DNA from: Halanaerobium sp.
Lineage (GTDB): Bacteria; Bacillota; Halanaerobiia; Halanaerobiales; Halanaerobiaceae
Direction of reading: 5' to 3'
Assembly (NCBI GenBank): GCA_018399955.1
Contig: JAGYNO010000002.1
Location: 32,427-96,426 of the forward strand
DNA length: 64,000 bases
Part shown: positions 1 to 64,000 of the stretch, piece by piece
Position numbering within the stretch: the stretch's first letter is position 1
How the letters are laid out: each line of letters opens with the position of its first letter
Program-made: the position numbers and the translations under genes
Notes under the pieces: model-generated
The model's database searches: none
Told to the model about the DNA's origin: nothing
The model's input: only the letters and a program-made list of their open reading frames with translations

Positions 1-103
1 CACCTAATTGTTCATCACCCACCTCAGCTTCTGCCATAAATCTCCGCATATCTTGAGAAGGTTTTGTGCCAGTATCACTAAAAAGATCAACTTTAATTTC
101 CAT
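1..103 (-). CDS. Low-specificity L-threonine aldolase, N-terminal fragment (gene runs off the left edge)
   Basis: Minus-strand ATG at 103; reads MEIKVDLFSDTGTKPSQDMRRFMAEAEVGDEQLG, matching the threonine aldolase N-terminus pattern (DLxSDTxTKPxxxMRxxMAxAEVGD). Confidence 0.85.
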   Translation of the reverse strand, partial: MEIKVDLFSDTGTKPSQDMRRFMAEAEVGDEQLG

Positions 104-175
104 AAATATTCCCCCTAATCGCTTATTCTATTTTCTAATTGGATGTTCAATGCCTAAAAATGAATCTAAATATAA

Positions 176-529
176 TTAAAATATAAGATCTAATATTAAA
201 TAAAAAATTAATCCACAACTTACTGTATAAAAAATATTTTTCGTCTTATAAGCAATCACCAGAGTTGGAATAAAAGCAAGTAATGCCGTATTTTCTAATG
301 ATAAAAATAGTCTGCCATCATTAAGAAGAACTGCAGGTGCAAGAAGTGCAGAAAGTACAGCAGCCGGTATAAAACTCAACCACCTAATAACTTTATCTGG
401 TAAGTTTTTATTGCTTAAAAACATAAGGGGCAAAAAACGCGGCAAAAAAGTAACGAAAAGCATACCTGCAATCATATAAATATATCTACTACTCTCCATC
501 CAGATACACCCCCAAAAAAGCTGCTGCAA
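176..529 (-). CDS. azlD: Branched-chain amino acid transport protein AzlD
   Basis: 117-aa hydrophobic protein with AzlD-type motif (LPRFLPLMFL..LPDKVIRWLSFIPAAVLSALLAP), downstream of azlC. Confidence 0.85.
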   Translation of the reverse strand: MQQLFWGCIWMESSRYIYMIAGMLFVTFLPRFLPLMFLSNKNLPDKVIRWLSFIPAAVLSALLAPAVLLNDGRLFLSLENTALLAFIPTLVIAYKTKNIFYTVSCGLIFYLILDLIF

Positions 530-1193
530 CTGTTGCTAAAATTATATTCCAGCTGCCCTCAATTGTCAATGCAAATAGCAGTGAAAGTAACCCTGCAGAA
601 AAAGCAGTAATAACTTCTACTCTACTGCTGATCTGCATTACAAGCAATACCACAAACATTGCAGGCAGTACAAAATCAAGTGCACCACCAGTACTAAATG
701 GTATAAATTCAGTTAAAAAAGCACCAAGACCTGAACTGAATACCCAGCCCAAATAAGCAGTTATACCTAGTGATAAAAAATAGCTTTTTTTATCCTTGTG
801 ACTATCTATTTTGGCAGATGCTACAGCAAATGATTCATCAGTAATTATAAAACCCAAAAAAGGGTAATAATAAGCAGGTAGATTTCGCAAATGAAGACTT
901 AAAGAAGCAGATAAAAGAAGATGGCGAAGATTAACTAAAAAAGTCATGGCAATTATCGCTGCAGCCCCTGCCCCCACATCAATCATCTCTATAGATACAA
1001 GCTGAGCTGATCCTGCAAAAACAAAAATGGACATGGCTGTAGTCTGCAGAGCTGTAAGTCCTTTTTTTACTGCAAGCATCCCAAAAGCCATGCCAATTGG
1101 CAAATATCCTAATACAATAGGAAAAGCATCTTTAAATCCATTTTTTATAGAATTTTTATTTAAATTATTATCTTCACTATAAGTATTATCCAA
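489..1193 (-). CDS. azlC: Branched-chain amino acid exporter AzlC family
   Basis: FKDAFPIVLGYLPIGMAFGMLAVKKGL...FAGSAQLVSIEM typical AzlC motifs; overlaps azlD. Confidence 0.9.
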   Translation of the reverse strand: MDNTYSEDNNLNKNSIKNGFKDAFPIVLGYLPIGMAFGMLAVKKGLTALQTTAMSIFVFAGSAQLVSIEMIDVGAGAAAIIAMTFLVNLRHLLLSASLSLHLRNLPAYYYPFLGFIITDESFAVASAKIDSHKDKKSYFLSLGITAYLGWVFSSGLGAFLTEFIPFSTGGALDFVLPAMFVVLLVMQISSRVEVITAFSAGLLSLLFALTIEGSWNIILATVAAAFLGVYLDGE

Positions 1194-1223
1194 ATCCGAT
1201 CAAACATCCTTTCTGTAAAAATG

Positions 1224-2255
1224 CTAGTCAAGCTGTCTTGGATCTAAAGCATCTCTAAGAGCATCACCAAGCATATTAAAACTGAGAACCGTTATAATGA
1301 TTGCCAATCCGGGAAATATCGACATCCAGGGAGCTTGAATAAGATATTCCTGTCCCCTATTCAACATTGTTCCCCAGGCCGATGTCGGCGGCTGTATACC
1401 CAGCCCTAAAAAACTCAATCCAGCAACAACAAGTATCGAAATACCAATTCTTAATGTAGCCAATACAATCAGAGAAGAAATAGAATTTGGCAGTACATGT
1501 TTAAATAAAATTCTAAAATCACTTGATCCGATAGCTCTAGCAGCCAGAACATATTCTTTTTCTTTTATCTGCAGCACAATCGATCTGGTTAAGCGTGAAA
1601 AGTTAATTAATCCTGTCACACCAACTGCAATAATTATATTAATCATCCCTTTACCAAGAGCAGAAATTATTGCCAGAGCAAGCAGTATAAAAGGAATTGA
1701 GTTCCAGATTTCAATCAAGCGCATAATAATCATATCTGCTTTCCCACCATAATATCCAGCTATCAGGCCAAGTGTAACACCAAGACTTGCATTAACTAAA
1801 ACAGCAGCAAATCCTACCCCAAGAGCTATCCTGGCTCCATACAGGACACGAGAAAATATATCACGACCAAAATCATCAGTCCCAAACCAGTGTACTGAAG
1901 AAGGCGCAGTGTAATTCATATTGCTGTAATCTATCGCGTTTGGAGAATAGGGAGATATAAAAGGGGCCATAAATGCCGAGTAAAATATAAGAGCAAGCAC
2001 AATTAGCGCAATTTTTCCTCCAAGACTTTTGTTGAACTCTTTCCATGTTTTTTGAAAGAGATCATTTTCCTTGAAAGAAGAAAATAGATCTTTTTTAAAA
2101 ATCAGAATGAGCAGAGCTAAAATAATAATCACTGAAGTGATAGAAGAAACCTGAACCTCTAAACTGCTCCATATTTTATCTCCAATAATCCAATTTTTGT
2201 AATTAATATACAGCTGCATGATTAATAATGTTATATAAATCAATCTCTTTTTCAA
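1224..2255 (-). CDS. Peptide/nickel ABC transporter permease (DppC/OppC family)
   Basis: HWFGTDDFGRDIFSRVLYGARIALGVG, EYVLAARAIGSSDFRILFKHVLPN, DALRDALDPR motifs. Confidence 0.92.
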   Translation of the reverse strand: MKKRLIYITLLIMQLYINYKNWIIGDKIWSSLEVQVSSITSVIIILALLILIFKKDLFSSFKENDLFQKTWKEFNKSLGGKIALIVLALIFYSAFMAPFISPYSPNAIDYSNMNYTAPSSVHWFGTDDFGRDIFSRVLYGARIALGVGFAAVLVNASLGVTLGLIAGYYGGKADMIIMRLIEIWNSIPFILLALAIISALGKGMINIIIAVGVTGLINFSRLTRSIVLQIKEKEYVLAARAIGSSDFRILFKHVLPNSISSLIVLATLRIGISILVVAGLSFLGLGIQPPTSAWGTMLNRGQEYLIQAPWMSIFPGLAIIITVLSFNMLGDALRDALDPRQLD

Positions 2256-2277
2256 ATCTCTACACCCCGATTCAAGA

Positions 2278-3225
2278 CTATTTATAGCTTATACGTGGAT
2301 TTATAAACACATAAAGTAAATCCACCAGCAAATTAACGGTAACATAAAGTATAGATAAGATTAAAATTGAACCAAATACCAGCGGCTGGTCTCTATATTC
2401 TACAGCCTTTACTGCAAGTCTACCTACCCCCGGCCAAGCAAAAACAGATTCTATTAAAATTGCTCCCCCAAACATCATTGCCAGCTGATTACCTATATTT
2501 GTAATAATAGGGATCAAAGCATTACGAAAAGCATGTTTCAAAATAATTTTCTTTTCTGCAACTCCCTTGGATCGAGCAGTAACTAGATAATCTTCTTTCA
2601 TAATGTCAAGCATAGCTGATCTTGTTAATCTGCTTGTACTGGCAATCATAACCGTACTCAAAGCAAATGACGGTAAAATCAGATGCCTCAAACCACTTAA
2701 TGTCCAGATACGTCCACCATAACCTGAAGAAGGCAAAATTGGTATGTAAACCGAAAAAATATATATAAATATTATACCAGTAAAAAATGCTGGAACAGAA
2801 ATACCTATAGTTGCAATAAACATGCTGATCAGATCAAAAATAGAGTTCTTTTTTACTGCTGCAATCACACCAGTTGGAATTGCAACAAGTACAGCAATCA
2901 GCAGAGATAATATTCCTAATTCAATAGTTGCGGTTAAGCGGCGGCTAATTATATTTAACACCTGATCATTATAATATATAGAATCCAGTTCTCCAGTGAT
3001 AAAATTTTTAAGCATTAAAAAATAGCGAATATGAAAAGGTTCATTAAAACCAAATTTTTCATTTAACGCTTCAACTGCCTCAGGAGTAATATTTGTCCCA
3101 AGCATAATAGAAGCTGGATCACCCGGTACCATTTCCATAATCACAAATAATATTAAAGAAACACCAATCAATACCGGAATCAGCCATAAAAGGCGTTTTA
3201 TAATATAAGCAAACAAGAAATTCAC
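2278..3225 (-). CDS. Peptide/nickel ABC transporter permease (DppB/OppB family)
   Basis: Typical DppB start YIIKRLLWLIPVLIGVSLILF and EDYLVTARSKGVAEKKIILKHAFRNALIP. Confidence 0.92.
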   Translation of the reverse strand: MNFLFAYIIKRLLWLIPVLIGVSLILFVIMEMVPGDPASIMLGTNITPEAVEALNEKFGFNEPFHIRYFLMLKNFITGELDSIYYNDQVLNIISRRLTATIELGILSLLIAVLVAIPTGVIAAVKKNSIFDLISMFIATIGISVPAFFTGIIFIYIFSVYIPILPSSGYGGRIWTLSGLRHLILPSFALSTVMIASTSRLTRSAMLDIMKEDYLVTARSKGVAEKKIILKHAFRNALIPIITNIGNQLAMMFGGAILIESVFAWPGVGRLAVKAVEYRDQPLVFGSILILSILYVTVNLLVDLLYVFINPRISYK

Positions 3226-3240
3226 CTCTTTCTAAAAAAG

Positions 3241-3272
3241 AGTATGCAGATAGCAAATTCTACCTGCATACT
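3241..3272 (-). other. Intercistronic stem-loop between substrate-binding-protein gene and permease gene
   Basis: AGTATGCAG ... CTGCATACT, perfect 9-bp inverted repeat. Confidence 0.6.
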
Positions 3273-3325
3273 TATTTTTAAGAACTGTAAATAGCTATAT
3301 ACTATATATTTTTTAATTTAAACAG

Positions 3326-4939
3326 CTATTCTTTATATACATTTGCAGTGGGAGTCACAAGTGGAATTAAAAGTGAGTTTCCTGGTTCTAATCCCTGAAC
3401 TTCATCCTGCATTACATAAATCTGTGTTGAATGAGCTAATGGATGGAACACAAGATCTTCTGTTATTACTTTTCTCAGAACTTTTGTATATAACTCTTCT
3501 CTTTCTTCCTGGTCAGAAGTCATTCTCGCATCTTCAAGCCACTGATCTACATCATCATTTTCATAAAAAGCTCTATTTAAAGAACCATCAGACTTAAAGA
3601 AACGGTAGAGCCAATAATCTGGGTCTGGATCAGACACAAATCTGAGGAAGAAAATACCTATTTCTCCTCTACCAAGCATATCCCACATTGTACCAAATTC
3701 CATTGAATTAACTTCAGAATCTAATCCGGCTTGATTTAAAGCAGTTACCATTACTTCTGCAATTTTAACCTGGTTTGGCCTGCTGTTAGATACATAAATC
3801 TCAGCAACATAATCATCAGGAATAACGCCATCAGCTTTTAACTCTTCAAATTTTTGCGCTGCTGCCTCTTTATTAAACTTAACAGCATTTTCTTTTAGAT
3901 ATTCGCTATCATCAGGCCAGAGAGTTGGAGGAAGCATTGAATAAGCTCTTTCTCCTTTAACTCCAAAAATTTGTGGAATCATCTGATCAAATGGTACAGC
4001 CTCTAAGACTGCCTGTCTAAATTTAAGTTCATCTGTAGGACCCATCTCAAAATTAAAGCCTAAGAAATTTATACCTGCACCTGCAGCTGTTTTAACCTTA
4101 AAATCATCGTTATTCATAAAAGAATCAAGTTGACCAACATCAAGATTTACTCCAAAATCAATTCCTCCACTGCGTAGTTCCATTGCCTGTGTTGCAGTTT
4201 CAGTTATAGGTCTAATGATAACGGTTTTTAGATTAGGAACTTTATTCCAGTGATCTCCAAATGCTGAGAGTATCATTCTATTACCGGTATCCCATTCTTC
4301 AAGTTTAAATGGGCCTGCACCAATTGGATTCCTACCTAGTTCTTCATCTCCAATCTCTTCAACATATGCTTTAGGAACTATTCCAAAGGTCATGCCAAGA
4401 ATAAATGGTGCATATGGTTCACTTAAAGTAAACTTGACAGTATAATCATCAATCACTTCAATATCATCAATAGATGCTACTTTTGCTCTCAGTCCAGAAC
4501 CGAAATCTGGGTCAAGAATTCTTTCATAAGTGTACTGGACATCTTCTGCAGTTAATTCCTCACCATTATGAAACATAACACCTTCTCTTATATCAAATGT
4601 ATATTCTAGGCCATCATCTGAAACAGTCCAATCTTCTGCAATACCTGGTACAATTCTGTTATTTTCTCCATATTCCACCAGTCCATCAAATATTAATGAT
4701 GCAACACGCTCATTTACAGAAATTGTTGTTTCACCAGGGTCTAAATTACTGATCTCATCTTCGATACCCATGACTAAAGTCTCATTGTCCTGTGCCATAA
4801 CTGTACTAAATGAAGCTGCTAAAAATACTGTTAAAAATAATAATACTAAAAAATTTTTTTTCATAATACTACCTCCTCGAATTGTTTTGCTTAAAATTTT
4901 ATTTTTTATCTTCTTTCTGTGCATCAACAAAATCAACAA
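3326..4939 (-). CDS. ABC transporter substrate-binding protein, family 5 (SBP_bac_5)
   Basis: Signal peptide then LVMGIEDEISNLDPGETTISVNERVASLIFDGLVEY; probable true start is the internal MKKNFLVLLFLTVFL around 4864. Confidence 0.92.
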   Translation of the reverse strand: MLILLMHRKKIKNKILSKTIRGGSIMKKNFLVLLFLTVFLAASFSTVMAQDNETLVMGIEDEISNLDPGETTISVNERVASLIFDGLVEYGENNRIVPGIAEDWTVSDDGLEYTFDIREGVMFHNGEELTAEDVQYTYERILDPDFGSGLRAKVASIDDIEVIDDYTVKFTLSEPYAPFILGMTFGIVPKAYVEEIGDEELGRNPIGAGPFKLEEWDTGNRMILSAFGDHWNKVPNLKTVIIRPITETATQAMELRSGGIDFGVNLDVGQLDSFMNNDDFKVKTAAGAGINFLGFNFEMGPTDELKFRQAVLEAVPFDQMIPQIFGVKGERAYSMLPPTLWPDDSEYLKENAVKFNKEAAAQKFEELKADGVIPDDYVAEIYVSNSRPNQVKIAEVMVTALNQAGLDSEVNSMEFGTMWDMLGRGEIGIFFLRFVSDPDPDYWLYRFFKSDGSLNRAFYENDDVDQWLEDARMTSDQEEREELYTKVLRKVITEDLVFHPLAHSTQIYVMQDEVQGLEPGNSLLIPLVTPTANVYKE

Positions 4940-5672
4940 AGTCTTTAAATAATCTTAATTGATTCGAATCTTTATCTGCCATCATTTCTGGATGCCACTG
5001 AACACCAAGCATATAGGGGTAATCAGGATCTTCTACAGCCTCTACTACTCCATCTGGTGCTGCTGCTGCAACATTCAGATTTTTGCCGACATCCCTTACT
5101 GCCTGATGGTGATAGCTGTTTACAGCAATATCTTTTCCTTTAAATATTTTTTCTAGTCTGGTTCCAGATTTTATATTGATTTTATGAGTTTTATAATATT
5201 TAGGAACCATTGTTGCCATATGGGGAATTTTACTTTCCACATTTGTCCCACAGACATCAACCTTAAGTGAGCCACCATAATAAATATTGATCAGCTGAAA
5301 ACCCCGACAAATACCTAAAATTGGCTTTTTTAACTGAATAGCCTTTTTCAAGAACTGAAGCTCCCAGCGATCTCTCTCTGGTGAAATATCACCAAGATTT
5401 TTCTGTGGATAAGAATTATATAGAGCAGGATCAATATCACTTCCTCCAGGTAATACAATTCCATCGACACCATTTAGAACCTCTGTAATATACTCATCAT
5501 CATCTATCCTCGCTTCTAAATGCGGCATCAAAACTGGAATCGCACCTGCAAGGCTTAAAGAATCTGAATAATCCTGAGTAATAACACTAAATTCGAGACC
5601 ATATAACTTATAACTTTCACCCATTTTTGAACTTGGTATTTTATAAGATGTTATTAAAATTTTTGGATACAT
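4899..5672 (-). CDS. Gamma-glutamyl-gamma-aminobutyrate hydrolase-like peptidase C26
   Basis: GIVLPGGSDIDPALY, PILGICRGFQLINIYYGGSL, VNSYHHQAV, LGVQWHPE motifs. Confidence 0.9.
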   Translation of the reverse strand: MYPKILITSYKIPSSKMGESYKLYGLEFSVITQDYSDSLSLAGAIPVLMPHLEARIDDDEYITEVLNGVDGIVLPGGSDIDPALYNSYPQKNLGDISPERDRWELQFLKKAIQLKKPILGICRGFQLINIYYGGSLKVDVCGTNVESKIPHMATMVPKYYKTHKINIKSGTRLEKIFKGKDIAVNSYHHQAVRDVGKNLNVAAAAPDGVVEAVEDPDYPYMLGVQWHPEMMADKDSNQLRLFKDFVDFVDAQKEDKK

Positions 5673-5792
5673 TATTGTCCTCCATTTAATCTTGATTTTC
5701 TTAGAATTATATCAATGTTTAGTAAAATTGTCAATTTTATATATGGGTTTTTTTTACTAATAAAAAATAAATCATGATTTATTTTAGTATAA

Positions 5793-6107
5793 TTATTCAA
5801 TAACTTGAATAAAAATATCTATCTGTCCACCACAAACCCAGCCTATTTTCGCTGCATCTTTACGGGTAAGTGTTAGTTTGAGTTTCTCAGAACAATTTTT
5901 TTCTATTAAATATTGAGCATGTTCTACAGCTTTTTTTTCATCACTGCCCCCACCAATTGTGCCAAAGGTTTCACCTTTTTCAGTCACAAGCATTTCTGTG
6001 CCTGTATTTCGGGGAGAAGAACTTTTAGCCTGAATAATAAATACTCGTGCAATTTTAAGTCCTTTCTCTTTATACTCAATAATCTTCTCTAAAACCTCTT
6101 TCCTCAC
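5793..6107 (-). CDS. XdhC/CoxI family protein (XdhC_CoxI domain)
   Basis: KIARVFIIQAKSSSPRNTGTEMLVTEKGETFGTIGGGSDEKKAVEHA, the CoxI-type GTIGGG motif. Confidence 0.85.
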   Translation of the reverse strand: MRKEVLEKIIEYKEKGLKIARVFIIQAKSSSPRNTGTEMLVTEKGETFGTIGGGSDEKKAVEHAQYLIEKNCSEKLKLTLTRKDAAKIGWVCGGQIDIFIQVIE

Positions 6108-6883
6108 TATCTATCCCTCCTGACAGCAATTATCTCTGCTGCAATAGCCACGGCAATTTCGGCAGGTGTTTCACTTCCAATATCCAAACCAATAGGTGCA
6201 TGAACCTGCTCCAATTTTTCTTCACTTATATTATCTTCTCTTAACTTATCATAAACAGTTTTTATTTTTCTTGAACTGCCGATCATCCCTATATATTTTG
6301 CTTGTGAATCTATTACATTTTTTAAAACCTGATAATCATATTGATGACCCCGTGTAACAATAACTAAAAAATCATTTTCCTTTATATTTGAATTTGCAAA
6401 ATATTCTTTGTAAGCTAAAGTGAGCAGCTGGTCAGCATTAGGAAAATTATTGAAGTTTAAAAATTCTTCTCGATCATCCACAACTGTAATACTGAAATCA
6501 AGCAAACTGCAAATTTTTACAAGCGGCTGAGCAATATGACCTGCTCCAAAGACTGTAAGATGGGGTTTATCCAGAACTGGCTCCAGAAAAAACTCTATCT
6601 GATTATCTTTATCAAGCTTAATTTTTTTTAATTCTGATTCTGTTTTATCTGCTGATAATAACTGGTTTTTTATATCTTCTTCAAGTAAATATTTTTCAAG
6701 TTTCTCTTCCATTTTGTCTGAAGAAAATTCTATGATCTCTTCACTATTAAATAAAAACATTTCTCCTAAAAGATTTTCAGAAATTTCTTCACCTTCAATA
6801 TCTGTCACAACAGCAGTAATTATTCTTTTTGAACCCTCTAGTTCTTTCATTACTTTTTTGAAAAAATTCTCCATTATCTTCAC
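6107..6883 (-). CDS. XdhC family protein with Rossmann domain
   Basis: LTVFGAGHIAQPLVKICSLLDFSITVVDDREEF and YIGMIGSSRK...HAPIGLDIGSETPAEIAVAIAAEIIAVR, typical XdhC C-domain. Confidence 0.9.
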   Translation of the reverse strand: MKIMENFFKKVMKELEGSKRIITAVVTDIEGEEISENLLGEMFLFNSEEIIEFSSDKMEEKLEKYLLEEDIKNQLLSADKTESELKKIKLDKDNQIEFFLEPVLDKPHLTVFGAGHIAQPLVKICSLLDFSITVVDDREEFLNFNNFPNADQLLTLAYKEYFANSNIKENDFLVIVTRGHQYDYQVLKNVIDSQAKYIGMIGSSRKIKTVYDKLREDNISEEKLEQVHAPIGLDIGSETPAEIAVAIAAEIIAVRRDR

Positions 6884-6948
6884 TTCCTCTCTCTAAATAG
6901 GTATATATCTTGATAAGCTGCTAAAATCGAAGATAATTGATAATTAGA

Positions 6949-7725
6949 TTAAGCATCTTTTTTTAACTTAGAAGTTGGAAAAAAACTTAAAAAAGCTGTT
7001 TTGGCAGTGCTAATTTTCATATTATAGGCTTCAGATAAATTTTCTTCTGTCATTACTTTTTCTGCCGCACCCCGGGCCAGTATTCTGCCTTCCTTAAGTA
7101 TAATAATCTTATCTGAATATCTATAGGCTAAATTTGGATCATGAAGTGCAGTAATTATCGTCTTATTATTAAATTTTAACTGCTGCATAATATCCATAAT
7201 ATGATGCATATTTTTGAAATCAAGGTGAGAATTAGGCTCATCTAGAAGCAAAATATTGCTTTTCTGCATTAAAGCTCTTGCTATCAAAACCAGCTGACGT
7301 TCTCCTCCAGAAATTCTATTGAAATTTTTATCTTTAAGAGAATATATATTAAGTTCATCTAAAATTTCTTCTGCTCTCAGATAATGTTCTTTTTTTGGTT
7401 GCTCATTAAAACTGAGCCAGGGATTAACACCCATTACTACCATATCAATCACCTTATGAGCAAAAATATTTTTATGCTCCTGGGGAACTACAGCAATTTT
7501 TTGTGCTCTATCCTTTTTTTCTAGTTGTATAATATTTTCGCCGTCTATTAGTATTTTTCCTGCTTCAGGTGACAATAATCCCTGCATACACTTTAAAAAA
7601 GTTGTTTTTCCAGAACCATTTGCACCAAGAAGAGTGATTAGTTCTCCATTTTTAGCATGAAAATTAATTTCTTTTAATATTGTACTTTTATTATAAGAAA
7701 AACTTAAGTTTTCAATTTTGAGCAC
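6949..7725 (-). CDS. FecCD-type ABC transporter ATP-binding protein (MolC-like candidate)
   Basis: Walker A GANGSGKTT, ISGGERQLVLIARAL signature, LLLDEP. Confidence 0.9.
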   Translation of the reverse strand: MLKIENLSFSYNKSTILKEINFHAKNGELITLLGANGSGKTTFLKCMQGLLSPEAGKILIDGENIIQLEKKDRAQKIAVVPQEHKNIFAHKVIDMVVMGVNPWLSFNEQPKKEHYLRAEEILDELNIYSLKDKNFNRISGGERQLVLIARALMQKSNILLLDEPNSHLDFKNMHHIMDIMQQLKFNNKTIITALHDPNLAYRYSDKIIILKEGRILARGAAEKVMTEENLSEAYNMKISTAKTAFLSFFPTSKLKKDA

Positions 7726-8751
7726 TTAACTCCACCCACTTTCTCTGCGAGAAATAATTAGATAAGCAAAAAATGGTGCACCAATCAAAGCGGTAATAAT
7801 ACTGATCGGTATTTCTGCACCGGAAATACTTCTGGCCAGATTGTCCATTAAAAGCAGCATAAACCCACCCATAAAAGCTGATGCTGGAAGCAGGTGCTTA
7901 TGATTTGTTCCCACCATAAATCTAGCTATATGAGGTACTACAAGTCCTATCCAGCTCACCTGACCTGCAGCAGCAGTTGAAGCTGAAACCATCATTGTCG
8001 AAAATATAATAACAGCTAACTTGACCCGTTCAGTATTTACACCAAGTGATAGTGCTTCTTCTTCACCGAGAGTAAATAAGTTAAGCTGCCACCTTAAAAT
8101 CAGTAAAATAAATGTTCCAATAACAATTATCGGAAAAAGTAAATAAAACTCCTGCCAGCCTATTCTTGCAAATCCTCCCAGAAGATAAAATACAACTCCC
8201 GGTAGTTCTTCCATTGGGTCAGCAAGGTATTTTAAAAGAGATAATAGGGCATTAGAAAGAGAGGCAATCACAATACCCGATAAAACCATAAGCATATTAT
8301 TTTGTCCATCTGCAAGCCTGCTCAAGCTATATGTTAAAAACACAGCTAATGAGCCGAGTAAAAAAGCTGTAAAATAGACATACAATATTGATCCATCAGT
8401 ATAAAGAAGTCCAATCGCTACCCCAAGACCTGCACCGGCTGAAACACCAAGTATATCAGGTGAAACTAATGGATTACGAAAGATATTTTGATAAGCAGCC
8501 CCACTTATCGAAAGAGCACTCCCCACTAAAATTACAGTCAATACTCGGGGAAGCCTAATATAATATAAAACTGACCAGGCAGCATTATCACTAATATCTG
8601 ATGCTGATTGGCCAATCAAATTATAAAAAATAACCCTTAATTGCTCTAAACTTATTTTGTAATTACCTATAAAAAGAGATAAGAAGAATAATATGAAGAG
8701 AGCTGCAAACATTAATCTCACTTTTATTTTTTCGGAAACATCGTATTCCAT
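7726..8751 (-). CDS. FecCD-type ABC transporter permease (MolB-like candidate)
   Basis: YIRLPRVLTVILVGSALSISGAAYQNIFRNPLVSPDILGVSAGAGLG, typical FecCD motif. Confidence 0.93.
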   Translation of the reverse strand: MEYDVSEKIKVRLMFAALFILFFLSLFIGNYKISLEQLRVIFYNLIGQSASDISDNAAWSVLYYIRLPRVLTVILVGSALSISGAAYQNIFRNPLVSPDILGVSAGAGLGVAIGLLYTDGSILYVYFTAFLLGSLAVFLTYSLSRLADGQNNMLMVLSGIVIASLSNALLSLLKYLADPMEELPGVVFYLLGGFARIGWQEFYLLFPIIVIGTFILLILRWQLNLFTLGEEEALSLGVNTERVKLAVIIFSTMMVSASTAAAGQVSWIGLVVPHIARFMVGTNHKHLLPASAFMGGFMLLLMDNLARSISGAEIPISIITALIGAPFFAYLIISRRESGWS

Positions 8752-8777
8752 GATTTCTCCTTTATCGAGCTGATACT

Positions 8778-9821
8778 TTATTCAAAACTTCCGCCTAATT
8801 CTTCAAAACTTTTACCATAAAGGGTTTTGTAAAATTGATTTACTTCATATTTATAATCAATCTCTTCATAATATTCAGGATATGTCCTTACTGCAAGCCA
8901 TAATTGTGCTATATAAGAAGATGGTGAAGGAAAATCCCAGGGCTCAAGCTCTGAGGGAAAACGATATATTTTATCATTTTTTACAGCATTAAGAGATTGA
9001 TATTTAGGATTATTTTTTATGTTTTCAAGAGTTTCATTAAAATATTGTGAAACCACTATTAGATCTGGATTCCAGTCTATTATATTCTCAGTAGAAACAC
9101 TGACAAATCCAGATTTAAGCTGAGCAGCCGGATTTATAGCACCTGCTTTTTCTATTAATGCCGTCTGCATCATGTTTTTTCCTACACTATCAGTAAACTC
9201 AGAATTAGCAAAATATATTTTCTTTTTATTTTTATTTTCAAGCTCAGCAGTTCTTTTTGTCAATTCGTCAATTCTATCATAGGCAGCAATAACTTCTTCT
9301 GCCTGTTCTTCTTTATCAAGTATTTTTCCAAGAAGCAGAGTTGTTTCTCTAATTAAGCCAAGACTCTCCGGATTTATAATTATTGTTCCTATGCCAAGCT
9401 GTTCAAGCTTTTCTGCAGTCTCAACAGCATCCCGATGCGGATACAAGATAACTAAATCAGGTTCAACTTCAGCAGTTGTCTCTATATTTATCCCATTGCG
9501 TTTAGAACCTACCTGAGGCAGATCAGCAAGCCTTGGTTCTAATTCCACAAATAATTTTTGTTTATCTGTTTTTATTGAAACAGCAGCTATCTTATCCTCT
9601 GCTCCAAGACTGAGCACAAATTGAGTTGCTGATTTATATGTTGTAACAACACTTTCTATTTGATCAGGCAGTTCTACTGTACGTCCCATCATATCTGTGA
9701 ATTCTTCTGCTTTAATACCAGCTGTTAGAGCTGTTAATATAACTAGCGATAATATTAAAATTTTTGAAAATTTCTTCACATCTTTTAATAACATTTTTGT
9801 TTTTTCTCCATATCTAAACAT
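8778..9821 (-). CDS. Periplasmic binding protein of FecCD-type transporter (MolA-like candidate)
   Basis: FTDMMGRTVELPDQIESVVTTYKSATQFVLSLGAEDKI; type III binding protein start; adjacent to ModE-like gene. Confidence 0.88.
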   Translation of the reverse strand: MFRYGEKTKMLLKDVKKFSKILILSLVILTALTAGIKAEEFTDMMGRTVELPDQIESVVTTYKSATQFVLSLGAEDKIAAVSIKTDKQKLFVELEPRLADLPQVGSKRNGINIETTAEVEPDLVILYPHRDAVETAEKLEQLGIGTIIINPESLGLIRETTLLLGKILDKEEQAEEVIAAYDRIDELTKRTAELENKNKKKIYFANSEFTDSVGKNMMQTALIEKAGAINPAAQLKSGFVSVSTENIIDWNPDLIVVSQYFNETLENIKNNPKYQSLNAVKNDKIYRFPSELEPWDFPSPSSYIAQLWLAVRTYPEYYEEIDYKYEVNQFYKTLYGKSFEELGGSFE

Positions 9822-9845
9822 TTTAGACCCTCCATTTTAAATTAT

Positions 9846-9869
9846 CGTTATGTGAGGTTACATATAACG
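9846..9869. promoter_or_regulatory. ModE-like operator upstream of the molA-like gene
   Basis: CGTTATGTGAGGTTACATATAACG inverted repeat (CGTTAT...ATAACG), resembling the E. coli ModE site architecture, next to a ModE-type HTH gene. Confidence 0.6.
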
Positions 9870-9937
9870 AATACATTATAACATAAATTTACAATTAAAT
9901 CATCCTGGCTATAATAATTATGATTAGACTTTATTAA

Positions 9938-10294
9938 CTAATCGAGCTCCAGTTTTTTATAGAACTCTTTATCAAAGTATTTTTTTTCAAGCTGACCAAG
10001 GTACTGTTCGGCTTCTTTGCTGAATTCAGAAAATCTTTCAGTTATAATTCTCCCCTTATAAGTAAGTTGAGAACCTCCACCCTGACTTCCGCCTGCCTGT
10101 CTATCAAGCAGTTTAAAGCCAAGTCTATTTTCTAGTTTTCTAATTAATTTCCAGGCCTGACTGTAAGACATATTTATTGCTGCTGCAGCCTGACGCAGAG
10201 ACCCCAATTGATCAACAAGTTCTAAAATATGACAGGGTCCATCCCCAAACATCCTCTCATCTTCTTCAAGCCACAACTTATAATTAAGCTGCAT
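9938..10294 (-). CDS. ModE-type N-terminal HTH regulator (LysR-like winged helix)
   Basis: LELVDQLGSLRQAAAAINMSYSQAWKLIRKLENRLGFKLLDRQAGGSQGGGSQLTYKG, the ModE N-domain pattern. Confidence 0.88.
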   Translation of the reverse strand: MQLNYKLWLEEDERMFGDGPCHILELVDQLGSLRQAAAAINMSYSQAWKLIRKLENRLGFKLLDRQAGGSQGGGSQLTYKGRIITERFSEFSKEAEQYLGQLEKKYFDKEFYKKLELD

Positions 10295-10296
10295 AA

Positions 10297-10932
10297 TTAC
10301 TCCTTTCTTAACTTAAATTCTCTTCTTTTATATCTCTGATACTCCTCTTTATAATCAATATCAGTTCTTATTTGTGGATAAGGACAGTGAAAATGATAAA
10401 CTCTGTGAGGCATCAATTTAAATAAATTGCGCAGGCCACCTCTGCCGCTGATTTTTAATGATTTTTTTAGCAGTGTTCTTTTTAGAATAACAGGATGACC
10501 CTTCTGCTTTTTATATTCAGGCACAAAAATATCAGGTTTTTTCTGCAGAAAGACCTTATATATATTTTGATAAATTTCAGCAGTGATAAATGGTTTGTCA
10601 GCTAAAGTAAATAATATATAACGAGTATTACTATCTACATTTAGCAGTGCTTTTTTTACAGATGACATCATCCCATTTTTATAGTCAGGGTTCTTAATAA
10701 TTTTAATTTTAGCAGAAGTTAACTCTTCAGTATATTTGTTTTTTAAGTAATTTTCTATTCTTTCTGATTCAGCACCAGTAATTATCAGCAGCTGACCAGC
10801 AACGATTTTTGAATCAAGAAGATTATTAATAGACTGACTGAGAATAGTATTGTTTTTTCCCCACTCTAAAAGCTGTTTCAATTCTCCCATTCTTTCTGCC
10901 TCACCAGCAGCCAAGATTACTCCTGTAAGCAT
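10297..10932 (-). CDS. MocA-like molybdenum cofactor nucleotidyltransferase
   Basis: GVILAAGEAERMGELKQLLEWG ... FTLADKPFITAEIY ... KGHPVILKRTL. Confidence 0.85.
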   Translation of the reverse strand: MLTGVILAAGEAERMGELKQLLEWGKNNTILSQSINNLLDSKIVAGQLLIITGAESERIENYLKNKYTEELTSAKIKIIKNPDYKNGMMSSVKKALLNVDSNTRYILFTLADKPFITAEIYQNIYKVFLQKKPDIFVPEYKKQKGHPVILKRTLLKKSLKISGRGGLRNLFKLMPHRVYHFHCPYPQIRTDIDYKEEYQRYKRREFKLRKE

Positions 10933-12365
10933 TATTTATTATCCCCCTGAATCCAGACAGAATAACCCTCTTCTGCACTCCCCTTAACTTTAAACAAACC
11001 ATTACCATCTTCATCAGTTTTTACTAAACCTTCAATATTACCTGTATAATCATAATAAGAAGCATTAGCTTTCCCAGTATTTATATTCTTTTCTATTAAA
11101 TCACCATTTTCCTGTTGAGTTATCATCATAACAAGACCACTTCCTGGGTGTTCTTTATCACCAGAGCGTATATATGAATAGCTTAGCTCATCATTTGCTT
11201 CACTCTCATAAGCGTCTCCATAAGCATATTTTTTCCTCAGCTGAATCAGCTTATCTATCTCTTCTTTTAATCCATGCACATAATAATCTTTCCAAAAAAC
11301 TGTGGGTACTCCATCTCTGCGCATCAATATATAACAATAAGCCTGGAGCTTTCTCTGCAGGATTGCTTCAGTTCCATATTCATTAACCCCATCTCTCTCG
11401 GTATCATGATTTTCTACAAAAGTAACAGCCCGATTGCGATAATTCTCCTGGTTGATAAGCCCTTTTTCTCCCAGCCACCGCATATCAAGTTCACCCCTCA
11501 TCATATCTACAAAACTAACTCTAAGCGGAAAATCAAATACATGCATTTTATGCTGATCAACTACATCTAAATAATTAATTAAATGCTCAACATCATTAAC
11601 CCAGGCTTCACCAATAAAGAATAGATCTTTCTCCGTACTGTTGTTAACCTTCTCTATAAAATCATGTAAAAAACCATTATCTACATGTTTGCTGGCATCA
11701 AATCTAAAACCATCAAAATCAATTTCGTTGACAATCCATTCTCCCCAGTCTTTTACATCTTCACTTATCATTTTGTTGGCATAGTCCAGGTCTGCCCCCA
11801 TAAGATAATCATCATCATAGGAATCATCCCACTCTTTTGTTTGAAAAAGATATTCTCCTGCTCTCTGGGTTCTTTCATCCCAGTCAACACCATCAAACAT
11901 CTGCCAATTTAGCTTTAAGGAGCTGTACTTTTCTCCACGACCGGGAAATAAAAATTTTGTCCATACTTCTGCTTCCTTATTATTTTTTAAAAGAACTTTT
12001 TCTTTCTCATCTGCTCCAAGTCGGTGGTTAAGAACTGCATCATAAAGAATTTTTAAATCAAAATTATGTAACTTTTCAACTGCATTTTCTAATTCTTCTT
12101 TTGTACCATATTTTGTCCTTAGACTACCCTTTTGATCAAATTCTCCCAAATCCCAGAGATCATAAGTTCCATAACCAACATCATGTATTCCTGCAGCACC
12201 TTTATTTGCAGGCGGAAACCAGAGAAAATTAAAGCCTGCTTTACTGATTTCCTCTGCTCGAGCAGCTAAAAGATTCCATAGATTACTTTCTTCTGGAAAA
12301 TCATCTGCATATTGTCCGGTGTTCATCTCCCAGTAAAATGTCTGAAGTATAATTGGATTATCCAT
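10932..12365 (-). CDS. Alpha-amylase (GH13, cytoplasmic AmyA type)
   Basis: ILQTFYWEM, DAVLNHR, DFDGFRFDASKHV, FIGEAW, FVENHDTER motifs. Confidence 0.93.
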   Translation of the reverse strand: MDNPIILQTFYWEMNTGQYADDFPEESNLWNLLAARAEEISKAGFNFLWFPPANKGAAGIHDVGYGTYDLWDLGEFDQKGSLRTKYGTKEELENAVEKLHNFDLKILYDAVLNHRLGADEKEKVLLKNNKEAEVWTKFLFPGRGEKYSSLKLNWQMFDGVDWDERTQRAGEYLFQTKEWDDSYDDDYLMGADLDYANKMISEDVKDWGEWIVNEIDFDGFRFDASKHVDNGFLHDFIEKVNNSTEKDLFFIGEAWVNDVEHLINYLDVVDQHKMHVFDFPLRVSFVDMMRGELDMRWLGEKGLINQENYRNRAVTFVENHDTERDGVNEYGTEAILQRKLQAYCYILMRRDGVPTVFWKDYYVHGLKEEIDKLIQLRKKYAYGDAYESEANDELSYSYIRSGDKEHPGSGLVMMITQQENGDLIEKNINTGKANASYYDYTGNIEGLVKTDEDGNGLFKVKGSAEEGYSVWIQGDNK

Positions 12366-12619
12366 TTTCCTACCTCCACCTATAATTTTAAATTACATAT
12401 TATCATTTTATCATAATATATTTAATTTTACAGAAAATTGCTGCTTAAACTGCATTTTAATAGAAATATTTATTTAAAGCAGATTAGAAATACCCCTAAA
12501 ATAAAAAATCCTCCTGTCAGCTAAAAAAATATAACTGTCAGAGGAAATAAAAATTCCTTCTATTAATCTATTAAATTTTAAAGATCCAAAATTTGAGTCT
12601 TTTATTTTCTATATTTAAA

Positions 12620-12639
12620 CCCCGACCAGCAGGTCGGGG
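12620..12639 (-). terminator. Intrinsic terminator downstream of the cold-shock gene
   Basis: CCCCGACC-agca-GGTCGGGG perfect 8-bp stem; followed on the minus strand by TTTAAATATAG. Confidence 0.75.
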
Positions 12640-12668
12640 TAAGTTGTCAGTTTATACAGTTTTAAACT

Positions 12669-12872
12669 CTATAACTTTACAACGTTTTCGGCTTGTGGAC
12701 CACGATCGCCTTCAACGATTTCGAATTCTACTTCCTGCTCATCTTCAAGAGTTTTGAAACCTTCGTCCTGAATAGCTGAGAAGTGAACGAAAACATCGTC
12801 TCCGTCTTCTCTTTCAATAAATCCATAACCTTTTTTCGCATCAAACCATTTTACTTTACCTGTGTAAATCAT
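12669..12872 (-). CDS. Cold-shock protein (CspA family)
   Basis: [30 protein letters not shown] (RNP1/RNP2 motifs). Confidence 0.97.
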
Positions 12873-12979
12873 ATTAATACATTCCCCCTAGGAATAATTC
12901 TATTTGGGGTTCGTTCATTTAAAACTTCACCCATTGAAGAATATTATATCATAAGAAAAATAGCATTTCAAGAAATTTT

Positions 12980-13117
12980 TTACTCAGATTTTTCACCATT
13001 TATAGCAAAAGTCTGGCGGTCTTTAAATTCCTCTTTTTTACCTTTATTCCAATCTGAAACTGGAGAAAGATAACCAACAACTCGAGAATACACTTCACAT
13101 TTCTGTCTTTTTTTCAT
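12980..13117 (-). CDS. Stand-alone C-terminal glycyl-radical segment of class III ribonucleotide reductase (NrdD tail), 45 aa; absent from the supplied ORF track
   Basis: Manual minus-strand translation MKKRQKCEVYSRVVGYLSPVSDWNKGKKEEFKDRQTFAINGEKSE*, matching the NrdD C-terminus pattern with the RVxGY glycyl-radical motif; strong AGGAGG ribosome binding site upstream. Confidence 0.85.
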   Translation of the reverse strand: MKKRQKCEVYSRVVGYLSPVSDWNKGKKEEFKDRQTFAINGEKSE

Positions 13118-13215
13118 TTTTTTCCTCCTCATAGAATCTAATTAATCATAAAAATCAGTTATTAATAGACTACATTAATATTTTAAATTCACACCATATT
13201 AAATCTCTGCTAAAT

Positions 13216-13914
13216 TCAATCTCTGATATAGACATGTTCAATATATTTTTCTGCAGTATTTTTAAATGCTTCTAATTCAAGAGGTGTAAAAGGTCTTTTT
13301 TCTTCAAAATCAGGATCCAGGGTGTTGAGGGGCCGAAAGTTTTGGATGAAATATCTCGCAGCACCTTTTGCTGAAGCTGCAATTTTTTCTATTTCTGCTT
13401 GATCATGAAGCCCCGGCACAACAGTAGTCCTTAGTTCATAATCAATATTAGAATTCATGACTATTTTTAAAGATTCTTTGATTTTAGCAGTTGTATTTTT
13501 AGGAGCCAGCAGAGAATATTGAGACCAGCTCATTTTTAAATCAAGAGCAAAATAATCAATGAGTTCCTCTTCAAGTAGTTCTTTGAGCAAAATTGGTCTG
13601 CTGCCATTTGTATCCAGTTTGATTTCCAAATCATAATTATTACTTATTTGCTGTATAAATTTTTTTAAATCTGGCTGAAGTGTAGGCTCACCCCCAGTAA
13701 TTGTGACTCCATCAATTAGTTTTTTCCTGCTCTCAAGAAATTTATATAACTTATTTACTGATAAATAATCAACTTCTGACAGATCATCTAAAGAAATCAG
13801 CTGACTGTTATGACAGTAACTGCAGAAAAAATTACAGCCGGCTGTAAATATAACTGAAGAAATTCGCCCAGGAAAATCTATCAGTGAGGTCTTCCTTAAT
13901 CCGGCGATTTTCAA
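13216..13914 (-). CDS. nrdG: Anaerobic ribonucleoside-triphosphate reductase activating protein (radical SAM)
   Basis: KTSLIDFPGRISSVIFTAGCNFFCSYCHNSQLI, CxxxCxxC motif, VTITGGEPTLQ; overlaps the nrdD stop. Confidence 0.93.
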   Translation of the reverse strand: MKIAGLRKTSLIDFPGRISSVIFTAGCNFFCSYCHNSQLISLDDLSEVDYLSVNKLYKFLESRKKLIDGVTITGGEPTLQPDLKKFIQQISNNYDLEIKLDTNGSRPILLKELLEEELIDYFALDLKMSWSQYSLLAPKNTTAKIKESLKIVMNSNIDYELRTTVVPGLHDQAEIEKIAASAKGAARYFIQNFRPLNTLDPDFEEKRPFTPLELEAFKNTAEKYIEHVYIRD

Positions 13915-16900
13915 TTTGCTGCCTCCTTTTTTTCGATCTCTTCATCTTCTGCTGCAGCTTCTGCATCACATTTAGGACAGTACTGATGCTCACCTGCTAT
14001 ATAACCATGGATAGGACAGATGCTGAAGGTTGGAGTTATTGTATAATATGGCAGCTTAAAATTCTCGGCTATTCTTCTCACCAATTTTTTTGTGCTTTTA
14101 ACTGACGGCATGTTTTCACCTAAAAATCCATGCAGTACAGTATTATGGATAAAAACTAAGGTGTTTTTACCTGCCAGATAATTGTGATTTTTTTCGGTAC
14201 TTAAATCGTAAAACATATTATCTTCTACATTTACTTTATCAATATTTTTGACCTTTACCGCAGATATTTTATTTGCTGAATTATTGGAGTAATCTAGACC
14301 TGATTTTATTTCTTCGATAAAACTCTGGCTTTCAGTTTTTAATTTCATGATTTCCATTAAAGGCATTCTAATAATGAAATACTTTTCTCCACTAAATATA
14401 TTTTCAGGCTGTTCTTTTACATATGCAGAAATACCAGCCCTGCTGCAGATTTCAAGAAGATCATCAGCAAATTTTCTATGTTTTGTATAATATTCTGCAT
14501 AACCCTCACTGTCATTTATAGAACCGCTGCTGTCGAGCATTCCTTTGATTAAACTGTAAACATTCTTGCTGTTCAGCTTTGATTTTATCTCCTCTGGTAT
14601 CTCAGATTTATAATTTGCTTCTTCAAATGGAAATATATTTTTTAAGAAAAGATTGTTAACTGATTTCTTCTTATTTTTCTTAAAACTGTATTTAGCTCTA
14701 CTTCTAAGCTGATTTAAATCATTTTTAAAGTGAAAATTTATAATACTCTGTGCTTTAAATAGATGTTCTTCTTTCTTGTGATAATTATAAAGCAATTGTC
14801 CAGCAGCATAATTAACTGCTTTAGCTGTTTCAACTTCAAAAATATCATTATCAGCCATAAAATATCCGAACAGCCACATTAAATCATCAGTTAACTCATT
14901 ATCTTTCTCACTGTAGAGGTTATCACTATTTTGAAGTATGTAATCTCCAGCTTTTAAATCATCAGCTCTTTTTTCTATCACCTTATATTTGTGAAATTCA
15001 TTATAATTTGTGCGGCAGTCTTTATTATATTTAATATGTTCTGCAAATCCTCTGTCACCATTTATTTTTGCTCCACATACAGGACATTTATCTTCAATCA
15101 TTTTTCTTTCGAGAACAAAAAATGGATGCCAGTCACTTGTTACGATATCTAAACCCTTTTCTGCCCTGACTCTTATCTTATCATTATGGCTAACATCAAT
15201 TGGAATAGCTTCAGTAATAAGATCCCATTCAGATTTATTTTTTTCAGGATTAAAACTTAAAACATAAATTGGTTTTAACTCATTGTAATTATTTACTATT
15301 TTTTCAATTTTGATCAGGCCCTTATCAGTAAGTACCTTGTTTCCTTTTTCAATACATCCACCTGTATATCCAGACTGAAGTTCATCCTGAAGCTCAAGAG
15401 CTGTAAATATATCATCAGTTAGTCCTACCGGAAGCTGAGTAGAATTAGTGTAATATGGATCTGCTCCTTCTTCTAAGACCCTCTGCTGATTGGCTGCTGT
15501 TATTTTATCACCAAATTTTTCTCTATCTAGTCTCGCAAACCTATAAGCTGTTCCCTCTGCAGGTGTGGCCTCGAGATTATATAAGTTATCAGTTTCCTCT
15601 TGATATTTCTGCAGCCTTTTCCTCATAGCATCCATTACCTCCAGAGAAAATTCTCTACCTTCTGGAGAAGCAATATCTTTTCCAATAAAGTTTAAAAGTG
15701 CCTCGTTCATTCCATTTAAGCCGATTGTATTAAAGTGGTTTTTCCAGTACTGATCAAATCTCTTTTTTACATCTCTTAGATAAAATTTTGAATAAGGATA
15801 TAGTCCCTGATCAGTTAAATTCTCCAGCACTTTACGCTTGACTTCTAAACTTTTTTTAGCTTGATCCATTAAATAATATACTCTCTGCATAAAATCTTCT
15901 TTATTTTGAGCAAGATAAGCAATCCTCGGCATATTTAAAGTTACCACACCTATCGATCCGGTCATCGGATTAGCTCCAAATAAGCCGCCACCTCTTTTAC
16001 GCAGTTCTTTATTATCAAGACGCAAGCGACAGCACATACTCCTCGCATCTTCGGGATTCATATCCGAATTCACAAAATTCGAGAAATAAGGGACCCCATA
16101 TTTTGCGGTCATTTCCCAGACCGGATCCAGTTTTTTATTTTCCCAGTCAAAATCTTTAGTTATATTATAGGTTGGAATAGGAAAAGAAAACATTCTTCCC
16201 TTTGCATCACCTTCCATCATTACTTCGGCAAACGCCCTATTTAAAATATCCATTTCTTCCTGGAATTCTCCGTAACTTTTATCTCGATATTCACCACCAA
16301 TAATTACTGACTGGTCTTTTAAATAATTGGGAACTTCAAGATCCATCGTAATATTTGTAAAAGGGGTTTGGAATCCTACCCGGGTCGGTACATTCATATT
16401 GAACAGAAATTCCTGTACTGCCTGTTTAACTTCTCTATAACTTAAACTATCATAAGCTATAAATGGAGCTAGATAGGTATCAAAATTTGAAAAAGCCTGA
16501 GCACCAGCCGCCTCTCCCTGCAGTGTATAATAAAAGTTCACAATCTGACCCAGAGCAGTTTTAAAATGCCTGGGTGGAGCACTTTCCACTTTTGTCGGTA
16601 CTCCTCTAAAACCAGTCCGCAGTAAATCCTCTAAATCCCAGCCACAGCAGTAAACACTTAAGTTACCGAGATCATGAATATGTAAATCACCATTTTTGTG
16701 CAGTTTATTTATTTCTTCTGAATATATCTCCTGCAGCCAGTACTGTCCTGTAACCTGAGAGGCTATAAAATTATTTAAGCCCTGCAGTGAATAGCTCATA
16801 TTTGAATTTTCATTTACCTTCCAGTCATTCTTGCCAAGATAATCATTCATCACATTTAAAGCATCAGAAAAAAGCTTTTTTGTATCTCTTAGCTTACTGT

Positions 16901-17303
16901 GCTGTTCGCGGTACAATATGTAAGCTTTTGCAATATCTGAATATCCTTTTTCAATAAGTATTTTCTCAACCAAATCCTGTATCTGTTCAACTTCAGCTGC
17001 TTCTCCATCTTTAATAAATATTTTAAGATATGAGAGTACCTCAGAAGTAATTTCAGCAGCTATCTTCTCTCCTTCGATATCTAGTGCTTTAGCCGCTTTT
17101 AATACAGCCGATTTTATTTTATCTGAATCAAAATTTACCTTTTTCCCATCTCTTTTCTTTACATACTTTATACTCATCATAAAGCCTCCATTTGATTTAT
17201 TACAAATTTTGCTTTGAATATATGGCTCTTTAATCTCTATATTTTTGGATAAATTACATACAGCTCTATTCACTAAAAAATTAAAAGTAATTTTCCATAA
17301 CAA
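13911..17303 (-). CDS. nrdD: Anaerobic (class III) ribonucleoside-triphosphate reductase interrupted by an intein and lacking the C-terminal glycyl-radical motif
   Basis: ATP-cone (KYVKKRDGKKVNFDSDKIKSAV) and NrdD motifs (HKNGDLHIHDLGNLSVYCCGWDLEDLL; YTGG|TVLHGFLGE); C-terminus ends after CPIHGYIAGEHQYCPKCD. The likely start is MMSIKYVKKRDGK near 17178; the track start is too far upstream. Confidence 0.95.
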   Translation of the reverse strand: MLWKITFNFLVNRAVCNLSKNIEIKEPYIQSKICNKSNGGFMMSIKYVKKRDGKKVNFDSDKIKSAVLKAAKALDIEGEKIAAEITSEVLSYLKIFIKDGEAAEVEQIQDLVEKILIEKGYSDIAKAYILYREQHSKLRDTKKLFSDALNVMNDYLGKNDWKVNENSNMSYSLQGLNNFIASQVTGQYWLQEIYSEEINKLHKNGDLHIHDLGNLSVYCCGWDLEDLLRTGFRGVPTKVESAPPRHFKTALGQIVNFYYTLQGEAAGAQAFSNFDTYLAPFIAYDSLSYREVKQAVQEFLFNMNVPTRVGFQTPFTNITMDLEVPNYLKDQSVIIGGEYRDKSYGEFQEEMDILNRAFAEVMMEGDAKGRMFSFPIPTYNITKDFDWENKKLDPVWEMTAKYGVPYFSNFVNSDMNPEDARSMCCRLRLDNKELRKRGGGLFGANPMTGSIGVVTLNMPRIAYLAQNKEDFMQRVYYLMDQAKKSLEVKRKVLENLTDQGLYPYSKFYLRDVKKRFDQYWKNHFNTIGLNGMNEALLNFIGKDIASPEGREFSLEVMDAMRKRLQKYQEETDNLYNLEATPAEGTAYRFARLDREKFGDKITAANQQRVLEEGADPYYTNSTQLPVGLTDDIFTALELQDELQSGYTGGCIEKGNKVLTDKGLIKIEKIVNNYNELKPIYVLSFNPEKNKSEWDLITEAIPIDVSHNDKIRVRAEKGLDIVTSDWHPFFVLERKMIEDKCPVCGAKINGDRGFAEHIKYNKDCRTNYNEFHKYKVIEKRADDLKAGDYILQNSDNLYSEKDNELTDDLMWLFGYFMADNDIFEVETAKAVNYAAGQLLYNYHKKEEHLFKAQSIINFHFKNDLNQLRSRAKYSFKKNKKKSVNNLFLKNIFPFEEANYKSEIPEEIKSKLNSKNVYSLIKGMLDSSGSINDSEGYAEYYTKHRKFADDLLEICSRAGISAYVKEQPENIFSGEKYFIIRMPLMEIMKLKTESQSFIEEIKSGLDYSNNSANKISAVKVKNIDKVNVEDNMFYDLSTEKNHNYLAGKNTLVFIHNTVLHGFLGENMPSVKSTKKLVRRIAENFKLPYYTITPTFSICPIHGYIAGEHQYCPKCDAEAAAEDEEIEKKEAAN
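14142..15356 (-). mobile_element. Intein (405 aa) with LAGLIDADG-type homing endonuclease motifs, inserted in NrdD between YTGG and TVLHGFLGE
   Basis: Starts CIEKGNKVLTDKGLIKIEKIV (block A), TSDWHPFF (block B), LMWLFGYFMADND and LIKGMLDSSGSIN (dodecapeptides), NMFYDLSTEKNHNYLAGKNTLVFIHN (blocks F/G), then extein Thr; length divisible by 3. Confidence 0.95.
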
Positions 17304-17336
17304 ATTAAAAACTATAATTTCTCAGCAAAAATAAAA

Positions 17337-17359
17337 CCCTCCGTAAAAATCACGAAGGG
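17337..17359 (-). terminator. Intrinsic terminator in the nrdD leader (riboswitch expression platform)
   Basis: Minus strand CCCTTCG-tgatttttа-like loop-CGGAGGG followed by TTTTATTTTT. Confidence 0.75.
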
Positions 17360-17419
17360 CTAAATATACACTAATACCATTTTATTATGATACACCCCCT
17401 CATATCCCGTGAGATTTTG

Positions 17420-17575
17420 GTGTTCAAATACAGGCAGGTCTTCCGGCTCGGTTTATAAAAAAATAACAAACAGTCTACCTTCCCAGTTTCCCAGTGGTAT
17501 AATTGACTGCTTAAAAACCTTACGGCGGCGGGACCGCAGAGGACTTTAACCTCTTTCCCGTTTTAATATAATTAT
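17420..17575 (-). promoter_or_regulatory. Cobalamin (AdoCbl-type) riboswitch upstream of nrdD
   Basis: Minus strand contains GGGAAagaGGTtAAAgtCCtctGCGGtCCCGCC ... CCACTGGGAAACTGGGAAGG ... GAGCCGGAAGACCTGCCTG, the conserved cobalamin aptamer blocks including the B12 box. Confidence 0.93.
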
Positions 17576-17791
17576 ATTTAACTGCTGAAAACACAGAAAA
17601 TATAATTATAACCCATATTTAAAACTATTCAGTTGTAAAATAATTTAATTTGTAATTAATTTTAATAAATTAAATTTAAAATTTTCCCTATAATTTGTTT
17701 ATCTTTATTACTTATCTTTATCTTATAATATTATTCCACTAAAAATCAAGCACAAATTTTTGCTCTTTATGATAAGTAATTGCTAAATAAG

Positions 17792-18652
17792 CTAAACTTT
17801 CCTTCCTTTGAACATCACAGAAATAAAATAAAATAGTGATGCAGCTATTATTATAACAGCACCTGAAGGAAGATCATAATAATAAGAAAATACAAGTCCT
17901 GATAACGAGAAAACGAGTCCAAATACAACAGCTAAAATCATTATTTTTTTAAGATCATCTGTATACAATCTGGCGGCTGCCGGTGGTGCAGTTAAAAGAG
18001 CAATTACAAGTATAATACCAACTACTCTAATTAAGATAACAATAGAAAAAGCAATCATAATAAATAAAAAGTATTCCATAAACCTTGCATTTATGCCTAA
18101 AACAGATAAAAATTCCTCATCAAAAAGATAAGCCTTCCAGTAATTAAATAGACTTATTACTGCAAATAACATAAAAATAGTCAATACAGCCATCAGCATT
18201 AGATCAAGCTTTCTGACAGTTAAAATATCACCAAATAAATAAGATGAAATATCAGGTGGATAACCAGGAGTAAACCCGATAAAAAGCACACCCAAAGCCA
18301 TTCCTAATGACCAGAACATTCCTATTAAGGTATCTGAACCAGTTCCAATTCTGCGCCTTACTGATGCAATTGCAGCAGATGAAACTACAGCAAATCCAAG
18401 TGCACCATAAATAGGTTCAATATTCAAAAGATAACCAAGACCAATCCCACCAAAAGAAGTATGTGCAATACCCCCACTCAGCATAACTAATTTCTTCTCA
18501 ACAATAATGGTTCCAATTAATCCACAAACAATGCTTGCCATAACTGCACTCATCAGAGCATTTTGCATAAATTGATATTTAATAACTGCTTCAATCATTA
18601 TTAGCCTCCTCTCCGTGTGGTGGAAAAACACGATGAGGTTGTCCATGTGCAA
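17792..18652 (-). CDS. Zinc/manganese-type ABC transporter permease (ZnuB family)
   Basis: ABC-3 family motifs: GGIAHTSFGGIGLGYLL, GIILVIALLTAPPAAARL. Confidence 0.9.
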   Translation of the reverse strand: MHMDNLIVFFHHTERRLIMIEAVIKYQFMQNALMSAVMASIVCGLIGTIIVEKKLVMLSGGIAHTSFGGIGLGYLLNIEPIYGALGFAVVSSAAIASVRRRIGTGSDTLIGMFWSLGMALGVLFIGFTPGYPPDISSYLFGDILTVRKLDLMLMAVLTIFMLFAVISLFNYWKAYLFDEEFLSVLGINARFMEYFLFIMIAFSIVILIRVVGIILVIALLTAPPAAARLYTDDLKKIMILAVVFGLVFSLSGLVFSYYYDLPSGAVIIIAASLFYFISVMFKGRKV

Positions 18653-19364
18653 TTAAATCTACAGGACAGCCAAATACATGTTCTGTAGTTTCCTGATCCA
18701 AATGTTTACCACCATGATGATAGAGTTTTAAGTTTAAACAGGCCAGACTATCAAAATAAGAGGAAACAGCAGCAAGATCATGTGTAACGACAATGATTGT
18801 TTTATCTTTATTTAATTGCTTTAAGAGTTCATAAATTTGAGATGTAGAAGTAGAATCTACATTAGCAGTCGGTTCATCAAGCAGCAGTATTTCTGGTTCT
18901 ACTGCAAGTCCTCTGGCAATTAATACCCTCTGGAGCTGACCTCCAGAAAGGCTTCCGATCTGCCGATTTTTTAGATCTGATAATTTGAGCATTTTTAATA
19001 TTTCTTCTGATTTTTCTATGTCTTCTTTTTTATAATTGTGAAATAATTTCAATTTAGAACCAAGTCGTGCCATCAATACAACATCTAATACACTGATTGG
19101 AAAGTTTCGATCAAATTCAGAGATCTGGGGAACATATCCTATTTTACCAACTGCATCTTTAATATCTTCATTGAATATTTTCACCTTTCCCTGTTCTGGT
19201 TCTATTAAACCCAGTATTACTTTTAAAAGTGTTGTTTTACCCCCACCATTTGGCCCGATAATACCCAAGAAAGCTCCTTTATCTACTTTGAGTGTAATAT
19301 TATCAAGAGCTTCAATACTGTCATATTTAACTGTCACATTGTTTAATTCTACTGCATAACTCAC
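18591..19364 (-). CDS. Zinc/manganese-type ABC transporter ATP-binding protein (ZnuC family)
   Basis: GPNGGGKTTLLKVILGL, LSGGQLQRVLIARGL, LLLDEPTANVD. Confidence 0.92.
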   Translation of the reverse strand: MSYAVELNNVTVKYDSIEALDNITLKVDKGAFLGIIGPNGGGKTTLLKVILGLIEPEQGKVKIFNEDIKDAVGKIGYVPQISEFDRNFPISVLDVVLMARLGSKLKLFHNYKKEDIEKSEEILKMLKLSDLKNRQIGSLSGGQLQRVLIARGLAVEPEILLLDEPTANVDSTSTSQIYELLKQLNKDKTIIVVTHDLAAVSSYFDSLACLNLKLYHHGGKHLDQETTEHVFGCPVDLIAHGQPHRVFPPHGEEANND

Positions 19365-19366
19365 TA

Positions 19367-20350
19367 TTATTTCACTCTTTCTTCTAATACTTTCGCAAAA
19401 GTCTCTGCTAAATAAGACAAATTATCTAAATAATCTTCAGCCAGTGGATTTAACTGTACAGTCTCTCCATCTAGTTCTTCTGCTATTGCTCTGGTTTTAT
19501 TACTGTCTATTTCTGCCTGATAAAATACAGTTTTTATATTTCCCTCTTCTGCTTTATCTATTATTTCTGCAATATGTCTTGGTCCAGGATCTTTGCCGCT
19601 TTCTTCAATAGCAAGCATCTCTAAACCATAATGCTCAGTAAAATAACCGTATGATGGATGATAGACAAGAATCTCTTCTCCCCGATACTTACTAAGCAAT
19701 TCCATATTTTTCTGATCAACTGTCTTAAGTTTGTTTAGGTATTCCTCTGTATTCTCTCTGAATTCATCTGCAAATTCTGGCATGAATTCTATCAAATGAT
19801 CTCTCATAATTTCTACAATATAAGCACTTCTCTCTGGTGAAAGCCAGATATGAGGATCACGTCCCTGCTTTTCTTGGCTTGAGTCTTGATCTTCCTCATG
19901 ATCAACTATATCTTCACCATGATCGTGAGCATCTTCATTATGTGATTTTTCATCAGCATGACTGTGGTCCATATATCTATTGGGAAATTCATTTCCAACT
20001 AACTCAAATAGTTTTACCACTTTAAGATCATCATTTTCTTCAGCTCTCGGTAATATATTCTGTATATCAGCTGGTACGCCTATAGAGAAATATATCTCAG
20101 CTTCATTAAATGCTTTAATCTCTGCAGGTGATGGAGCATAATTAGCAGGACTAAATCCAGCAGGAATCATTTCTACAATTTCTACCCTATCTTCTGCTAT
20201 CTCTCTTATCATCTCAATTTGTGGAACAATCGTAACTGCAATCACTGGTTTTTCTGCAGAAGAATAAACCGGAAAAGCAAATAAAGTTAAAACGAAAATA
20301 AGTAAAAGCAAAATAAATTTTTTATTTAAAAATTTAACCATCTTTTTCAC
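19367..20350 (-). CDS. Zinc-type ABC transporter substrate-binding protein with His-rich loop (ZnuA family)
   Basis: ZnuA motifs (DPHIWLSPE; GYFTEHYGLEMLAIEESGKDPGPRHIAEI) and acidic/His-rich loop DHSHADEKSHNEDAHDHGEDIVDHEEDQD. Confidence 0.92.
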   Translation of the reverse strand: MKKMVKFLNKKFILLLLIFVLTLFAFPVYSSAEKPVIAVTIVPQIEMIREIAEDRVEIVEMIPAGFSPANYAPSPAEIKAFNEAEIYFSIGVPADIQNILPRAEENDDLKVVKLFELVGNEFPNRYMDHSHADEKSHNEDAHDHGEDIVDHEEDQDSSQEKQGRDPHIWLSPERSAYIVEIMRDHLIEFMPEFADEFRENTEEYLNKLKTVDQKNMELLSKYRGEEILVYHPSYGYFTEHYGLEMLAIEESGKDPGPRHIAEIIDKAEEGNIKTVFYQAEIDSNKTRAIAEELDGETVQLNPLAEDYLDNLSYLAETFAKVLEERVK

Positions 20351-20509
20351 TCCCTATTGTGTTATTTTATAGAAATTAATCAAAGTAATTAATTTGTACT
20401 TCATTTTATATATTGATTTGACTTTCCTCGCGGCAAGCCCACGAGGTTTGCGAGTAGAATTTAGCTTCTATCACCTTTTATTAATATTTATTATAAAATT
20501 AATTTGTTA

Positions 20510-23500
20510 TCATAATATAGATCTAAGCAAAATTTGTAAAACACCAAAAATTCCGCCAAACCAACCATACTGCTTTAAATGAGCAAAATATTTTCCTGCA
20601 AAACTATCAAATACTGCCTCTATTTCAGCCGGATCCATAGCCTGAACTTCATCAGCAGTTAATTCTTTTAGATTTAAACTAGCAAGCATCTCTTCTGAAT
20701 TAACTTTAAGACTATCTATACCACTTTCTATAATTAATCTCAACAGTTCTTCAAGACCCTCAGTATCCATCTCTTCATCTAGATGATTAGCCAGACAAAT
20801 AATTTCTTCTTCTAAAATATTTTTAGTATTAGTTTCTAACTTTTTATCTCCTAATAAAATATTTAAATTATTAAAGACTTTATCTAGATGATCAGCATTA
20901 ATAAAATCTTCATCTGTAAAATTAAGTTCTTCAATAAAAAAACTAAGCCTTTTATTTAACTCTTCAAGATTATTGGTTTTTAAAATATATTTCAGTTCTC
21001 TACTTAACTTTTTATCATTGACTAATTTTTTCATTTCCAGCAGAATATTAAGCTTCTGTTCTAAAGTTAAATGTGCTCTAATAAAATCTTCTAGTTTTTT
21101 TTCAAAAATACTTAAATGTAATCTGAAAAGCTCATTATTCTCTTCATTTAAAAGCAAATTAATAATTTTTCCAATTTCTTTTTCACTTAGATAAATGACT
21201 TTGTTAATTAACTTTTTCCCTTTTTCAGAGTGAAGAAAATCAGCTGATGTTTTTGCAATGACTTTGTTTTCTAAACTCTCAATCTCTAGTTTTTGAAGTT
21301 CAAGTACAAAACTGTCAAGTTCTTCAATAAGTGCTGAATCTTTATGCTCAAAAAATTCAGGAAGTTTTTCATCGAAAATCCTTTTGACAACTACATCTAC
21401 AAATTCATCTAAATCAGCCATAAATAATGCACCAGAAATTAATGTGTTTTTAAGAATTCCACCCTTTTTTTCTTTTTCTTCTTCTAAAAGTTCATCTTTC
21501 TTAAAATTAACTTTTTTTGCTGTTATTTCTTCTTGAGAATAAAGCCAATCTTTAATAAGCTTTAAAATATTATTTTCATTTTCTCTAAATAAGTTAACTG
21601 CACTATCTTTGATATTAAAATCAACATTTTTGTTGAATATAAATGGTATAAGCTGTTTAAAGACAGGAAAAAGACTTCTATCCTGAATTATCTTTTTAAA
21701 ACGAGCTGAACTAAGATTAAGACTATAATCTCCAGCTGCCAGACTGCTTAAAGTTCCAATATCAGCTGAATTAAATGGATTTTTATCTGGGAAATTAATA
21801 TTAAATCCCTTTTCTTCCAGTAATCGTAAAATTTCTTTATTATAATCAACTTTCTCTAAATTCTTTTTTATTATCTTTTGTAGAAAAAATTTACTCTTAG
21901 CATTAATTAATTCAAGCTTTTTAGAATCTAGTGAAGCAATACTATTTTTAGTTAAATCATAAAGCATTTCAACAGTCAGCTGTTCGTTGTCCTTTAGGAG
22001 CTTAAATATAAAATTAAAGTCATCTTTTTTACAAAAATCAAGAGATTTCTTTATTATCTCTTCTCTATTCTCTTCTATTAATTCAGATGCAGAATTAGCT
22101 TTAAGAAGTTCTTTTTCAACAAAATCACCCATGGAAAGTGCAAATCTACCTTTGTTTTTTGCCACAACTCCCGGTGTAAAAGGCAGCTTTATCGAAGCAG
22201 CACGCTTTTCTTGATAAGGATTGAAAATCATCCAGATAGCCAAAACATTTGTCAGCCAGCCTACACCACCATATAATAATGCAAAACTGAAATACTTTAA
22301 CAAGATAGGATCAGCTGAATTAAAAAATACTTCAGCTCCACTAATACTAAAAACCAATCCAGCTGCTGCACCTAATAATGCACCGAGATAAGTAATCGGT
22401 TTTAATTCTCTCCCCATAAAATCTTCAATAGCATTCTGAACTTCCTTGTCAGAGAGCCTGTTTAGATTTGCAGAAGCTGCCTGAGCAATTCTACCCTCTA
22501 AGATCTCTGGAAGATTACTGTATAAAAATGTGGAAATAAAATCTGTTAAGTTAATTACATTCCTCTGGTTATTGTGGAATATTTTGTATATATCTTCAAT
22601 CTTTTTCTCAGAAAAATATTTTTGAGTTTTAATAAATTCAGCTGCTGTACTTTCTGATATTTCTTGTTTATTATCTTTTAGATAAGCAGAAATCAGTTCT
22701 AAAGAATTATTATTAAGATGATCAAATATATAATTTCTTATTTCTATATTATTTTTCAGCAGTGATATTAAATATTCAGACAGCATTTTTGAAACTTTTG
22801 CTTTATTTTTATCATCTAATATTTGATTAACAGTCATATTAAAAGAATAATTGCTAATAATATTTAATATTTCTGGATCTTTTAAACTATTTCTGACGAA
22901 TTTAAAAAGAACATTATAAGCGCTTTCTTTAAACTTAGTGCCTGTAATAATATCTTCCGAAACAACATCTAGTAGTGCTAAAGAGCGGTTATTCTTTAAT
23001 AGATCTATAATAATATCTGTAGTTTGAGCTGAAATCTTATCTGAATTAAAATATGAACTTAAAAATGAAAATTGGATTTTTTTTAATCTATCTGCTGTAT
23101 CTGAAAGCAGATTATTATCATTTTTAAAATATTTATTGAGATAATTAACAATTAAATCAGCAGGTTTCCCATATTCATCAATATTTTCTTTATATTTATT
23201 GTAAATACCTGCCCTGCTCATACCCTTAAAACCACTGCTCTTTTCAATTTCTTCTTCAACTGCAGAAAAAATAAAAGAATTTATTTCTTCTTTGTTTTTT
23301 AAAATGAATTCCGAAATCTGTCTTTTAATAATTCCCAAACTGTTATCAATGTCTGAATTAAGGTGGGATTTTATTTCGTCATTAAGCAAATCATCTACTA
23401 CTAAATTTGAATTATTCATCTCTATTTTTAGATTTATAATAATTTCTTTAATAAGGTTTTTAAATTGATTATCTTCAAAAAAAGTCTCTAATTCTTTTTC

Positions 23501-24268
23501 GCCTTTTAGTATGTCATCAATTCTAATTTTTTTAAGCTCAGTATAGACAGTTGACATAAAATCATCTAAATTGATAATCGATTTCAAATCATTTTTTAGC
23601 TTTTCTTCTTTTGTTAAACTCAATTCTTTTTCTAATTTTAGTTTTTTTGTTAATTTTTTTAAGAAATTATCTAAATCAGCCTGTGCTTCTTGACTTAATA
23701 AAGCAGATAATTTAATTTCTCCAATTTCTTTAAAAAGATTAAAAAATAAGTTCTTGAATATTTTCTTATTATCTGCTTCTGATAAAAGATAAAAATATAA
23801 ATTGTCAATTATAGATCTTAAATCTGCTTCTCCAATAAAATCTTCTAAAATATAATCCTTATCTAAATCACTCAAAAACTTATGGAACAATAGTGGTAGT
23901 CTATCTGCAAGATAACTGCTTAAAGCTGCATAATTATGCTCCCAGCCGCTAAAATCAGACAGTTTTTTAGTGCTGCTTCTTTTAAATAAATAGATACCAA
24001 TAAAATCAGAAGCTGTTTTATTCAGACTTTCTCTGAATTCTTTTTTGTTAAACTCTTCTTTGAGAGTCTGATGATTAATAATATCTTTCTCAACCAGCTC
24101 AGAGATGCTTCTGATAAATTCTGACTTTGTCTTAATTACTACTCCCCCAAATGGACCATATTCCTTAAAAATCATATTTAATGCAAGATTATTTGTTAAA
24201 TAGCCTGTAACTGCCCCTGTTGCTGCTGATGATAGTAGCGCTGTTAAATCTAAAACCATTTTTTCCAC
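20510..24268 (-). CDS. Very large DUF445 family membrane protein with two DUF445-type membrane hairpins
   Basis: AATGAVTGYLTNNLALNMIFKEY near the N-terminus and GGVGWLTNVLAIWMIFNPYQ..FTPGVVAKNKGRFALSMGDFVEKELL centrally; 1252 aa. Confidence 0.8.
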   Translation of the reverse strand: MEKMVLDLTALLSSAATGAVTGYLTNNLALNMIFKEYGPFGGVVIKTKSEFIRSISELVEKDIINHQTLKEEFNKKEFRESLNKTASDFIGIYLFKRSSTKKLSDFSGWEHNYAALSSYLADRLPLLFHKFLSDLDKDYILEDFIGEADLRSIIDNLYFYLLSEADNKKIFKNLFFNLFKEIGEIKLSALLSQEAQADLDNFLKKLTKKLKLEKELSLTKEEKLKNDLKSIINLDDFMSTVYTELKKIRIDDILKGEKELETFFEDNQFKNLIKEIIINLKIEMNNSNLVVDDLLNDEIKSHLNSDIDNSLGIIKRQISEFILKNKEEINSFIFSAVEEEIEKSSGFKGMSRAGIYNKYKENIDEYGKPADLIVNYLNKYFKNDNNLLSDTADRLKKIQFSFLSSYFNSDKISAQTTDIIIDLLKNNRSLALLDVVSEDIITGTKFKESAYNVLFKFVRNSLKDPEILNIISNYSFNMTVNQILDDKNKAKVSKMLSEYLISLLKNNIEIRNYIFDHLNNNSLELISAYLKDNKQEISESTAAEFIKTQKYFSEKKIEDIYKIFHNNQRNVINLTDFISTFLYSNLPEILEGRIAQAASANLNRLSDKEVQNAIEDFMGRELKPITYLGALLGAAAGLVFSISGAEVFFNSADPILLKYFSFALLYGGVGWLTNVLAIWMIFNPYQEKRAASIKLPFTPGVVAKNKGRFALSMGDFVEKELLKANSASELIEENREEIIKKSLDFCKKDDFNFIFKLLKDNEQLTVEMLYDLTKNSIASLDSKKLELINAKSKFFLQKIIKKNLEKVDYNKEILRLLEEKGFNINFPDKNPFNSADIGTLSSLAAGDYSLNLSSARFKKIIQDRSLFPVFKQLIPFIFNKNVDFNIKDSAVNLFRENENNILKLIKDWLYSQEEITAKKVNFKKDELLEEEKEKKGGILKNTLISGALFMADLDEFVDVVVKRIFDEKLPEFFEHKDSALIEELDSFVLELQKLEIESLENKVIAKTSADFLHSEKGKKLINKVIYLSEKEIGKIINLLLNEENNELFRLHLSIFEKKLEDFIRAHLTLEQKLNILLEMKKLVNDKKLSRELKYILKTNNLEELNKRLSFFIEELNFTDEDFINADHLDKVFNNLNILLGDKKLETNTKNILEEEIICLANHLDEEMDTEGLEELLRLIIESGIDSLKVNSEEMLASLNLKELTADEVQAMDPAEIEAVFDSFAGKYFAHLKQYGWFGGIFGVLQILLRSIL

Positions 24269-25302
24269 CTAAAGTAAATAAGCTGTAAAACAGCAATGAT
24301 CAGCATGAATATCATAACTGCAGGGTAGGCTAATTGATTATCCAATTCAGGCATATATTGAAAATTCATACCATAAATTCCAGCAATAAAAGTTAGGGGA
24401 ATAAATATAGTTGCAATAATAGTTAAAACTTTCATAACTTCATTCATTTTATTGCTTTTGTTGGACAGATAAACATCAAGCATCGAAGAAAGCATATCTC
24501 TGATAACTTCAATTTCATCCATTAGCTGAACAACATGATCATAAACATCTCTTAAATAATAGTCTGTTTCTTTATTAATAAGATTAAAATCTATTCTGTA
24601 GAGGCTGCTGAAAACACTGTTTAAAGGCCAAATATTTTTTCGCAAAAATATAATCTCCTGTTTTAGTGATTGGATTAATTCTAAAGTTTCCGGTCCAGCT
24701 TTTTCAGAAACTACATTTCTGTCTATTTCTTCAAGCTGTTCTTCTGTTTTCTCTAAAATCTTAAAATAATTATCAACAACAGCATCTAATAATGAATAGA
24801 GTAAATAATCTGATCCTCTCTTTCTAATCTGTCCCTTACCCTCTTCTATTCTTCTTCTGATAGGATCAAAATCATCTCCTTCAGCTTCCTGAAAAGTAAT
24901 AACAACGTTTTCAGTTAAAATAAGACTAACCTGTTCAGATTGTATATAATCTCCATTATAACTTAAAATATCAATAATTGTAATTAAATAATTTTCAAAT
25001 TCTTCTTTTTTTGGCCGCTGTCTAGTATTTGTAATGTCTTCTAATGTTAGAGGATGAAGATCTAAAAGTTTCCCGACTTTTTTTATAACCTCAACATCCC
25101 TAATACCCGTTATATTTATCCAGCTGACATAGTTTTTATCGTGAAGAAATTCTTCGCTTATTATTTTAATCTTTTTTCTTATATAATTATCAGAATTATA
25201 TCTTATTAGTTCAATTTCTGATTCCCCATTTTTTTCAACTCCATGCAGATCTCCAGGAGTATGTCCAATTTCACTTGATTTAATCCGAGAAAATCTTCTC
25301 AT
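24250..25302 (-). CDS. corA: CorA-type magnesium/cobalt transporter
   Basis: C-terminal TIIATIFIPLTFIAGIYGMNFQYMPEL (GMN motif), FRWKKWF end. Confidence 0.95.
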   Translation of the reverse strand: MRRFSRIKSSEIGHTPGDLHGVEKNGESEIELIRYNSDNYIRKKIKIISEEFLHDKNYVSWINITGIRDVEVIKKVGKLLDLHPLTLEDITNTRQRPKKEEFENYLITIIDILSYNGDYIQSEQVSLILTENVVITFQEAEGDDFDPIRRRIEEGKGQIRKRGSDYLLYSLLDAVVDNYFKILEKTEEQLEEIDRNVVSEKAGPETLELIQSLKQEIIFLRKNIWPLNSVFSSLYRIDFNLINKETDYYLRDVYDHVVQLMDEIEVIRDMLSSMLDVYLSNKSNKMNEVMKVLTIIATIFIPLTFIAGIYGMNFQYMPELDNQLAYPAVMIFMLIIAVLQLIYFRWKKWF

Positions 25303-25390
25303 CTGCTGACCTCCTTTGCAAGAATAATGACTTAGAAAATTTTAACAAATATCAAATATTAACAGAGATTTTTAATGATAATCATTTTCA

Positions 25391-25534
25391 ATATCCACAA
25401 TTTGTGGATAAGTTGTTGGTAAGTATACGATTTAATCCACAATAATTGTTAATTATATGTTAACAACTGTGGATAAAACACCTGTTTTGTGGGTAAGTTG
25501 TGGATAAGTTGGTATGAAACCCGAGTTATCCACT
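25391..25534. promoter_or_regulatory. Cluster of DnaA-box-like sequences
   Basis: Perfect TGTGGATAA (= TTATCCACA complement) at 25403-25411, 25468-25476, 25499-25507; one-mismatch sites at 25391-25399 (ATATCCACA), 25433-25441 (TAATCCACA), 25488-25496 (TGTGGGTAA), 25526-25534 (TTATCCACT). Confidence 0.75.
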
Positions 25535-25539
25535 ATTTT

Positions 25540-27393
25540 TTATTTTCTTTTGAGCATCTCCAAAAATTGCTCTGTCAAAACAGGGTCAAAAACTATTCCC
25601 TTATATTTTTCAAATTCTAAGCTGATTTCTTCATCACTTAATTTAGCAAAATAATATTTATCTTTGCAAAAAGGATAAAATAAATTTGAGTTCAACATAT
25701 AATAAAAATTTATAACTCTGAACAATCTAGCAAGATATGGGATATCTTCTCCTTGAAGACCATCAGGATATCCACTCCCATCAAAATGTTCATGCTGATG
25801 ATATAGCAAATTATAAAGACTGCTTAAATCATGATATTCAGCAGCAAAAGCCGCTGATTTTTCTACATATGTTAAATATTGTAGCCAGTCTTCTTTGTTT
25901 AATTTTTTACCTTTCTTTAATATTTGTGAATCTACAGAAATTTTACCTATATCATATAATTTAGACAGTAAAATTAGTTGTTTTTTTTCTTTATCTTTAA
26001 TTTCAAAAAAATCTATTGTTTTTTTAGTCAAGTCTATTAAACTGCTTCGATGTTGAGCAGAATTAAAACTACAATTTTTCAATTTACTTATTAAACTATT
26101 GAAAAAAACACTATTTGAACTAAATTTATTCTCATATTTGTTAGCAGCTAGCTTTCCATTAATATAATCGTAATAATTTATTATATTAACTTTCTTATCC
26201 ATAAGCTCAAAGAACTGAGAACTGAAATCAAATCCAAGAGAATCAATAGTGAGCGTTTCACATTTATTTATCAATTCTTTAAAATTATTTGCTGCTTCAT
26301 TTTTTTTAGTCTGCATAATTACGGCAAATCTACTTTCTCCTATTCTAGCTAAAAAACTATCTCTACCAGCTGTATAATTTAACAATTTAACCACTTTGCT
26401 TAAGAGATTATCTGCTTTTCTAAGACCAAATATATTTTTATAAATATTATAAGAGTCAAGCTCCAGTAAAATAATAAATATAGGCAGTTCTCCTTTATTA
26501 TTTAGATAACTCAGTCTCTCAATAAAATAATCTCTAGTAAATAACCTAGTTTTTTTGTCATGCTTTTTTTGGTGTTCAAGTTCTTCTTCTTTTTTATAAT
26601 ATTCTGTAATGTCTAAAGAAGTACCTATAATTTTAATTACTTTACCATTTTCTATGATTGGATAAAGACTAGTTTCTGCTACAATATCATCAGATTTTAA
26701 TGAGATTTTTTCTCTATATTTTAATTTTCTTTTCTCTTTTATACATTTTAAATATTTTTTTGAAAACTTAGCACCTAATTCTTCACCATAAAGCTCTGCA
26801 GGTGTTTTACCCTCAACTTGATCACTTTTTAAAGAAGTTCTCTGCTGATTTGTTTTGTTTATCCTTCTATAATAAACATTATTTTCTTTATCAACATCAA
26901 GCAGAAAAATTGCATCATGTGTATAATCAATTATCTCTCTATAATCTTTTAATTTTCTTTTTTCTTCTTCAATATTTTCTTTAAGCTTCTGCTGTTTTAC
27001 TGAAGTCATAAAAAGAGAATTCAAAAATGTATTACTTGTTGTGATTTTACTTAATACCGCACTTAAATTATTAACCCTATGTTCTGCAAGATGCAGTTCA
27101 TCACCATTTTCACAAATTAAAATGGAATTTACTTTCGAAAATTTCTTTTCAGCAAGTAAAATTACATCCACTCCACTAAATGTACCTGATACTGAGTTTT
27201 CACAAATAAGGATATCAATATCATCATTTTCATAAAGATAATTAACCGCTTTATCACTATTGTTAAATTCTGCTGATATTGAAAATCTATAATAATTTTG
27301 TGTATTATTTGCGATATTAAGATAAGCCTTTATTTTAGCTTTCTCTATTAGGTCATTAATTATTAGTACTATTTTAAGCATAAAAAAGCTCAC
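25540..27393 (-). CDS. Receiver-like / PAS / degenerate GGDEF / degenerate HD-GYP protein
   Basis: PAS region (YREIIDYTHDAIFLLDV), GGDEF-like region with IGESRFAVI in place of GGDEF, HD-GYP-like region with LYDIGKI and HQHEHFDGSGYPDGLQGEDIP. Confidence 0.8.
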   Translation of the reverse strand: MSFFMLKIVLIINDLIEKAKIKAYLNIANNTQNYYRFSISAEFNNSDKAVNYLYENDDIDILICENSVSGTFSGVDVILLAEKKFSKVNSILICENGDELHLAEHRVNNLSAVLSKITTSNTFLNSLFMTSVKQQKLKENIEEEKRKLKDYREIIDYTHDAIFLLDVDKENNVYYRRINKTNQQRTSLKSDQVEGKTPAELYGEELGAKFSKKYLKCIKEKRKLKYREKISLKSDDIVAETSLYPIIENGKVIKIIGTSLDITEYYKKEEELEHQKKHDKKTRLFTRDYFIERLSYLNNKGELPIFIILLELDSYNIYKNIFGLRKADNLLSKVVKLLNYTAGRDSFLARIGESRFAVIMQTKKNEAANNFKELINKCETLTIDSLGFDFSSQFFELMDKKVNIINYYDYINGKLAANKYENKFSSNSVFFNSLISKLKNCSFNSAQHRSSLIDLTKKTIDFFEIKDKEKKQLILLSKLYDIGKISVDSQILKKGKKLNKEDWLQYLTYVEKSAAFAAEYHDLSSLYNLLYHQHEHFDGSGYPDGLQGEDIPYLARLFRVINFYYMLNSNLFYPFCKDKYYFAKLSDEEISLEFEKYKGIVFDPVLTEQFLEMLKRK

Positions 27394-27419
27394 CTCAAAA
27401 TTAGCTTAGTATTTTAAAA

Positions 27420-28304
27420 TTAATCAATACAATTCGGATCTACATGAACCAGAACATCTTTCACATCATCTTCACTCATTATAATGGTTTTTTTTACCTG
27501 TACTGCGATATTATGACCTTCTTTTACAGTCAATTTACCATCAACTGCTATTTTTAAATCTACAATATATCGAGGCCCATAACTCCTCAATTTTATATCA
27601 TGAATATCTACTACTCCTTTTATATCTTTTGCAAGATAACAGATATTATCAACTTTTTCTTTTTCCGGTCTCCCGTCCATTAATTCATAAGAAGTATCTC
27701 TTAAAATCTCATAACCTACTTTTAGTATTAAAAATGCCACAGCTAATCCTGCAATTGGATCAAGTATTCTCAATCCTAATTTTGCTCCACCAATACCAAT
27801 CAGAGCTGCTACTGAAGAAAATGCATCTGATCTGTGGTGATGGGCATCAGCAATTAAACCTCTGCTGTTAATTTTTTCACCGATTTTTATAGTATAACGA
27901 TAGAGAACTTCTTTAACTACTATAGAAATAAAGGCTGCTGCTAAGGCAGCAGATCCAGGTTCAGCAATTTCCCCACTGATAAGAGTTTCAACCGCATCTT
28001 TAGCTAAAAAAGCTGAAGTTAAAATTAATATAACTGCAAGAATGTTGGTACCAAGTGCTTCTGCTTTTTCGTGACCATAAGGATGGTTTTTATCAGCTGG
28101 AGTTTCGGAAAAACGAATACTAAGCATAACTATTATGGTTGATGCCATATCTGATACTGAATGAAAACCATCTGCAACTAGAGCAGTACTGCTTGATAAA
28201 ATACCAATTGTTATTTTTATGATCGCCAATAATACATTTGCAATCAGGCTTATAATAGAAATTCTTGTCCCCTCTTTAGAACGCTTTTTCTTGTTGTCCA
28301 TCAA
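27420..28304 (-). CDS. Cation diffusion facilitator family transporter
   Basis: ALVADGFHSVSDMASTIIV, HPYGHEKAEALGTN, ADAHHHRSDAFSSVAALIG. Confidence 0.94.
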   Translation of the reverse strand: MMDNKKKRSKEGTRISIISLIANVLLAIIKITIGILSSSTALVADGFHSVSDMASTIIVMLSIRFSETPADKNHPYGHEKAEALGTNILAVILILTSAFLAKDAVETLISGEIAEPGSAALAAAFISIVVKEVLYRYTIKIGEKINSRGLIADAHHHRSDAFSSVAALIGIGGAKLGLRILDPIAGLAVAFLILKVGYEILRDTSYELMDGRPEKEKVDNICYLAKDIKGVVDIHDIKLRSYGPRYIVDLKIAVDGKLTVKEGHNIAVQVKKTIIMSEDDVKDVLVHVDPNCID

Positions 28305-28410
28305 ATCTCACCTCTATATATTTGAAATATAAAATTATTATTCATTTAAATACTTAAATTTCTACAGTTAATTTTAGTATATCAATTAAGGCAAATAATA
28401 GCAATAAAAA

Positions 28411-28437
28411 AGAGGACCTCATTGACTGCAGTCCTCT
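28411..28437 (-). terminator. Intrinsic terminator at the end of the feoB operon
   Basis: AGAGGAC...GTCCTCT stem followed on the minus strand by TTTTTTATT. Confidence 0.75.
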
Positions 28438-28525
28438 TAACTACTAAGTTAATTTTAAGTTGTGAACTTTCTAAACTCAAATAAGTGTGAACTTATCTAC
28501 AAAAACCAAACTGAACAACAAAAAT

Positions 28526-28705
28526 TTAATTAGGCTGTTTTTCAACTGTTTCTTCGCTTACAATACTGCAGCTGCAGCTGTATTTATCTGATTTACTGTA
28601 AGGACAGCCAATACATTTAGCTCCTTTTTTCTTTTCTATAATAAGCTTGGCTGCTGCACCGGATATGATTAAAAGGATAACTAAAGCAACAATTAAATTT
28701 GTCAT
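28526..28705 (-). CDS. FeoB-associated Cys-rich small membrane protein (59 aa; just below the ORF-track cutoff)
   Basis: Manual translation MTNLIVALVILLIISGAAAKLIIEKKKGAKCIGCPYSKSDKYSCSCSIVSEETVEKQPN*, immediately downstream of feoB. Confidence 0.85.
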   Translation of the reverse strand: MTNLIVALVILLIISGAAAKLIIEKKKGAKCIGCPYSKSDKYSCSCSIVSEETVEKQPN

Positions 28706-28714
28706 AGCTGCCTC

Positions 28715-30733
28715 CTAAGAACCCATACTTAATTCGGCTGCAAATTCTTTTTTGCCTTCTCTCATCAGATATGCAATATAAACAATCATTGCAGCAGTTG
28801 CGATTAGACCTGGTATAAATCCATTACCAAAACTGCCAGTTGCAAATAGTGTCCCTAACTGATAAACAATAAAGGCAAGAGTATATCCCATCCCAAATTG
28901 AAATCCAACAGCTCCTATTAACCACTTTTTGCTTTCCATTTCAGCATTCATTGCCCCAATTGCAGCAAAACAGGGGGGAGTAAAAAGATTAAAGACCAAA
29001 TAGGATAATGCCGCAGCTGAAGTTAATCCCATAACACCAGCAACATTTGAACCATCAGCCACTAAAGCAAGTTCATCTGGATTAATAAAGTTAGTAATCG
29101 AGTAAACAACTGCCAGTGTACCAACTACATTTTCCTTTGCAATAAAACCAGTAATTGCTGCCGCTGCTAACTGCCAGGTTCCAAAACCAAGCGGTATCAG
29201 CAAAAAGGATAATGGGGAAGAAATACCCGCCAGAATACTGGTCTGTTCTGCACCTTCAGCAACCACTTGGAACTGCCAGTTAAATGTCTGCATAATCTGC
29301 ACTGCAGCATTAGAAATAAGAATAATTGTTCCTGCCTTTACTATAAATGCTTTAGCTCTAGAAAACATTGTTTTAGTCGCTCTACTTATACTTGGAAATC
29401 TATAATCAGGTAATTCCATAATAAATGGTGCCCTTGTGCTCTTATCTCCGGTTATATTTCTGACAACTAAAGACCCAATAACAATTACTCCAATTGCCAG
29501 AAAATACATGCTTGTTCCTACCCAGCCCGCATTATTAAAGAAAGCTCCCGCAAATAAAGCAATAACAGGCAGTTTTGCTCCACAGGGCATAAAAGGAGCT
29601 AACATTGCAGTTGTTCTTCTCTGCCTTTCGTTTTTGATCGTTCTAGTTGCCATTACACCTGGAATAGCACATCCTGTAGAAATAATCATCGGAATAATTG
29701 ATCTGCCTGATAGACCAACCTTTTTGAAATAGCGGTCCATAACAACAGCTACCCGAGACATATAACCTGAATCTTCGAGTAATGCCAGCAGAAAAAATAA
29801 TACCATAATCAAAGGTAAGAAACCAACAACAGCTCCCACACCACCAATAATACCATCTAATAATATTGCCTCAAGTACTGTTGATACTCCTTCTCCGAGT
29901 AATCCCCCTACCCAGGCATTGAACATATCTATCCAGCCAACAAATATGTCTGCAAACAGTGGTCCAATATGTGTTAAAGAAAGCGAAAACACCGCCCACA
30001 TAACTACAGCAAAGATAGGTATTCCCAACCATTTATGTGCTATAATCCTATCAGCAGCATCCTGTTTGGTTTGGGCACTGCTGTTTATTTTTCTATCTTC
30101 CACCTTTGAAACTATCGCTTTTACAAACTCAAATCTTTCTTTATCAGCAGCTTCAACTTCACTTTTATTTGTTGGATCTATATCACCAGCATCAAATGGT
30201 GCTTTTTGTTGTTTACCATTCAATTCAACCACCTCAGCAACGAGATTTTTTAAACCATTATCATTCCTACTTGTTGCCACAGTTTCAACTATAGGACATC
30301 CCAATAATTTTGATAACTGCTCAGTATCGATTTTAATATTTTTCTTATCCATTAAATCACTTTTATTTAGAGCCACCACAACTGGTATTTTTAATTCCAG
30401 AAGCTGAGTTGTAAAAAATAAACTCCTGCTTAAATTGCTTGCATCAACTATGTTAATTATAATATCTGGATTTTCATTTTTTACAAAACTGCTTGTAATA
30501 TGTTCTTCCGAGGTGAAAGGAGACATTGAATATGCTCCCGGAAGGTCAACAGCTGTAATTTTTATACTTTTTGTATTAAGTTTTTTCTTGATTTCTCCTG
30601 TTTTTTTCTCCATTGTAACACCCGGCCAGTTTCCAACATGTGCTATCTCACCAGTTATGGCGTTAAACAAAGTCGTTTTCCCACTATTTGGATTACCAGT
30701 TAGTGCAACTTTAATATTTTTCTGATTATTCAT
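28715..30733 (-). CDS. feoB: Ferrous iron transport protein B (copy 2)
   Basis: ALTGNPNSGKTTLFNAITG, GNWPGVTMEKKTG, DLPGAYSMSPFTSEE, CAIPGVMATRT. Confidence 0.96.
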   Translation of the reverse strand: MNNQKNIKVALTGNPNSGKTTLFNAITGEIAHVGNWPGVTMEKKTGEIKKKLNTKSIKITAVDLPGAYSMSPFTSEEHITSSFVKNENPDIIINIVDASNLSRSLFFTTQLLELKIPVVVALNKSDLMDKKNIKIDTEQLSKLLGCPIVETVATSRNDNGLKNLVAEVVELNGKQQKAPFDAGDIDPTNKSEVEAADKERFEFVKAIVSKVEDRKINSSAQTKQDAADRIIAHKWLGIPIFAVVMWAVFSLSLTHIGPLFADIFVGWIDMFNAWVGGLLGEGVSTVLEAILLDGIIGGVGAVVGFLPLIMVLFFLLALLEDSGYMSRVAVVMDRYFKKVGLSGRSIIPMIISTGCAIPGVMATRTIKNERQRRTTAMLAPFMPCGAKLPVIALFAGAFFNNAGWVGTSMYFLAIGVIVIGSLVVRNITGDKSTRAPFIMELPDYRFPSISRATKTMFSRAKAFIVKAGTIILISNAAVQIMQTFNWQFQVVAEGAEQTSILAGISSPLSFLLIPLGFGTWQLAAAAITGFIAKENVVGTLAVVYSITNFINPDELALVADGSNVAGVMGLTSAAALSYLVFNLFTPPCFAAIGAMNAEMESKKWLIGAVGFQFGMGYTLAFIVYQLGTLFATGSFGNGFIPGLIATAAMIVYIAYLMREGKKEFAAELSMGS

Positions 30734-30839
30734 TTAACTTTTCCTCCTTAATTTATTATTCGTTTCTTTTGAACCGAATTCTTTTTGAGATAAAATAAGA
30801 GCGTAGAACTAATTAAAGTAAAAATTCCTCAAATATAAA

Positions 30840-31124
30840 TTAAACAATAATAGCTTCAGCTAGATCTTTATCAATACTATACCTTGAATCCTTAATGTTG
30901 ATTATATAGTTTTCAGCCAACACAGATATCAAAGTTATAGACTCTCCTTTATAACAGCCTAAAGTAAATAAAAATTTTTTAAGCTCTTCATCACTGCTTT
31001 TAATCTTTTTTATCATATATTTTCTATCAGTTTCTGCTTCTGCTAAATTCCTTACTGTCTCTGCCTTTCTCTCAGTTAAACCTTTTTCTTCAATTGCAAA
31101 TTCACCACTCATAATAGTATCCAA
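30840..31124 (-). CDS. FeoA-like domain protein
   Basis: KKFLFTLGCYKGESITLISVLAENYIINIKDSRYSIDKDLAEAIIV resembles the FeoA SH3-like domain; upstream of feoB. Confidence 0.75.
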   Translation of the reverse strand: MDTIMSGEFAIEEKGLTERKAETVRNLAEAETDRKYMIKKIKSSDEELKKFLFTLGCYKGESITLISVLAENYIINIKDSRYSIDKDLAEAIIV

Positions 31125-31196
31125 TTTACTCCCCTCCTAAATCAATTTTAAAATTTCATACTGATACTTATATGACTATTTAACATTAATTTATTT

Positions 31197-31212
31197 TTTA
31201 GGGTACCCTAAA
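31197..31212. promoter_or_regulatory. DtxR-family-like operator 1
   Basis: Perfect palindrome TTTAGGG-TA-CCCTAAA. Confidence 0.65.
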
Positions 31213-31263
31213 CTTATCATAAAAAAATATTATTTTTCTCTAAGTTAAATGATCTTTATAAAA

Positions 31264-31279
31264 TTTAGGTACACCTAAA
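31264..31279. promoter_or_regulatory. DtxR-family-like operator 2
   Basis: Palindrome TTTAGGT-AC-ACCTAAA with the same 7-2-7 architecture as operator 1. Confidence 0.65.
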
Positions 31280-31353
31280 ATATATATAAAATATATGGGA
31301 ACTGCATAAACCTCGGCTGCTGCAGCTCCCTATTATTTGTTTTCAAAAATTAG

Positions 31354-31560
31354 TCAAGCATTTTCATCTTCTTCCAAACTGCAGTCCAGTTCAAATTCGT
31401 ATTCCCCACCGCTAAATGGACACTCCTTGTCACTGCAGCCTGCACAGGGACTATCTGTTCCATTCAAACTCCCGTATATTTTCTTTGCGATATAGCAAAA
31501 ACTTCCTATGCCGAGCAGAGCCAAAAATAGTATTTCCATAATTACCTCCTTAAACTCCAA
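31354..31560 (-). CDS. FeoB-associated Cys-rich small membrane protein
   Basis: Short TM segment plus CAGCSDKECPFSGG; overlaps the end of feoB copy 1. Confidence 0.8.
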   Translation of the reverse strand: MEFKEVIMEILFLALLGIGSFCYIAKKIYGSLNGTDSPCAGCSDKECPFSGGEYEFELDCSLEEDENA

Positions 31561-33598
31561 TACCTAAGAGGAGACCTCCCTGATATATGATAAAGGAAAC
31601 GACCCAGGCCAGGACAAAGAGATAAACCGCACTAATGATCGGCCACTTCCAGCTCTGTGTTTCAGATTTTATTGCACCAAGTGTAGCTGCACAAGGTGTA
31701 TAAATTAAAACCATTGCTAAAAAGGAATATGCTGCAAGAGGTGAAAAATTAGCTGCCAATACTGTCCTCAGACTGCCTTCACCAGCTGCATAAACAACAC
31801 CTAAGGTGCTGACAACTACCTCTTTAGCTAAAATCCCAAAAACAAGAGATGAAGCTGCCTGCCAACTTCCAAAGCCCAAAGGAGCAAATATTGGAGCTGC
31901 CAGCTGACCAAAACGGCCGATGAGGCTTTCTGCAGATGCATATTCTACTCCAACAGGTAAATTGGCCATTACCCAGATTAAAACAGCTACTGAAAATATG
32001 ATCGTCCCAGCCTTTTTAATAAATGCCCCAACCTTTTCCCACATGTGGATTACCACACCTTTGAAAGTTGGAAGTCTATAAGGAGGTAATTCCATCACAA
32101 AATGAGATCTTTCTCCCTTGATAAGAAACTTGTTAAAAACACCTGCCATGATAACCGCAAGTAGAATACCCATCAGGTAAAGTGAGAAAACAACCAGACC
32201 TCCGTGATTGGGAAATAGAGCCCCTGCAAAAACAACATATACAGGTAATCTTGCTGAACAAGACATAAGTGGATTGATTAAAATAGATATAATTCGGTCT
32301 CTTTTGCTATCTAATGTTCTAGTTGCCATAACACCCGGCACATTGCAGCCAAAACCGATAATCATAGGAATAAAAGATTTACCATGCAGACCAAGTTTAC
32401 TCATCACTTTATCCATAACATAGGCGGCTCTCGACATATAGCCTGTATCTTCTAATACTGCAATCCCCAAAAAGAGCAAAAAGATATTTGGAATAAATAC
32501 AAGTACTGAACCAACTCCACCAATAATCCCATCACTTACAAAGGAAACTATTAGAGATGAGAATCCAAACCCAGTAAGAAAACTTCCGATCAAAGCTCCA
32601 CTAAATTCAAAAAATGTTTCAATATAGCCAATTAGTGGATCACCAAGTGTAAATGTTAATTGAAAAATGACCCACATTACAGTCATAAAAATAGGTATCC
32701 CTAGATATTTATTAGTCACTACATTATCTATCTTATCAGAGATATTATCCGGTTCTTCCTCTGGTGCTGGTCTTGTGACAGATTTCCTTACTATATTATT
32801 AATGAATTCATACTTCTTATCGATTATTATACTGTCAAAATCCAATTCTGCTTTTAGTTCTGTTTTTGCTATTAAACTTTTTATTTTTTTTGCACTTTTT
32901 TTAGAAACTTCTCTTTCCAGTAATTTTACTGCTTCTGGGTCTCTTTCAATAAGCTTAACTGCCAGCCAGCGTTTATTTACTGAATCCTGTATATTGGATT
33001 TCTCTAGTTGAGAAATAATTTGAGATATTAAATCCTCTATTTCAAATCCATAGTTAATTTTTAACTGATCTTTTTGTAAACCTTGATTTTCAACTGTCTC
33101 AGCAAGTAAGTTTTCCACTCCCTTACCTTTTGAAGCAACTGTTTCAACTACAGGTACACCCAGCATCCTACTTAAAATTTTGTGATCTATTTTAATACCT
33201 TTTTTTCTTGCTTCATCTGCCATATTTAAAACTGCTATCAGATCGACACCCATCTCCAACAGCTGAACTGTAAAATATAAGTTTCTTTCTAAACTCCCAG
33301 AGTTTATAATATTCAAAACCAAATCATAATCATCTGATGTTAAAAAATCCCTGGCTACTATTTCATCTTCAGAATAAGCACCTAAAGAATAAGTCCCAGG
33401 AAGATCAACGACCTGAAGAGAACAATTATTATAATAAGCACTGCCGGTTTTTTTTTCAACGGTAACTCCGGGCCAGTTTCCAACATGCTGTCTTGCACCA
33501 GTTAATTCATTAAAGATCGTAGTCTTGCCTGAATTTGGATTACCAGCTAGAGCAATTTTTATTTGATTACTGCACTTTTTTTTCTTCTTCAATGCCAC
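31550..33598 (-). CDS. feoB: Ferrous iron transport protein B (copy 1)
   Basis: ALAGNPNSGKTTIFNELTGARQHVGNWPGVTVEKKTG, DLPGTYSLGAYSEDE, CNVPGVMATRT. Confidence 0.96.
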   Translation of the reverse strand: MALKKKKKCSNQIKIALAGNPNSGKTTIFNELTGARQHVGNWPGVTVEKKTGSAYYNNCSLQVVDLPGTYSLGAYSEDEIVARDFLTSDDYDLVLNIINSGSLERNLYFTVQLLEMGVDLIAVLNMADEARKKGIKIDHKILSRMLGVPVVETVASKGKGVENLLAETVENQGLQKDQLKINYGFEIEDLISQIISQLEKSNIQDSVNKRWLAVKLIERDPEAVKLLEREVSKKSAKKIKSLIAKTELKAELDFDSIIIDKKYEFINNIVRKSVTRPAPEEEPDNISDKIDNVVTNKYLGIPIFMTVMWVIFQLTFTLGDPLIGYIETFFEFSGALIGSFLTGFGFSSLIVSFVSDGIIGGVGSVLVFIPNIFLLFLGIAVLEDTGYMSRAAYVMDKVMSKLGLHGKSFIPMIIGFGCNVPGVMATRTLDSKRDRIISILINPLMSCSARLPVYVVFAGALFPNHGGLVVFSLYLMGILLAVIMAGVFNKFLIKGERSHFVMELPPYRLPTFKGVVIHMWEKVGAFIKKAGTIIFSVAVLIWVMANLPVGVEYASAESLIGRFGQLAAPIFAPLGFGSWQAASSLVFGILAKEVVVSTLGVVYAAGEGSLRTVLAANFSPLAAYSFLAMVLIYTPCAATLGAIKSETQSWKWPIISAVYLFVLAWVVSFIIYQGGLLLGIGV

Positions 33599-33837
33599 TA
33601 TTTTTCACATCCCTTTTTGTCTACAAAAATTTTATGTGCAAGACCTCTACCTAATGCAATTCTATTATCTCCTAAAGCAATTATTAAAGGGCCAGAACCG
33701 CTGTTATCAGAATGTATTTTAACTTCCTTACCACACACTAAACCCAAACCGGTCAATTTGCCGCGTGCAGTTCTTCCACCTGTTATTTTCTTTATACATG
33801 CACTTTCTCCTGATTTCATCATTGCTAATGGCATCAC
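33598..33837 (-). CDS. feoA: Ferrous iron transport protein A
   Basis: KITGGRTARGKLTGLGLVCGKEVKIHSDNSGSGPLIIALGDNRIALGRGLAHKI. Confidence 0.88.
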   Translation of the reverse strand: MMPLAMMKSGESACIKKITGGRTARGKLTGLGLVCGKEVKIHSDNSGSGPLIIALGDNRIALGRGLAHKIFVDKKGCEK

Positions 33838-34526
33838 TTTTTTACCACCTTTACTTTTTCTGCCTCTTTTTTCCTCAATGTTAGATTATAACCTCTAACT
33901 TTTATTTCAATCGGATCACCCATAGGTGCTTTACCTTTAATCTCTATTAATTCATCTTTAATTAAACCCATATCCATTAATCTGCGCTTTATTTTACCTG
34001 AACCAGTAATCTTTATAACTTCAGCAGCATCTCCTCTTTTGAGCTGAGCTAAAGATAAAGATACTTTATCAGTCTTCATCTTTTCTTGTCCTCCCAAATT
34101 CAAGTTGTAATAATCAATATAGCAGTTATTATCTGAATCAATAATATTATTTTTTTCTAAAAATTTAATAAGTTTTAAAAGGGTTTGATCACTAATGCTG
34201 TGTTCAAGCAAACATGCATCCTGATCAGCGATTTCTTTATTCACTTCTAATAATTCATGTAAGAATTTAAATATTATCTCATGGGTACAATCAATTTTTT
34301 CGGCTAATCTCCTACCTCTATCTGTTAATTTAACTGGTCCATATTTCTGCTGTTTCACAAGTTCCTTCTTTTTTAGCTTTGCAACCATTTCATTAACACT
34401 TGAAGCTGCAACGTTCATTGAAACTGCAATATCTGTAATTCTTGCTGACCCTTTTGCTTTAATTATTCTAAATATAACTTCTAAATAATCTTCTAATGAT
34501 TTTGAAAGGCTAAGACTCTTATCCAT
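33834..34526 (-). CDS. DtxR/MntR-family metal-dependent regulator with C-terminal FeoA domain
   Basis: SKSLEDYLEVIFRIIKAKGSARITDIAVSMNVAASSVNEMVAKLKKKELV...YGPVKLTDRGRRLAEKI; C-terminal FeoA-like domain RRLMDMGLIKDELIEIKGKAPMGDPIEIKVRGYNLTLRKKEAEKV. Confidence 0.93.
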   Translation of the reverse strand: MDKSLSLSKSLEDYLEVIFRIIKAKGSARITDIAVSMNVAASSVNEMVAKLKKKELVKQQKYGPVKLTDRGRRLAEKIDCTHEIIFKFLHELLEVNKEIADQDACLLEHSISDQTLLKLIKFLEKNNIIDSDNNCYIDYYNLNLGGQEKMKTDKVSLSLAQLKRGDAAEVIKITGSGKIKRRLMDMGLIKDELIEIKGKAPMGDPIEIKVRGYNLTLRKKEAEKVKVVKK

Positions 34527-34884
34527 TTAAATTCTCCTTTTTAGGATAACCGAAAAGAATAACAAAAAAATTAAAAACCTGTACAGATTGAAAACGGTTC
34601 TCAATTTCAATTAAATTATATATAATATAATCATTCTTGTCAAGATTATTTGTAAAAAAATTGGTTGAGATCCCTGCTATATCAGTATTAATAATTATTA
34701 CTACTAAGAATTATTTTCCCTTAATAAAAGTAGAAATTAACTAATCATTGAATTTATATTTTATTTCTTAGCAAAAATAAGATTTTAAAGTATTAAATAA
34801 TACTAAAAAAATTTAAAATTTAATTTATTTTTAATCTTAATTTAAAGTTATTCTAATAAAGTACTGATATTCTATAATTGTAAT

Positions 34885-35002
34885 AAAGAAAGCAATATAA
34901 ATTCCCTTTTTCAAAGCTGTTCTTATTACAGCTTTGACCTAGATAAAAGTAATAGATACTTTTCTCCTTGTTTTACCCGCTCATTCCCGGAGCGGGTTTT
35001 TT
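34885..35002 (+). ncRNA. Candidate small RNA with three perfect stem-loops, the last an intrinsic terminator
   Basis: TATAAT at 34873-34878; stems at 34911-34937 (10 bp), 34945-34963 (7 bp) and 34975-34997 (8 bp) followed by TTTTTT; no plus-strand ORF upstream. Confidence 0.5.
34975..35002 (+). terminator. Plus-strand intrinsic terminator
   Basis: ACCCGCTC-attcccg-GAGCGGGT then TTTTTT; neighbouring genes are all on the minus strand. Confidence 0.8.
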
Positions 35003-35006
35003 ACTT

Positions 35007-35075
35007 TTCAAATTAAAATTCTCCACATCATATCATCAGTAGAGAGCTGAATCAAGAAGGTGGAGAATTAGATTA
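35007..35075. repeat. 69-bp direct repeat, copy A (hairpin-forming)
   Basis: TTCAAATTAAAATTCTCCACATCATATCATCAGTAGAGAGCTGAATCAAGAAGGTGGAGAATTAGATTA; differs from copy B by one base (35030). Confidence 0.95.
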
Positions 35076-35090
35076 ATTATATTTAATATT

Positions 35091-36353
35091 TTACTGTGCC
35101 AAAAAATCTACAATAATAGCTCCATACATTTTTGCATAATCTTTTACTTCTTTTACTTTTACTTTTTCATTATATGAATGGATACCATCCAGCTCTGCAG
35201 GACCAAATTGAATAGTAGCAATTCCTTTTTCTCTGAAATATCTTGCATCACTAGATGCCCACTGAAACATAGCTCTTGATTTTTCTCCGCTAAACCGTTC
35301 AGCACAATTTACAACAGATCTTACTATTTCTTCATCTGGAAGAGTATAATTTGCTTCACTATTCCAGCGCAGTGACTCAATTTCTGCTTTTATACCCTCT
35401 TCTTTAAATTTGTTTTTAATCCAAGCCAATATTTCTTCAGTTTTTACTCCAAAGGGAAGCCGCATATCAATCTCAGCTTCACAATAGTCCGGTATTTTGT
35501 TTACCTTATCTCCACCATTTATTATTCCTACATTCACTGTAACATGATCTAAAATTCTTTCTAATCCTGGAGTAGATTTATTTTCTCTTAAATAATCTTT
35601 AGATATCTCAAGTATTTCTTCAATTTCTTTAGGCATTTCCCAATCTTCTTCCCAAATTTGATATAGTGCTTCTACTGCACGATTCATTTCTAAAATCGCA
35701 TTACCTTTTACAGCAGGGGAAAGACTTCCGTGACCAGGGATCCCTCGAGTAACTAGCTTGAGCCAGCAGGAACCTTTTTGCCCAATAGTAGGATCCTGTT
35801 TTGAAGGTTCTGCTATTAAACAACCATCAGCAGTAAAGTCTTCTTCTTTAACTATCCAGCCACTGCCAAGATGTCCACCAGTTTCTTCATCAGGAACAAG
35901 CATTAAGATTAACTTGCCAGGAAGGTCTTCCAACTGTGAAGCCGCTTTAAATGCAGCTATAATGCCTGCAGCTCCTGCTTTCATATCACTTGCACCACGT
36001 CCGTGTAAGTATTCACCTCTGACTTCACCAGAAAAAGGTTCAACTTCCCATTTGCTTTTATCACCAGCTGGTACTACATCTAGATGACCATTTAAAATCA
36101 AGGTTTTCCCAGGCTCTTTACCTTCCATCTCGGCAATTATTATTGGCCAGCCTTTTTCGGCCTCTTTAATCTTATATTCAATATTATTTTCACTTAAATA
36201 GTTACATACATAATCTGTTATTTCTTTAAGATTTCCGGGTGGATTTTCACTTGGAAATTTAATAAGATCAGCAGCTAGTTTAATGACCGCTTCCTCATCA
36301 ATTAAATTTAAAATTTTTCTCTCCAAATATTTTTTGTCTGCCAATATATACAA
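35091..36353 (-). CDS. M20 family peptidase/deacylase (ArgE/DapE-like)
   Basis: LILNGHLDVVPAGDKSKWEVEPFSGEVRGEYLHGRGASDMKAGAAG, DEETGGHLGSGW. Confidence 0.92.
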   Translation of the reverse strand: MYILADKKYLERKILNLIDEEAVIKLAADLIKFPSENPPGNLKEITDYVCNYLSENNIEYKIKEAEKGWPIIIAEMEGKEPGKTLILNGHLDVVPAGDKSKWEVEPFSGEVRGEYLHGRGASDMKAGAAGIIAAFKAASQLEDLPGKLILMLVPDEETGGHLGSGWIVKEEDFTADGCLIAEPSKQDPTIGQKGSCWLKLVTRGIPGHGSLSPAVKGNAILEMNRAVEALYQIWEEDWEMPKEIEEILEISKDYLRENKSTPGLERILDHVTVNVGIINGGDKVNKIPDYCEAEIDMRLPFGVKTEEILAWIKNKFKEEGIKAEIESLRWNSEANYTLPDEEIVRSVVNCAERFSGEKSRAMFQWASSDARYFREKGIATIQFGPAELDGIHSYNEKVKVKEVKDYAKMYGAIIVDFLAQ

Positions 36354-36384
36354 CTCCTTTATAATTTTCTAGATATATATAATT

Positions 36385-37266
36385 CTAGATATTTTTTGCC
36401 ATTTTCGGGTCTAATGCATCTCTAAGACCATCACCAAGAAAATTAAAGCCAAGCACTGTCAGCATTATTGCAAATCCTGGTATAGTTGCAATCCACCAGG
36501 CAAAACTTATATAACTTCTACCATTAGCAATCAATGCCCCCCACTCTGGATAAGGAGGCTGCACACCTAAACCTAAGAAACTTAAAGAAGCAGCCCATAA
36601 AATCGCAGATGGTATGTATAGCGTTATATAAACTATTACAGGTGCCATCATATTTGGAGCAATATGCTTAGAAATAATTTTGAAATCACCTGCTCCCAGA
36701 GCTCTAGCCGCCTGAATATACTCTGATTCTCGTATTCTTAAAACTTCTCCCCTAACAAGTCTTGCAAATTGAGTCCAGCCTACAGCTCCAATAGCTATAA
36801 TAACATTCCAAATTCCTCCTCCTAATGCTCCAGCAATTGCCAGAGCCAATACTAAAGCAGGTATCGCAAGCATCACATCAACCATACGCATTATAATTGT
36901 GTCAATTTTACCTCCATAATACCCAGCTAAAAATCCCAAAATAGAGCCCAAAACTGCTACAATAATAACAACACCTATTCCAACTAATAAAGTATATCTT
37001 GAACCATAAATAACTCGACTGAGTAAATCTCGACCCAAATCATCAGTTCCAAAAGGATGTTCAAAGGAAGGAGGTTCTAATAATTTATCATAGTTCTGAA
37101 AAGCAGGGTCATAAGGAGCAAGAAGAGGAGCAAATATCGCTGTTAAAATAATAAATATTATAATTGCTGCACCAAATATCGCTAATTTGTTTTTTTTGAA
37201 TCTTCTCCAGAATCTGCTTTCTTTAGCTTGAGATTTTGTTTTGGATGTATTTAATTTATTCTCCAT
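36385..37266 (-). CDS. Peptide/nickel ABC transporter permease (DppC/OppC family)
   Basis: HPFGTDDLGRDLLSRVIYGSRYTLLVG, SEYIQAARALGAGDFKIISKHIAPN. Confidence 0.93.
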   Translation of the reverse strand: MENKLNTSKTKSQAKESRFWRRFKKNKLAIFGAAIIIFIILTAIFAPLLAPYDPAFQNYDKLLEPPSFEHPFGTDDLGRDLLSRVIYGSRYTLLVGIGVVIIVAVLGSILGFLAGYYGGKIDTIIMRMVDVMLAIPALVLALAIAGALGGGIWNVIIAIGAVGWTQFARLVRGEVLRIRESEYIQAARALGAGDFKIISKHIAPNMMAPVIVYITLYIPSAILWAASLSFLGLGVQPPYPEWGALIANGRSYISFAWWIATIPGFAIMLTVLGFNFLGDGLRDALDPKMAKNI

Positions 37267-37283
37267 TAAAATTCAACCTCCTA

Positions 37284-38222
37284 TCAATCATAACGTATTC
37301 TTGGATCAAGATAAGCATAAGCAAAGTCTACTATTATGTTCGATAAAACAACTAAAATAGCTATGATTAAAACAACACCCTGGACAACAGGGTAATCTCT
37401 TTTCATTATCGAATCAACCAGCAGTCTTCCCATACCAGGCCAGGCAAAAACAGTCTCCGTAATAACTGCTCCACCAAAAAGCCAGGGTATTCTTAATCCA
37501 AGCAGGGTTACTACCGATATTAAAGCATTTCTGAAAGCATGTTTAATAACTACATTATATTCTCTTAAGCCTTTACTTCTAGCAGTTCTAACATAATCTT
37601 CATTAATTATCTCAAGCATATTTGATCTAATTATCCTCATAAAAAGTGCTGCAGGAGGAAGTCCCAAAGTAAGACTCGGTAATATAATATATTTTAGACC
37701 TTCCCATGTCCAGAGTGGACCACCCCGACCAGAAACAGGCAAAATATTGAGATTAATACTAAATATTAGCATAAGAATAAGTCCGAGCCAAAAATAAGGC
37801 ATAGATACCCAGAATAGTGCAAATATACGTGCAATCTGATCAAAAACTGTATATCTTTTTACAGCAGAAATTATACCCGCAGGTATAGATACTAAAAGTG
37901 TTATAAAAAGAGCTATTATTGTTAATTCCAGAGTAGCTCCAATTCTACTCCTTATCATATCCCAGACATTTGCATGTGTTCTAATAGAAACACCTAAATC
38001 TCCAACTGCTGCACTGCTTACCCAATTAAAATATTGGCTGTAGATTGGCTGATCCAAACCCAGTTCGTGTCTTTTTTCCTGCAGCATTTCTTCCGTTAAA
38101 TTTGTTCCATATATTAATTTAACCGGATCACCAGAGATATGCATTAATGAAAAAACGATAATTGTTACACCTAATAATATCGGGATAATATATAAAGTGC
38201 GCCGCAATATATACTGAAGCAT
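37284..38222 (-). CDS. Peptide/nickel ABC transporter permease (DppB/OppB family)
   Basis: YILRRTLYIIPILLGVTIIVFSLMHISGDPVKL; EDYVRTARSKGLREYNVVIKHAFRNALI. Confidence 0.93.
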   Translation of the reverse strand: MLQYILRRTLYIIPILLGVTIIVFSLMHISGDPVKLIYGTNLTEEMLQEKRHELGLDQPIYSQYFNWVSSAAVGDLGVSIRTHANVWDMIRSRIGATLELTIIALFITLLVSIPAGIISAVKRYTVFDQIARIFALFWVSMPYFWLGLILMLIFSINLNILPVSGRGGPLWTWEGLKYIILPSLTLGLPPAALFMRIIRSNMLEIINEDYVRTARSKGLREYNVVIKHAFRNALISVVTLLGLRIPWLFGGAVITETVFAWPGMGRLLVDSIMKRDYPVVQGVVLIIAILVVLSNIIVDFAYAYLDPRIRYD

Positions 38223-38255
38223 GTATTAAATAACCTCCAATTAATAAAATGTTTC

Positions 38256-38279
38256 AGAGACAGTCCAAAAACTGCCTCT
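38256..38279 (-). other. Intercistronic stem-loop between SBP and permease genes
   Basis: AGAGACAGT-ccaaaa-ACTGCCTCT (one wobble). Confidence 0.55.
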
Positions 38280-38299
38280 AAAACATAACTTTATTTTTT

Positions 38300-39901
38300 T
38301 TATTGTTTGTGCAGTAAAAGAGCTCTCATGAGTGGCGGCCACCAGGGATGAGATAATAACTCATCTAAACCTGCAACATCATCTTTTGCTGCTATTATTT
38401 TTGCGTTTGATACTAATGGTACCCAGATACCGGTTTCTACAACTATCTCCTGCACTCTATTTAAGGCTTCTGTTCTTTCTTCAAGGCTCATACTATCTCC
38501 TGCAGTTTCAATATTTTTATCTAATTCTGGGCTTGACCACTGACCATAATTACTGGAGCCAATACCACTGCTGTGTGTCAAGAAGCGCAGATAAGGCTGT
38601 CCTAACCACCATGTATTACGAAAGATTCCAATATCATAATCTGCAGTTTCAGCTCGATCATAAGTTGCACCAACTTCTGCAGTTTCAAGTTCAACTTTTA
38701 TTCCAATCTGAGCAAGTTGTGACTGAACTATTTCTCCTGCTTTTCTCCATTGATCAATATTAGAGAAAGTGATTAAAGTAAGTGATAATTCTTCACCATC
38801 TTTTTCTCTAATACCATCACCATCATTATCTTCCCATCCCAGCTCAGATAATAATTTCTTTGATTCTTCAGGATTATATTTGTAAGCTACATCTTCTATA
38901 CCGGGCCAGTAACCTATTGTTGCTTTATTGATAAGACCATAAATCTTTTGTCCTACACCAAACCAGGCTGCTTTTGCAATTTGCTCTTTATTAACTGCAT
39001 GAGCAACAGCAAGCCTCATTTTTTTATCCTGAATTATTTCTCTTTTCATATTCATAGCTAAATACTGTACACTGTAAGTTGGAGCTGTTTCAACTCTTAA
39101 GTTATCTCTTTTGGATAATACATCAACAGAACTTGGAGGGACATCAAAAGAAAAGTCAACATTTCCCGACATTAGCTCAGCCATCATTGTCGCATCTTCT
39201 GGAACTACTCTAAATATCATCTTAGCAGTTTTAGTTGGACCCTGATTACTGATAAAGTCTGGTCCATGATTATAATCTTCAAAGCGGCTCATTATTATTT
39301 CTTCTCCAGATATCCATTCATCTAACTGGAGAGGTCCTGTTCCAACTAATTTTGTAATCCCAATTTCATTATCTGCTGTATTTTCAATCCACTCTTTTGG
39401 CATAATACCAACATGTGCATCTGCCATATGGTATAATGCAAGTGGTTTTGCATTTTCAAAATGGAATACTACTTTATATTTATCTGGAGTATCAATTTGG
39501 TAAATACCACCTTTATCACCTGGTAGATAATTTGCCATAGGTGATAATTCAAAATATCTCTCATACGAAGCCTTTACATCTTCAGAAGTCATCTCAGTTC
39601 CATTATGAAACTTAATTCCCTCTTTTAACTCTACTGTCATTTTTGACCCATCTTCTGCCCAATCATATGATTCTAAAAGTAGAGGAACTACATTATACTC
39701 ATTATCAAGCGTAAATAGTGGTTCTATGATATGACTTAAAATCATGTAAGAATGAAATCTAGTAGTCTTATTAGGATCTAAAGTATCAGGTTCTTCCCCA
39801 ATACCAACTATTATTTCTCCATCAGCAGCCATAACAGAAACAGAAAGCAAAAACACTAAACTAACAACCAACAAAATAATAGATACTTTTTTAAATTTCA
39901 T
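38300..39901 (-). CDS. ABC transporter substrate-binding protein, family 5
   Basis: Signal peptide, IIVGIGEEPDTLDPNKTTRFHSYMILSHIIEPLF. Confidence 0.93.
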   Translation of the reverse strand: MKFKKVSIILLVVSLVFLLSVSVMAADGEIIVGIGEEPDTLDPNKTTRFHSYMILSHIIEPLFTLDNEYNVVPLLLESYDWAEDGSKMTVELKEGIKFHNGTEMTSEDVKASYERYFELSPMANYLPGDKGGIYQIDTPDKYKVVFHFENAKPLALYHMADAHVGIMPKEWIENTADNEIGITKLVGTGPLQLDEWISGEEIIMSRFEDYNHGPDFISNQGPTKTAKMIFRVVPEDATMMAELMSGNVDFSFDVPPSSVDVLSKRDNLRVETAPTYSVQYLAMNMKREIIQDKKMRLAVAHAVNKEQIAKAAWFGVGQKIYGLINKATIGYWPGIEDVAYKYNPEESKKLLSELGWEDNDGDGIREKDGEELSLTLITFSNIDQWRKAGEIVQSQLAQIGIKVELETAEVGATYDRAETADYDIGIFRNTWWLGQPYLRFLTHSSGIGSSNYGQWSSPELDKNIETAGDSMSLEERTEALNRVQEIVVETGIWVPLVSNAKIIAAKDDVAGLDELLSHPWWPPLMRALLLHKQ

Positions 39902-39971
39902 ATTTTTCCCCTTTCTGGTATAAATACTCTTTACTTAATACTCAAATACCTAAATTTCTTAACCACCTCCA

Positions 39972-40646
39972 TTAAAAAAAGCCTTTAATAATTAAAGAAA
40001 TCATTTCTCTTGGCAAAATCACTTTTTTATTAGATATTTTAGCAACAACATTTTTCATATCTTTACTGTATCCCATACAGTCTAAATAAATAAGATCTAT
40101 ATCGTGATTTTTTATTTCTTCAGCGGCAGAAATCAAATCATTATTTTCTTTATAAGGTGAAGCACTTTTTATAATAGGATCCATATTTAAGTTATTCCAA
40201 GACCTTTTTATCTGCCTTTTCTGCATTTCATTTGGTATAATTACAGCAAAATTTTTGAGCTCAAGTTTTAATATAAGAGAATATAATATCTTCTGGGGCT
40301 TTAATAAAATACTGGTGCTTTGTAAATCAGCGAATTTTCCTGTACACAATAATAAAATAAGCTCTAAATTTTCTTTTTCTAATTCTTTTATTCTTTTATT
40401 TAATAAATCTGAGATATATTTTTCTCCGATAATAACTTCACTACCATCCCTTAATCTGGTTACAAGGATATCATCTTCACCCTTTGGAGAAAACCGTTCA
40501 AAAATCTCTTGATAATTATATCCATCAAGAGCACCAGCTTCTAATATCTCAATTTCATTTCCAAGATAGCCCCTGATTTCAGGAGTTAAATCTGTCCTTG
40601 GAGATTGACCAATCGTTAATGCTGCAATTCTTTTATTATTTTTCAC
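39972..40646 (-). CDS. AroM family protein
   Basis: RIAALTIGQSPRTDLTPEIRGYLGNEIEILEAGALDGYNYQEI is the characteristic AroM N-terminus; LLCTG and LDCMG motifs. Confidence 0.88.
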   Translation of the reverse strand: MKNNKRIAALTIGQSPRTDLTPEIRGYLGNEIEILEAGALDGYNYQEIFERFSPKGEDDILVTRLRDGSEVIIGEKYISDLLNKRIKELEKENLELILLLCTGKFADLQSTSILLKPQKILYSLILKLELKNFAVIIPNEMQKRQIKRSWNNLNMDPIIKSASPYKENNDLISAAEEIKNHDIDLIYLDCMGYSKDMKNVVAKISNKKVILPREMISLIIKGFF

Positions 40647-40647
40647 T

Positions 40648-41568
40648 TTAATCTAATCCTGGTGTTTGAAATATCTTTAGATCTCCATAAAGAGAAATTA
40701 TCTGTTTAAATTCTGCCTTATCATAAAAATTACATTCACCTTTTGTAAAATATTTAGCAACCTCAACAGCAAATCTTCCTGCTGATTCAATATCCTCAAA
40801 ATGTGTGGCACCACTTGCACAACCAGCAACAGCAGTTTCTGTTGTAATTGCAACTCCAACAACCGGTGAATCACTGGCAACAGCAGGTTGAAAAATACTA
40901 TTAATATGATAGAGGTTATTGCTGTAGGGTGTTATATCCTGCTGAGTCACAGGAATTACTACCGCTGGTTTTCCTGTAACAGATTCCATTATTGATATGA
41001 GATTCTCACTTGTTTTAAGTATGTAGCCTTCTTTAATTGTTGGTGAAATTGCAAATCCCTTATAATTCAAAACTTTATTTCCCTTTGTTGTATCAATAGA
41101 AATTACTGCATCCATTTCTTCTAAAACTTCATGTTTATTCATTGCATCCATGTCGATAGGAGAGTCCATAAATGGTACTGGTTTATGTTCTCTGGTTGGA
41201 GCATCAGGACAAATATGAGTTGTAATTATAACATCACCTTTAAGCTGATCTCCTGATTTTTTCATCCTGGAAATCTTAAGGGCTGCAGCCAAAACTGTAA
41301 GTGCACCATCACCATCTGATACAAATCCATTTATTTTTGGCCTTGCTCCAAGCCCTCCCAATCTACCAATAATACCTAAAGTTGGTGCGCTAGAATCTTG
41401 ACCATATATTATAATCTTCAAGCCATCTGTAGAGCCGTTTTTACCTTTAATAATGGTTACCACAACTTCATCTGCTCCATTTTTTTCTAGAAATCTTGCA
41501 ACTTCTTCTCCATTAGCATCTGCTTTATCTACTAAATCATATATGTCTAAAACTTCTCTCAAAATCAT
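40648..41568 (-). CDS. DUF1177 family protein
   Basis: GFVSDGDGALTVLAAALKI, ITTHICPDAPTREHKPVPFMDSPIDM, VGVAITTETAVAGCASGATHFEDIESAGRFAVEVAKYF. Confidence 0.8.
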   Translation of the reverse strand: MILREVLDIYDLVDKADANGEEVARFLEKNGADEVVVTIIKGKNGSTDGLKIIIYGQDSSAPTLGIIGRLGGLGARPKINGFVSDGDGALTVLAAALKISRMKKSGDQLKGDVIITTHICPDAPTREHKPVPFMDSPIDMDAMNKHEVLEEMDAVISIDTTKGNKVLNYKGFAISPTIKEGYILKTSENLISIMESVTGKPAVVIPVTQQDITPYSNNLYHINSIFQPAVASDSPVVGVAITTETAVAGCASGATHFEDIESAGRFAVEVAKYFTKGECNFYDKAEFKQIISLYGDLKIFQTPGLD

Positions 41569-41570
41569 TT

Positions 41571-42239
41571 CTATATCCCCCCATCATCTATTCCAAGCAG
41601 CAGTTGACCATATAAAAATAATCCTCCTGTTATAATGGGATCAATGACAGGAATTGAAAGTTCTTTATTAAGTTCTACTGCGATTTCCATTGCGCCTATT
41701 CCTGTACATGCCATTAAAACAGCATCTGCACCTTTGTTCTGAAGCTCAAGAACAGCCTCTTTAATTATATTTCTGCTGTCTTCTTTAGAAAAATCATGTG
41801 TATTTTTTATTTCCTCCAAGAATTTATATTCGAAAAGTTTATCTGCAAGTTGATCTTCAATAACAGAAAGCCTATAATTACCCATTCCTAAAACTGCAAT
41901 CTTATCACCAAAATTTTGACTAAATATCGCTGATGCACTACCAGCCCCTTCTACTGCAATATTTAAACTCTTCTTTAATTCTTCTACTGCTGGATCAGCA
42001 GCACAACTAATAAATATTCCATCAAAGTTATCAGCAATATTCTCTGCAAGCTCAATAATCTTTGGAATAGATTTTAAATGAGTTTCCTCATTATAAATTC
42101 CATTGTTCTGCTCAGAAATACAAAAAGTTTCTATTTCAAATCCTGAATAGTTTCTGCTTAATATCTCAGCATGTTTATTTAATAAATCTTCATCTGTTAG
42201 GGTTACTACTCGAATAAGTGCAACATTAAATTTTTTCAT
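41571..42239 (-). CDS. Aspartate/glutamate/hydantoin racemase superfamily protein
   Basis: Two-cysteine pattern FISCAADPAVEEL and VLMACTGIGAMEI with IPVIDPI; adjacent to DUF1177 and AroM. Confidence 0.85.
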   Translation of the reverse strand: MKKFNVALIRVVTLTDEDLLNKHAEILSRNYSGFEIETFCISEQNNGIYNEETHLKSIPKIIELAENIADNFDGIFISCAADPAVEELKKSLNIAVEGAGSASAIFSQNFGDKIAVLGMGNYRLSVIEDQLADKLFEYKFLEEIKNTHDFSKEDSRNIIKEAVLELQNKGADAVLMACTGIGAMEIAVELNKELSIPVIDPIITGGLFLYGQLLLGIDDGGI

Positions 42240-42358
42240 CTTTAAACCTCCATAATCCTGAGCAGAATTTTAATATAAATTTATTGTACTATATTAAAGC
42301 ATTAAATTAAATATGCACTTTGACTATAATTACATATTATTTTTTTCATAATGACTAG

Positions 42359-44002
42359 TTATAATATTTCATGTATTTTAACAGCTAAAAATATTTTTAG
42401 CCAATTCTCACTATTTTCTAAATCCATATCGAGCAATTTAGAAAATTTATTGATTCGGTAGTTCAAAGAATTTCTGTGAATATTTAACTCTTCTGCAGCT
42501 TCGCTCTTATTACCCATGTGTCCAAGTAAAGCTTTTACAGTATCTATTAAATCAATATTATCTTCAGCTAAAAGAGGTCCTAATATTTCTTCGCGGTATT
42601 CACTTAAGACTTGATCATTTTCTAACTCCACGAGCACTTTGAAAATTCCCAGGTCATCATAATGATAAATTCCATTTTCTTTGTATAATTTTTTGCCCAT
42701 TTTAATAGCTCGATAGCTTTCATTATAACTGCTTCTTAAACCCGATATTCCTGAATAAAAATTACCAATACCGATTGAAATATTAATCTGAGGGAGCCTG
42801 TTCAAAATTATTTCTTTGATTTTTTCTGCGAATTCAACACTTTTTTTCTTGCGTATTTCTTTTGAGTTTAAACCCTGACAGCCATAGAAAATAACAAGAG
42901 AATCACTTTTGTTAATCAAAATTATTTCTTTGCCTTCCATAATTAATTCCCATCTTACAAGTTCCTTTATTTTATCTTTGACTTCCTGTATATGTTTTTC
43001 ATCTTGATAATCTAGATTTAAATAATAACTTTCTAGGTCATCTATATCAATCACAACAGCAAGATAGTCTTTTTTGAAATCCCAGCCAAAATATCTTGCT
43101 CTTTTTATAATAGTTTTTGCTTCTGAATAATTTTGCTGTATTAAATCAGTTAATAATTCGGTTTTCAACCTTTTATCTGTTTCCATTTTTTCTTTTTCTT
43201 TCAAGATCTCTAAAGCGATAACGGTAGCTGCATGTTCAACTGCCCTGTAATCAATTTTTTCGATTTTTTTAATACCAATCTCAAAAATAGAGACATAGCC
43301 AAATATATGACCTGAAACTATAATTGGGGCAATTAATCGAGAAATATCATTATTTTCATTAATTCTAATTATATTATTATTGTCTAATTTCTTTTTTATT
43401 TCTTTTATAGGAATATCCAAACATTTTTTAATTAGTTTTTCTTCTTCAGGTTTGCCGACCAGTGCCATTATTTCCTGGTTTTTATTCTGAATTAAAACTG
43501 GACGAGGTATTAATTTATAAAGAGTCTGGGCAATATGGTCAATACCTCCCCCCATCAATACTACATTTGTTAATTCTTTATGGATTTCCTCTGATCTTTT
43601 AAGCAGATATGCCTCTTTTTCTAACACTTCTCCAACCAATGGCAGTAGAATGTCTACATAAGAAGTGTTAACTGATAATTCGATTACTGGTAAATTTAAT
43701 TTGTTACCCGTATTTAAGATAACCTCAGGTATTTTATTAAAATATCTTCCTCTTTTAATACATAAAGCTGCACTGTTGTGGTCATTGAGATATTTAACTA
43801 TATTTTTTTGAGCGGTATAATCATCTTTAATTGAATAACCGGTTGTTAAAAAAAGTCCTCCCTCATTAATCCAGCCTTCAATATCTGGGACTTCAATAAT
43901 ATCTACATATTTTATTTCTCTATCAGCACCTTTTTTACCAGCAATAATTTTTGCATTTTTCATAAAATTCATGTCAAGAATGTCTTTTACTTTTAATGTC
44001 AT
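42359..44002 (-). CDS. PucR family transcriptional regulator
   Basis: N-terminal PucR-type domain (LTTGYSIKDD...AALCIKRGRYFNKIPE), C-terminal HTH MGNKSEAAEELNIHRNSLNYRINKFSKLL. Confidence 0.92.
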   Translation of the reverse strand: MTLKVKDILDMNFMKNAKIIAGKKGADREIKYVDIIEVPDIEGWINEGGLFLTTGYSIKDDYTAQKNIVKYLNDHNSAALCIKRGRYFNKIPEVILNTGNKLNLPVIELSVNTSYVDILLPLVGEVLEKEAYLLKRSEEIHKELTNVVLMGGGIDHIAQTLYKLIPRPVLIQNKNQEIMALVGKPEEEKLIKKCLDIPIKEIKKKLDNNNIIRINENNDISRLIAPIIVSGHIFGYVSIFEIGIKKIEKIDYRAVEHAATVIALEILKEKEKMETDKRLKTELLTDLIQQNYSEAKTIIKRARYFGWDFKKDYLAVVIDIDDLESYYLNLDYQDEKHIQEVKDKIKELVRWELIMEGKEIILINKSDSLVIFYGCQGLNSKEIRKKKSVEFAEKIKEIILNRLPQINISIGIGNFYSGISGLRSSYNESYRAIKMGKKLYKENGIYHYDDLGIFKVLVELENDQVLSEYREEILGPLLAEDNIDLIDTVKALLGHMGNKSEAAEELNIHRNSLNYRINKFSKLLDMDLENSENWLKIFLAVKIHEIL

Positions 44003-44089
44003 AAAATCCCCTCTTATAGAAGCCAGATCGGCTTAAAAATTTTTATTTTCAAATATCATTTGGAATATTATTATTATAGCAGATAGTTC

Positions 44090-44158
44090 TTCAAATTAAA
44101 ATTCTCCACATCCTATCATCAGTAGAGAGCTGAATCAAGAAGGTGGAGAATTAGATTA
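44090..44158. repeat. 69-bp direct repeat, copy B (hairpin-forming)
   Basis: TTCAAATTAAAATTCTCCACATCCTATCATCAGTAGAGAGCTGAATCAAGAAGGTGGAGAATTAGATTA; 68/69 identical to copy A, same orientation. Confidence 0.95.
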
Positions 44159-44294
44159 GGGAAATTTATATTATTTGAGTTTTATTTTAAACTCAATTTC
44201 TATTTTTTTGACTTTTTGAGAAAACATTGAAATATAATAGCTGATTCATATCAAACATTAATAATTTTAATCAAGCTAAAATATTATTCCGCTA

Positions 44295-45872
44295 TTAATG
44301 GCGGAAATGTCTCTTACCTGTAAATACCATAGCAATACCAAGTTTATTACATGCTTCAATAACTTGATCATCACGAATCGATCCACCAGGCTGAATAATT
44401 GCTTCAACACCCAGCTCAGCTGCTTTTTCTACAGCATCTGGAAATGGGAAAAAGGCATCTGATGCAACAACTCCACCTTTTTGACGCCCCTCTGCTTTAC
44501 GCCCGGCAATAATCATAGAATCAACCCGACTCATCTGTCCAGCTCCTACACCAACTACCATCTTATCTTTGGCCATCACAATTGCATTTGATTTTACATG
44601 CTTTACTACTTTCCAGGAAAAGAGAAGGTCCTCAATCTGTTCTTCTGTAGGAGCTTTTTCGGTAACAACCTTTAAGTCTTCAGCAGAAGTTACTGCCAGA
44701 TCTCTATCCTGTACTAAAAGTCCTCCTGTTACTTTTTTCATGCTGTAACCAGGTTTTTCTCTATTGATGTTTAACTCAGCAGTTTTTAAAATCCTCATTT
44801 TATCTGAACGTTCTTTTAATATCTCAAGTGCCTGTTCTTCATAATCAGGTGCAATCACAACTTCCACAAATTTATTTTCATCGGCGATTTCTGCAGCTGT
44901 GTCAGCATCAAGTTTTCTATTTAAAGCTACAATGGAGCCAAAAGCAGAAAGTGGATCTCCAGCATGAGCATTAACAAAGGCCTCTTTTAAATTATCTGCC
45001 TCTGCCATTCCACAGGGATTAGCATGTTTAATTACTGCAGCAGCTGGCTTTTCACTGAATTCCTTAACAAGCTCCAGTGCTCCATCAGTATCATTATAGT
45101 TGTTAAAAGACATAGCCTTACCGGAGAGTTTCTCTGCCGTCGAAATCGAAGGTTCATTCTGTTCCCTCTCCAGATAAAAAGCAGCTTTTTGATGAGGATT
45201 TTCTCCATAGCGGAGGTCAGACTGCTTATCATATCTCTGCAGTAATGTTTCTGGCATTTCTTCTTTATCCTCTACCTCTAAAGCAATATCAGCAAGATAA
45301 TCCTGAATAAGCTGATCATATTCTGCAGTATGACGAAATGCCTTATATGCAAGTTTTAATTTCTTCTCTTTTGTCAGGCCGCCATCAGATTTTTGCATTT
45401 CTTCTAGAATATTTTCATAATCAGCCGGATCAACCACAACTGCTACATCCTCATTATTTTTAGCAGCAGAACGAATCATTGTTGGTCCACCAATATCGAT
45501 ATTTTCTATTGCTTCCTCTAATGTTACATCTTCTTTTGCAATTGTTTCTGCAAAAGGATATAAGTTGCAGACAACTAAATCAATAGCCTCAATATTTTCA
45601 TCTTTAATTTCCTGCATATGTTTTTCGTTATCTCTCACTGCCAGAATACCACCATGGACAGCCGGATGTAAGGTTTTAACTCTGCCGTTCATCATTTCTG
45701 GAAAATTAGTTACATCACTAATATCAACTACTTCTAGCCCATTATCTCTGAGCATTTTCCCGGTTCCACCTGTAGAAATAATTTCTATTCCAAATTCTTT
45801 AAGTCCTCTGGCAAACTCAACAATACCTTCTTTGTTAGAAACACTGATTAAAGCTCTTTTAATTTTTGACAA
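44295..45872 (-). CDS. purH: Bifunctional AICAR transformylase/IMP cyclohydrolase
   Basis: RALISVSNKEGIVEFARGL, ISTGGTGKML, GRVKTLHPAVHGGILA, PGGSIRDDQVIEACNKLGIAMVFTGKRHFRH. Confidence 0.97.
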   Translation of the reverse strand: MSKIKRALISVSNKEGIVEFARGLKEFGIEIISTGGTGKMLRDNGLEVVDISDVTNFPEMMNGRVKTLHPAVHGGILAVRDNEKHMQEIKDENIEAIDLVVCNLYPFAETIAKEDVTLEEAIENIDIGGPTMIRSAAKNNEDVAVVVDPADYENILEEMQKSDGGLTKEKKLKLAYKAFRHTAEYDQLIQDYLADIALEVEDKEEMPETLLQRYDKQSDLRYGENPHQKAAFYLEREQNEPSISTAEKLSGKAMSFNNYNDTDGALELVKEFSEKPAAAVIKHANPCGMAEADNLKEAFVNAHAGDPLSAFGSIVALNRKLDADTAAEIADENKFVEVVIAPDYEEQALEILKERSDKMRILKTAELNINREKPGYSMKKVTGGLLVQDRDLAVTSAEDLKVVTEKAPTEEQIEDLLFSWKVVKHVKSNAIVMAKDKMVVGVGAGQMSRVDSMIIAGRKAEGRQKGGVVASDAFFPFPDAVEKAAELGVEAIIQPGGSIRDDQVIEACNKLGIAMVFTGKRHFRH

Positions 45873-45874
45873 AA

Positions 45875-46489
45875 TTAATTTTCCTCCTTTAGGATTTTAA
45901 CTTTCCTGCCTTCAATAGTTATTTTATCTTCTGCAATTAACTTAATCGATTCTGGATAAATTCTATGTTCTTCTTTTAATATTCTAGCAGCAAGGTCATC
46001 TGCACTATCATCCTGTTTAACCGGTACAACTGCCTGCATAATGATTGGACCTGTATCCATTCCCTGGTCCACAAAATGCACAGTACAGCCGCTGTGTTTT
46101 ACTCCATAATCTAGAGCCTGTTTTTGAGCATCAAGCCCTCTAAAAGCAGGTAATAAAGAGGGGTGGATATTTACTATTCTATTTTTAAAATGTTTTACAA
46201 ATAGAGGAGATAAAATACGCATATAACCTGCTAAAACAACTAAATCTGTATTTACACCTTCCAGAATACTAAGTAATTCTTCTTCATAATCTTTTTTAGT
46301 CTCAAAATGATCTGGATTAATATAGATATTTTCTATATCTTCTCTCTCTGCCCTTTTGAGAGCACCTGCTGTTTGAGTATCACTTACTAGAATTTTTATC
46401 TCTGCCGGAATCTCTCCAGCCTTAATACTGTCAATAATAGATTGAAAATTTGATCCCCGCCCTGAGGCAAACACCGCAATATTGAGCAC
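45875..46489 (-). CDS. purN: Phosphoribosylglycinamide formyltransferase
   Basis: IAVFASGRGSNFQSIID, VNIHPSLLPAFRGLDA, HFVDQGMDTGPII. Confidence 0.97.
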   Translation of the reverse strand: MLNIAVFASGRGSNFQSIIDSIKAGEIPAEIKILVSDTQTAGALKRAEREDIENIYINPDHFETKKDYEEELLSILEGVNTDLVVLAGYMRILSPLFVKHFKNRIVNIHPSLLPAFRGLDAQKQALDYGVKHSGCTVHFVDQGMDTGPIIMQAVVPVKQDDSADDLAARILKEEHRIYPESIKLIAEDKITIEGRKVKILKEEN

Positions 46490-46502
46490 TTTCTCACCTT
46501 CT

Positions 46503-47534
46503 TTAATTTATTTCAAGAAAAGTCTTTTCAGCTGTTTCAACTTTACCAATGATTTGGGCTTTTTCTCCAAAACTCTTTAACTCGCTTAAGATCTCCGCTT
46601 TTTCACTCTCTTCTACTACTAATACCATACCAATTCCCATATTAAAAGTACGATACATTTCTTTTTCTTCTATTTCTCCGGCTTTTTGAATAATCTCAAA
46701 TATATAAGGTTTTTCCCAGCTCTCTTTATCGATAACCCCCTTTAATTTTTCCGGAAGAATTCTAGGCACATTTTCCAGCAGACCTCCACCTGTAATATGA
46801 GCAATTCCTTTAATATTAAATTTATCTAAAAGAGAAATAACCGGCTTTACGTAAATTTTGGTTGCTTTAAGCAGTTCAGCACCCAAATTGTCTGCAAGAC
46901 CTTCAATCTCTTGATCATAACTATAACCAGCTCTATCAAAAAGTGCTGCTCTTGCAAGAGTAAAACCATTACTGTGCAGTCCTGCCGAACTAATACCAAG
47001 CAGAAGGTCACCTTCTTTTATGCTATCACCAGTAATGATTTTTGATTTATCTACAATACCAACAGCAAACCCTGCAAGATCATATTCTCCTTCTTTATAA
47101 AAACCAGACATTTCTGCTGTTTCTCCACCAATTAATGCAGCACCAGCTTCTCTACAACCTGCAGCTATTCCACTCACAATCTCTGCATTTTTTTCTGGCT
47201 CAATTTTTCCGGCAGCCAGGTAATCTAAAAAAAATAAAGGATCTGCTCCCTGGGCCAGAATATCATTTACAGACATTGCTACCAGATCTTGCCCAATAGT
47301 ATCATGTTTGTCAAGTTTAAATGCGAGCTTTAGTTTTGTACCAACCCCATCAGCTCCAGATACCAATACCGGTTCTTTATATTCGCTCAAATCAGGTTGA
47401 AAAAGTCCTCCAAAGCCCCCCAGTCCGGTTAATACTTGAGGACCAAATGTTGATTCAACAGCTTTTTTCATCAATTCAACTGATTTATTACCAGCATCAA
47501 TATCAACACCTGAATCTTTATAACTGAGCCCCAT
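46503..47534 (-). CDS. purM: Phosphoribosylformylglycinamidine cyclo-ligase
   Basis: LSYKDSGVDIDAGNKSVELMK, GVGTKLKLAF, LIGGETAEMSGFY, HITGGGLLENVPR. Confidence 0.97.
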   Translation of the reverse strand: MGLSYKDSGVDIDAGNKSVELMKKAVESTFGPQVLTGLGGFGGLFQPDLSEYKEPVLVSGADGVGTKLKLAFKLDKHDTIGQDLVAMSVNDILAQGADPLFFLDYLAAGKIEPEKNAEIVSGIAAGCREAGAALIGGETAEMSGFYKEGEYDLAGFAVGIVDKSKIITGDSIKEGDLLLGISSAGLHSNGFTLARAALFDRAGYSYDQEIEGLADNLGAELLKATKIYVKPVISLLDKFNIKGIAHITGGGLLENVPRILPEKLKGVIDKESWEKPYIFEIIQKAGEIEEKEMYRTFNMGIGMVLVVEESEKAEILSELKSFGEKAQIIGKVETAEKTFLEIN

Positions 47535-49042
47535 TACTTTTCCTCCTCAAACAAATATTTATTTTTAATAGGGTAATCCCCATCAAAACAAGCTGTACAG
47601 TAACCACCAATTTCATCTGAATCAATTGCCTTTAACATTCCTGCCTGAGATAGATAATGAAGGCTGTCTGCTCCAATTTCTGCTGCTATTTCTTCAACAG
47701 AATTGTTGCTTGCAATTAATTCCTGACGGCGTGAGGTATCTAAGCCAAAATAACAGGGATATTCTACTGGAGGAGATGAAATAGCCATATGAACTTCTCT
47801 TGCTCCAGCTTCTTTAATCCGCTGAATTATCTGACTGCTCGTTGTTCCTCTTACTATTGAATCATCGATTAATATTACCTTTTTATTTTCTATAATCTCT
47901 TTAATTGGAGACAATTTCAACCTTACTTTTAGATCTCGTATCTCTTGAGATGGTTGAATAAAGGTTCTGCCCACATAACGATTTCTTAAAATTCCCTGAG
48001 CATAAGGAATACCTGACTGCTCAGAAAAACCAAGTGCAGCTGCAATACCTGAATCAGGTACTGGAATAACTAAATCAGCATCAACATCCATTTCTTCGGC
48101 AAGTTTTTTGCCCATTTCTTTTCTAACCAAAAGTACATTTTTCCCGGCAATATTGCTATCAGGCCTGGCAAAATATATATATTCAAAAACACATAAGCTG
48201 CTCTCATTATGACCGCTGTATTTTCTGCTTTTAAGACCATTTTTATCAATAATAACTACCTCACCTGGTTCAACATCTCTAATAAATTCTGCACCAATTA
48301 TATCAAAAGCACAGCTCTCAGAAGCTACAACATAACTTTCATTTAATTTACCTATAGAAAGTGGTCTAAAACCCTGTGGGTCTCTTATAGCTACAAGTTT
48401 ATCTTCTGTCATTCCGACAATACTGAATGCTCCTTTGAGCTGATGTAAACTCTGTACAAGTGCTTCAATTATATCATCATCTAAGGCTCTAGCCACAAGA
48501 TGAGCAATTACTTCAGTATCAAGAGTTGAATGGAAAATTGAGCCATTGCTTTCTAAATTATATCTAAGTTCATCTGCATTGGCCAAATTACCATTATGTG
48601 CTAAAGCCAGATCACCTTTTATACTATTAATTAAAAGCGGCTGTGCATTTGCCAGCAGACTTGAACCACTGGTGGAATAACGTACATGACCGATTGCCAT
48701 CTCACCTTTTAATTTTTCAAAATCATCTTCTTCAAAAACATTTTCAACAAGTCCCATACCTTTTTGAAGATTAAATTCACCTTCATGATTAACACAAATA
48801 CCTGCACTTTCCTGACCTCTATGCTGAAGTGCAATCAGACCTAAATAGCTTAGTTCAGCTGCACTGCTTTTGCCATGTGCATTACAGATACCAAAAACTC
48901 CACACTCTTCTGTCATTTTATCCTGATTATAAAAGTTTTTTTCTGCATAATTTTGATTATGATTTATACTAACTTTATTCTTTTTATTATTTTTGCTGGA
49001 TATTCTAATCTTCTTCTCAGAGAAATTATTGCATTCCCTCAT
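47534..49042 (-). CDS. purF: Amidophosphoribosyltransferase
   Basis: EECGVFGICN, LQHRGQESAGI, VPVPDSGIAAALGFSEQSGIPY, VILIDDSIVRGTTSSQII. True start is probably internal, near MTEECGVFG. Confidence 0.96.
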   Translation of the reverse strand: MRECNNFSEKKIRISSKNNKKNKVSINHNQNYAEKNFYNQDKMTEECGVFGICNAHGKSSAAELSYLGLIALQHRGQESAGICVNHEGEFNLQKGMGLVENVFEEDDFEKLKGEMAIGHVRYSTSGSSLLANAQPLLINSIKGDLALAHNGNLANADELRYNLESNGSIFHSTLDTEVIAHLVARALDDDIIEALVQSLHQLKGAFSIVGMTEDKLVAIRDPQGFRPLSIGKLNESYVVASESCAFDIIGAEFIRDVEPGEVVIIDKNGLKSRKYSGHNESSLCVFEYIYFARPDSNIAGKNVLLVRKEMGKKLAEEMDVDADLVIPVPDSGIAAALGFSEQSGIPYAQGILRNRYVGRTFIQPSQEIRDLKVRLKLSPIKEIIENKKVILIDDSIVRGTTSSQIIQRIKEAGAREVHMAISSPPVEYPCYFGLDTSRRQELIASNNSVEEIAAEIGADSLHYLSQAGMLKAIDSDEIGGYCTACFDGDYPIKNKYLFEEEK

Positions 49043-49088
49043 TATTTTTTCAGCCCCTTAATATCTAAATAAAATGCTAAAATATTCA

Positions 49089-49808
49089 TTATAAACTTTC
49101 CTGCCCTGTAATTCTCTTCAACATCTCATGATATGCTGCTTCTACATCTCCAAGATCTCTTCTAAATCTATCTTTATCGAGTTTTTGCTGAGTCTCGCTA
49201 TCCCAAAAACGGCAGGTATCAGGAGATATCTCATCAGCTAAAATAATTTCTCCATCTTTGTTTTTACCAAATTCAAGCTTAAAATCAACTAAGTCAATAC
49301 CTTGATTTTTGAGAAAATCAAATAGAATCTTATTAATCTCTTCAGCCATCTCGGCCAGAATTCTTAACTCTTCTTCATCTGCCAGTTCAAGCACCTCTAT
49401 ATGAGATCTGTTTATAAGTGGATCTCCCAGGTCATCATTTTTATAATAAAATTCTAAAACCGGGGCTGGTAGTTTTGTACCCTCTTCCAGGCCAAGTCTT
49501 TTAGCAATACTTCCTGCTGCAATATTTCTCATTACGACCTCTAGTGGAATTATATCAACTTTTTTGACCAGAGAATCTCTTTCATTCAATTCTTTAATAA
49601 GATGTGTTTTAATACCCTTTTCTTCTAATAATTTAAAAAAGAAATTAGAAATCTTATTATTTATAATCCCCTTTTGAGCAATCTGCCCCTTTTTCTGGCC
49701 ATCAAATGCTGTTGCGTCATCTTTAAAATGAACTATCAGCTGATCTTCATTATCTGATGCAAAAATTTGCTTTGCCTTACCTTCATATAACATTTCTTTT
49801 TTCTCCAT
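49089..49808 (-). CDS. purC: SAICAR synthetase
   Basis: [49 protein letters not shown]. Confidence 0.97.
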
Positions 49809-49931
49809 ATTTAAAACCTCCTGGAATCACCAACTATTAGTTTTGATTCCTGCATAGTTATAATTTCAAATTTTGTATAATAATCTTTACAATATAGTTA
49901 TAATCATTACAATAAAGATGTTTTAACTTTT

Positions 49932-51365
49932 TTATTTAAATTCATTCTGCCATCTTTTAACTATTTTCTCCGTTTTTTCTGCTGCAATACCAGTATATTT
50001 TTCAGGTTGTAAAATCAACTCTTTTTGTTTATCACTAAAGTCTTCCCAGAAGCCTTTCAATTCTTCACTTTGAGCAACCAGCTCTTTAAGAGAAAGATCT
50101 GTTTCCTGAGCCTTAAGTGTTAGCTTTCTTACAGCCTCATGTGCATCTGGATGTCCTTTAGCAGCCAGCAAAATATATAATGGTTCTGCAACAATCATCT
50201 TTTTATTCTGTTCAAAATTCTTCCGGATATTTGCTTTATCAACCACCATCTTAGTACTTACCCTATTTAGTCTTGCTGCAGCAGAAAGTAGTCCTGCTAT
50301 TAATTCAGGTATGAAGCGGGATGAAGCAGAGTTGGTTAAATCTCTTTGATGTTCAGAAAGCTGGTCCATATATAGAGTATTCATCTGGGGCATAAAAGCT
50401 TTCCACAGACTTTTAACATTTTCATAATTAATGGGATTTCTTTTGTGAGGCATTGTAGATGAACCTACCTGATCTTTAGAAAAATATTCTCCGATCTCAG
50501 CTATTTCCGACCTCTGAAGATGACGCATATCATCTGCAAAAGCGGCCAGTACACTGAAAGTAGAAATAAGTGCATGGACAAAGTCAGTTATCGGCTCAGG
50601 AGCTACAATCTGAGTTGAATGCTCTCCAGCTTTTAAATCAAGCTCAGCCAGAACATCTTTTTCAAATTCTTCTGGATCATCAAAAAATATACTGCTTGCA
50701 TTATATGCCCCTACTGCACCAGCAAATTTACCTCTTAAATTCTGAGATTTAAGTTCGATTTCTTTTATTCTTTCACCAAAACGGCTCACATATTCTGCAA
50801 TTGTGAAACCAAAGGTAACAGGTACAGCATGCTGGCCGTGAGTTCTTCCGATTTGAACCTGATCTTTTTCTTGAAGTGCTATCTCTGCCCAGGTCTGCAG
50901 AAGTTCTTTTAATTTAGGAAGGATTAATTCTTCTGCAGCTTTTTTATAGCGAAGTGAATTCGCAGTATCAACAATATCATAAGATGTAGCTGTAAAATGT
51001 ATGTAAGGTCTTGTTTCTTTACTGACTCTTCTCTGAATACAGTTAACAAGTGCCCTGATATTATGTTTAGTTTTTGCTTCTTCTTCATAAACTTCTTCTG
51101 TTGTAATTTCTTCTATAGCTTCTCTAACTTCTTGAGGTGCCTTTTCTGGACATAAACCCCTCTCAGCTAAAACCTTAACAAGAGCAAGTTCAACCTCTAA
51201 TTGATATTTTATAGAAGCATTTTCTGATAAATATTTGCTCATAGCATCAAAATCTTTTTTTCGCTTAGAATAACGGTGATCCATTGGACTTATATTGGCA
51301 AAAATATCTCTAGTCAGCAAACTTCTCGCTCCTTTCAAGATATTCTTCATATCCCATTTCTTCAA
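49932..51365 (-). CDS. purB: Adenylosuccinate lyase (true start probably downstream of the track start)
   Basis: [29 protein letters not shown]; the N-terminal part of the ORF overlaps purE. Confidence 0.94.
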
Positions 51366-51840
51366 GTTTTTCTGCAGTATCTAGAACATTATCCCTCATA
51401 TTTTCTCTATATTTTCGGTGTTTTTCATTTAACTCTGGGTCTTTTCTGCTGAGGATCTGTACAGCTAATAATGCTGCATTTTTAGCCCCATTAATAGCTA
51501 CTGTCGCCACAGGTACACCGGGAGGCATCTGAACAATTGAATAAAGTGAATCAAGCCCACTCAGTTTAGAAGTCTTTACAGGTACCCCAATCACAGGCAG
51601 ATTGCTTACCGCTGCTGTCATACCGGGAAGGTGAGCTGCTCCCCCTGCACCTGCTATAATTACATCTAGTCCTTTTTCTTGTGCTTTTTCAGCATATTCA
51701 TAAAGCCTATCTGGTGTACGATGTGCGGAAACAACTGTCAGTTCATATTCTACTTCAAATTCATCTAATATCTTGGCTGCCTCTTTCATTACAGGTAAAT
51801 CAGAATCACTACCCATAATTATTCCTACACTTGGATTCAT
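51310..51840 (-). CDS. purE: N5-CAIR mutase
   Basis: [48 protein letters not shown]. Confidence 0.97.
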
Positions 51841-51916
51841 AAATTTATCCTCCTAATTGAAAATCTATAATTTAAAATTTTATATATATTCTCTATGTTA
51901 ACTGCCCTTGTTTTGC

Positions 51917-53077
51917 TTACTTTCCTTCTATTGTTAGATATTTTGCTGCCTTAAATGCTTTTTCAGCTGCAGTATCCAAGTTTTCTGCTGTGGCTGTTAT
52001 ATGGCCCATTTTGCGCCCCGGCCTTGAAATCTTCTTATTATAGATGTGTACATTTACACCTTTAATTTCAAGTGCTTCTTCAAGTCCTTCAACAACTGCC
52101 TTCCCCTCTTTACCTGTTCCAAGGATATTCCTCATAACAGATGGTCTGAGCAGTGAAGTATCACCCTGAGGAAGACCTGTAATTACTCTGATGTGCTGGG
52201 CAAACTGAGATGTCACACACCCCTCAATAGTATAGTGGCCAGAATTGTGAGGTCTTGGTGCTATTTCATTTATATATAACTCATCATTTTCTGTTACAAA
52301 CATCTCAATACAGAACATACCTACACCACTGAATATATCCAGTACTTCTTCAGCTAGTTTATCAGCTGCTTTTTCTACCTCTTCAGAAATATCAGCTGGC
52401 ACTTTAGTTTCATATAATATATTATCTCTATGATCATTTTCTCCAACAGGGAATACAGTTTTTTTGCCATCAATTCCCCTGCAGGCCAGCACAGAAATTT
52501 CTTTTTTAAAAGTAATATATTTTTCAATCATCAGCTGCTTATTTCCTGCCCCAAGGCTGTCAAAAGCTGACTCAATCTCTGCTTCATTTTTTATTAAAAC
52601 ATTACCCTTACCATCATAACCACCTTTACAGCTTTTAAGCATTAGAGGAAAAGAATATTCTTCTGCTCCTTCTTTAATATCATTAACTGCAGAAACATGC
52701 ATAAAATCAGGTACAGGTATTTGGTTTTGTTTTAACACATTTTTCTGATGATACTTATTTTGAATAATTTCTAAACTTCTAGCTGTTGGATAAATTTTAT
52801 GTCCTTCATCTTCAAGTTCTCTTAAAACTTCTACACCTATATGTTCAAATTCATATGTCAATAAATCACATTTGTCTGCAAGTTTTCTAATAGCCTCTTC
52901 ATCATCAAAGTCAGCAATAAGATGTTTATCAGCTATGCTGTCAGCCGGACATTCTTTAGTAGGATCCAAAATCATCACATAAAAACCCATTTTTTTAGCT
53001 TCCAGAATCATCATCTTACCCAACTGGCCGCCACCAATTATTCCAATTTTTTGTTTTGTCTTATCTTTTATTTCCAA
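51917..53077 (-). CDS. purK: N5-carboxyaminoimidazole ribonucleotide synthase
   Basis: IGIIGGGQLGKMM, LKSCKGGYDGKGN, EIAPRPHNSGHYTIE. Confidence 0.97.
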   Translation of the reverse strand: MEIKDKTKQKIGIIGGGQLGKMMILEAKKMGFYVMILDPTKECPADSIADKHLIADFDDEEAIRKLADKCDLLTYEFEHIGVEVLRELEDEGHKIYPTARSLEIIQNKYHQKNVLKQNQIPVPDFMHVSAVNDIKEGAEEYSFPLMLKSCKGGYDGKGNVLIKNEAEIESAFDSLGAGNKQLMIEKYITFKKEISVLACRGIDGKKTVFPVGENDHRDNILYETKVPADISEEVEKAADKLAEEVLDIFSGVGMFCIEMFVTENDELYINEIAPRPHNSGHYTIEGCVTSQFAQHIRVITGLPQGDTSLLRPSVMRNILGTGKEGKAVVEGLEEALEIKGVNVHIYNKKISRPGRKMGHITATAENLDTAAEKAFKAAKYLTIEGK

Positions 53078-53262
53078 AATAAAAGAACCTCCTGTAAATT
53101 AAAATCTATATTAATTAGCTGTTTTCAATTTTTTATAATTTGGTTAACTCTAATTTATATTTATTCTTAAAAAATATAAATTAATAAACTGCATCGAAGA
53201 CAAAAAGGTCAGATTGGCTTAAAAGTAAATTTTTAAATAAGAATCTTAGTGAATAAAAGTGA

Positions 53263-54546
53263 TTAAGCTTTTGTCAAAGCTTTATGACCTATATCACTGC
53301 GGATGTGATAGTCCTCAAAATGAATTTTTTCTACTCCAGTATATGCTTTTTCGATTACTTCTTTAAATTCATCAGCAAGAGCAGTTACTGCTAGTACTCT
53401 CCCTCCTGCTGTGTAGAGTTCTTCATTAATTAATTTTGTCCCAGCCTGAAAAACAATCAACTCATCATTTTGTTTAAGATCTTCCACCCCTGTTATTTTT
53501 TTGGAAACCTCGTATTTAATTGGATATCCACCTGAAGCCATCACAACACAGAGTGCTTTTTTATCTAGCCATTCAATATTTTTCTCAGATAAATTCTCTT
53601 CCAGAACAGCTTCTATAATCTCAACTAAATCAGTTTTTAAAAGTGGAAGTACAACCTGAGCTTCTGGATCACCAAAACGCACATTATATTCAAGAACTTT
53701 TGCCTCACCATTTTTAATCATCAAACCAAAATAGATAATTCCTTTAAAATCAATATCTTCACTTTTTAATGCATCTAAAGTTTTCTGCATAATATTTTCT
53801 TTAAAATATTCCATTAATTCAGGTGTAACAACTGGAGCTGGTGCATAAGCTCCCATCCCACCGGTATTGGGACCTTTACCTCCATCATAAGCTGGCTTAT
53901 GATCCTGAGATGGAATCATTGGTATTATTGTCTCTCCATCACAAAAAGATAAAATAGTTGCCTCTTCACCTTCTAAATATTCTTCAACTACAATTTGCTC
54001 TCCTGCTTCTCCAAATTTTTCATCAATCATTATTTTTTCAACTGCATTAACAGCTTCTTCTACCTTCTGAGCCACAATAACTCCCTTGCCGGCTGCCAAG
54101 CCTTCTGCTTTGACAACAATTGGTGCTCCCTTTTCTCTTATATATGCAGCAGCTTTTTGAGGGTCAGAAAAGCTCTGGTATTCTGCAGTAGGTATGTCAT
54201 ATTTTTCCATTAGATTTTTGGCAAAAACCTTGCTTCCTTCTAACTGAGCTGCCAACTTTTCCGGTCCGAAAATCTTAATTCCATTTTCTTTAAAAAGATC
54301 AACAATACCTGCTGCTAAGGGTGCTTCTGGCCCTACAACTGTAATATCTATTTTTTCTTTTAAAGCGAATTCTAAAAGAGATTTTTGATCATCTGACTTA
54401 AAATCAATATTTTTAGCAAACTCTGCAGTGCCTGGGTTTCCTGGTGCAATAAATAATTCTTCAACTTTACTGCTTTTAGCTAATTTCCAGGCCAGTGCAT
54501 TTTCTCTTCCACCACTGCCGATGAGAAGAATTTTCATGGTATCCAC
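53263..54546 (-). CDS. purD: Phosphoribosylamine-glycine ligase
   Basis: MKILLIGSGGRENALAWKLA, VVKAEGLAAGKGVIVA, PNTGGMGAYAPAPVV. Confidence 0.97.
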   Translation of the reverse strand: MDTMKILLIGSGGRENALAWKLAKSSKVEELFIAPGNPGTAEFAKNIDFKSDDQKSLLEFALKEKIDITVVGPEAPLAAGIVDLFKENGIKIFGPEKLAAQLEGSKVFAKNLMEKYDIPTAEYQSFSDPQKAAAYIREKGAPIVVKAEGLAAGKGVIVAQKVEEAVNAVEKIMIDEKFGEAGEQIVVEEYLEGEEATILSFCDGETIIPMIPSQDHKPAYDGGKGPNTGGMGAYAPAPVVTPELMEYFKENIMQKTLDALKSEDIDFKGIIYFGLMIKNGEAKVLEYNVRFGDPEAQVVLPLLKTDLVEIIEAVLEENLSEKNIEWLDKKALCVVMASGGYPIKYEVSKKITGVEDLKQNDELIVFQAGTKLINEELYTAGGRVLAVTALADEFKEVIEKAYTGVEKIHFEDYHIRSDIGHKALTKA

Positions 54547-54602
54547 TCCGTTTTAATATATTTCCAGGTTATTGCTGGATTTATGTATACAAAAAACAAA
54601 AT

Positions 54603-54657
54603 AAGCCCAGGTAGGAAGACTCTACATTCAATGAGTAGAACCTCCCCGCCTGGGCTT
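54603..54657 (-). terminator. Intrinsic terminator of the pur leader, overlapping the 3' part of the PRPP-type aptamer
   Basis: AAGCCCAGG...CCTGGGCTT outer stem with internal GGAGG/CTTCC and CTAC/GTAG pairing, followed on the minus strand by TATTTTGTTTTTTG. Confidence 0.85.
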
Positions 54658-54736
54658 TTATCCCTTCGGTGTGATATATCAATATCTGTACCGCTCGGAC
54701 CAGCCAGCAAAAACTGCGGAAACCTAGGTACACTTC
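54640..54736 (-). promoter_or_regulatory. PRPP-type (ykkC family subtype 2) riboswitch aptamer
   Basis: Minus strand GAAGTGTACCTAGGTTTCCGC...GGCTGGTCCGAGCGGTACA...ACACCGAAGGGATAAAAGCCCAGGCGGGGAGG, the conserved ykkC blocks, upstream of purine synthesis genes. Confidence 0.85.
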
Positions 54737-54805
54737 CCTCATAGTCGAACTGTTAACGGCAGTCCGGTAGAGACTTGTGAGCCATATTCTCACTTTTATA
54801 TGAGG
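54737..54805 (-). promoter_or_regulatory. Guanine-class purine riboswitch aptamer
   Basis: Minus strand CCTCATATAAAAGTGAGAATATGGCTCACAAGTCTCTACCGGACTGCCGTTAACAGTTCGACTATGAGG; J3/1 reads GACTAT (C at the specificity position). Confidence 0.95.
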
Positions 54806-54930
54806 TACAAATTATATTCTTTTTATATGTCAATATTAACAGATGGATTTTAATAAGTCAAGAAAGTTATAGATTTCAAATTATTCAGAAATCACACCCT
54901 AATCTTTTCACAATTAAAGAAAATAAAAAA

Positions 54931-54953
54931 AGACTGGATAGAAACTCCAGTCT
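54931..54953 (-). terminator. Intrinsic terminator (minus strand) downstream of the decayed ORF
   Basis: AGACTGGA-tagaaac-TCCAGTCT followed on the minus strand by TTTTTTTATTTTC. Confidence 0.75.
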
Positions 54954-54969
54954 GTATTAATAATTAAAG

Positions 54970-55255
54970 TTAAGGCTGATAAGTCCCACTTATAAAGCCT
55001 TTTTGGATAATATGATCCTGCATTTCTTTAAGCAGTTCCTTTTCATTCAAACCTGATTCCAAATCTATTTCACTATCTAGGGCATAAACTATAATCCTAT
55101 CGGTGTGAGGGTTTTAACATCAGAATCAAAATTCTCTATTTTAAGTGGGAGAGAAATGTTTTCACCAATAGAAGTATAACGAGAATCAGCTAAACCATCA
55201 TAACCTAAGACAGAAAATGTTAAATGCTTTTTAGAAGCTTTCCTGAATCTTTGAT
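54970..55255 (-). pseudogene. Frameshifted remnant coding region of unknown family
   Basis: Upstream frame ...YQRFRKASKKHLTFSVLGYDGLADSRYTSIGENISLPLKIENFDSDVKTLTPIGL* and, in another frame, HTDRIIVYALDSEIDLESGLNEKELLKEMQDHIIQKGFISGTYQP*, ending just before a terminator. Confidence 0.45.
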
Positions 55256-55336
55256 ATAATAATTAAAAGAAAGTTAAAATCTCAACACAAATAAATTTAG
55301 ATATCAATAAGTATATTAGACGAGGAGGTTTTAAAA

Positions 55337-56491
55337 TTGAAAAAATTTATATTTTTAATTACCTTTGCTGCTCTATTAATCTTCTCAATGAATTTTGTTC
55401 AGGCTCAAATAGAAGTTGGTGAGTTCCCTCAGAATATAGAAGATCAGTTTGTTTTAGAACCGGAGAAGATAGAAGTGGAAGTCTGGCAGGATGAACTCAA
55501 TGTACCCTGGGAGCTGATTTTTTTACCCGATTCTAATCGTGCTATCTTTAGCGAAAGAGGCGGTAATTTAAGGCTTCTCGAAAACGGAACTCTCGCTGAA
55601 GAAGCTTATTTAAAACTCGGCCAAAGAGCTCTCGGCGAAGGTGGTCTGATGGGATTAGCCCACCATCCGAATTTCGATTCAGAAGCATATATTTATGTGA
55701 TGTACACCTATCAGGGAGATGATGGAGAAATATACAACAGGGTTTCCCGCTTCGAAGATCAAGGAAACCATGCAGTTAATGAAGAGGTTTTGGTCAACAA
55801 AATACCCGGCAGCAGCAATCACAATGGCGGCAGAATTGCTTTTGGTCCCGATAATAAACTCTATATAACTACCGGAGATACCTTTAATAGAGAAATCGCT
55901 CAGGATTTGGATAACCTGGGCGGCAAAATTCTCCGCCTCAATCCAGATGGGAGTATTCCAGAAGATAATCCATTTACTGATTCTCCTGTTTACAGCCTCG
56001 GCCACCGCAATCCCCAGGGACTTGCCTGGCATCCCGAGACAGGAGATCTGTTCATCTCAGATCACGGCCCTTCTGGTGAAGATGGATTGAGAGCAAAAGA
56101 CAGAATAAAAGTTGTCGATGCAGGTGATAATTTTGGCTGGCCCGATAAAATTGGCGCTTTTGATAATTCAAAATATAAAGATCCACTCATAATGTGGGAA
56201 AATCCAGTTCCTCCATCCGGCATGACATTTTATCAGGGTGATTTATATGTGGGAACCCTCAGAAGTGAGTCTTTAGTCAGAATCGAATTGAGCAGAGAAA
56301 ACGATGATTATCGGGTTGAAAATATAGAACATCTCTTTAATGATGGAAGAGGTAGTTCAACCTACGGCAGGATCAGAACAGCAGTAAAGGGTCCTGATAA
56401 TTATCTCTACTTTTTAACAAACAACCGTGATGGAAGAGGAAATCCCAGAAGCAGAGATGATAAAATACTGCGCTTCAAATTAGATGAATAA
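55337..56491 (+). CDS. Secreted PQQ-dependent-type sugar dehydrogenase (glucose/sorbosone dehydrogenase family)
   Basis: Signal peptide; LNVPWELIFLPDSNRAIFSERGGNLR, GLMGLAHHPNF, NHNGGRIAFGPDNKLYITTGD, YSLGHRNPQGLAWHPETGDLFISDHGPSGEDG. Confidence 0.92.
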   Translation: MKKFIFLITFAALLIFSMNFVQAQIEVGEFPQNIEDQFVLEPEKIEVEVWQDELNVPWELIFLPDSNRAIFSERGGNLRLLENGTLAEEAYLKLGQRALGEGGLMGLAHHPNFDSEAYIYVMYTYQGDDGEIYNRVSRFEDQGNHAVNEEVLVNKIPGSSNHNGGRIAFGPDNKLYITTGDTFNREIAQDLDNLGGKILRLNPDGSIPEDNPFTDSPVYSLGHRNPQGLAWHPETGDLFISDHGPSGEDGLRAKDRIKVVDAGDNFGWPDKIGAFDNSKYKDPLIMWENPVPPSGMTFYQGDLYVGTLRSESLVRIELSRENDDYRVENIEHLFNDGRGSSTYGRIRTAVKGPDNYLYFLTNNRDGRGNPRSRDDKILRFKLDE

Positions 56492-56535
56492 TTTTATAGA
56501 AAATAAAAATAACCAAAAACTAAAATAATTGCTGA

Positions 56536-56575
56536 AGCCCCTTCTGCATTTTAAAACAGAGGGGGCTGAATTTTT
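56536..56575 (+). terminator. Intrinsic terminator of the sugar dehydrogenase gene
   Basis: AGCCCCTTCTG-cattttaaaa-CAGAGGGGGCT followed by GAATTTTTT. Confidence 0.85.
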
Positions 56576-56599
56576 TAAGATAAACATTTTTTCAGTATT

Positions 56600-56917
56600 T
56601 CACTCAGAATATTTGTGACAGTTCTTTAAATCTCTTCCCTGACCTTCTTCCAATTCGAGCAAATATTCTCCCGTTTTTCTCAGATTCTTCAGCTTAACCC
56701 GGTAGTGTACATAGTAACCTTTCTTTTCTCCCATTACCAGATCTGCTTCTCTTAAAATTTTTAAATGCTGTGACACTGCAGATTTTGAGATGCCCAGCCT
56801 TTTTGCCAGAGCACCCACACAAAAGTTCTTCTGCAGCAGCAGCTCAATTATCTTAAACCTGTTCTCATCAGCTAATGCTTTGATAACTTTCAAGGTTTTA
56901 TCCATATATTTCACCAT
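56600..56917 (-). CDS. ArsR-family winged-helix regulator
   Basis: LKVIKALADENRFKIIELLLQKNFCVGALAKRLGISKSAVSQHLKILREADLV. Confidence 0.93.
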   Translation of the reverse strand: MVKYMDKTLKVIKALADENRFKIIELLLQKNFCVGALAKRLGISKSAVSQHLKILREADLVMGEKKGYYVHYRVKLKNLRKTGEYLLELEEGQGRDLKNCHKYSE

Positions 56918-58706
56918 CTTTCAGCAGCTGTTTCTCAACCAGTTCCCGATAAAGCTGATTTTCCTTCATTAATTCCTGGTGAGTTCCAACTGCAGCCAGT
57001 CTGCCGGCTTCCATGACACCTATCCGCGCTGCTTTCTTTAATGTCGCAAAACGGTGGGCGATCATAAGCACGGTCCTTCCAGCAAGCAGCTCTTCCATGG
57101 CATCCTGAATCATATTTTCTGTATAGGCATCTACACTCGATGTTGCTTCATCTAAAATTAAAATATTAGGATCATTAATCAAAGCTCTTGCAAAGGAAAG
57201 CAGCTGTTTCTGGCCTCCAGAAAGCTTAACACCTCCCTCACCAACTTTAGTATGATAGCCTTTAGGCATATTTTTGATAAACTGATGGGCATTTATCTTT
57301 CTGCAGATCTCTATTACATCAGCTTCTGACAGCTCAGGATTGGGATAGCGAATATTCTCCAAGACCGTGCTGTCGAATAAAAATACATCCTGAGGGACAA
57401 CCGAAATATTTTGACGCAGAGAATTAAAAGCTATATCCTTGATATTTATACCGGATAACAGAATCTCTCCCTCATCTGCATCATATAATCTGCTCATAAG
57501 TTTAGCTGCGGTTGATTTGCCGGCACCTGTTGGACCAACAAGTGCAAAAACTTCCCCTGCATCGATTTTTAAATTCAAATCATCAATAACCTTCTCTTTA
57601 TCATAAGCAAAGGAAACTTTCTTAAAATCAATTTCAGCTTTAAAATTACTGGCAAGCTCTATTTTCTGCTTCGATTCCTGAAGGGTTTTTTCGATGGACA
57701 TAAAGTGATGAATTCTGTCCAGGGCTGCCCCTGCTGATTGATAAGTATTATAAACCTGACTTAAATCGGCTAAGGGGGCAAAAAACCTCCTAACATAACC
57801 CATAAAAGCAATGATAATTCCGATCGAAACCGCTCCAGTGATTACCAAATAACCACCATATGCTAAAACAACTGCTTCTCCCAATACTTTGCTTAATTCC
57901 ATGAGCGGAAAGAGCAGGGCAAAATAGGAAGCAGCTGCAAGATTGGCCTTTAAATTTTTCCAGCTTAACTTTTTAAATTCACCGGAGTTCTGGGCCTCTC
58001 TATTTAGAGCCTGGATAAGCCTGATTCCGGACAAGTTTTCCTCTACATCTGCATTCAGATCGGCCAGCCTTTCGCGTACATCACGATATGCATTCCTCAT
58101 TCTCTTCCCCAGAAACTTAACCGATAAAAAGGTAAAGGGAATTACTATAAAAGCTGCCAAAGCCAGTTTCATATCCAGCATCAGCATGATAACTACTATA
58201 CCGGTAACCGTAAAAAAATCATTCAATAAATGGATAAAGCCTGTGGAAAGGAGATCAGAGAGTGCATTGACATCATGAGTAACTGCTGACATGATATCTC
58301 CTGTATTTTCTTTACTGTAAAATCTGAGCGAAAGGCCCTGCAGATGTTTATAGAGATCTTCTCTGATCTCTCCGACTATCTGCTGGCCAATATAATTTGC
58401 AAGATATGTCTGATGATAGGAAAAGAACCAATAAACCCCATAAGATAATACAAGTAAGATGAAAATAATATTCAGTCCCTGCAGATCACCCTGAGCTATG
58501 TAGTTATCAACAGCAACCTTGGCCAAATAAGGTCCTGCCAGTGAAGCCGCACTTACCATCAGCATTGCAAGTACAGCCAGCACAATTTTCTTGTAATATT
58601 TTTTTAGATATGAAAATAAAAATTTAAATAGATGTTTATCTAAGCGTTTTAAGGAAAATTCCTCTTCTCCACCTGAAGTTATTCTTCTGCCGAATCCACC
58701 TCTCAT
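56898..58706 (-). CDS. ABC exporter half-transporter (MsbA/LmrA-like)
   Basis: TM domain plus GPTGAGKSTAAKLMSRLYD, LSGGQKQLLSFARAL, LILDEATSSVD. Confidence 0.93.
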   Translation of the reverse strand: MRGGFGRRITSGGEEEFSLKRLDKHLFKFLFSYLKKYYKKIVLAVLAMLMVSAASLAGPYLAKVAVDNYIAQGDLQGLNIIFILLVLSYGVYWFFSYHQTYLANYIGQQIVGEIREDLYKHLQGLSLRFYSKENTGDIMSAVTHDVNALSDLLSTGFIHLLNDFFTVTGIVVIMLMLDMKLALAAFIVIPFTFLSVKFLGKRMRNAYRDVRERLADLNADVEENLSGIRLIQALNREAQNSGEFKKLSWKNLKANLAAASYFALLFPLMELSKVLGEAVVLAYGGYLVITGAVSIGIIIAFMGYVRRFFAPLADLSQVYNTYQSAGAALDRIHHFMSIEKTLQESKQKIELASNFKAEIDFKKVSFAYDKEKVIDDLNLKIDAGEVFALVGPTGAGKSTAAKLMSRLYDADEGEILLSGINIKDIAFNSLRQNISVVPQDVFLFDSTVLENIRYPNPELSEADVIEICRKINAHQFIKNMPKGYHTKVGEGGVKLSGGQKQLLSFARALINDPNILILDEATSSVDAYTENMIQDAMEELLAGRTVLMIAHRFATLKKAARIGVMEAGRLAAVGTHQELMKENQLYRELVEKQLLKDGEIYG

Positions 58707-60514
58707 TTTAAATCACCTGCTTCCGCGTCATAATTTTTCCTGTCTGTTCTTCCTTCCCCAGCATCCGACACAGTTTCACTTTCAACAAAATTATGCTGCA
58801 GCTCAGCGAAAAATCCTTTTTTCTCCATCAATTCTTGATAGCCTCCTATTTCTATTATTTCTCCATCTTTAAGCACAATAATTTTATCGGCATTTTTCAC
58901 TGTCCAGAGTCGGTGAGCTATCACAAAAGTTGTTCTGTTTTCCATAATCTTATTTAAAGCAGCATTCATTTTCTGCTCTGTAGCTGCATCAACACTGGAA
59001 GTCGGTTCATCTAAAATCAAAATAGAGGGATCTGTTAAGAGTACCCTGGCCACGGCCAGCCTCTGCTTCTGTCCCCCTGATAATGTAACTCCTCTTTCTC
59101 CAACCGGAGTTTCATAACCCAATGGAAGTGATTCGATAAAATCAGCTATTTGAGCTGTTTGGGCAGCCTGTTTAATTTCTGCGATATCTGCTTCTGGTTT
59201 TCCATAAGAAACATTTTCTTTTATAGAAGCTGCAAATAAAAAAGTGTGCTGCATCACTATTCCGATCTGTGTTCGGAGGCTGGCTAAAGTTATTTTTTTA
59301 ATATCCTGTCCGTCGATCAATATTTCTCCCCGATCCGGATCATAAAAGCGGGGCAGCAGGTGGAGCAGGGTTGTTTTTCCTGCTCCGGTAGGTCCAACAA
59401 CAGCGGCTGTTTCTCCGACTTTAATCTCTAAATCGATATTATTTAATACTTCTTTCCCCTTTTGATAGGCAAAAGATACATTCTTATATTCTATATTCCC
59501 CTTAACATCTTTTAAAACTTGAGCCTGCTCAAGCTCTTTGACATCTGATTTTCTGTCCAGAACATTAAATATCCTCTCGGCCGAAGCAGCAGCCTGACTG
59601 CCAAAGCTGATCAGCATACCCGTCTGCCTGACAGGCCTGAGCAGCATCGAGATATAACTTATAAAAGCGGCAAGCATCCCCAGTGATATTTCCTGATTAA
59701 TTACCAGCCGGCCGCCATACCAGATAATCAGCGCTGTTCCCAATCCCATAAAGAAATTAACATAGGGCATCCAAAAAGCAGAAACCTTTGCTGCCTCAAG
59801 ATTTTTAGAGATGTATTTCATATTTTCTTTTTTAAATCTTTCTTCTTCAAATTCCTCTCTGCCGAATAGTTTGATTACTTCAATACCAAGAAAGTTCTCC
59901 CTCAAGAGATGAGTTAAAGCTGCAAATGATTTTCTTACCATTTTGAACATCGGCCGTACTCTCTTTGCATAAATATACATCCCAAAGATCATAAACGGCA
60001 GCATAAAAAGGTAAATCAAGGCCAACCTGTAGTTCCAGCTCATAATAATAACAAAAATACCGATGATGGTCAGCACATTTGAAGAAATATAGACACTGCC
60101 GCGGCTGAAAAACTGCCTCAGTGTATCTGCATCAGCAGTTAACCTTGACATCAAATCACCTGTCTGAGCACTATCAAAAAAAGAAAAAGAAAGTTTATTT
60201 AAATGATTAAAAAGTTCAACCCTTAAATCATGGATAATATTTTGAGCTATGTATTCTGATAAATAACTTTTTGCAAAATCAAAAATTCCCTTGATTAAAA
60301 CAGTCAAAATCATGAGAACTGCAATCAGCCAGAGCCTCTCTATCTCCCCCCTGATTATATAATTATCGATACCTTCTCTGATCAGGTATGGTGGCAGCAG
60401 CCCCATAATAGTTGAGGCGACAACTGCTCCAGAGGCAAATATCAGCTTTAATTTATGGTTTAAAGCATATGTGAAAAGTCTTCTTATGGTATGCTTACTT
60501 TTAGCCTGTTTCAT
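58703..60514 (-). CDS. ABC exporter half-transporter (partner of the adjacent gene)
   Basis: TM domain plus GPTGAGKTTLLHLLPRFYD, LSGGQKQRLAVARVL, LILDEPTSSVD. Confidence 0.93.
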   Translation of the reverse strand: MKQAKSKHTIRRLFTYALNHKLKLIFASGAVVASTIMGLLPPYLIREGIDNYIIRGEIERLWLIAVLMILTVLIKGIFDFAKSYLSEYIAQNIIHDLRVELFNHLNKLSFSFFDSAQTGDLMSRLTADADTLRQFFSRGSVYISSNVLTIIGIFVIIMSWNYRLALIYLFMLPFMIFGMYIYAKRVRPMFKMVRKSFAALTHLLRENFLGIEVIKLFGREEFEEERFKKENMKYISKNLEAAKVSAFWMPYVNFFMGLGTALIIWYGGRLVINQEISLGMLAAFISYISMLLRPVRQTGMLISFGSQAAASAERIFNVLDRKSDVKELEQAQVLKDVKGNIEYKNVSFAYQKGKEVLNNIDLEIKVGETAAVVGPTGAGKTTLLHLLPRFYDPDRGEILIDGQDIKKITLASLRTQIGIVMQHTFLFAASIKENVSYGKPEADIAEIKQAAQTAQIADFIESLPLGYETPVGERGVTLSGGQKQRLAVARVLLTDPSILILDEPTSSVDAATEQKMNAALNKIMENRTTFVIAHRLWTVKNADKIIVLKDGEIIEIGGYQELMEKKGFFAELQHNFVESETVSDAGEGRTDRKNYDAEAGDLK

Positions 60515-60656
60515 TTTATCTCCTTTCTTTTTTGCTTTTATTTTTTAATTAAGTAAATACTAAATTATATTATAACATACTAAATTAGAAAAGCAAAAAA
60601 AGACAGTCTTTTAGAAAAGATACTGCCTTTTTAAAACTCAAATATTTAATTCACAG

Positions 60657-61352
60657 CTATTTATGCCTTTTTATTAACTCTTTTCTAATTTGGGCAGGTG
60701 TGACTCCTCTTTCCACAAGCAGTACCAGCATATGATACACCAAATCCGCGCTTTCATTGATCAATTCTACTTCCGGCTCATTTTTAGCAGCTATAATTAC
60801 TTCTGCTGACTCTTCTCCTATTTTTTTAAGTATTTTATCTATACCCTTTTCAAAAAGATAAGTAGTATAAGACTCTTCTGGCATTTCTTCTTTTCGGCTT
60901 AAAATTAAATGATAAAGATCATCGATAACTTTTTTCTCTATAAAATCGGCCTCAATATTTTGAGCTTCAATTTCTTTCTCTTTCATTTTTGCTGCTTTTG
61001 CATCTGTATCCTCAGCAATTTTTCGGTAGAAGCAAGAAGTTTCACCTGTATGACAAGCCGGACCTGCCGGATCAACAAAAAAAAGTATTGTATCTTGATC
61101 ACAATCATAATAAATTTCTTTTATCTCCTGAGTATTACCTGAGGTTTCACCTTTATGCCATAATTCCTGACGAGAGCGGCTGTAAAAAACTGTCTCTTCT
61201 TTTTCTAAACTCAATTTAAGTGATTCTTCATTTACATAAGCCACCATCAGAATATCTTTAGTCACAGCATCCTGCACAACTGCAGGCATAAGTCCCTGTT
61301 CATTATATTTAAAATCAATATCTTCCAATTTATCAATAACTTCTAACACCAA
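60657..61352 (-). CDS. hisIE: Bifunctional phosphoribosyl-AMP cyclohydrolase/phosphoribosyl-ATP pyrophosphatase
   Basis: [49 protein letters not shown]-terminal pyrophosphohydrolase domain. Confidence 0.96.
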
Positions 61353-61418
61353 ACCACCTATCCTTTCTTAAACACCAACATTTATAATATCAAATATTAA
61401 GCAAAATTTAAACAATAT

Positions 61419-62201
61419 TTATTCTTCAGCTTCAATTCTGACCGGAATATTCTCTTTTTCCAACTCGGCTTTTACATCTTTAATAGCAATTTCTCCAAAA
61501 TGAAAAATAGAAGCTGCCAGAGCTGCATCTGCACCAGTTTTTTGAAAAACATCAATAAAATGTTTTATATTTCCAGCACCTCCTGAAGCTATAACAGGAA
61601 TGTTCACCGCTTCAGTAACTGCCTGCAGCATCTCTATATCAAACCCATCTTTTGTACCATCTTTATTAATACTTGTTAATAATATTTCGCCAGCACCGAG
61701 GTTTTCTAATTTTTTTACCCATTCAATCAGATCAATACCTGTTTCTTTGCTGCCGCCGCTGATAAAAATCTCCCAGCCTTCTCCATTATCTCTTTTTGCT
61801 GCATCTACTGCACCTACAATACATTGTGAGCCAAATTTGATAGCTCCCTCTTTGACAAGTGAAGGATTCCTGACAGCTGCAGAATTAACAGATACTTTAT
61901 CAGCACCAGAGCGCAAAATTAACTGCATATCTCCAACAGTCCTTATTCCCCCACCTACAGTAAGCGGAATAAAAACTTCTGCTGCAACTTTTTCTACGAG
62001 TTCAGCAAGTGTTTTTCTCTTTTCTTTAGTTGCTGTTATATCCAAAAAAACAAGCTCATCTGCACCAAGATCATTATACTCGCGGGCTGATTCAACCGGA
62101 TCACCTGCATCTATTAAATCTACAAAATTAACCCCTTTAACAACTCTACCATCTTTGATGTCAAGACAGGGAATTATTCTTTTTTTAAGCATTTTTATCA
62201 C
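61419..62201 (-). CDS. hisF: Imidazole glycerol phosphate synthase subunit HisF
   Basis: [31 protein letters not shown]. Confidence 0.98.
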
Positions 62202-62913
62202 CCAATTTCTTAATTAACTTTTCTAAATTAATTTTTTCCTGATAAATAGCCTGACCTGTAATTGCACCATAAAAGCCAAGCTCATCAAGTTTGACTAATT
62301 CTTCAGCAGAACTGATTCCTCCGGAGGCAATAATATTTAAATCTGTTTCTTTCTTCAATTTTTTCAAGCCTTCAAAATCGGGGCCAGCAAGCATCCCATC
62401 TCGAGCAATATCAGTATACAAGATGTATTTAACCCCAACCGCCTCGATTTCTTTTGCGAAATCCAGCATATCTTTGCTGCTCTCTTCTTTCCAGCCAGAA
62501 GCTGCAACCTTACCACCACGAGCATCTATACTTATCAGAATACTTTCAGCTCCAAATTCTTTTATAAATTCTCCGATCAAAGTTGGGTTTTTAAGGGCAA
62601 GAGTACCAATAATAACCCGCTCTACACCGAGGTCAAGAATTTTTAAAAGATCTGCCCTGCTTCTAATACCACCACCGGTTTGTATTTTCAAATCAGTATT
62701 TTCTGCAATTTTTTTAATAACCTTAAGATTCCTACTTTCACCAGCACATGCACCATCCAGATCAACCAAATGCAGCCACTCAGCACCCTGAGCTGAAAAT
62801 TCTTCAGCAATTTTGAGTGGATTTTTGCTGTAAACAGTTTTTTTAGCAAAATCACCCTGCTTTAATCTAACAACTTCCCCTTCTTTTAAATCAATTGCCG
62901 GCAGTACAATCAT
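62185..62913 (-). CDS. hisA: ProFAR isomerase
   Basis: [40 protein letters not shown]. Confidence 0.97.
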
Positions 62914-63519
62914 CTATAACAACTCCCTGAAATTTTCTAAAAGTTTAATACCATTATCTCCACTTTTTTCTGGATGAAACTGAAATCCGATTACATTATC
63001 CTTTTTTACAACAGCTGGTACTGTCGTTCCATAACCAACAACTGCCAGCACATCATCTGTCACTTTTTCCAGCTGATAGGAATGGACAAAATAGAAATGA
63101 GAATTTTCAGGTAAGCCTTTAAAAAGAGCGTCATTTTTTATTATTTCTAATTGATTCCAACCCATATGTGGAATTTTAAGATCTGTTTCCATTTTTACAA
63201 CATTCCCTTTAAGCAGGCCCAAACCTGCTGTCTTCTCATCTTCAAAGCCCCATTCAAAAAGCAGCTGCATCCCGAGGCAGATTCCCAAAAAGGGTTTACC
63301 AGTCTCTACAAATTTATTTATAAAATCTATAAAATTATGGCTTTTAAGTCTTTCTGCAGCTCCCGGAAAAGCACCAACACCTGGTAATACAAGCCCATCA
63401 TAGCTGTCTATTAATTCTAGATTACCTTCAGTTATGATTTCGACTTCTTCTCCAATATATTCTAAAGCTTTATAAATACTGTTCAGGTTTCCTGCCCCAT
63501 AATCAATCACTGCAATCAT
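62914..63519 (-). CDS. hisH: Imidazole glycerol phosphate synthase subunit HisH
   Basis: IAVIDYGAGNLNSIYKAL, LVLPGVGAFP, FLGICLGMQLLFE, GFQFHPEKSG. Confidence 0.97.
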   Translation of the reverse strand: MIAVIDYGAGNLNSIYKALEYIGEEVEIITEGNLELIDSYDGLVLPGVGAFPGAAERLKSHNFIDFINKFVETGKPFLGICLGMQLLFEWGFEDEKTAGLGLLKGNVVKMETDLKIPHMGWNQLEIIKNDALFKGLPENSHFYFVHSYQLEKVTDDVLAVVGYGTTVPAVVKKDNVIGFQFHPEKSGDNGIKLLENFRELL

Positions 63520-63978
63520 TTAGAGCACACCCTTTGTTGATGGTATTTTATCTGATTCAATTTTAACCGCTTTTTTAAGTGCTCTTGCAAGTGATTTAAA
63601 TACCGCTTCAATCTGATGGTGGCAGTTATCTCCATGTAAAATTTCAATGTGAAGTGTAATTCCCATGTTAAAGGCAAAGGCCCGCAGAAATTCCACCACC
63701 ATTTCTGAAGGGAAATCTCCTACCATTTCTCTCGTAAACGGCAGGTCATGGTAAAGATATGGTCTTCCGCTTATATCGACAACTGTTCTTACAAGTGTTT
63801 CATCAAGCGGCACCAGGGCATTACTAAATCTACTTATTCCTTTTTTATCACCCAGTGCTGAAGCAAATGCCTTTCCTAAAGCAATACCTGTGTCTTCAAT
63901 AGTATGATGTTCATCTACCTCCAGATCTCCTTTTACAGATATTTCAATATCAAAATTACCGTGTCTGGTTACCAAAGT
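63520..63978 (-). CDS. hisB: Imidazoleglycerol-phosphate dehydratase, missing its N-terminus at the window edge
   Basis: RHGNFDIEISVKGDLEVDEHHTIEDTGIALGKAF, CHHQIEAVFKSLARAL; the expected FFDHML segment is not encoded in the last 22 bases of the window. Confidence 0.85.
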   Translation of the reverse strand, partial: TLVTRHGNFDIEISVKGDLEVDEHHTIEDTGIALGKAFASALGDKKGISRFSNALVPLDETLVRTVVDISGRPYLYHDLPFTREMVGDFPSEMVVEFLRAFAFNMGITLHIEILHGDNCHHQIEAVFKSLARALKKAVKIESDKIPSTKGVL

Positions 63979-64000
63979 CTTTCATTGCTAATATATTATC

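Follow-up and report, generated by a model that had tools for sequence, protein, structure and literature searches.

The window analysed here is a stretch of 64,000 nucleotides from a Halanaerobium sp. contig, and the genes that concern us lie on its minus strand in the order nrdD, nrdG and a small open reading frame (ORF) of 45 amino acids (aa), which we will call the tail gene. The nrdD frame is open from 17303 to 13911, which is longer than the likely gene (13911..17180), whose ATG start was judged from the sequence. Its product is the core of a class III ribonucleotide reductase (RNR), with an ATP-cone and without a glycyl-radical motif. Within NrdD there is an intein of about 406 residues (residues 650–1055, approximately 14139..15356), identified by matches to TIGR01445 and TIGR01443. 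It is internal, possesses both splicing regions and a LAGLIDADG-like domain, and leaves a mature NrdD chain of about 680 aa. Other members of the window's taxonomic class also have large inserts in NrdD, at the intein site or elsewhere.

The start of nrdG (13216..13914) coincides with the nrdD stop, and this gene, which encodes a radical-SAM activase of the NrdG2 type (TIGR02495, E 5.3e-58), sits between the core and the tail gene (12980..13117). As an earlier note on this DNA had pointed out, the tail gene has an AGGAGG Shine–Dalgarno sequence of its own. It lies at 13124..13129, with the ATG 6 nt further on. Mechanical ORF calling gives a tail of 50 aa, from 13132, because the call begins upstream of the Shine–Dalgarno sequence. 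Directly 3' of the tail gene, on the same strand, one sees by eye a gene for a small cold-shock-like protein (12669–12872). At the other end of the operon, a cobalamin riboswitch (17416..17603; RF00174, 77.9 bits) lies upstream of nrdD, and the interval between them holds a terminator-like hairpin (17335..17361), taken from a consensus scan whose number of hits in the region is not above chance.

The NrdD chain matches positions 1–530 of the Pfam NRDD profile (E 8.8e-179) and stops after its zinc motif. The glycyl-radical motif RVxGY was not found in this chain; it is present, as RVVGY, on the separate 45-aa ORF, which matches positions 530–562 of the same profile (E 3.6e-11) and the NCBIfam NrdD model (E 4.4e-10), and aligns to residues 610–642 of T. 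maritima NrdD, around Gly621. The earlier note had observed that NrdD appears to be split, with its radical motif on the small ORF, and had proposed searching the peptide against the NRDD profile; the complementary coverage bears out the split. In T. maritima NrdD, the Gly621 loop dips into the barrel and meets the finger loop (PMC4493059). The C-terminal domain of P. copri NrdD runs from the zinc site through a buried radical loop to a surface tail (PMC11226230), and the break in the window therefore falls between the zinc site and the radical loop. An AlphaFold model of the H. kushneri core (pLDDT 83) finds its best structural matches among class III RNRs.

Sixty relatives were searched and 48 stretches read, and 59 genomes of the class, including that of the window, were counted. 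Split core and tail occur together in 41 of the 59 (own genome included), and the tail is carried by every one of the 41 genomes that have an untruncated core of the window type. The remainder comprise two genomes with a core and no tail, both cores running off contig ends, one in which only a tail was found, on a contig of 3.3 kb, three that lack a tail but have a full-length NrdD of an unrelated kind, and 12 with neither part. Named carriers include Halanaerobium, Orenia and uncultured Halanaerobiales. The order nrdD-nrdG-tail, which the earlier note had proposed to look for in related genomes, recurs in most of the 41, though G039 and G042 swap the last two genes (nrdD-tail-nrdG). A Shine–Dalgarno-like site precedes the tail in all 41. 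Assembly or annotation error was rejected as the source of the split, since the identical arrangement is seen in single-contig genomes with both pieces (n = 6; G006, G007, G017, G025, G039, and G044). A second full-length NrdD was found neither in the window's own genome (76% complete) nor in same-genus genomes. Among 150 genomes sampled from the wider phylum, the NrdDs listed are nearly all full length, and the split therefore marks the window's class.

The tail is under strong purifying selection. Within the genus of the window, pN/pS is 0.04 and median dN/dS 0.023 (28 codons, 12 sequences), with 88% of the differences at third codon positions; across the class, the values are 0.14 and, for unsaturated pairs, 0.065 (28 codons, 41 sequences), with 67% at third positions. 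The small ORF is also conserved.

We consider it highly probable that nrdD, nrdG and the small ORF encode a class III RNR with a two-chain catalytic subunit. This reading, already offered in the earlier note, draws on the complementary profile coverage, the class-wide retention of both parts, the purifying selection and the lineages (see below) that yielded no RNR other than a split NrdD.

The tail might instead be a spare part, mending NrdD that oxygen has cleaved and not serving as a constitutive subunit. Trans-acting glycyl-radical spare parts are known in a bacterium and a phage, namely GrcA/YfiD and phage T4 Y06I, which serve pyruvate formate-lyase (PMC8683613). They resemble the tail, as proposed here, in being small stand-alone glycyl-radical domains that act in trans; they differ in belonging to another glycyl radical enzyme, and in mending enzyme molecules that possessed such a domain when they were made and were damaged later. 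Several observations speak for a spare part. In two Patescibacteria (L109, 3892–6435; L146, 3997–6433), a full-length NrdD is followed by a further ORF that carries a radical loop and a zinc-like motif of its own, extra orphan tails are present in several genomes, and many viruses have a tail only. No NrdD core was found within the available stretch, up to 6 kb per side, at 73 of 80 viral tail loci. Whole IMG/VR records, which may be fragments, hold only the tail in 19/21 and 20/21 cases (two sets), as does the record of the ANMV-1 virus. Within the class, two orphan tails have phage genes as neighbours (baseplate, holin, and endolysin; DnaB and RusA). We suggest that viral tails may complete, repair or take over the host NrdD. 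PHROGs yielded no dedicated tail family among the hits; one weak hit is to phrog_4132, of unknown function. At one locus (L060, 3123–3641), in a phage replication region, a single ORF combines a tail with a domain that matches phrog_289.

For the window, however, the spare-part explanation is very unlikely. Neither here nor in the class is there an intact NrdD of the window type to repair; a stand-alone glycyl-radical domain of the GrcA/YfiD kind is present, but the partner NrdD is encoded without one (it ends at NRDD position 530), and the tail should therefore be an obligate subunit. The analogy with GrcA/YfiD, which the earlier note had drawn loosely, remains loose for the window and is better suited to viral tails and to those found beside full-length NrdDs.

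Even less probable, in our judgment, is that core and tail are joined after transcription or translation, by frameshifting, read-through, an intron or protein trans-splicing, so that the enzyme is an ordinary one. One might be led to this by the inteins within NrdD, and by the 11 loci with adjacent core and tail in which the two share a frame. Across the genome and viral collection loci, however, the frame from core to tail may be 0, 1 or 2, and the spacing in cellular loci ranges from an overlap to about 880 nt, some of these loci having nrdG between the two parts. In the window's class, nrdG intervenes and the tail has its own Shine–Dalgarno-like site throughout. Rfam detected no intron in the nrdD locus of the window. 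Split inteins and trans-splicing were rejected because the facing ends of core and tail are short charged segments with no intein halves. The varying frames and spacing and the intervening nrdG rule out frameshifting and read-through, and by these sequence features the split NrdD is most likely a two-chain enzyme. The earlier note had judged a simple sequencing frameshift unlikely, as the nrdD stop overlaps the nrdG start.

The other RNR genes of these organisms also deserve attention. Among the split genomes of the class, those with a completeness of 90% or more also carry a class I/II-type RNR gene (class II in all three that were read), so that the class III enzyme may be dispensable in them. 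In 21 genomes the class I small subunit (PF00268) is missing. The window's own genome has a class II RNR gene (L083, 417–3130, contig C139), and the idea that class III is the only RNR of the organism is therefore not supported. A short insert breaks up this class II gene, and the same is seen in G007; the insert, for which Rfam gave no match, resembles a small group I intron. Among the Elusimicrobiota, a split NrdD was found in 28 of 60 sampled genomes, with the tail adjoining in 27 of the 28. In 21 of these 28 genomes, whose completeness was not reported, PF02867 revealed no class I/II RNR. One of the 21 has a further NrdD copy, which leaves the two-piece enzyme as the only RNR found in 20 genomes, again of unreported completeness.

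Least probable of all is that NrdD of the window type has decayed or been repurposed, with the tail a leftover and dNTPs supplied by the class II enzyme: the class II genes of this genome and its relatives and the complete loss of NrdD in some relatives would agree with this, but the tail is strongly selected and perfectly co-retained with the core, the active-site region of the core is conserved, and in some Elusimicrobia no RNR other than the split NrdD was detected.

The cobalamin riboswitch ahead of nrdD is not confined to the window: four genomes of the same genus (G001, G003, G006, and G007) have one there too. Its position suggests that class III is used when B12 is short, and in the window the operon is probably the alternative to the class II enzyme under low-B12 conditions.

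How might a two-chain enzyme work? The large chain would provide the ATP-cone, the barrel, the active-site cysteines and the zinc knuckle, and the 45-aa chain the loop bearing the radical glycine. The tail would dock where the C-terminal loop usually enters the barrel, NrdG with SAM would place the radical on the tail glycine, and from there the radical would reach the active-site cysteine in the way known from ordinary NrdD. Docking, activation by NrdG and catalysis by the two chains are all predicted from sequence. The new ends offer a hint as to docking. In the class, 40 of 41 cores have a negatively charged extension beyond CPxC (mean −4.0) and 39 of 41 tails a positively charged start (mean +2.6), and an acidic core end facing a basic tail start suggests that the two may dock electrostatically. 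Elusimicrobia and Desulfurellales appear, by eye only, to have charged, helix-like extensions on both new ends. In Victivallales, the core stops short of the fourth zinc cysteine and the tail starts with MxKCG, so that the zinc site may span two chains. A zinc cysteine on the tail was considered as a feature specific to split forms and rejected, being common to fused relatives. A Micrarchaeota NrdD (L105, 3925–6111) is a single chain with a long linker and groups with the split forms; it appears to be a natural fusion of both parts, its linker resembling two split ends joined. In a model of the fused Micrarchaeota NrdD, pLDDT is below 50 over the glycyl-radical part.

The solved class III RNRs whose descriptions were consulted have the radical glycine and the active site on one chain. 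The enzyme of the window shares with ordinary NrdD/NrdG systems the ATP-cone, barrel, zinc motif, RVxGY loop and NrdG activase, with strong matches to NrdD models, and differs in carrying the radical glycine on a second polypeptide, whose gene follows nrdG. A parallel among RNRs is NrdJa/NrdJb of Pseudomonas aeruginosa, in which a small C-terminal part is likewise a separate subunit and both are needed; it is a class II enzyme, however, and its small part carries out reductive dithiol exchange and bears no radical (PMC4520616). That enzyme was termed a unique split RNR in a free-living organism (PMC4520616). Phage nrdD genes may also have their coding sequence in pieces (PMC3653736, PMC12363816), although those interruptions were attributed to introns or inteins, and partly shown to be spliced, whereas here there would be two separately translated chains. 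One gut-phage preprint describes a fragmented nrdD with no evidence of splicing between fragments of 230 aa and 91 aa (PMC12363816), which would fit a stand-alone tail. A search of the open-access literature turned up neither a split NrdD nor an NrdD spare part, and the split NrdD appears to be a new version of class III RNR.

If a natural two-chain class III RNR exists, its radical-bearing piece could be purified, labelled, mutated and swapped alone, and NrdG activation, radical transfer and oxygen damage would therefore be separately testable. It would also bear on the possibility, left open in the YfiD work (PMC8683613), that glycyl radical enzymes other than pyruvate formate-lyase have spare parts. 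Viruses with a tail only suggest a new way of acting on the DNA-precursor supply of the host. For annotators, an NrdD that seems dead because it lacks a radical site may in fact be active, and one should keep in mind that gene callers easily miss tails of 45 aa.

Split NrdD turns up in many phyla of bacteria and archaea. A quick maximum-likelihood tree of 104 NrdD cores gives eight changes between split and fused forms, gain and loss not being told apart, of which at least five are forced by starred branches. The window's class forms one clade of split cores (support 99), which also includes an Acetomicrobium and viral sequences. Judged from the sequences, splits appear to have arisen several times, in Elusimicrobia, Patescibacteria, DPANN archaea, Victivallales, Desulfurellales and the E. 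coli-type NrdD. We give an even chance to the broader view that the class III radical piece is an exchangeable part in wide use, which might be an obligate subunit after independent splits, a repair part beside intact NrdDs, and a viral gene that completes, repairs or takes over the host NrdD. Three further NrdDs of 767–773 aa (L252, L253, and L254) stop just past the zinc motif, and in about 2.5 kb downstream of them no glycyl-radical motif was recognised. The E. coli-type NrdD is split independently in G151 and G193, with a second ORF of 102 aa; at two loci (L250, 1519–4450, and L251), a core of 694 aa is followed by the 102-aa ORF, which contains RRVTGYF, and then by nrdG.
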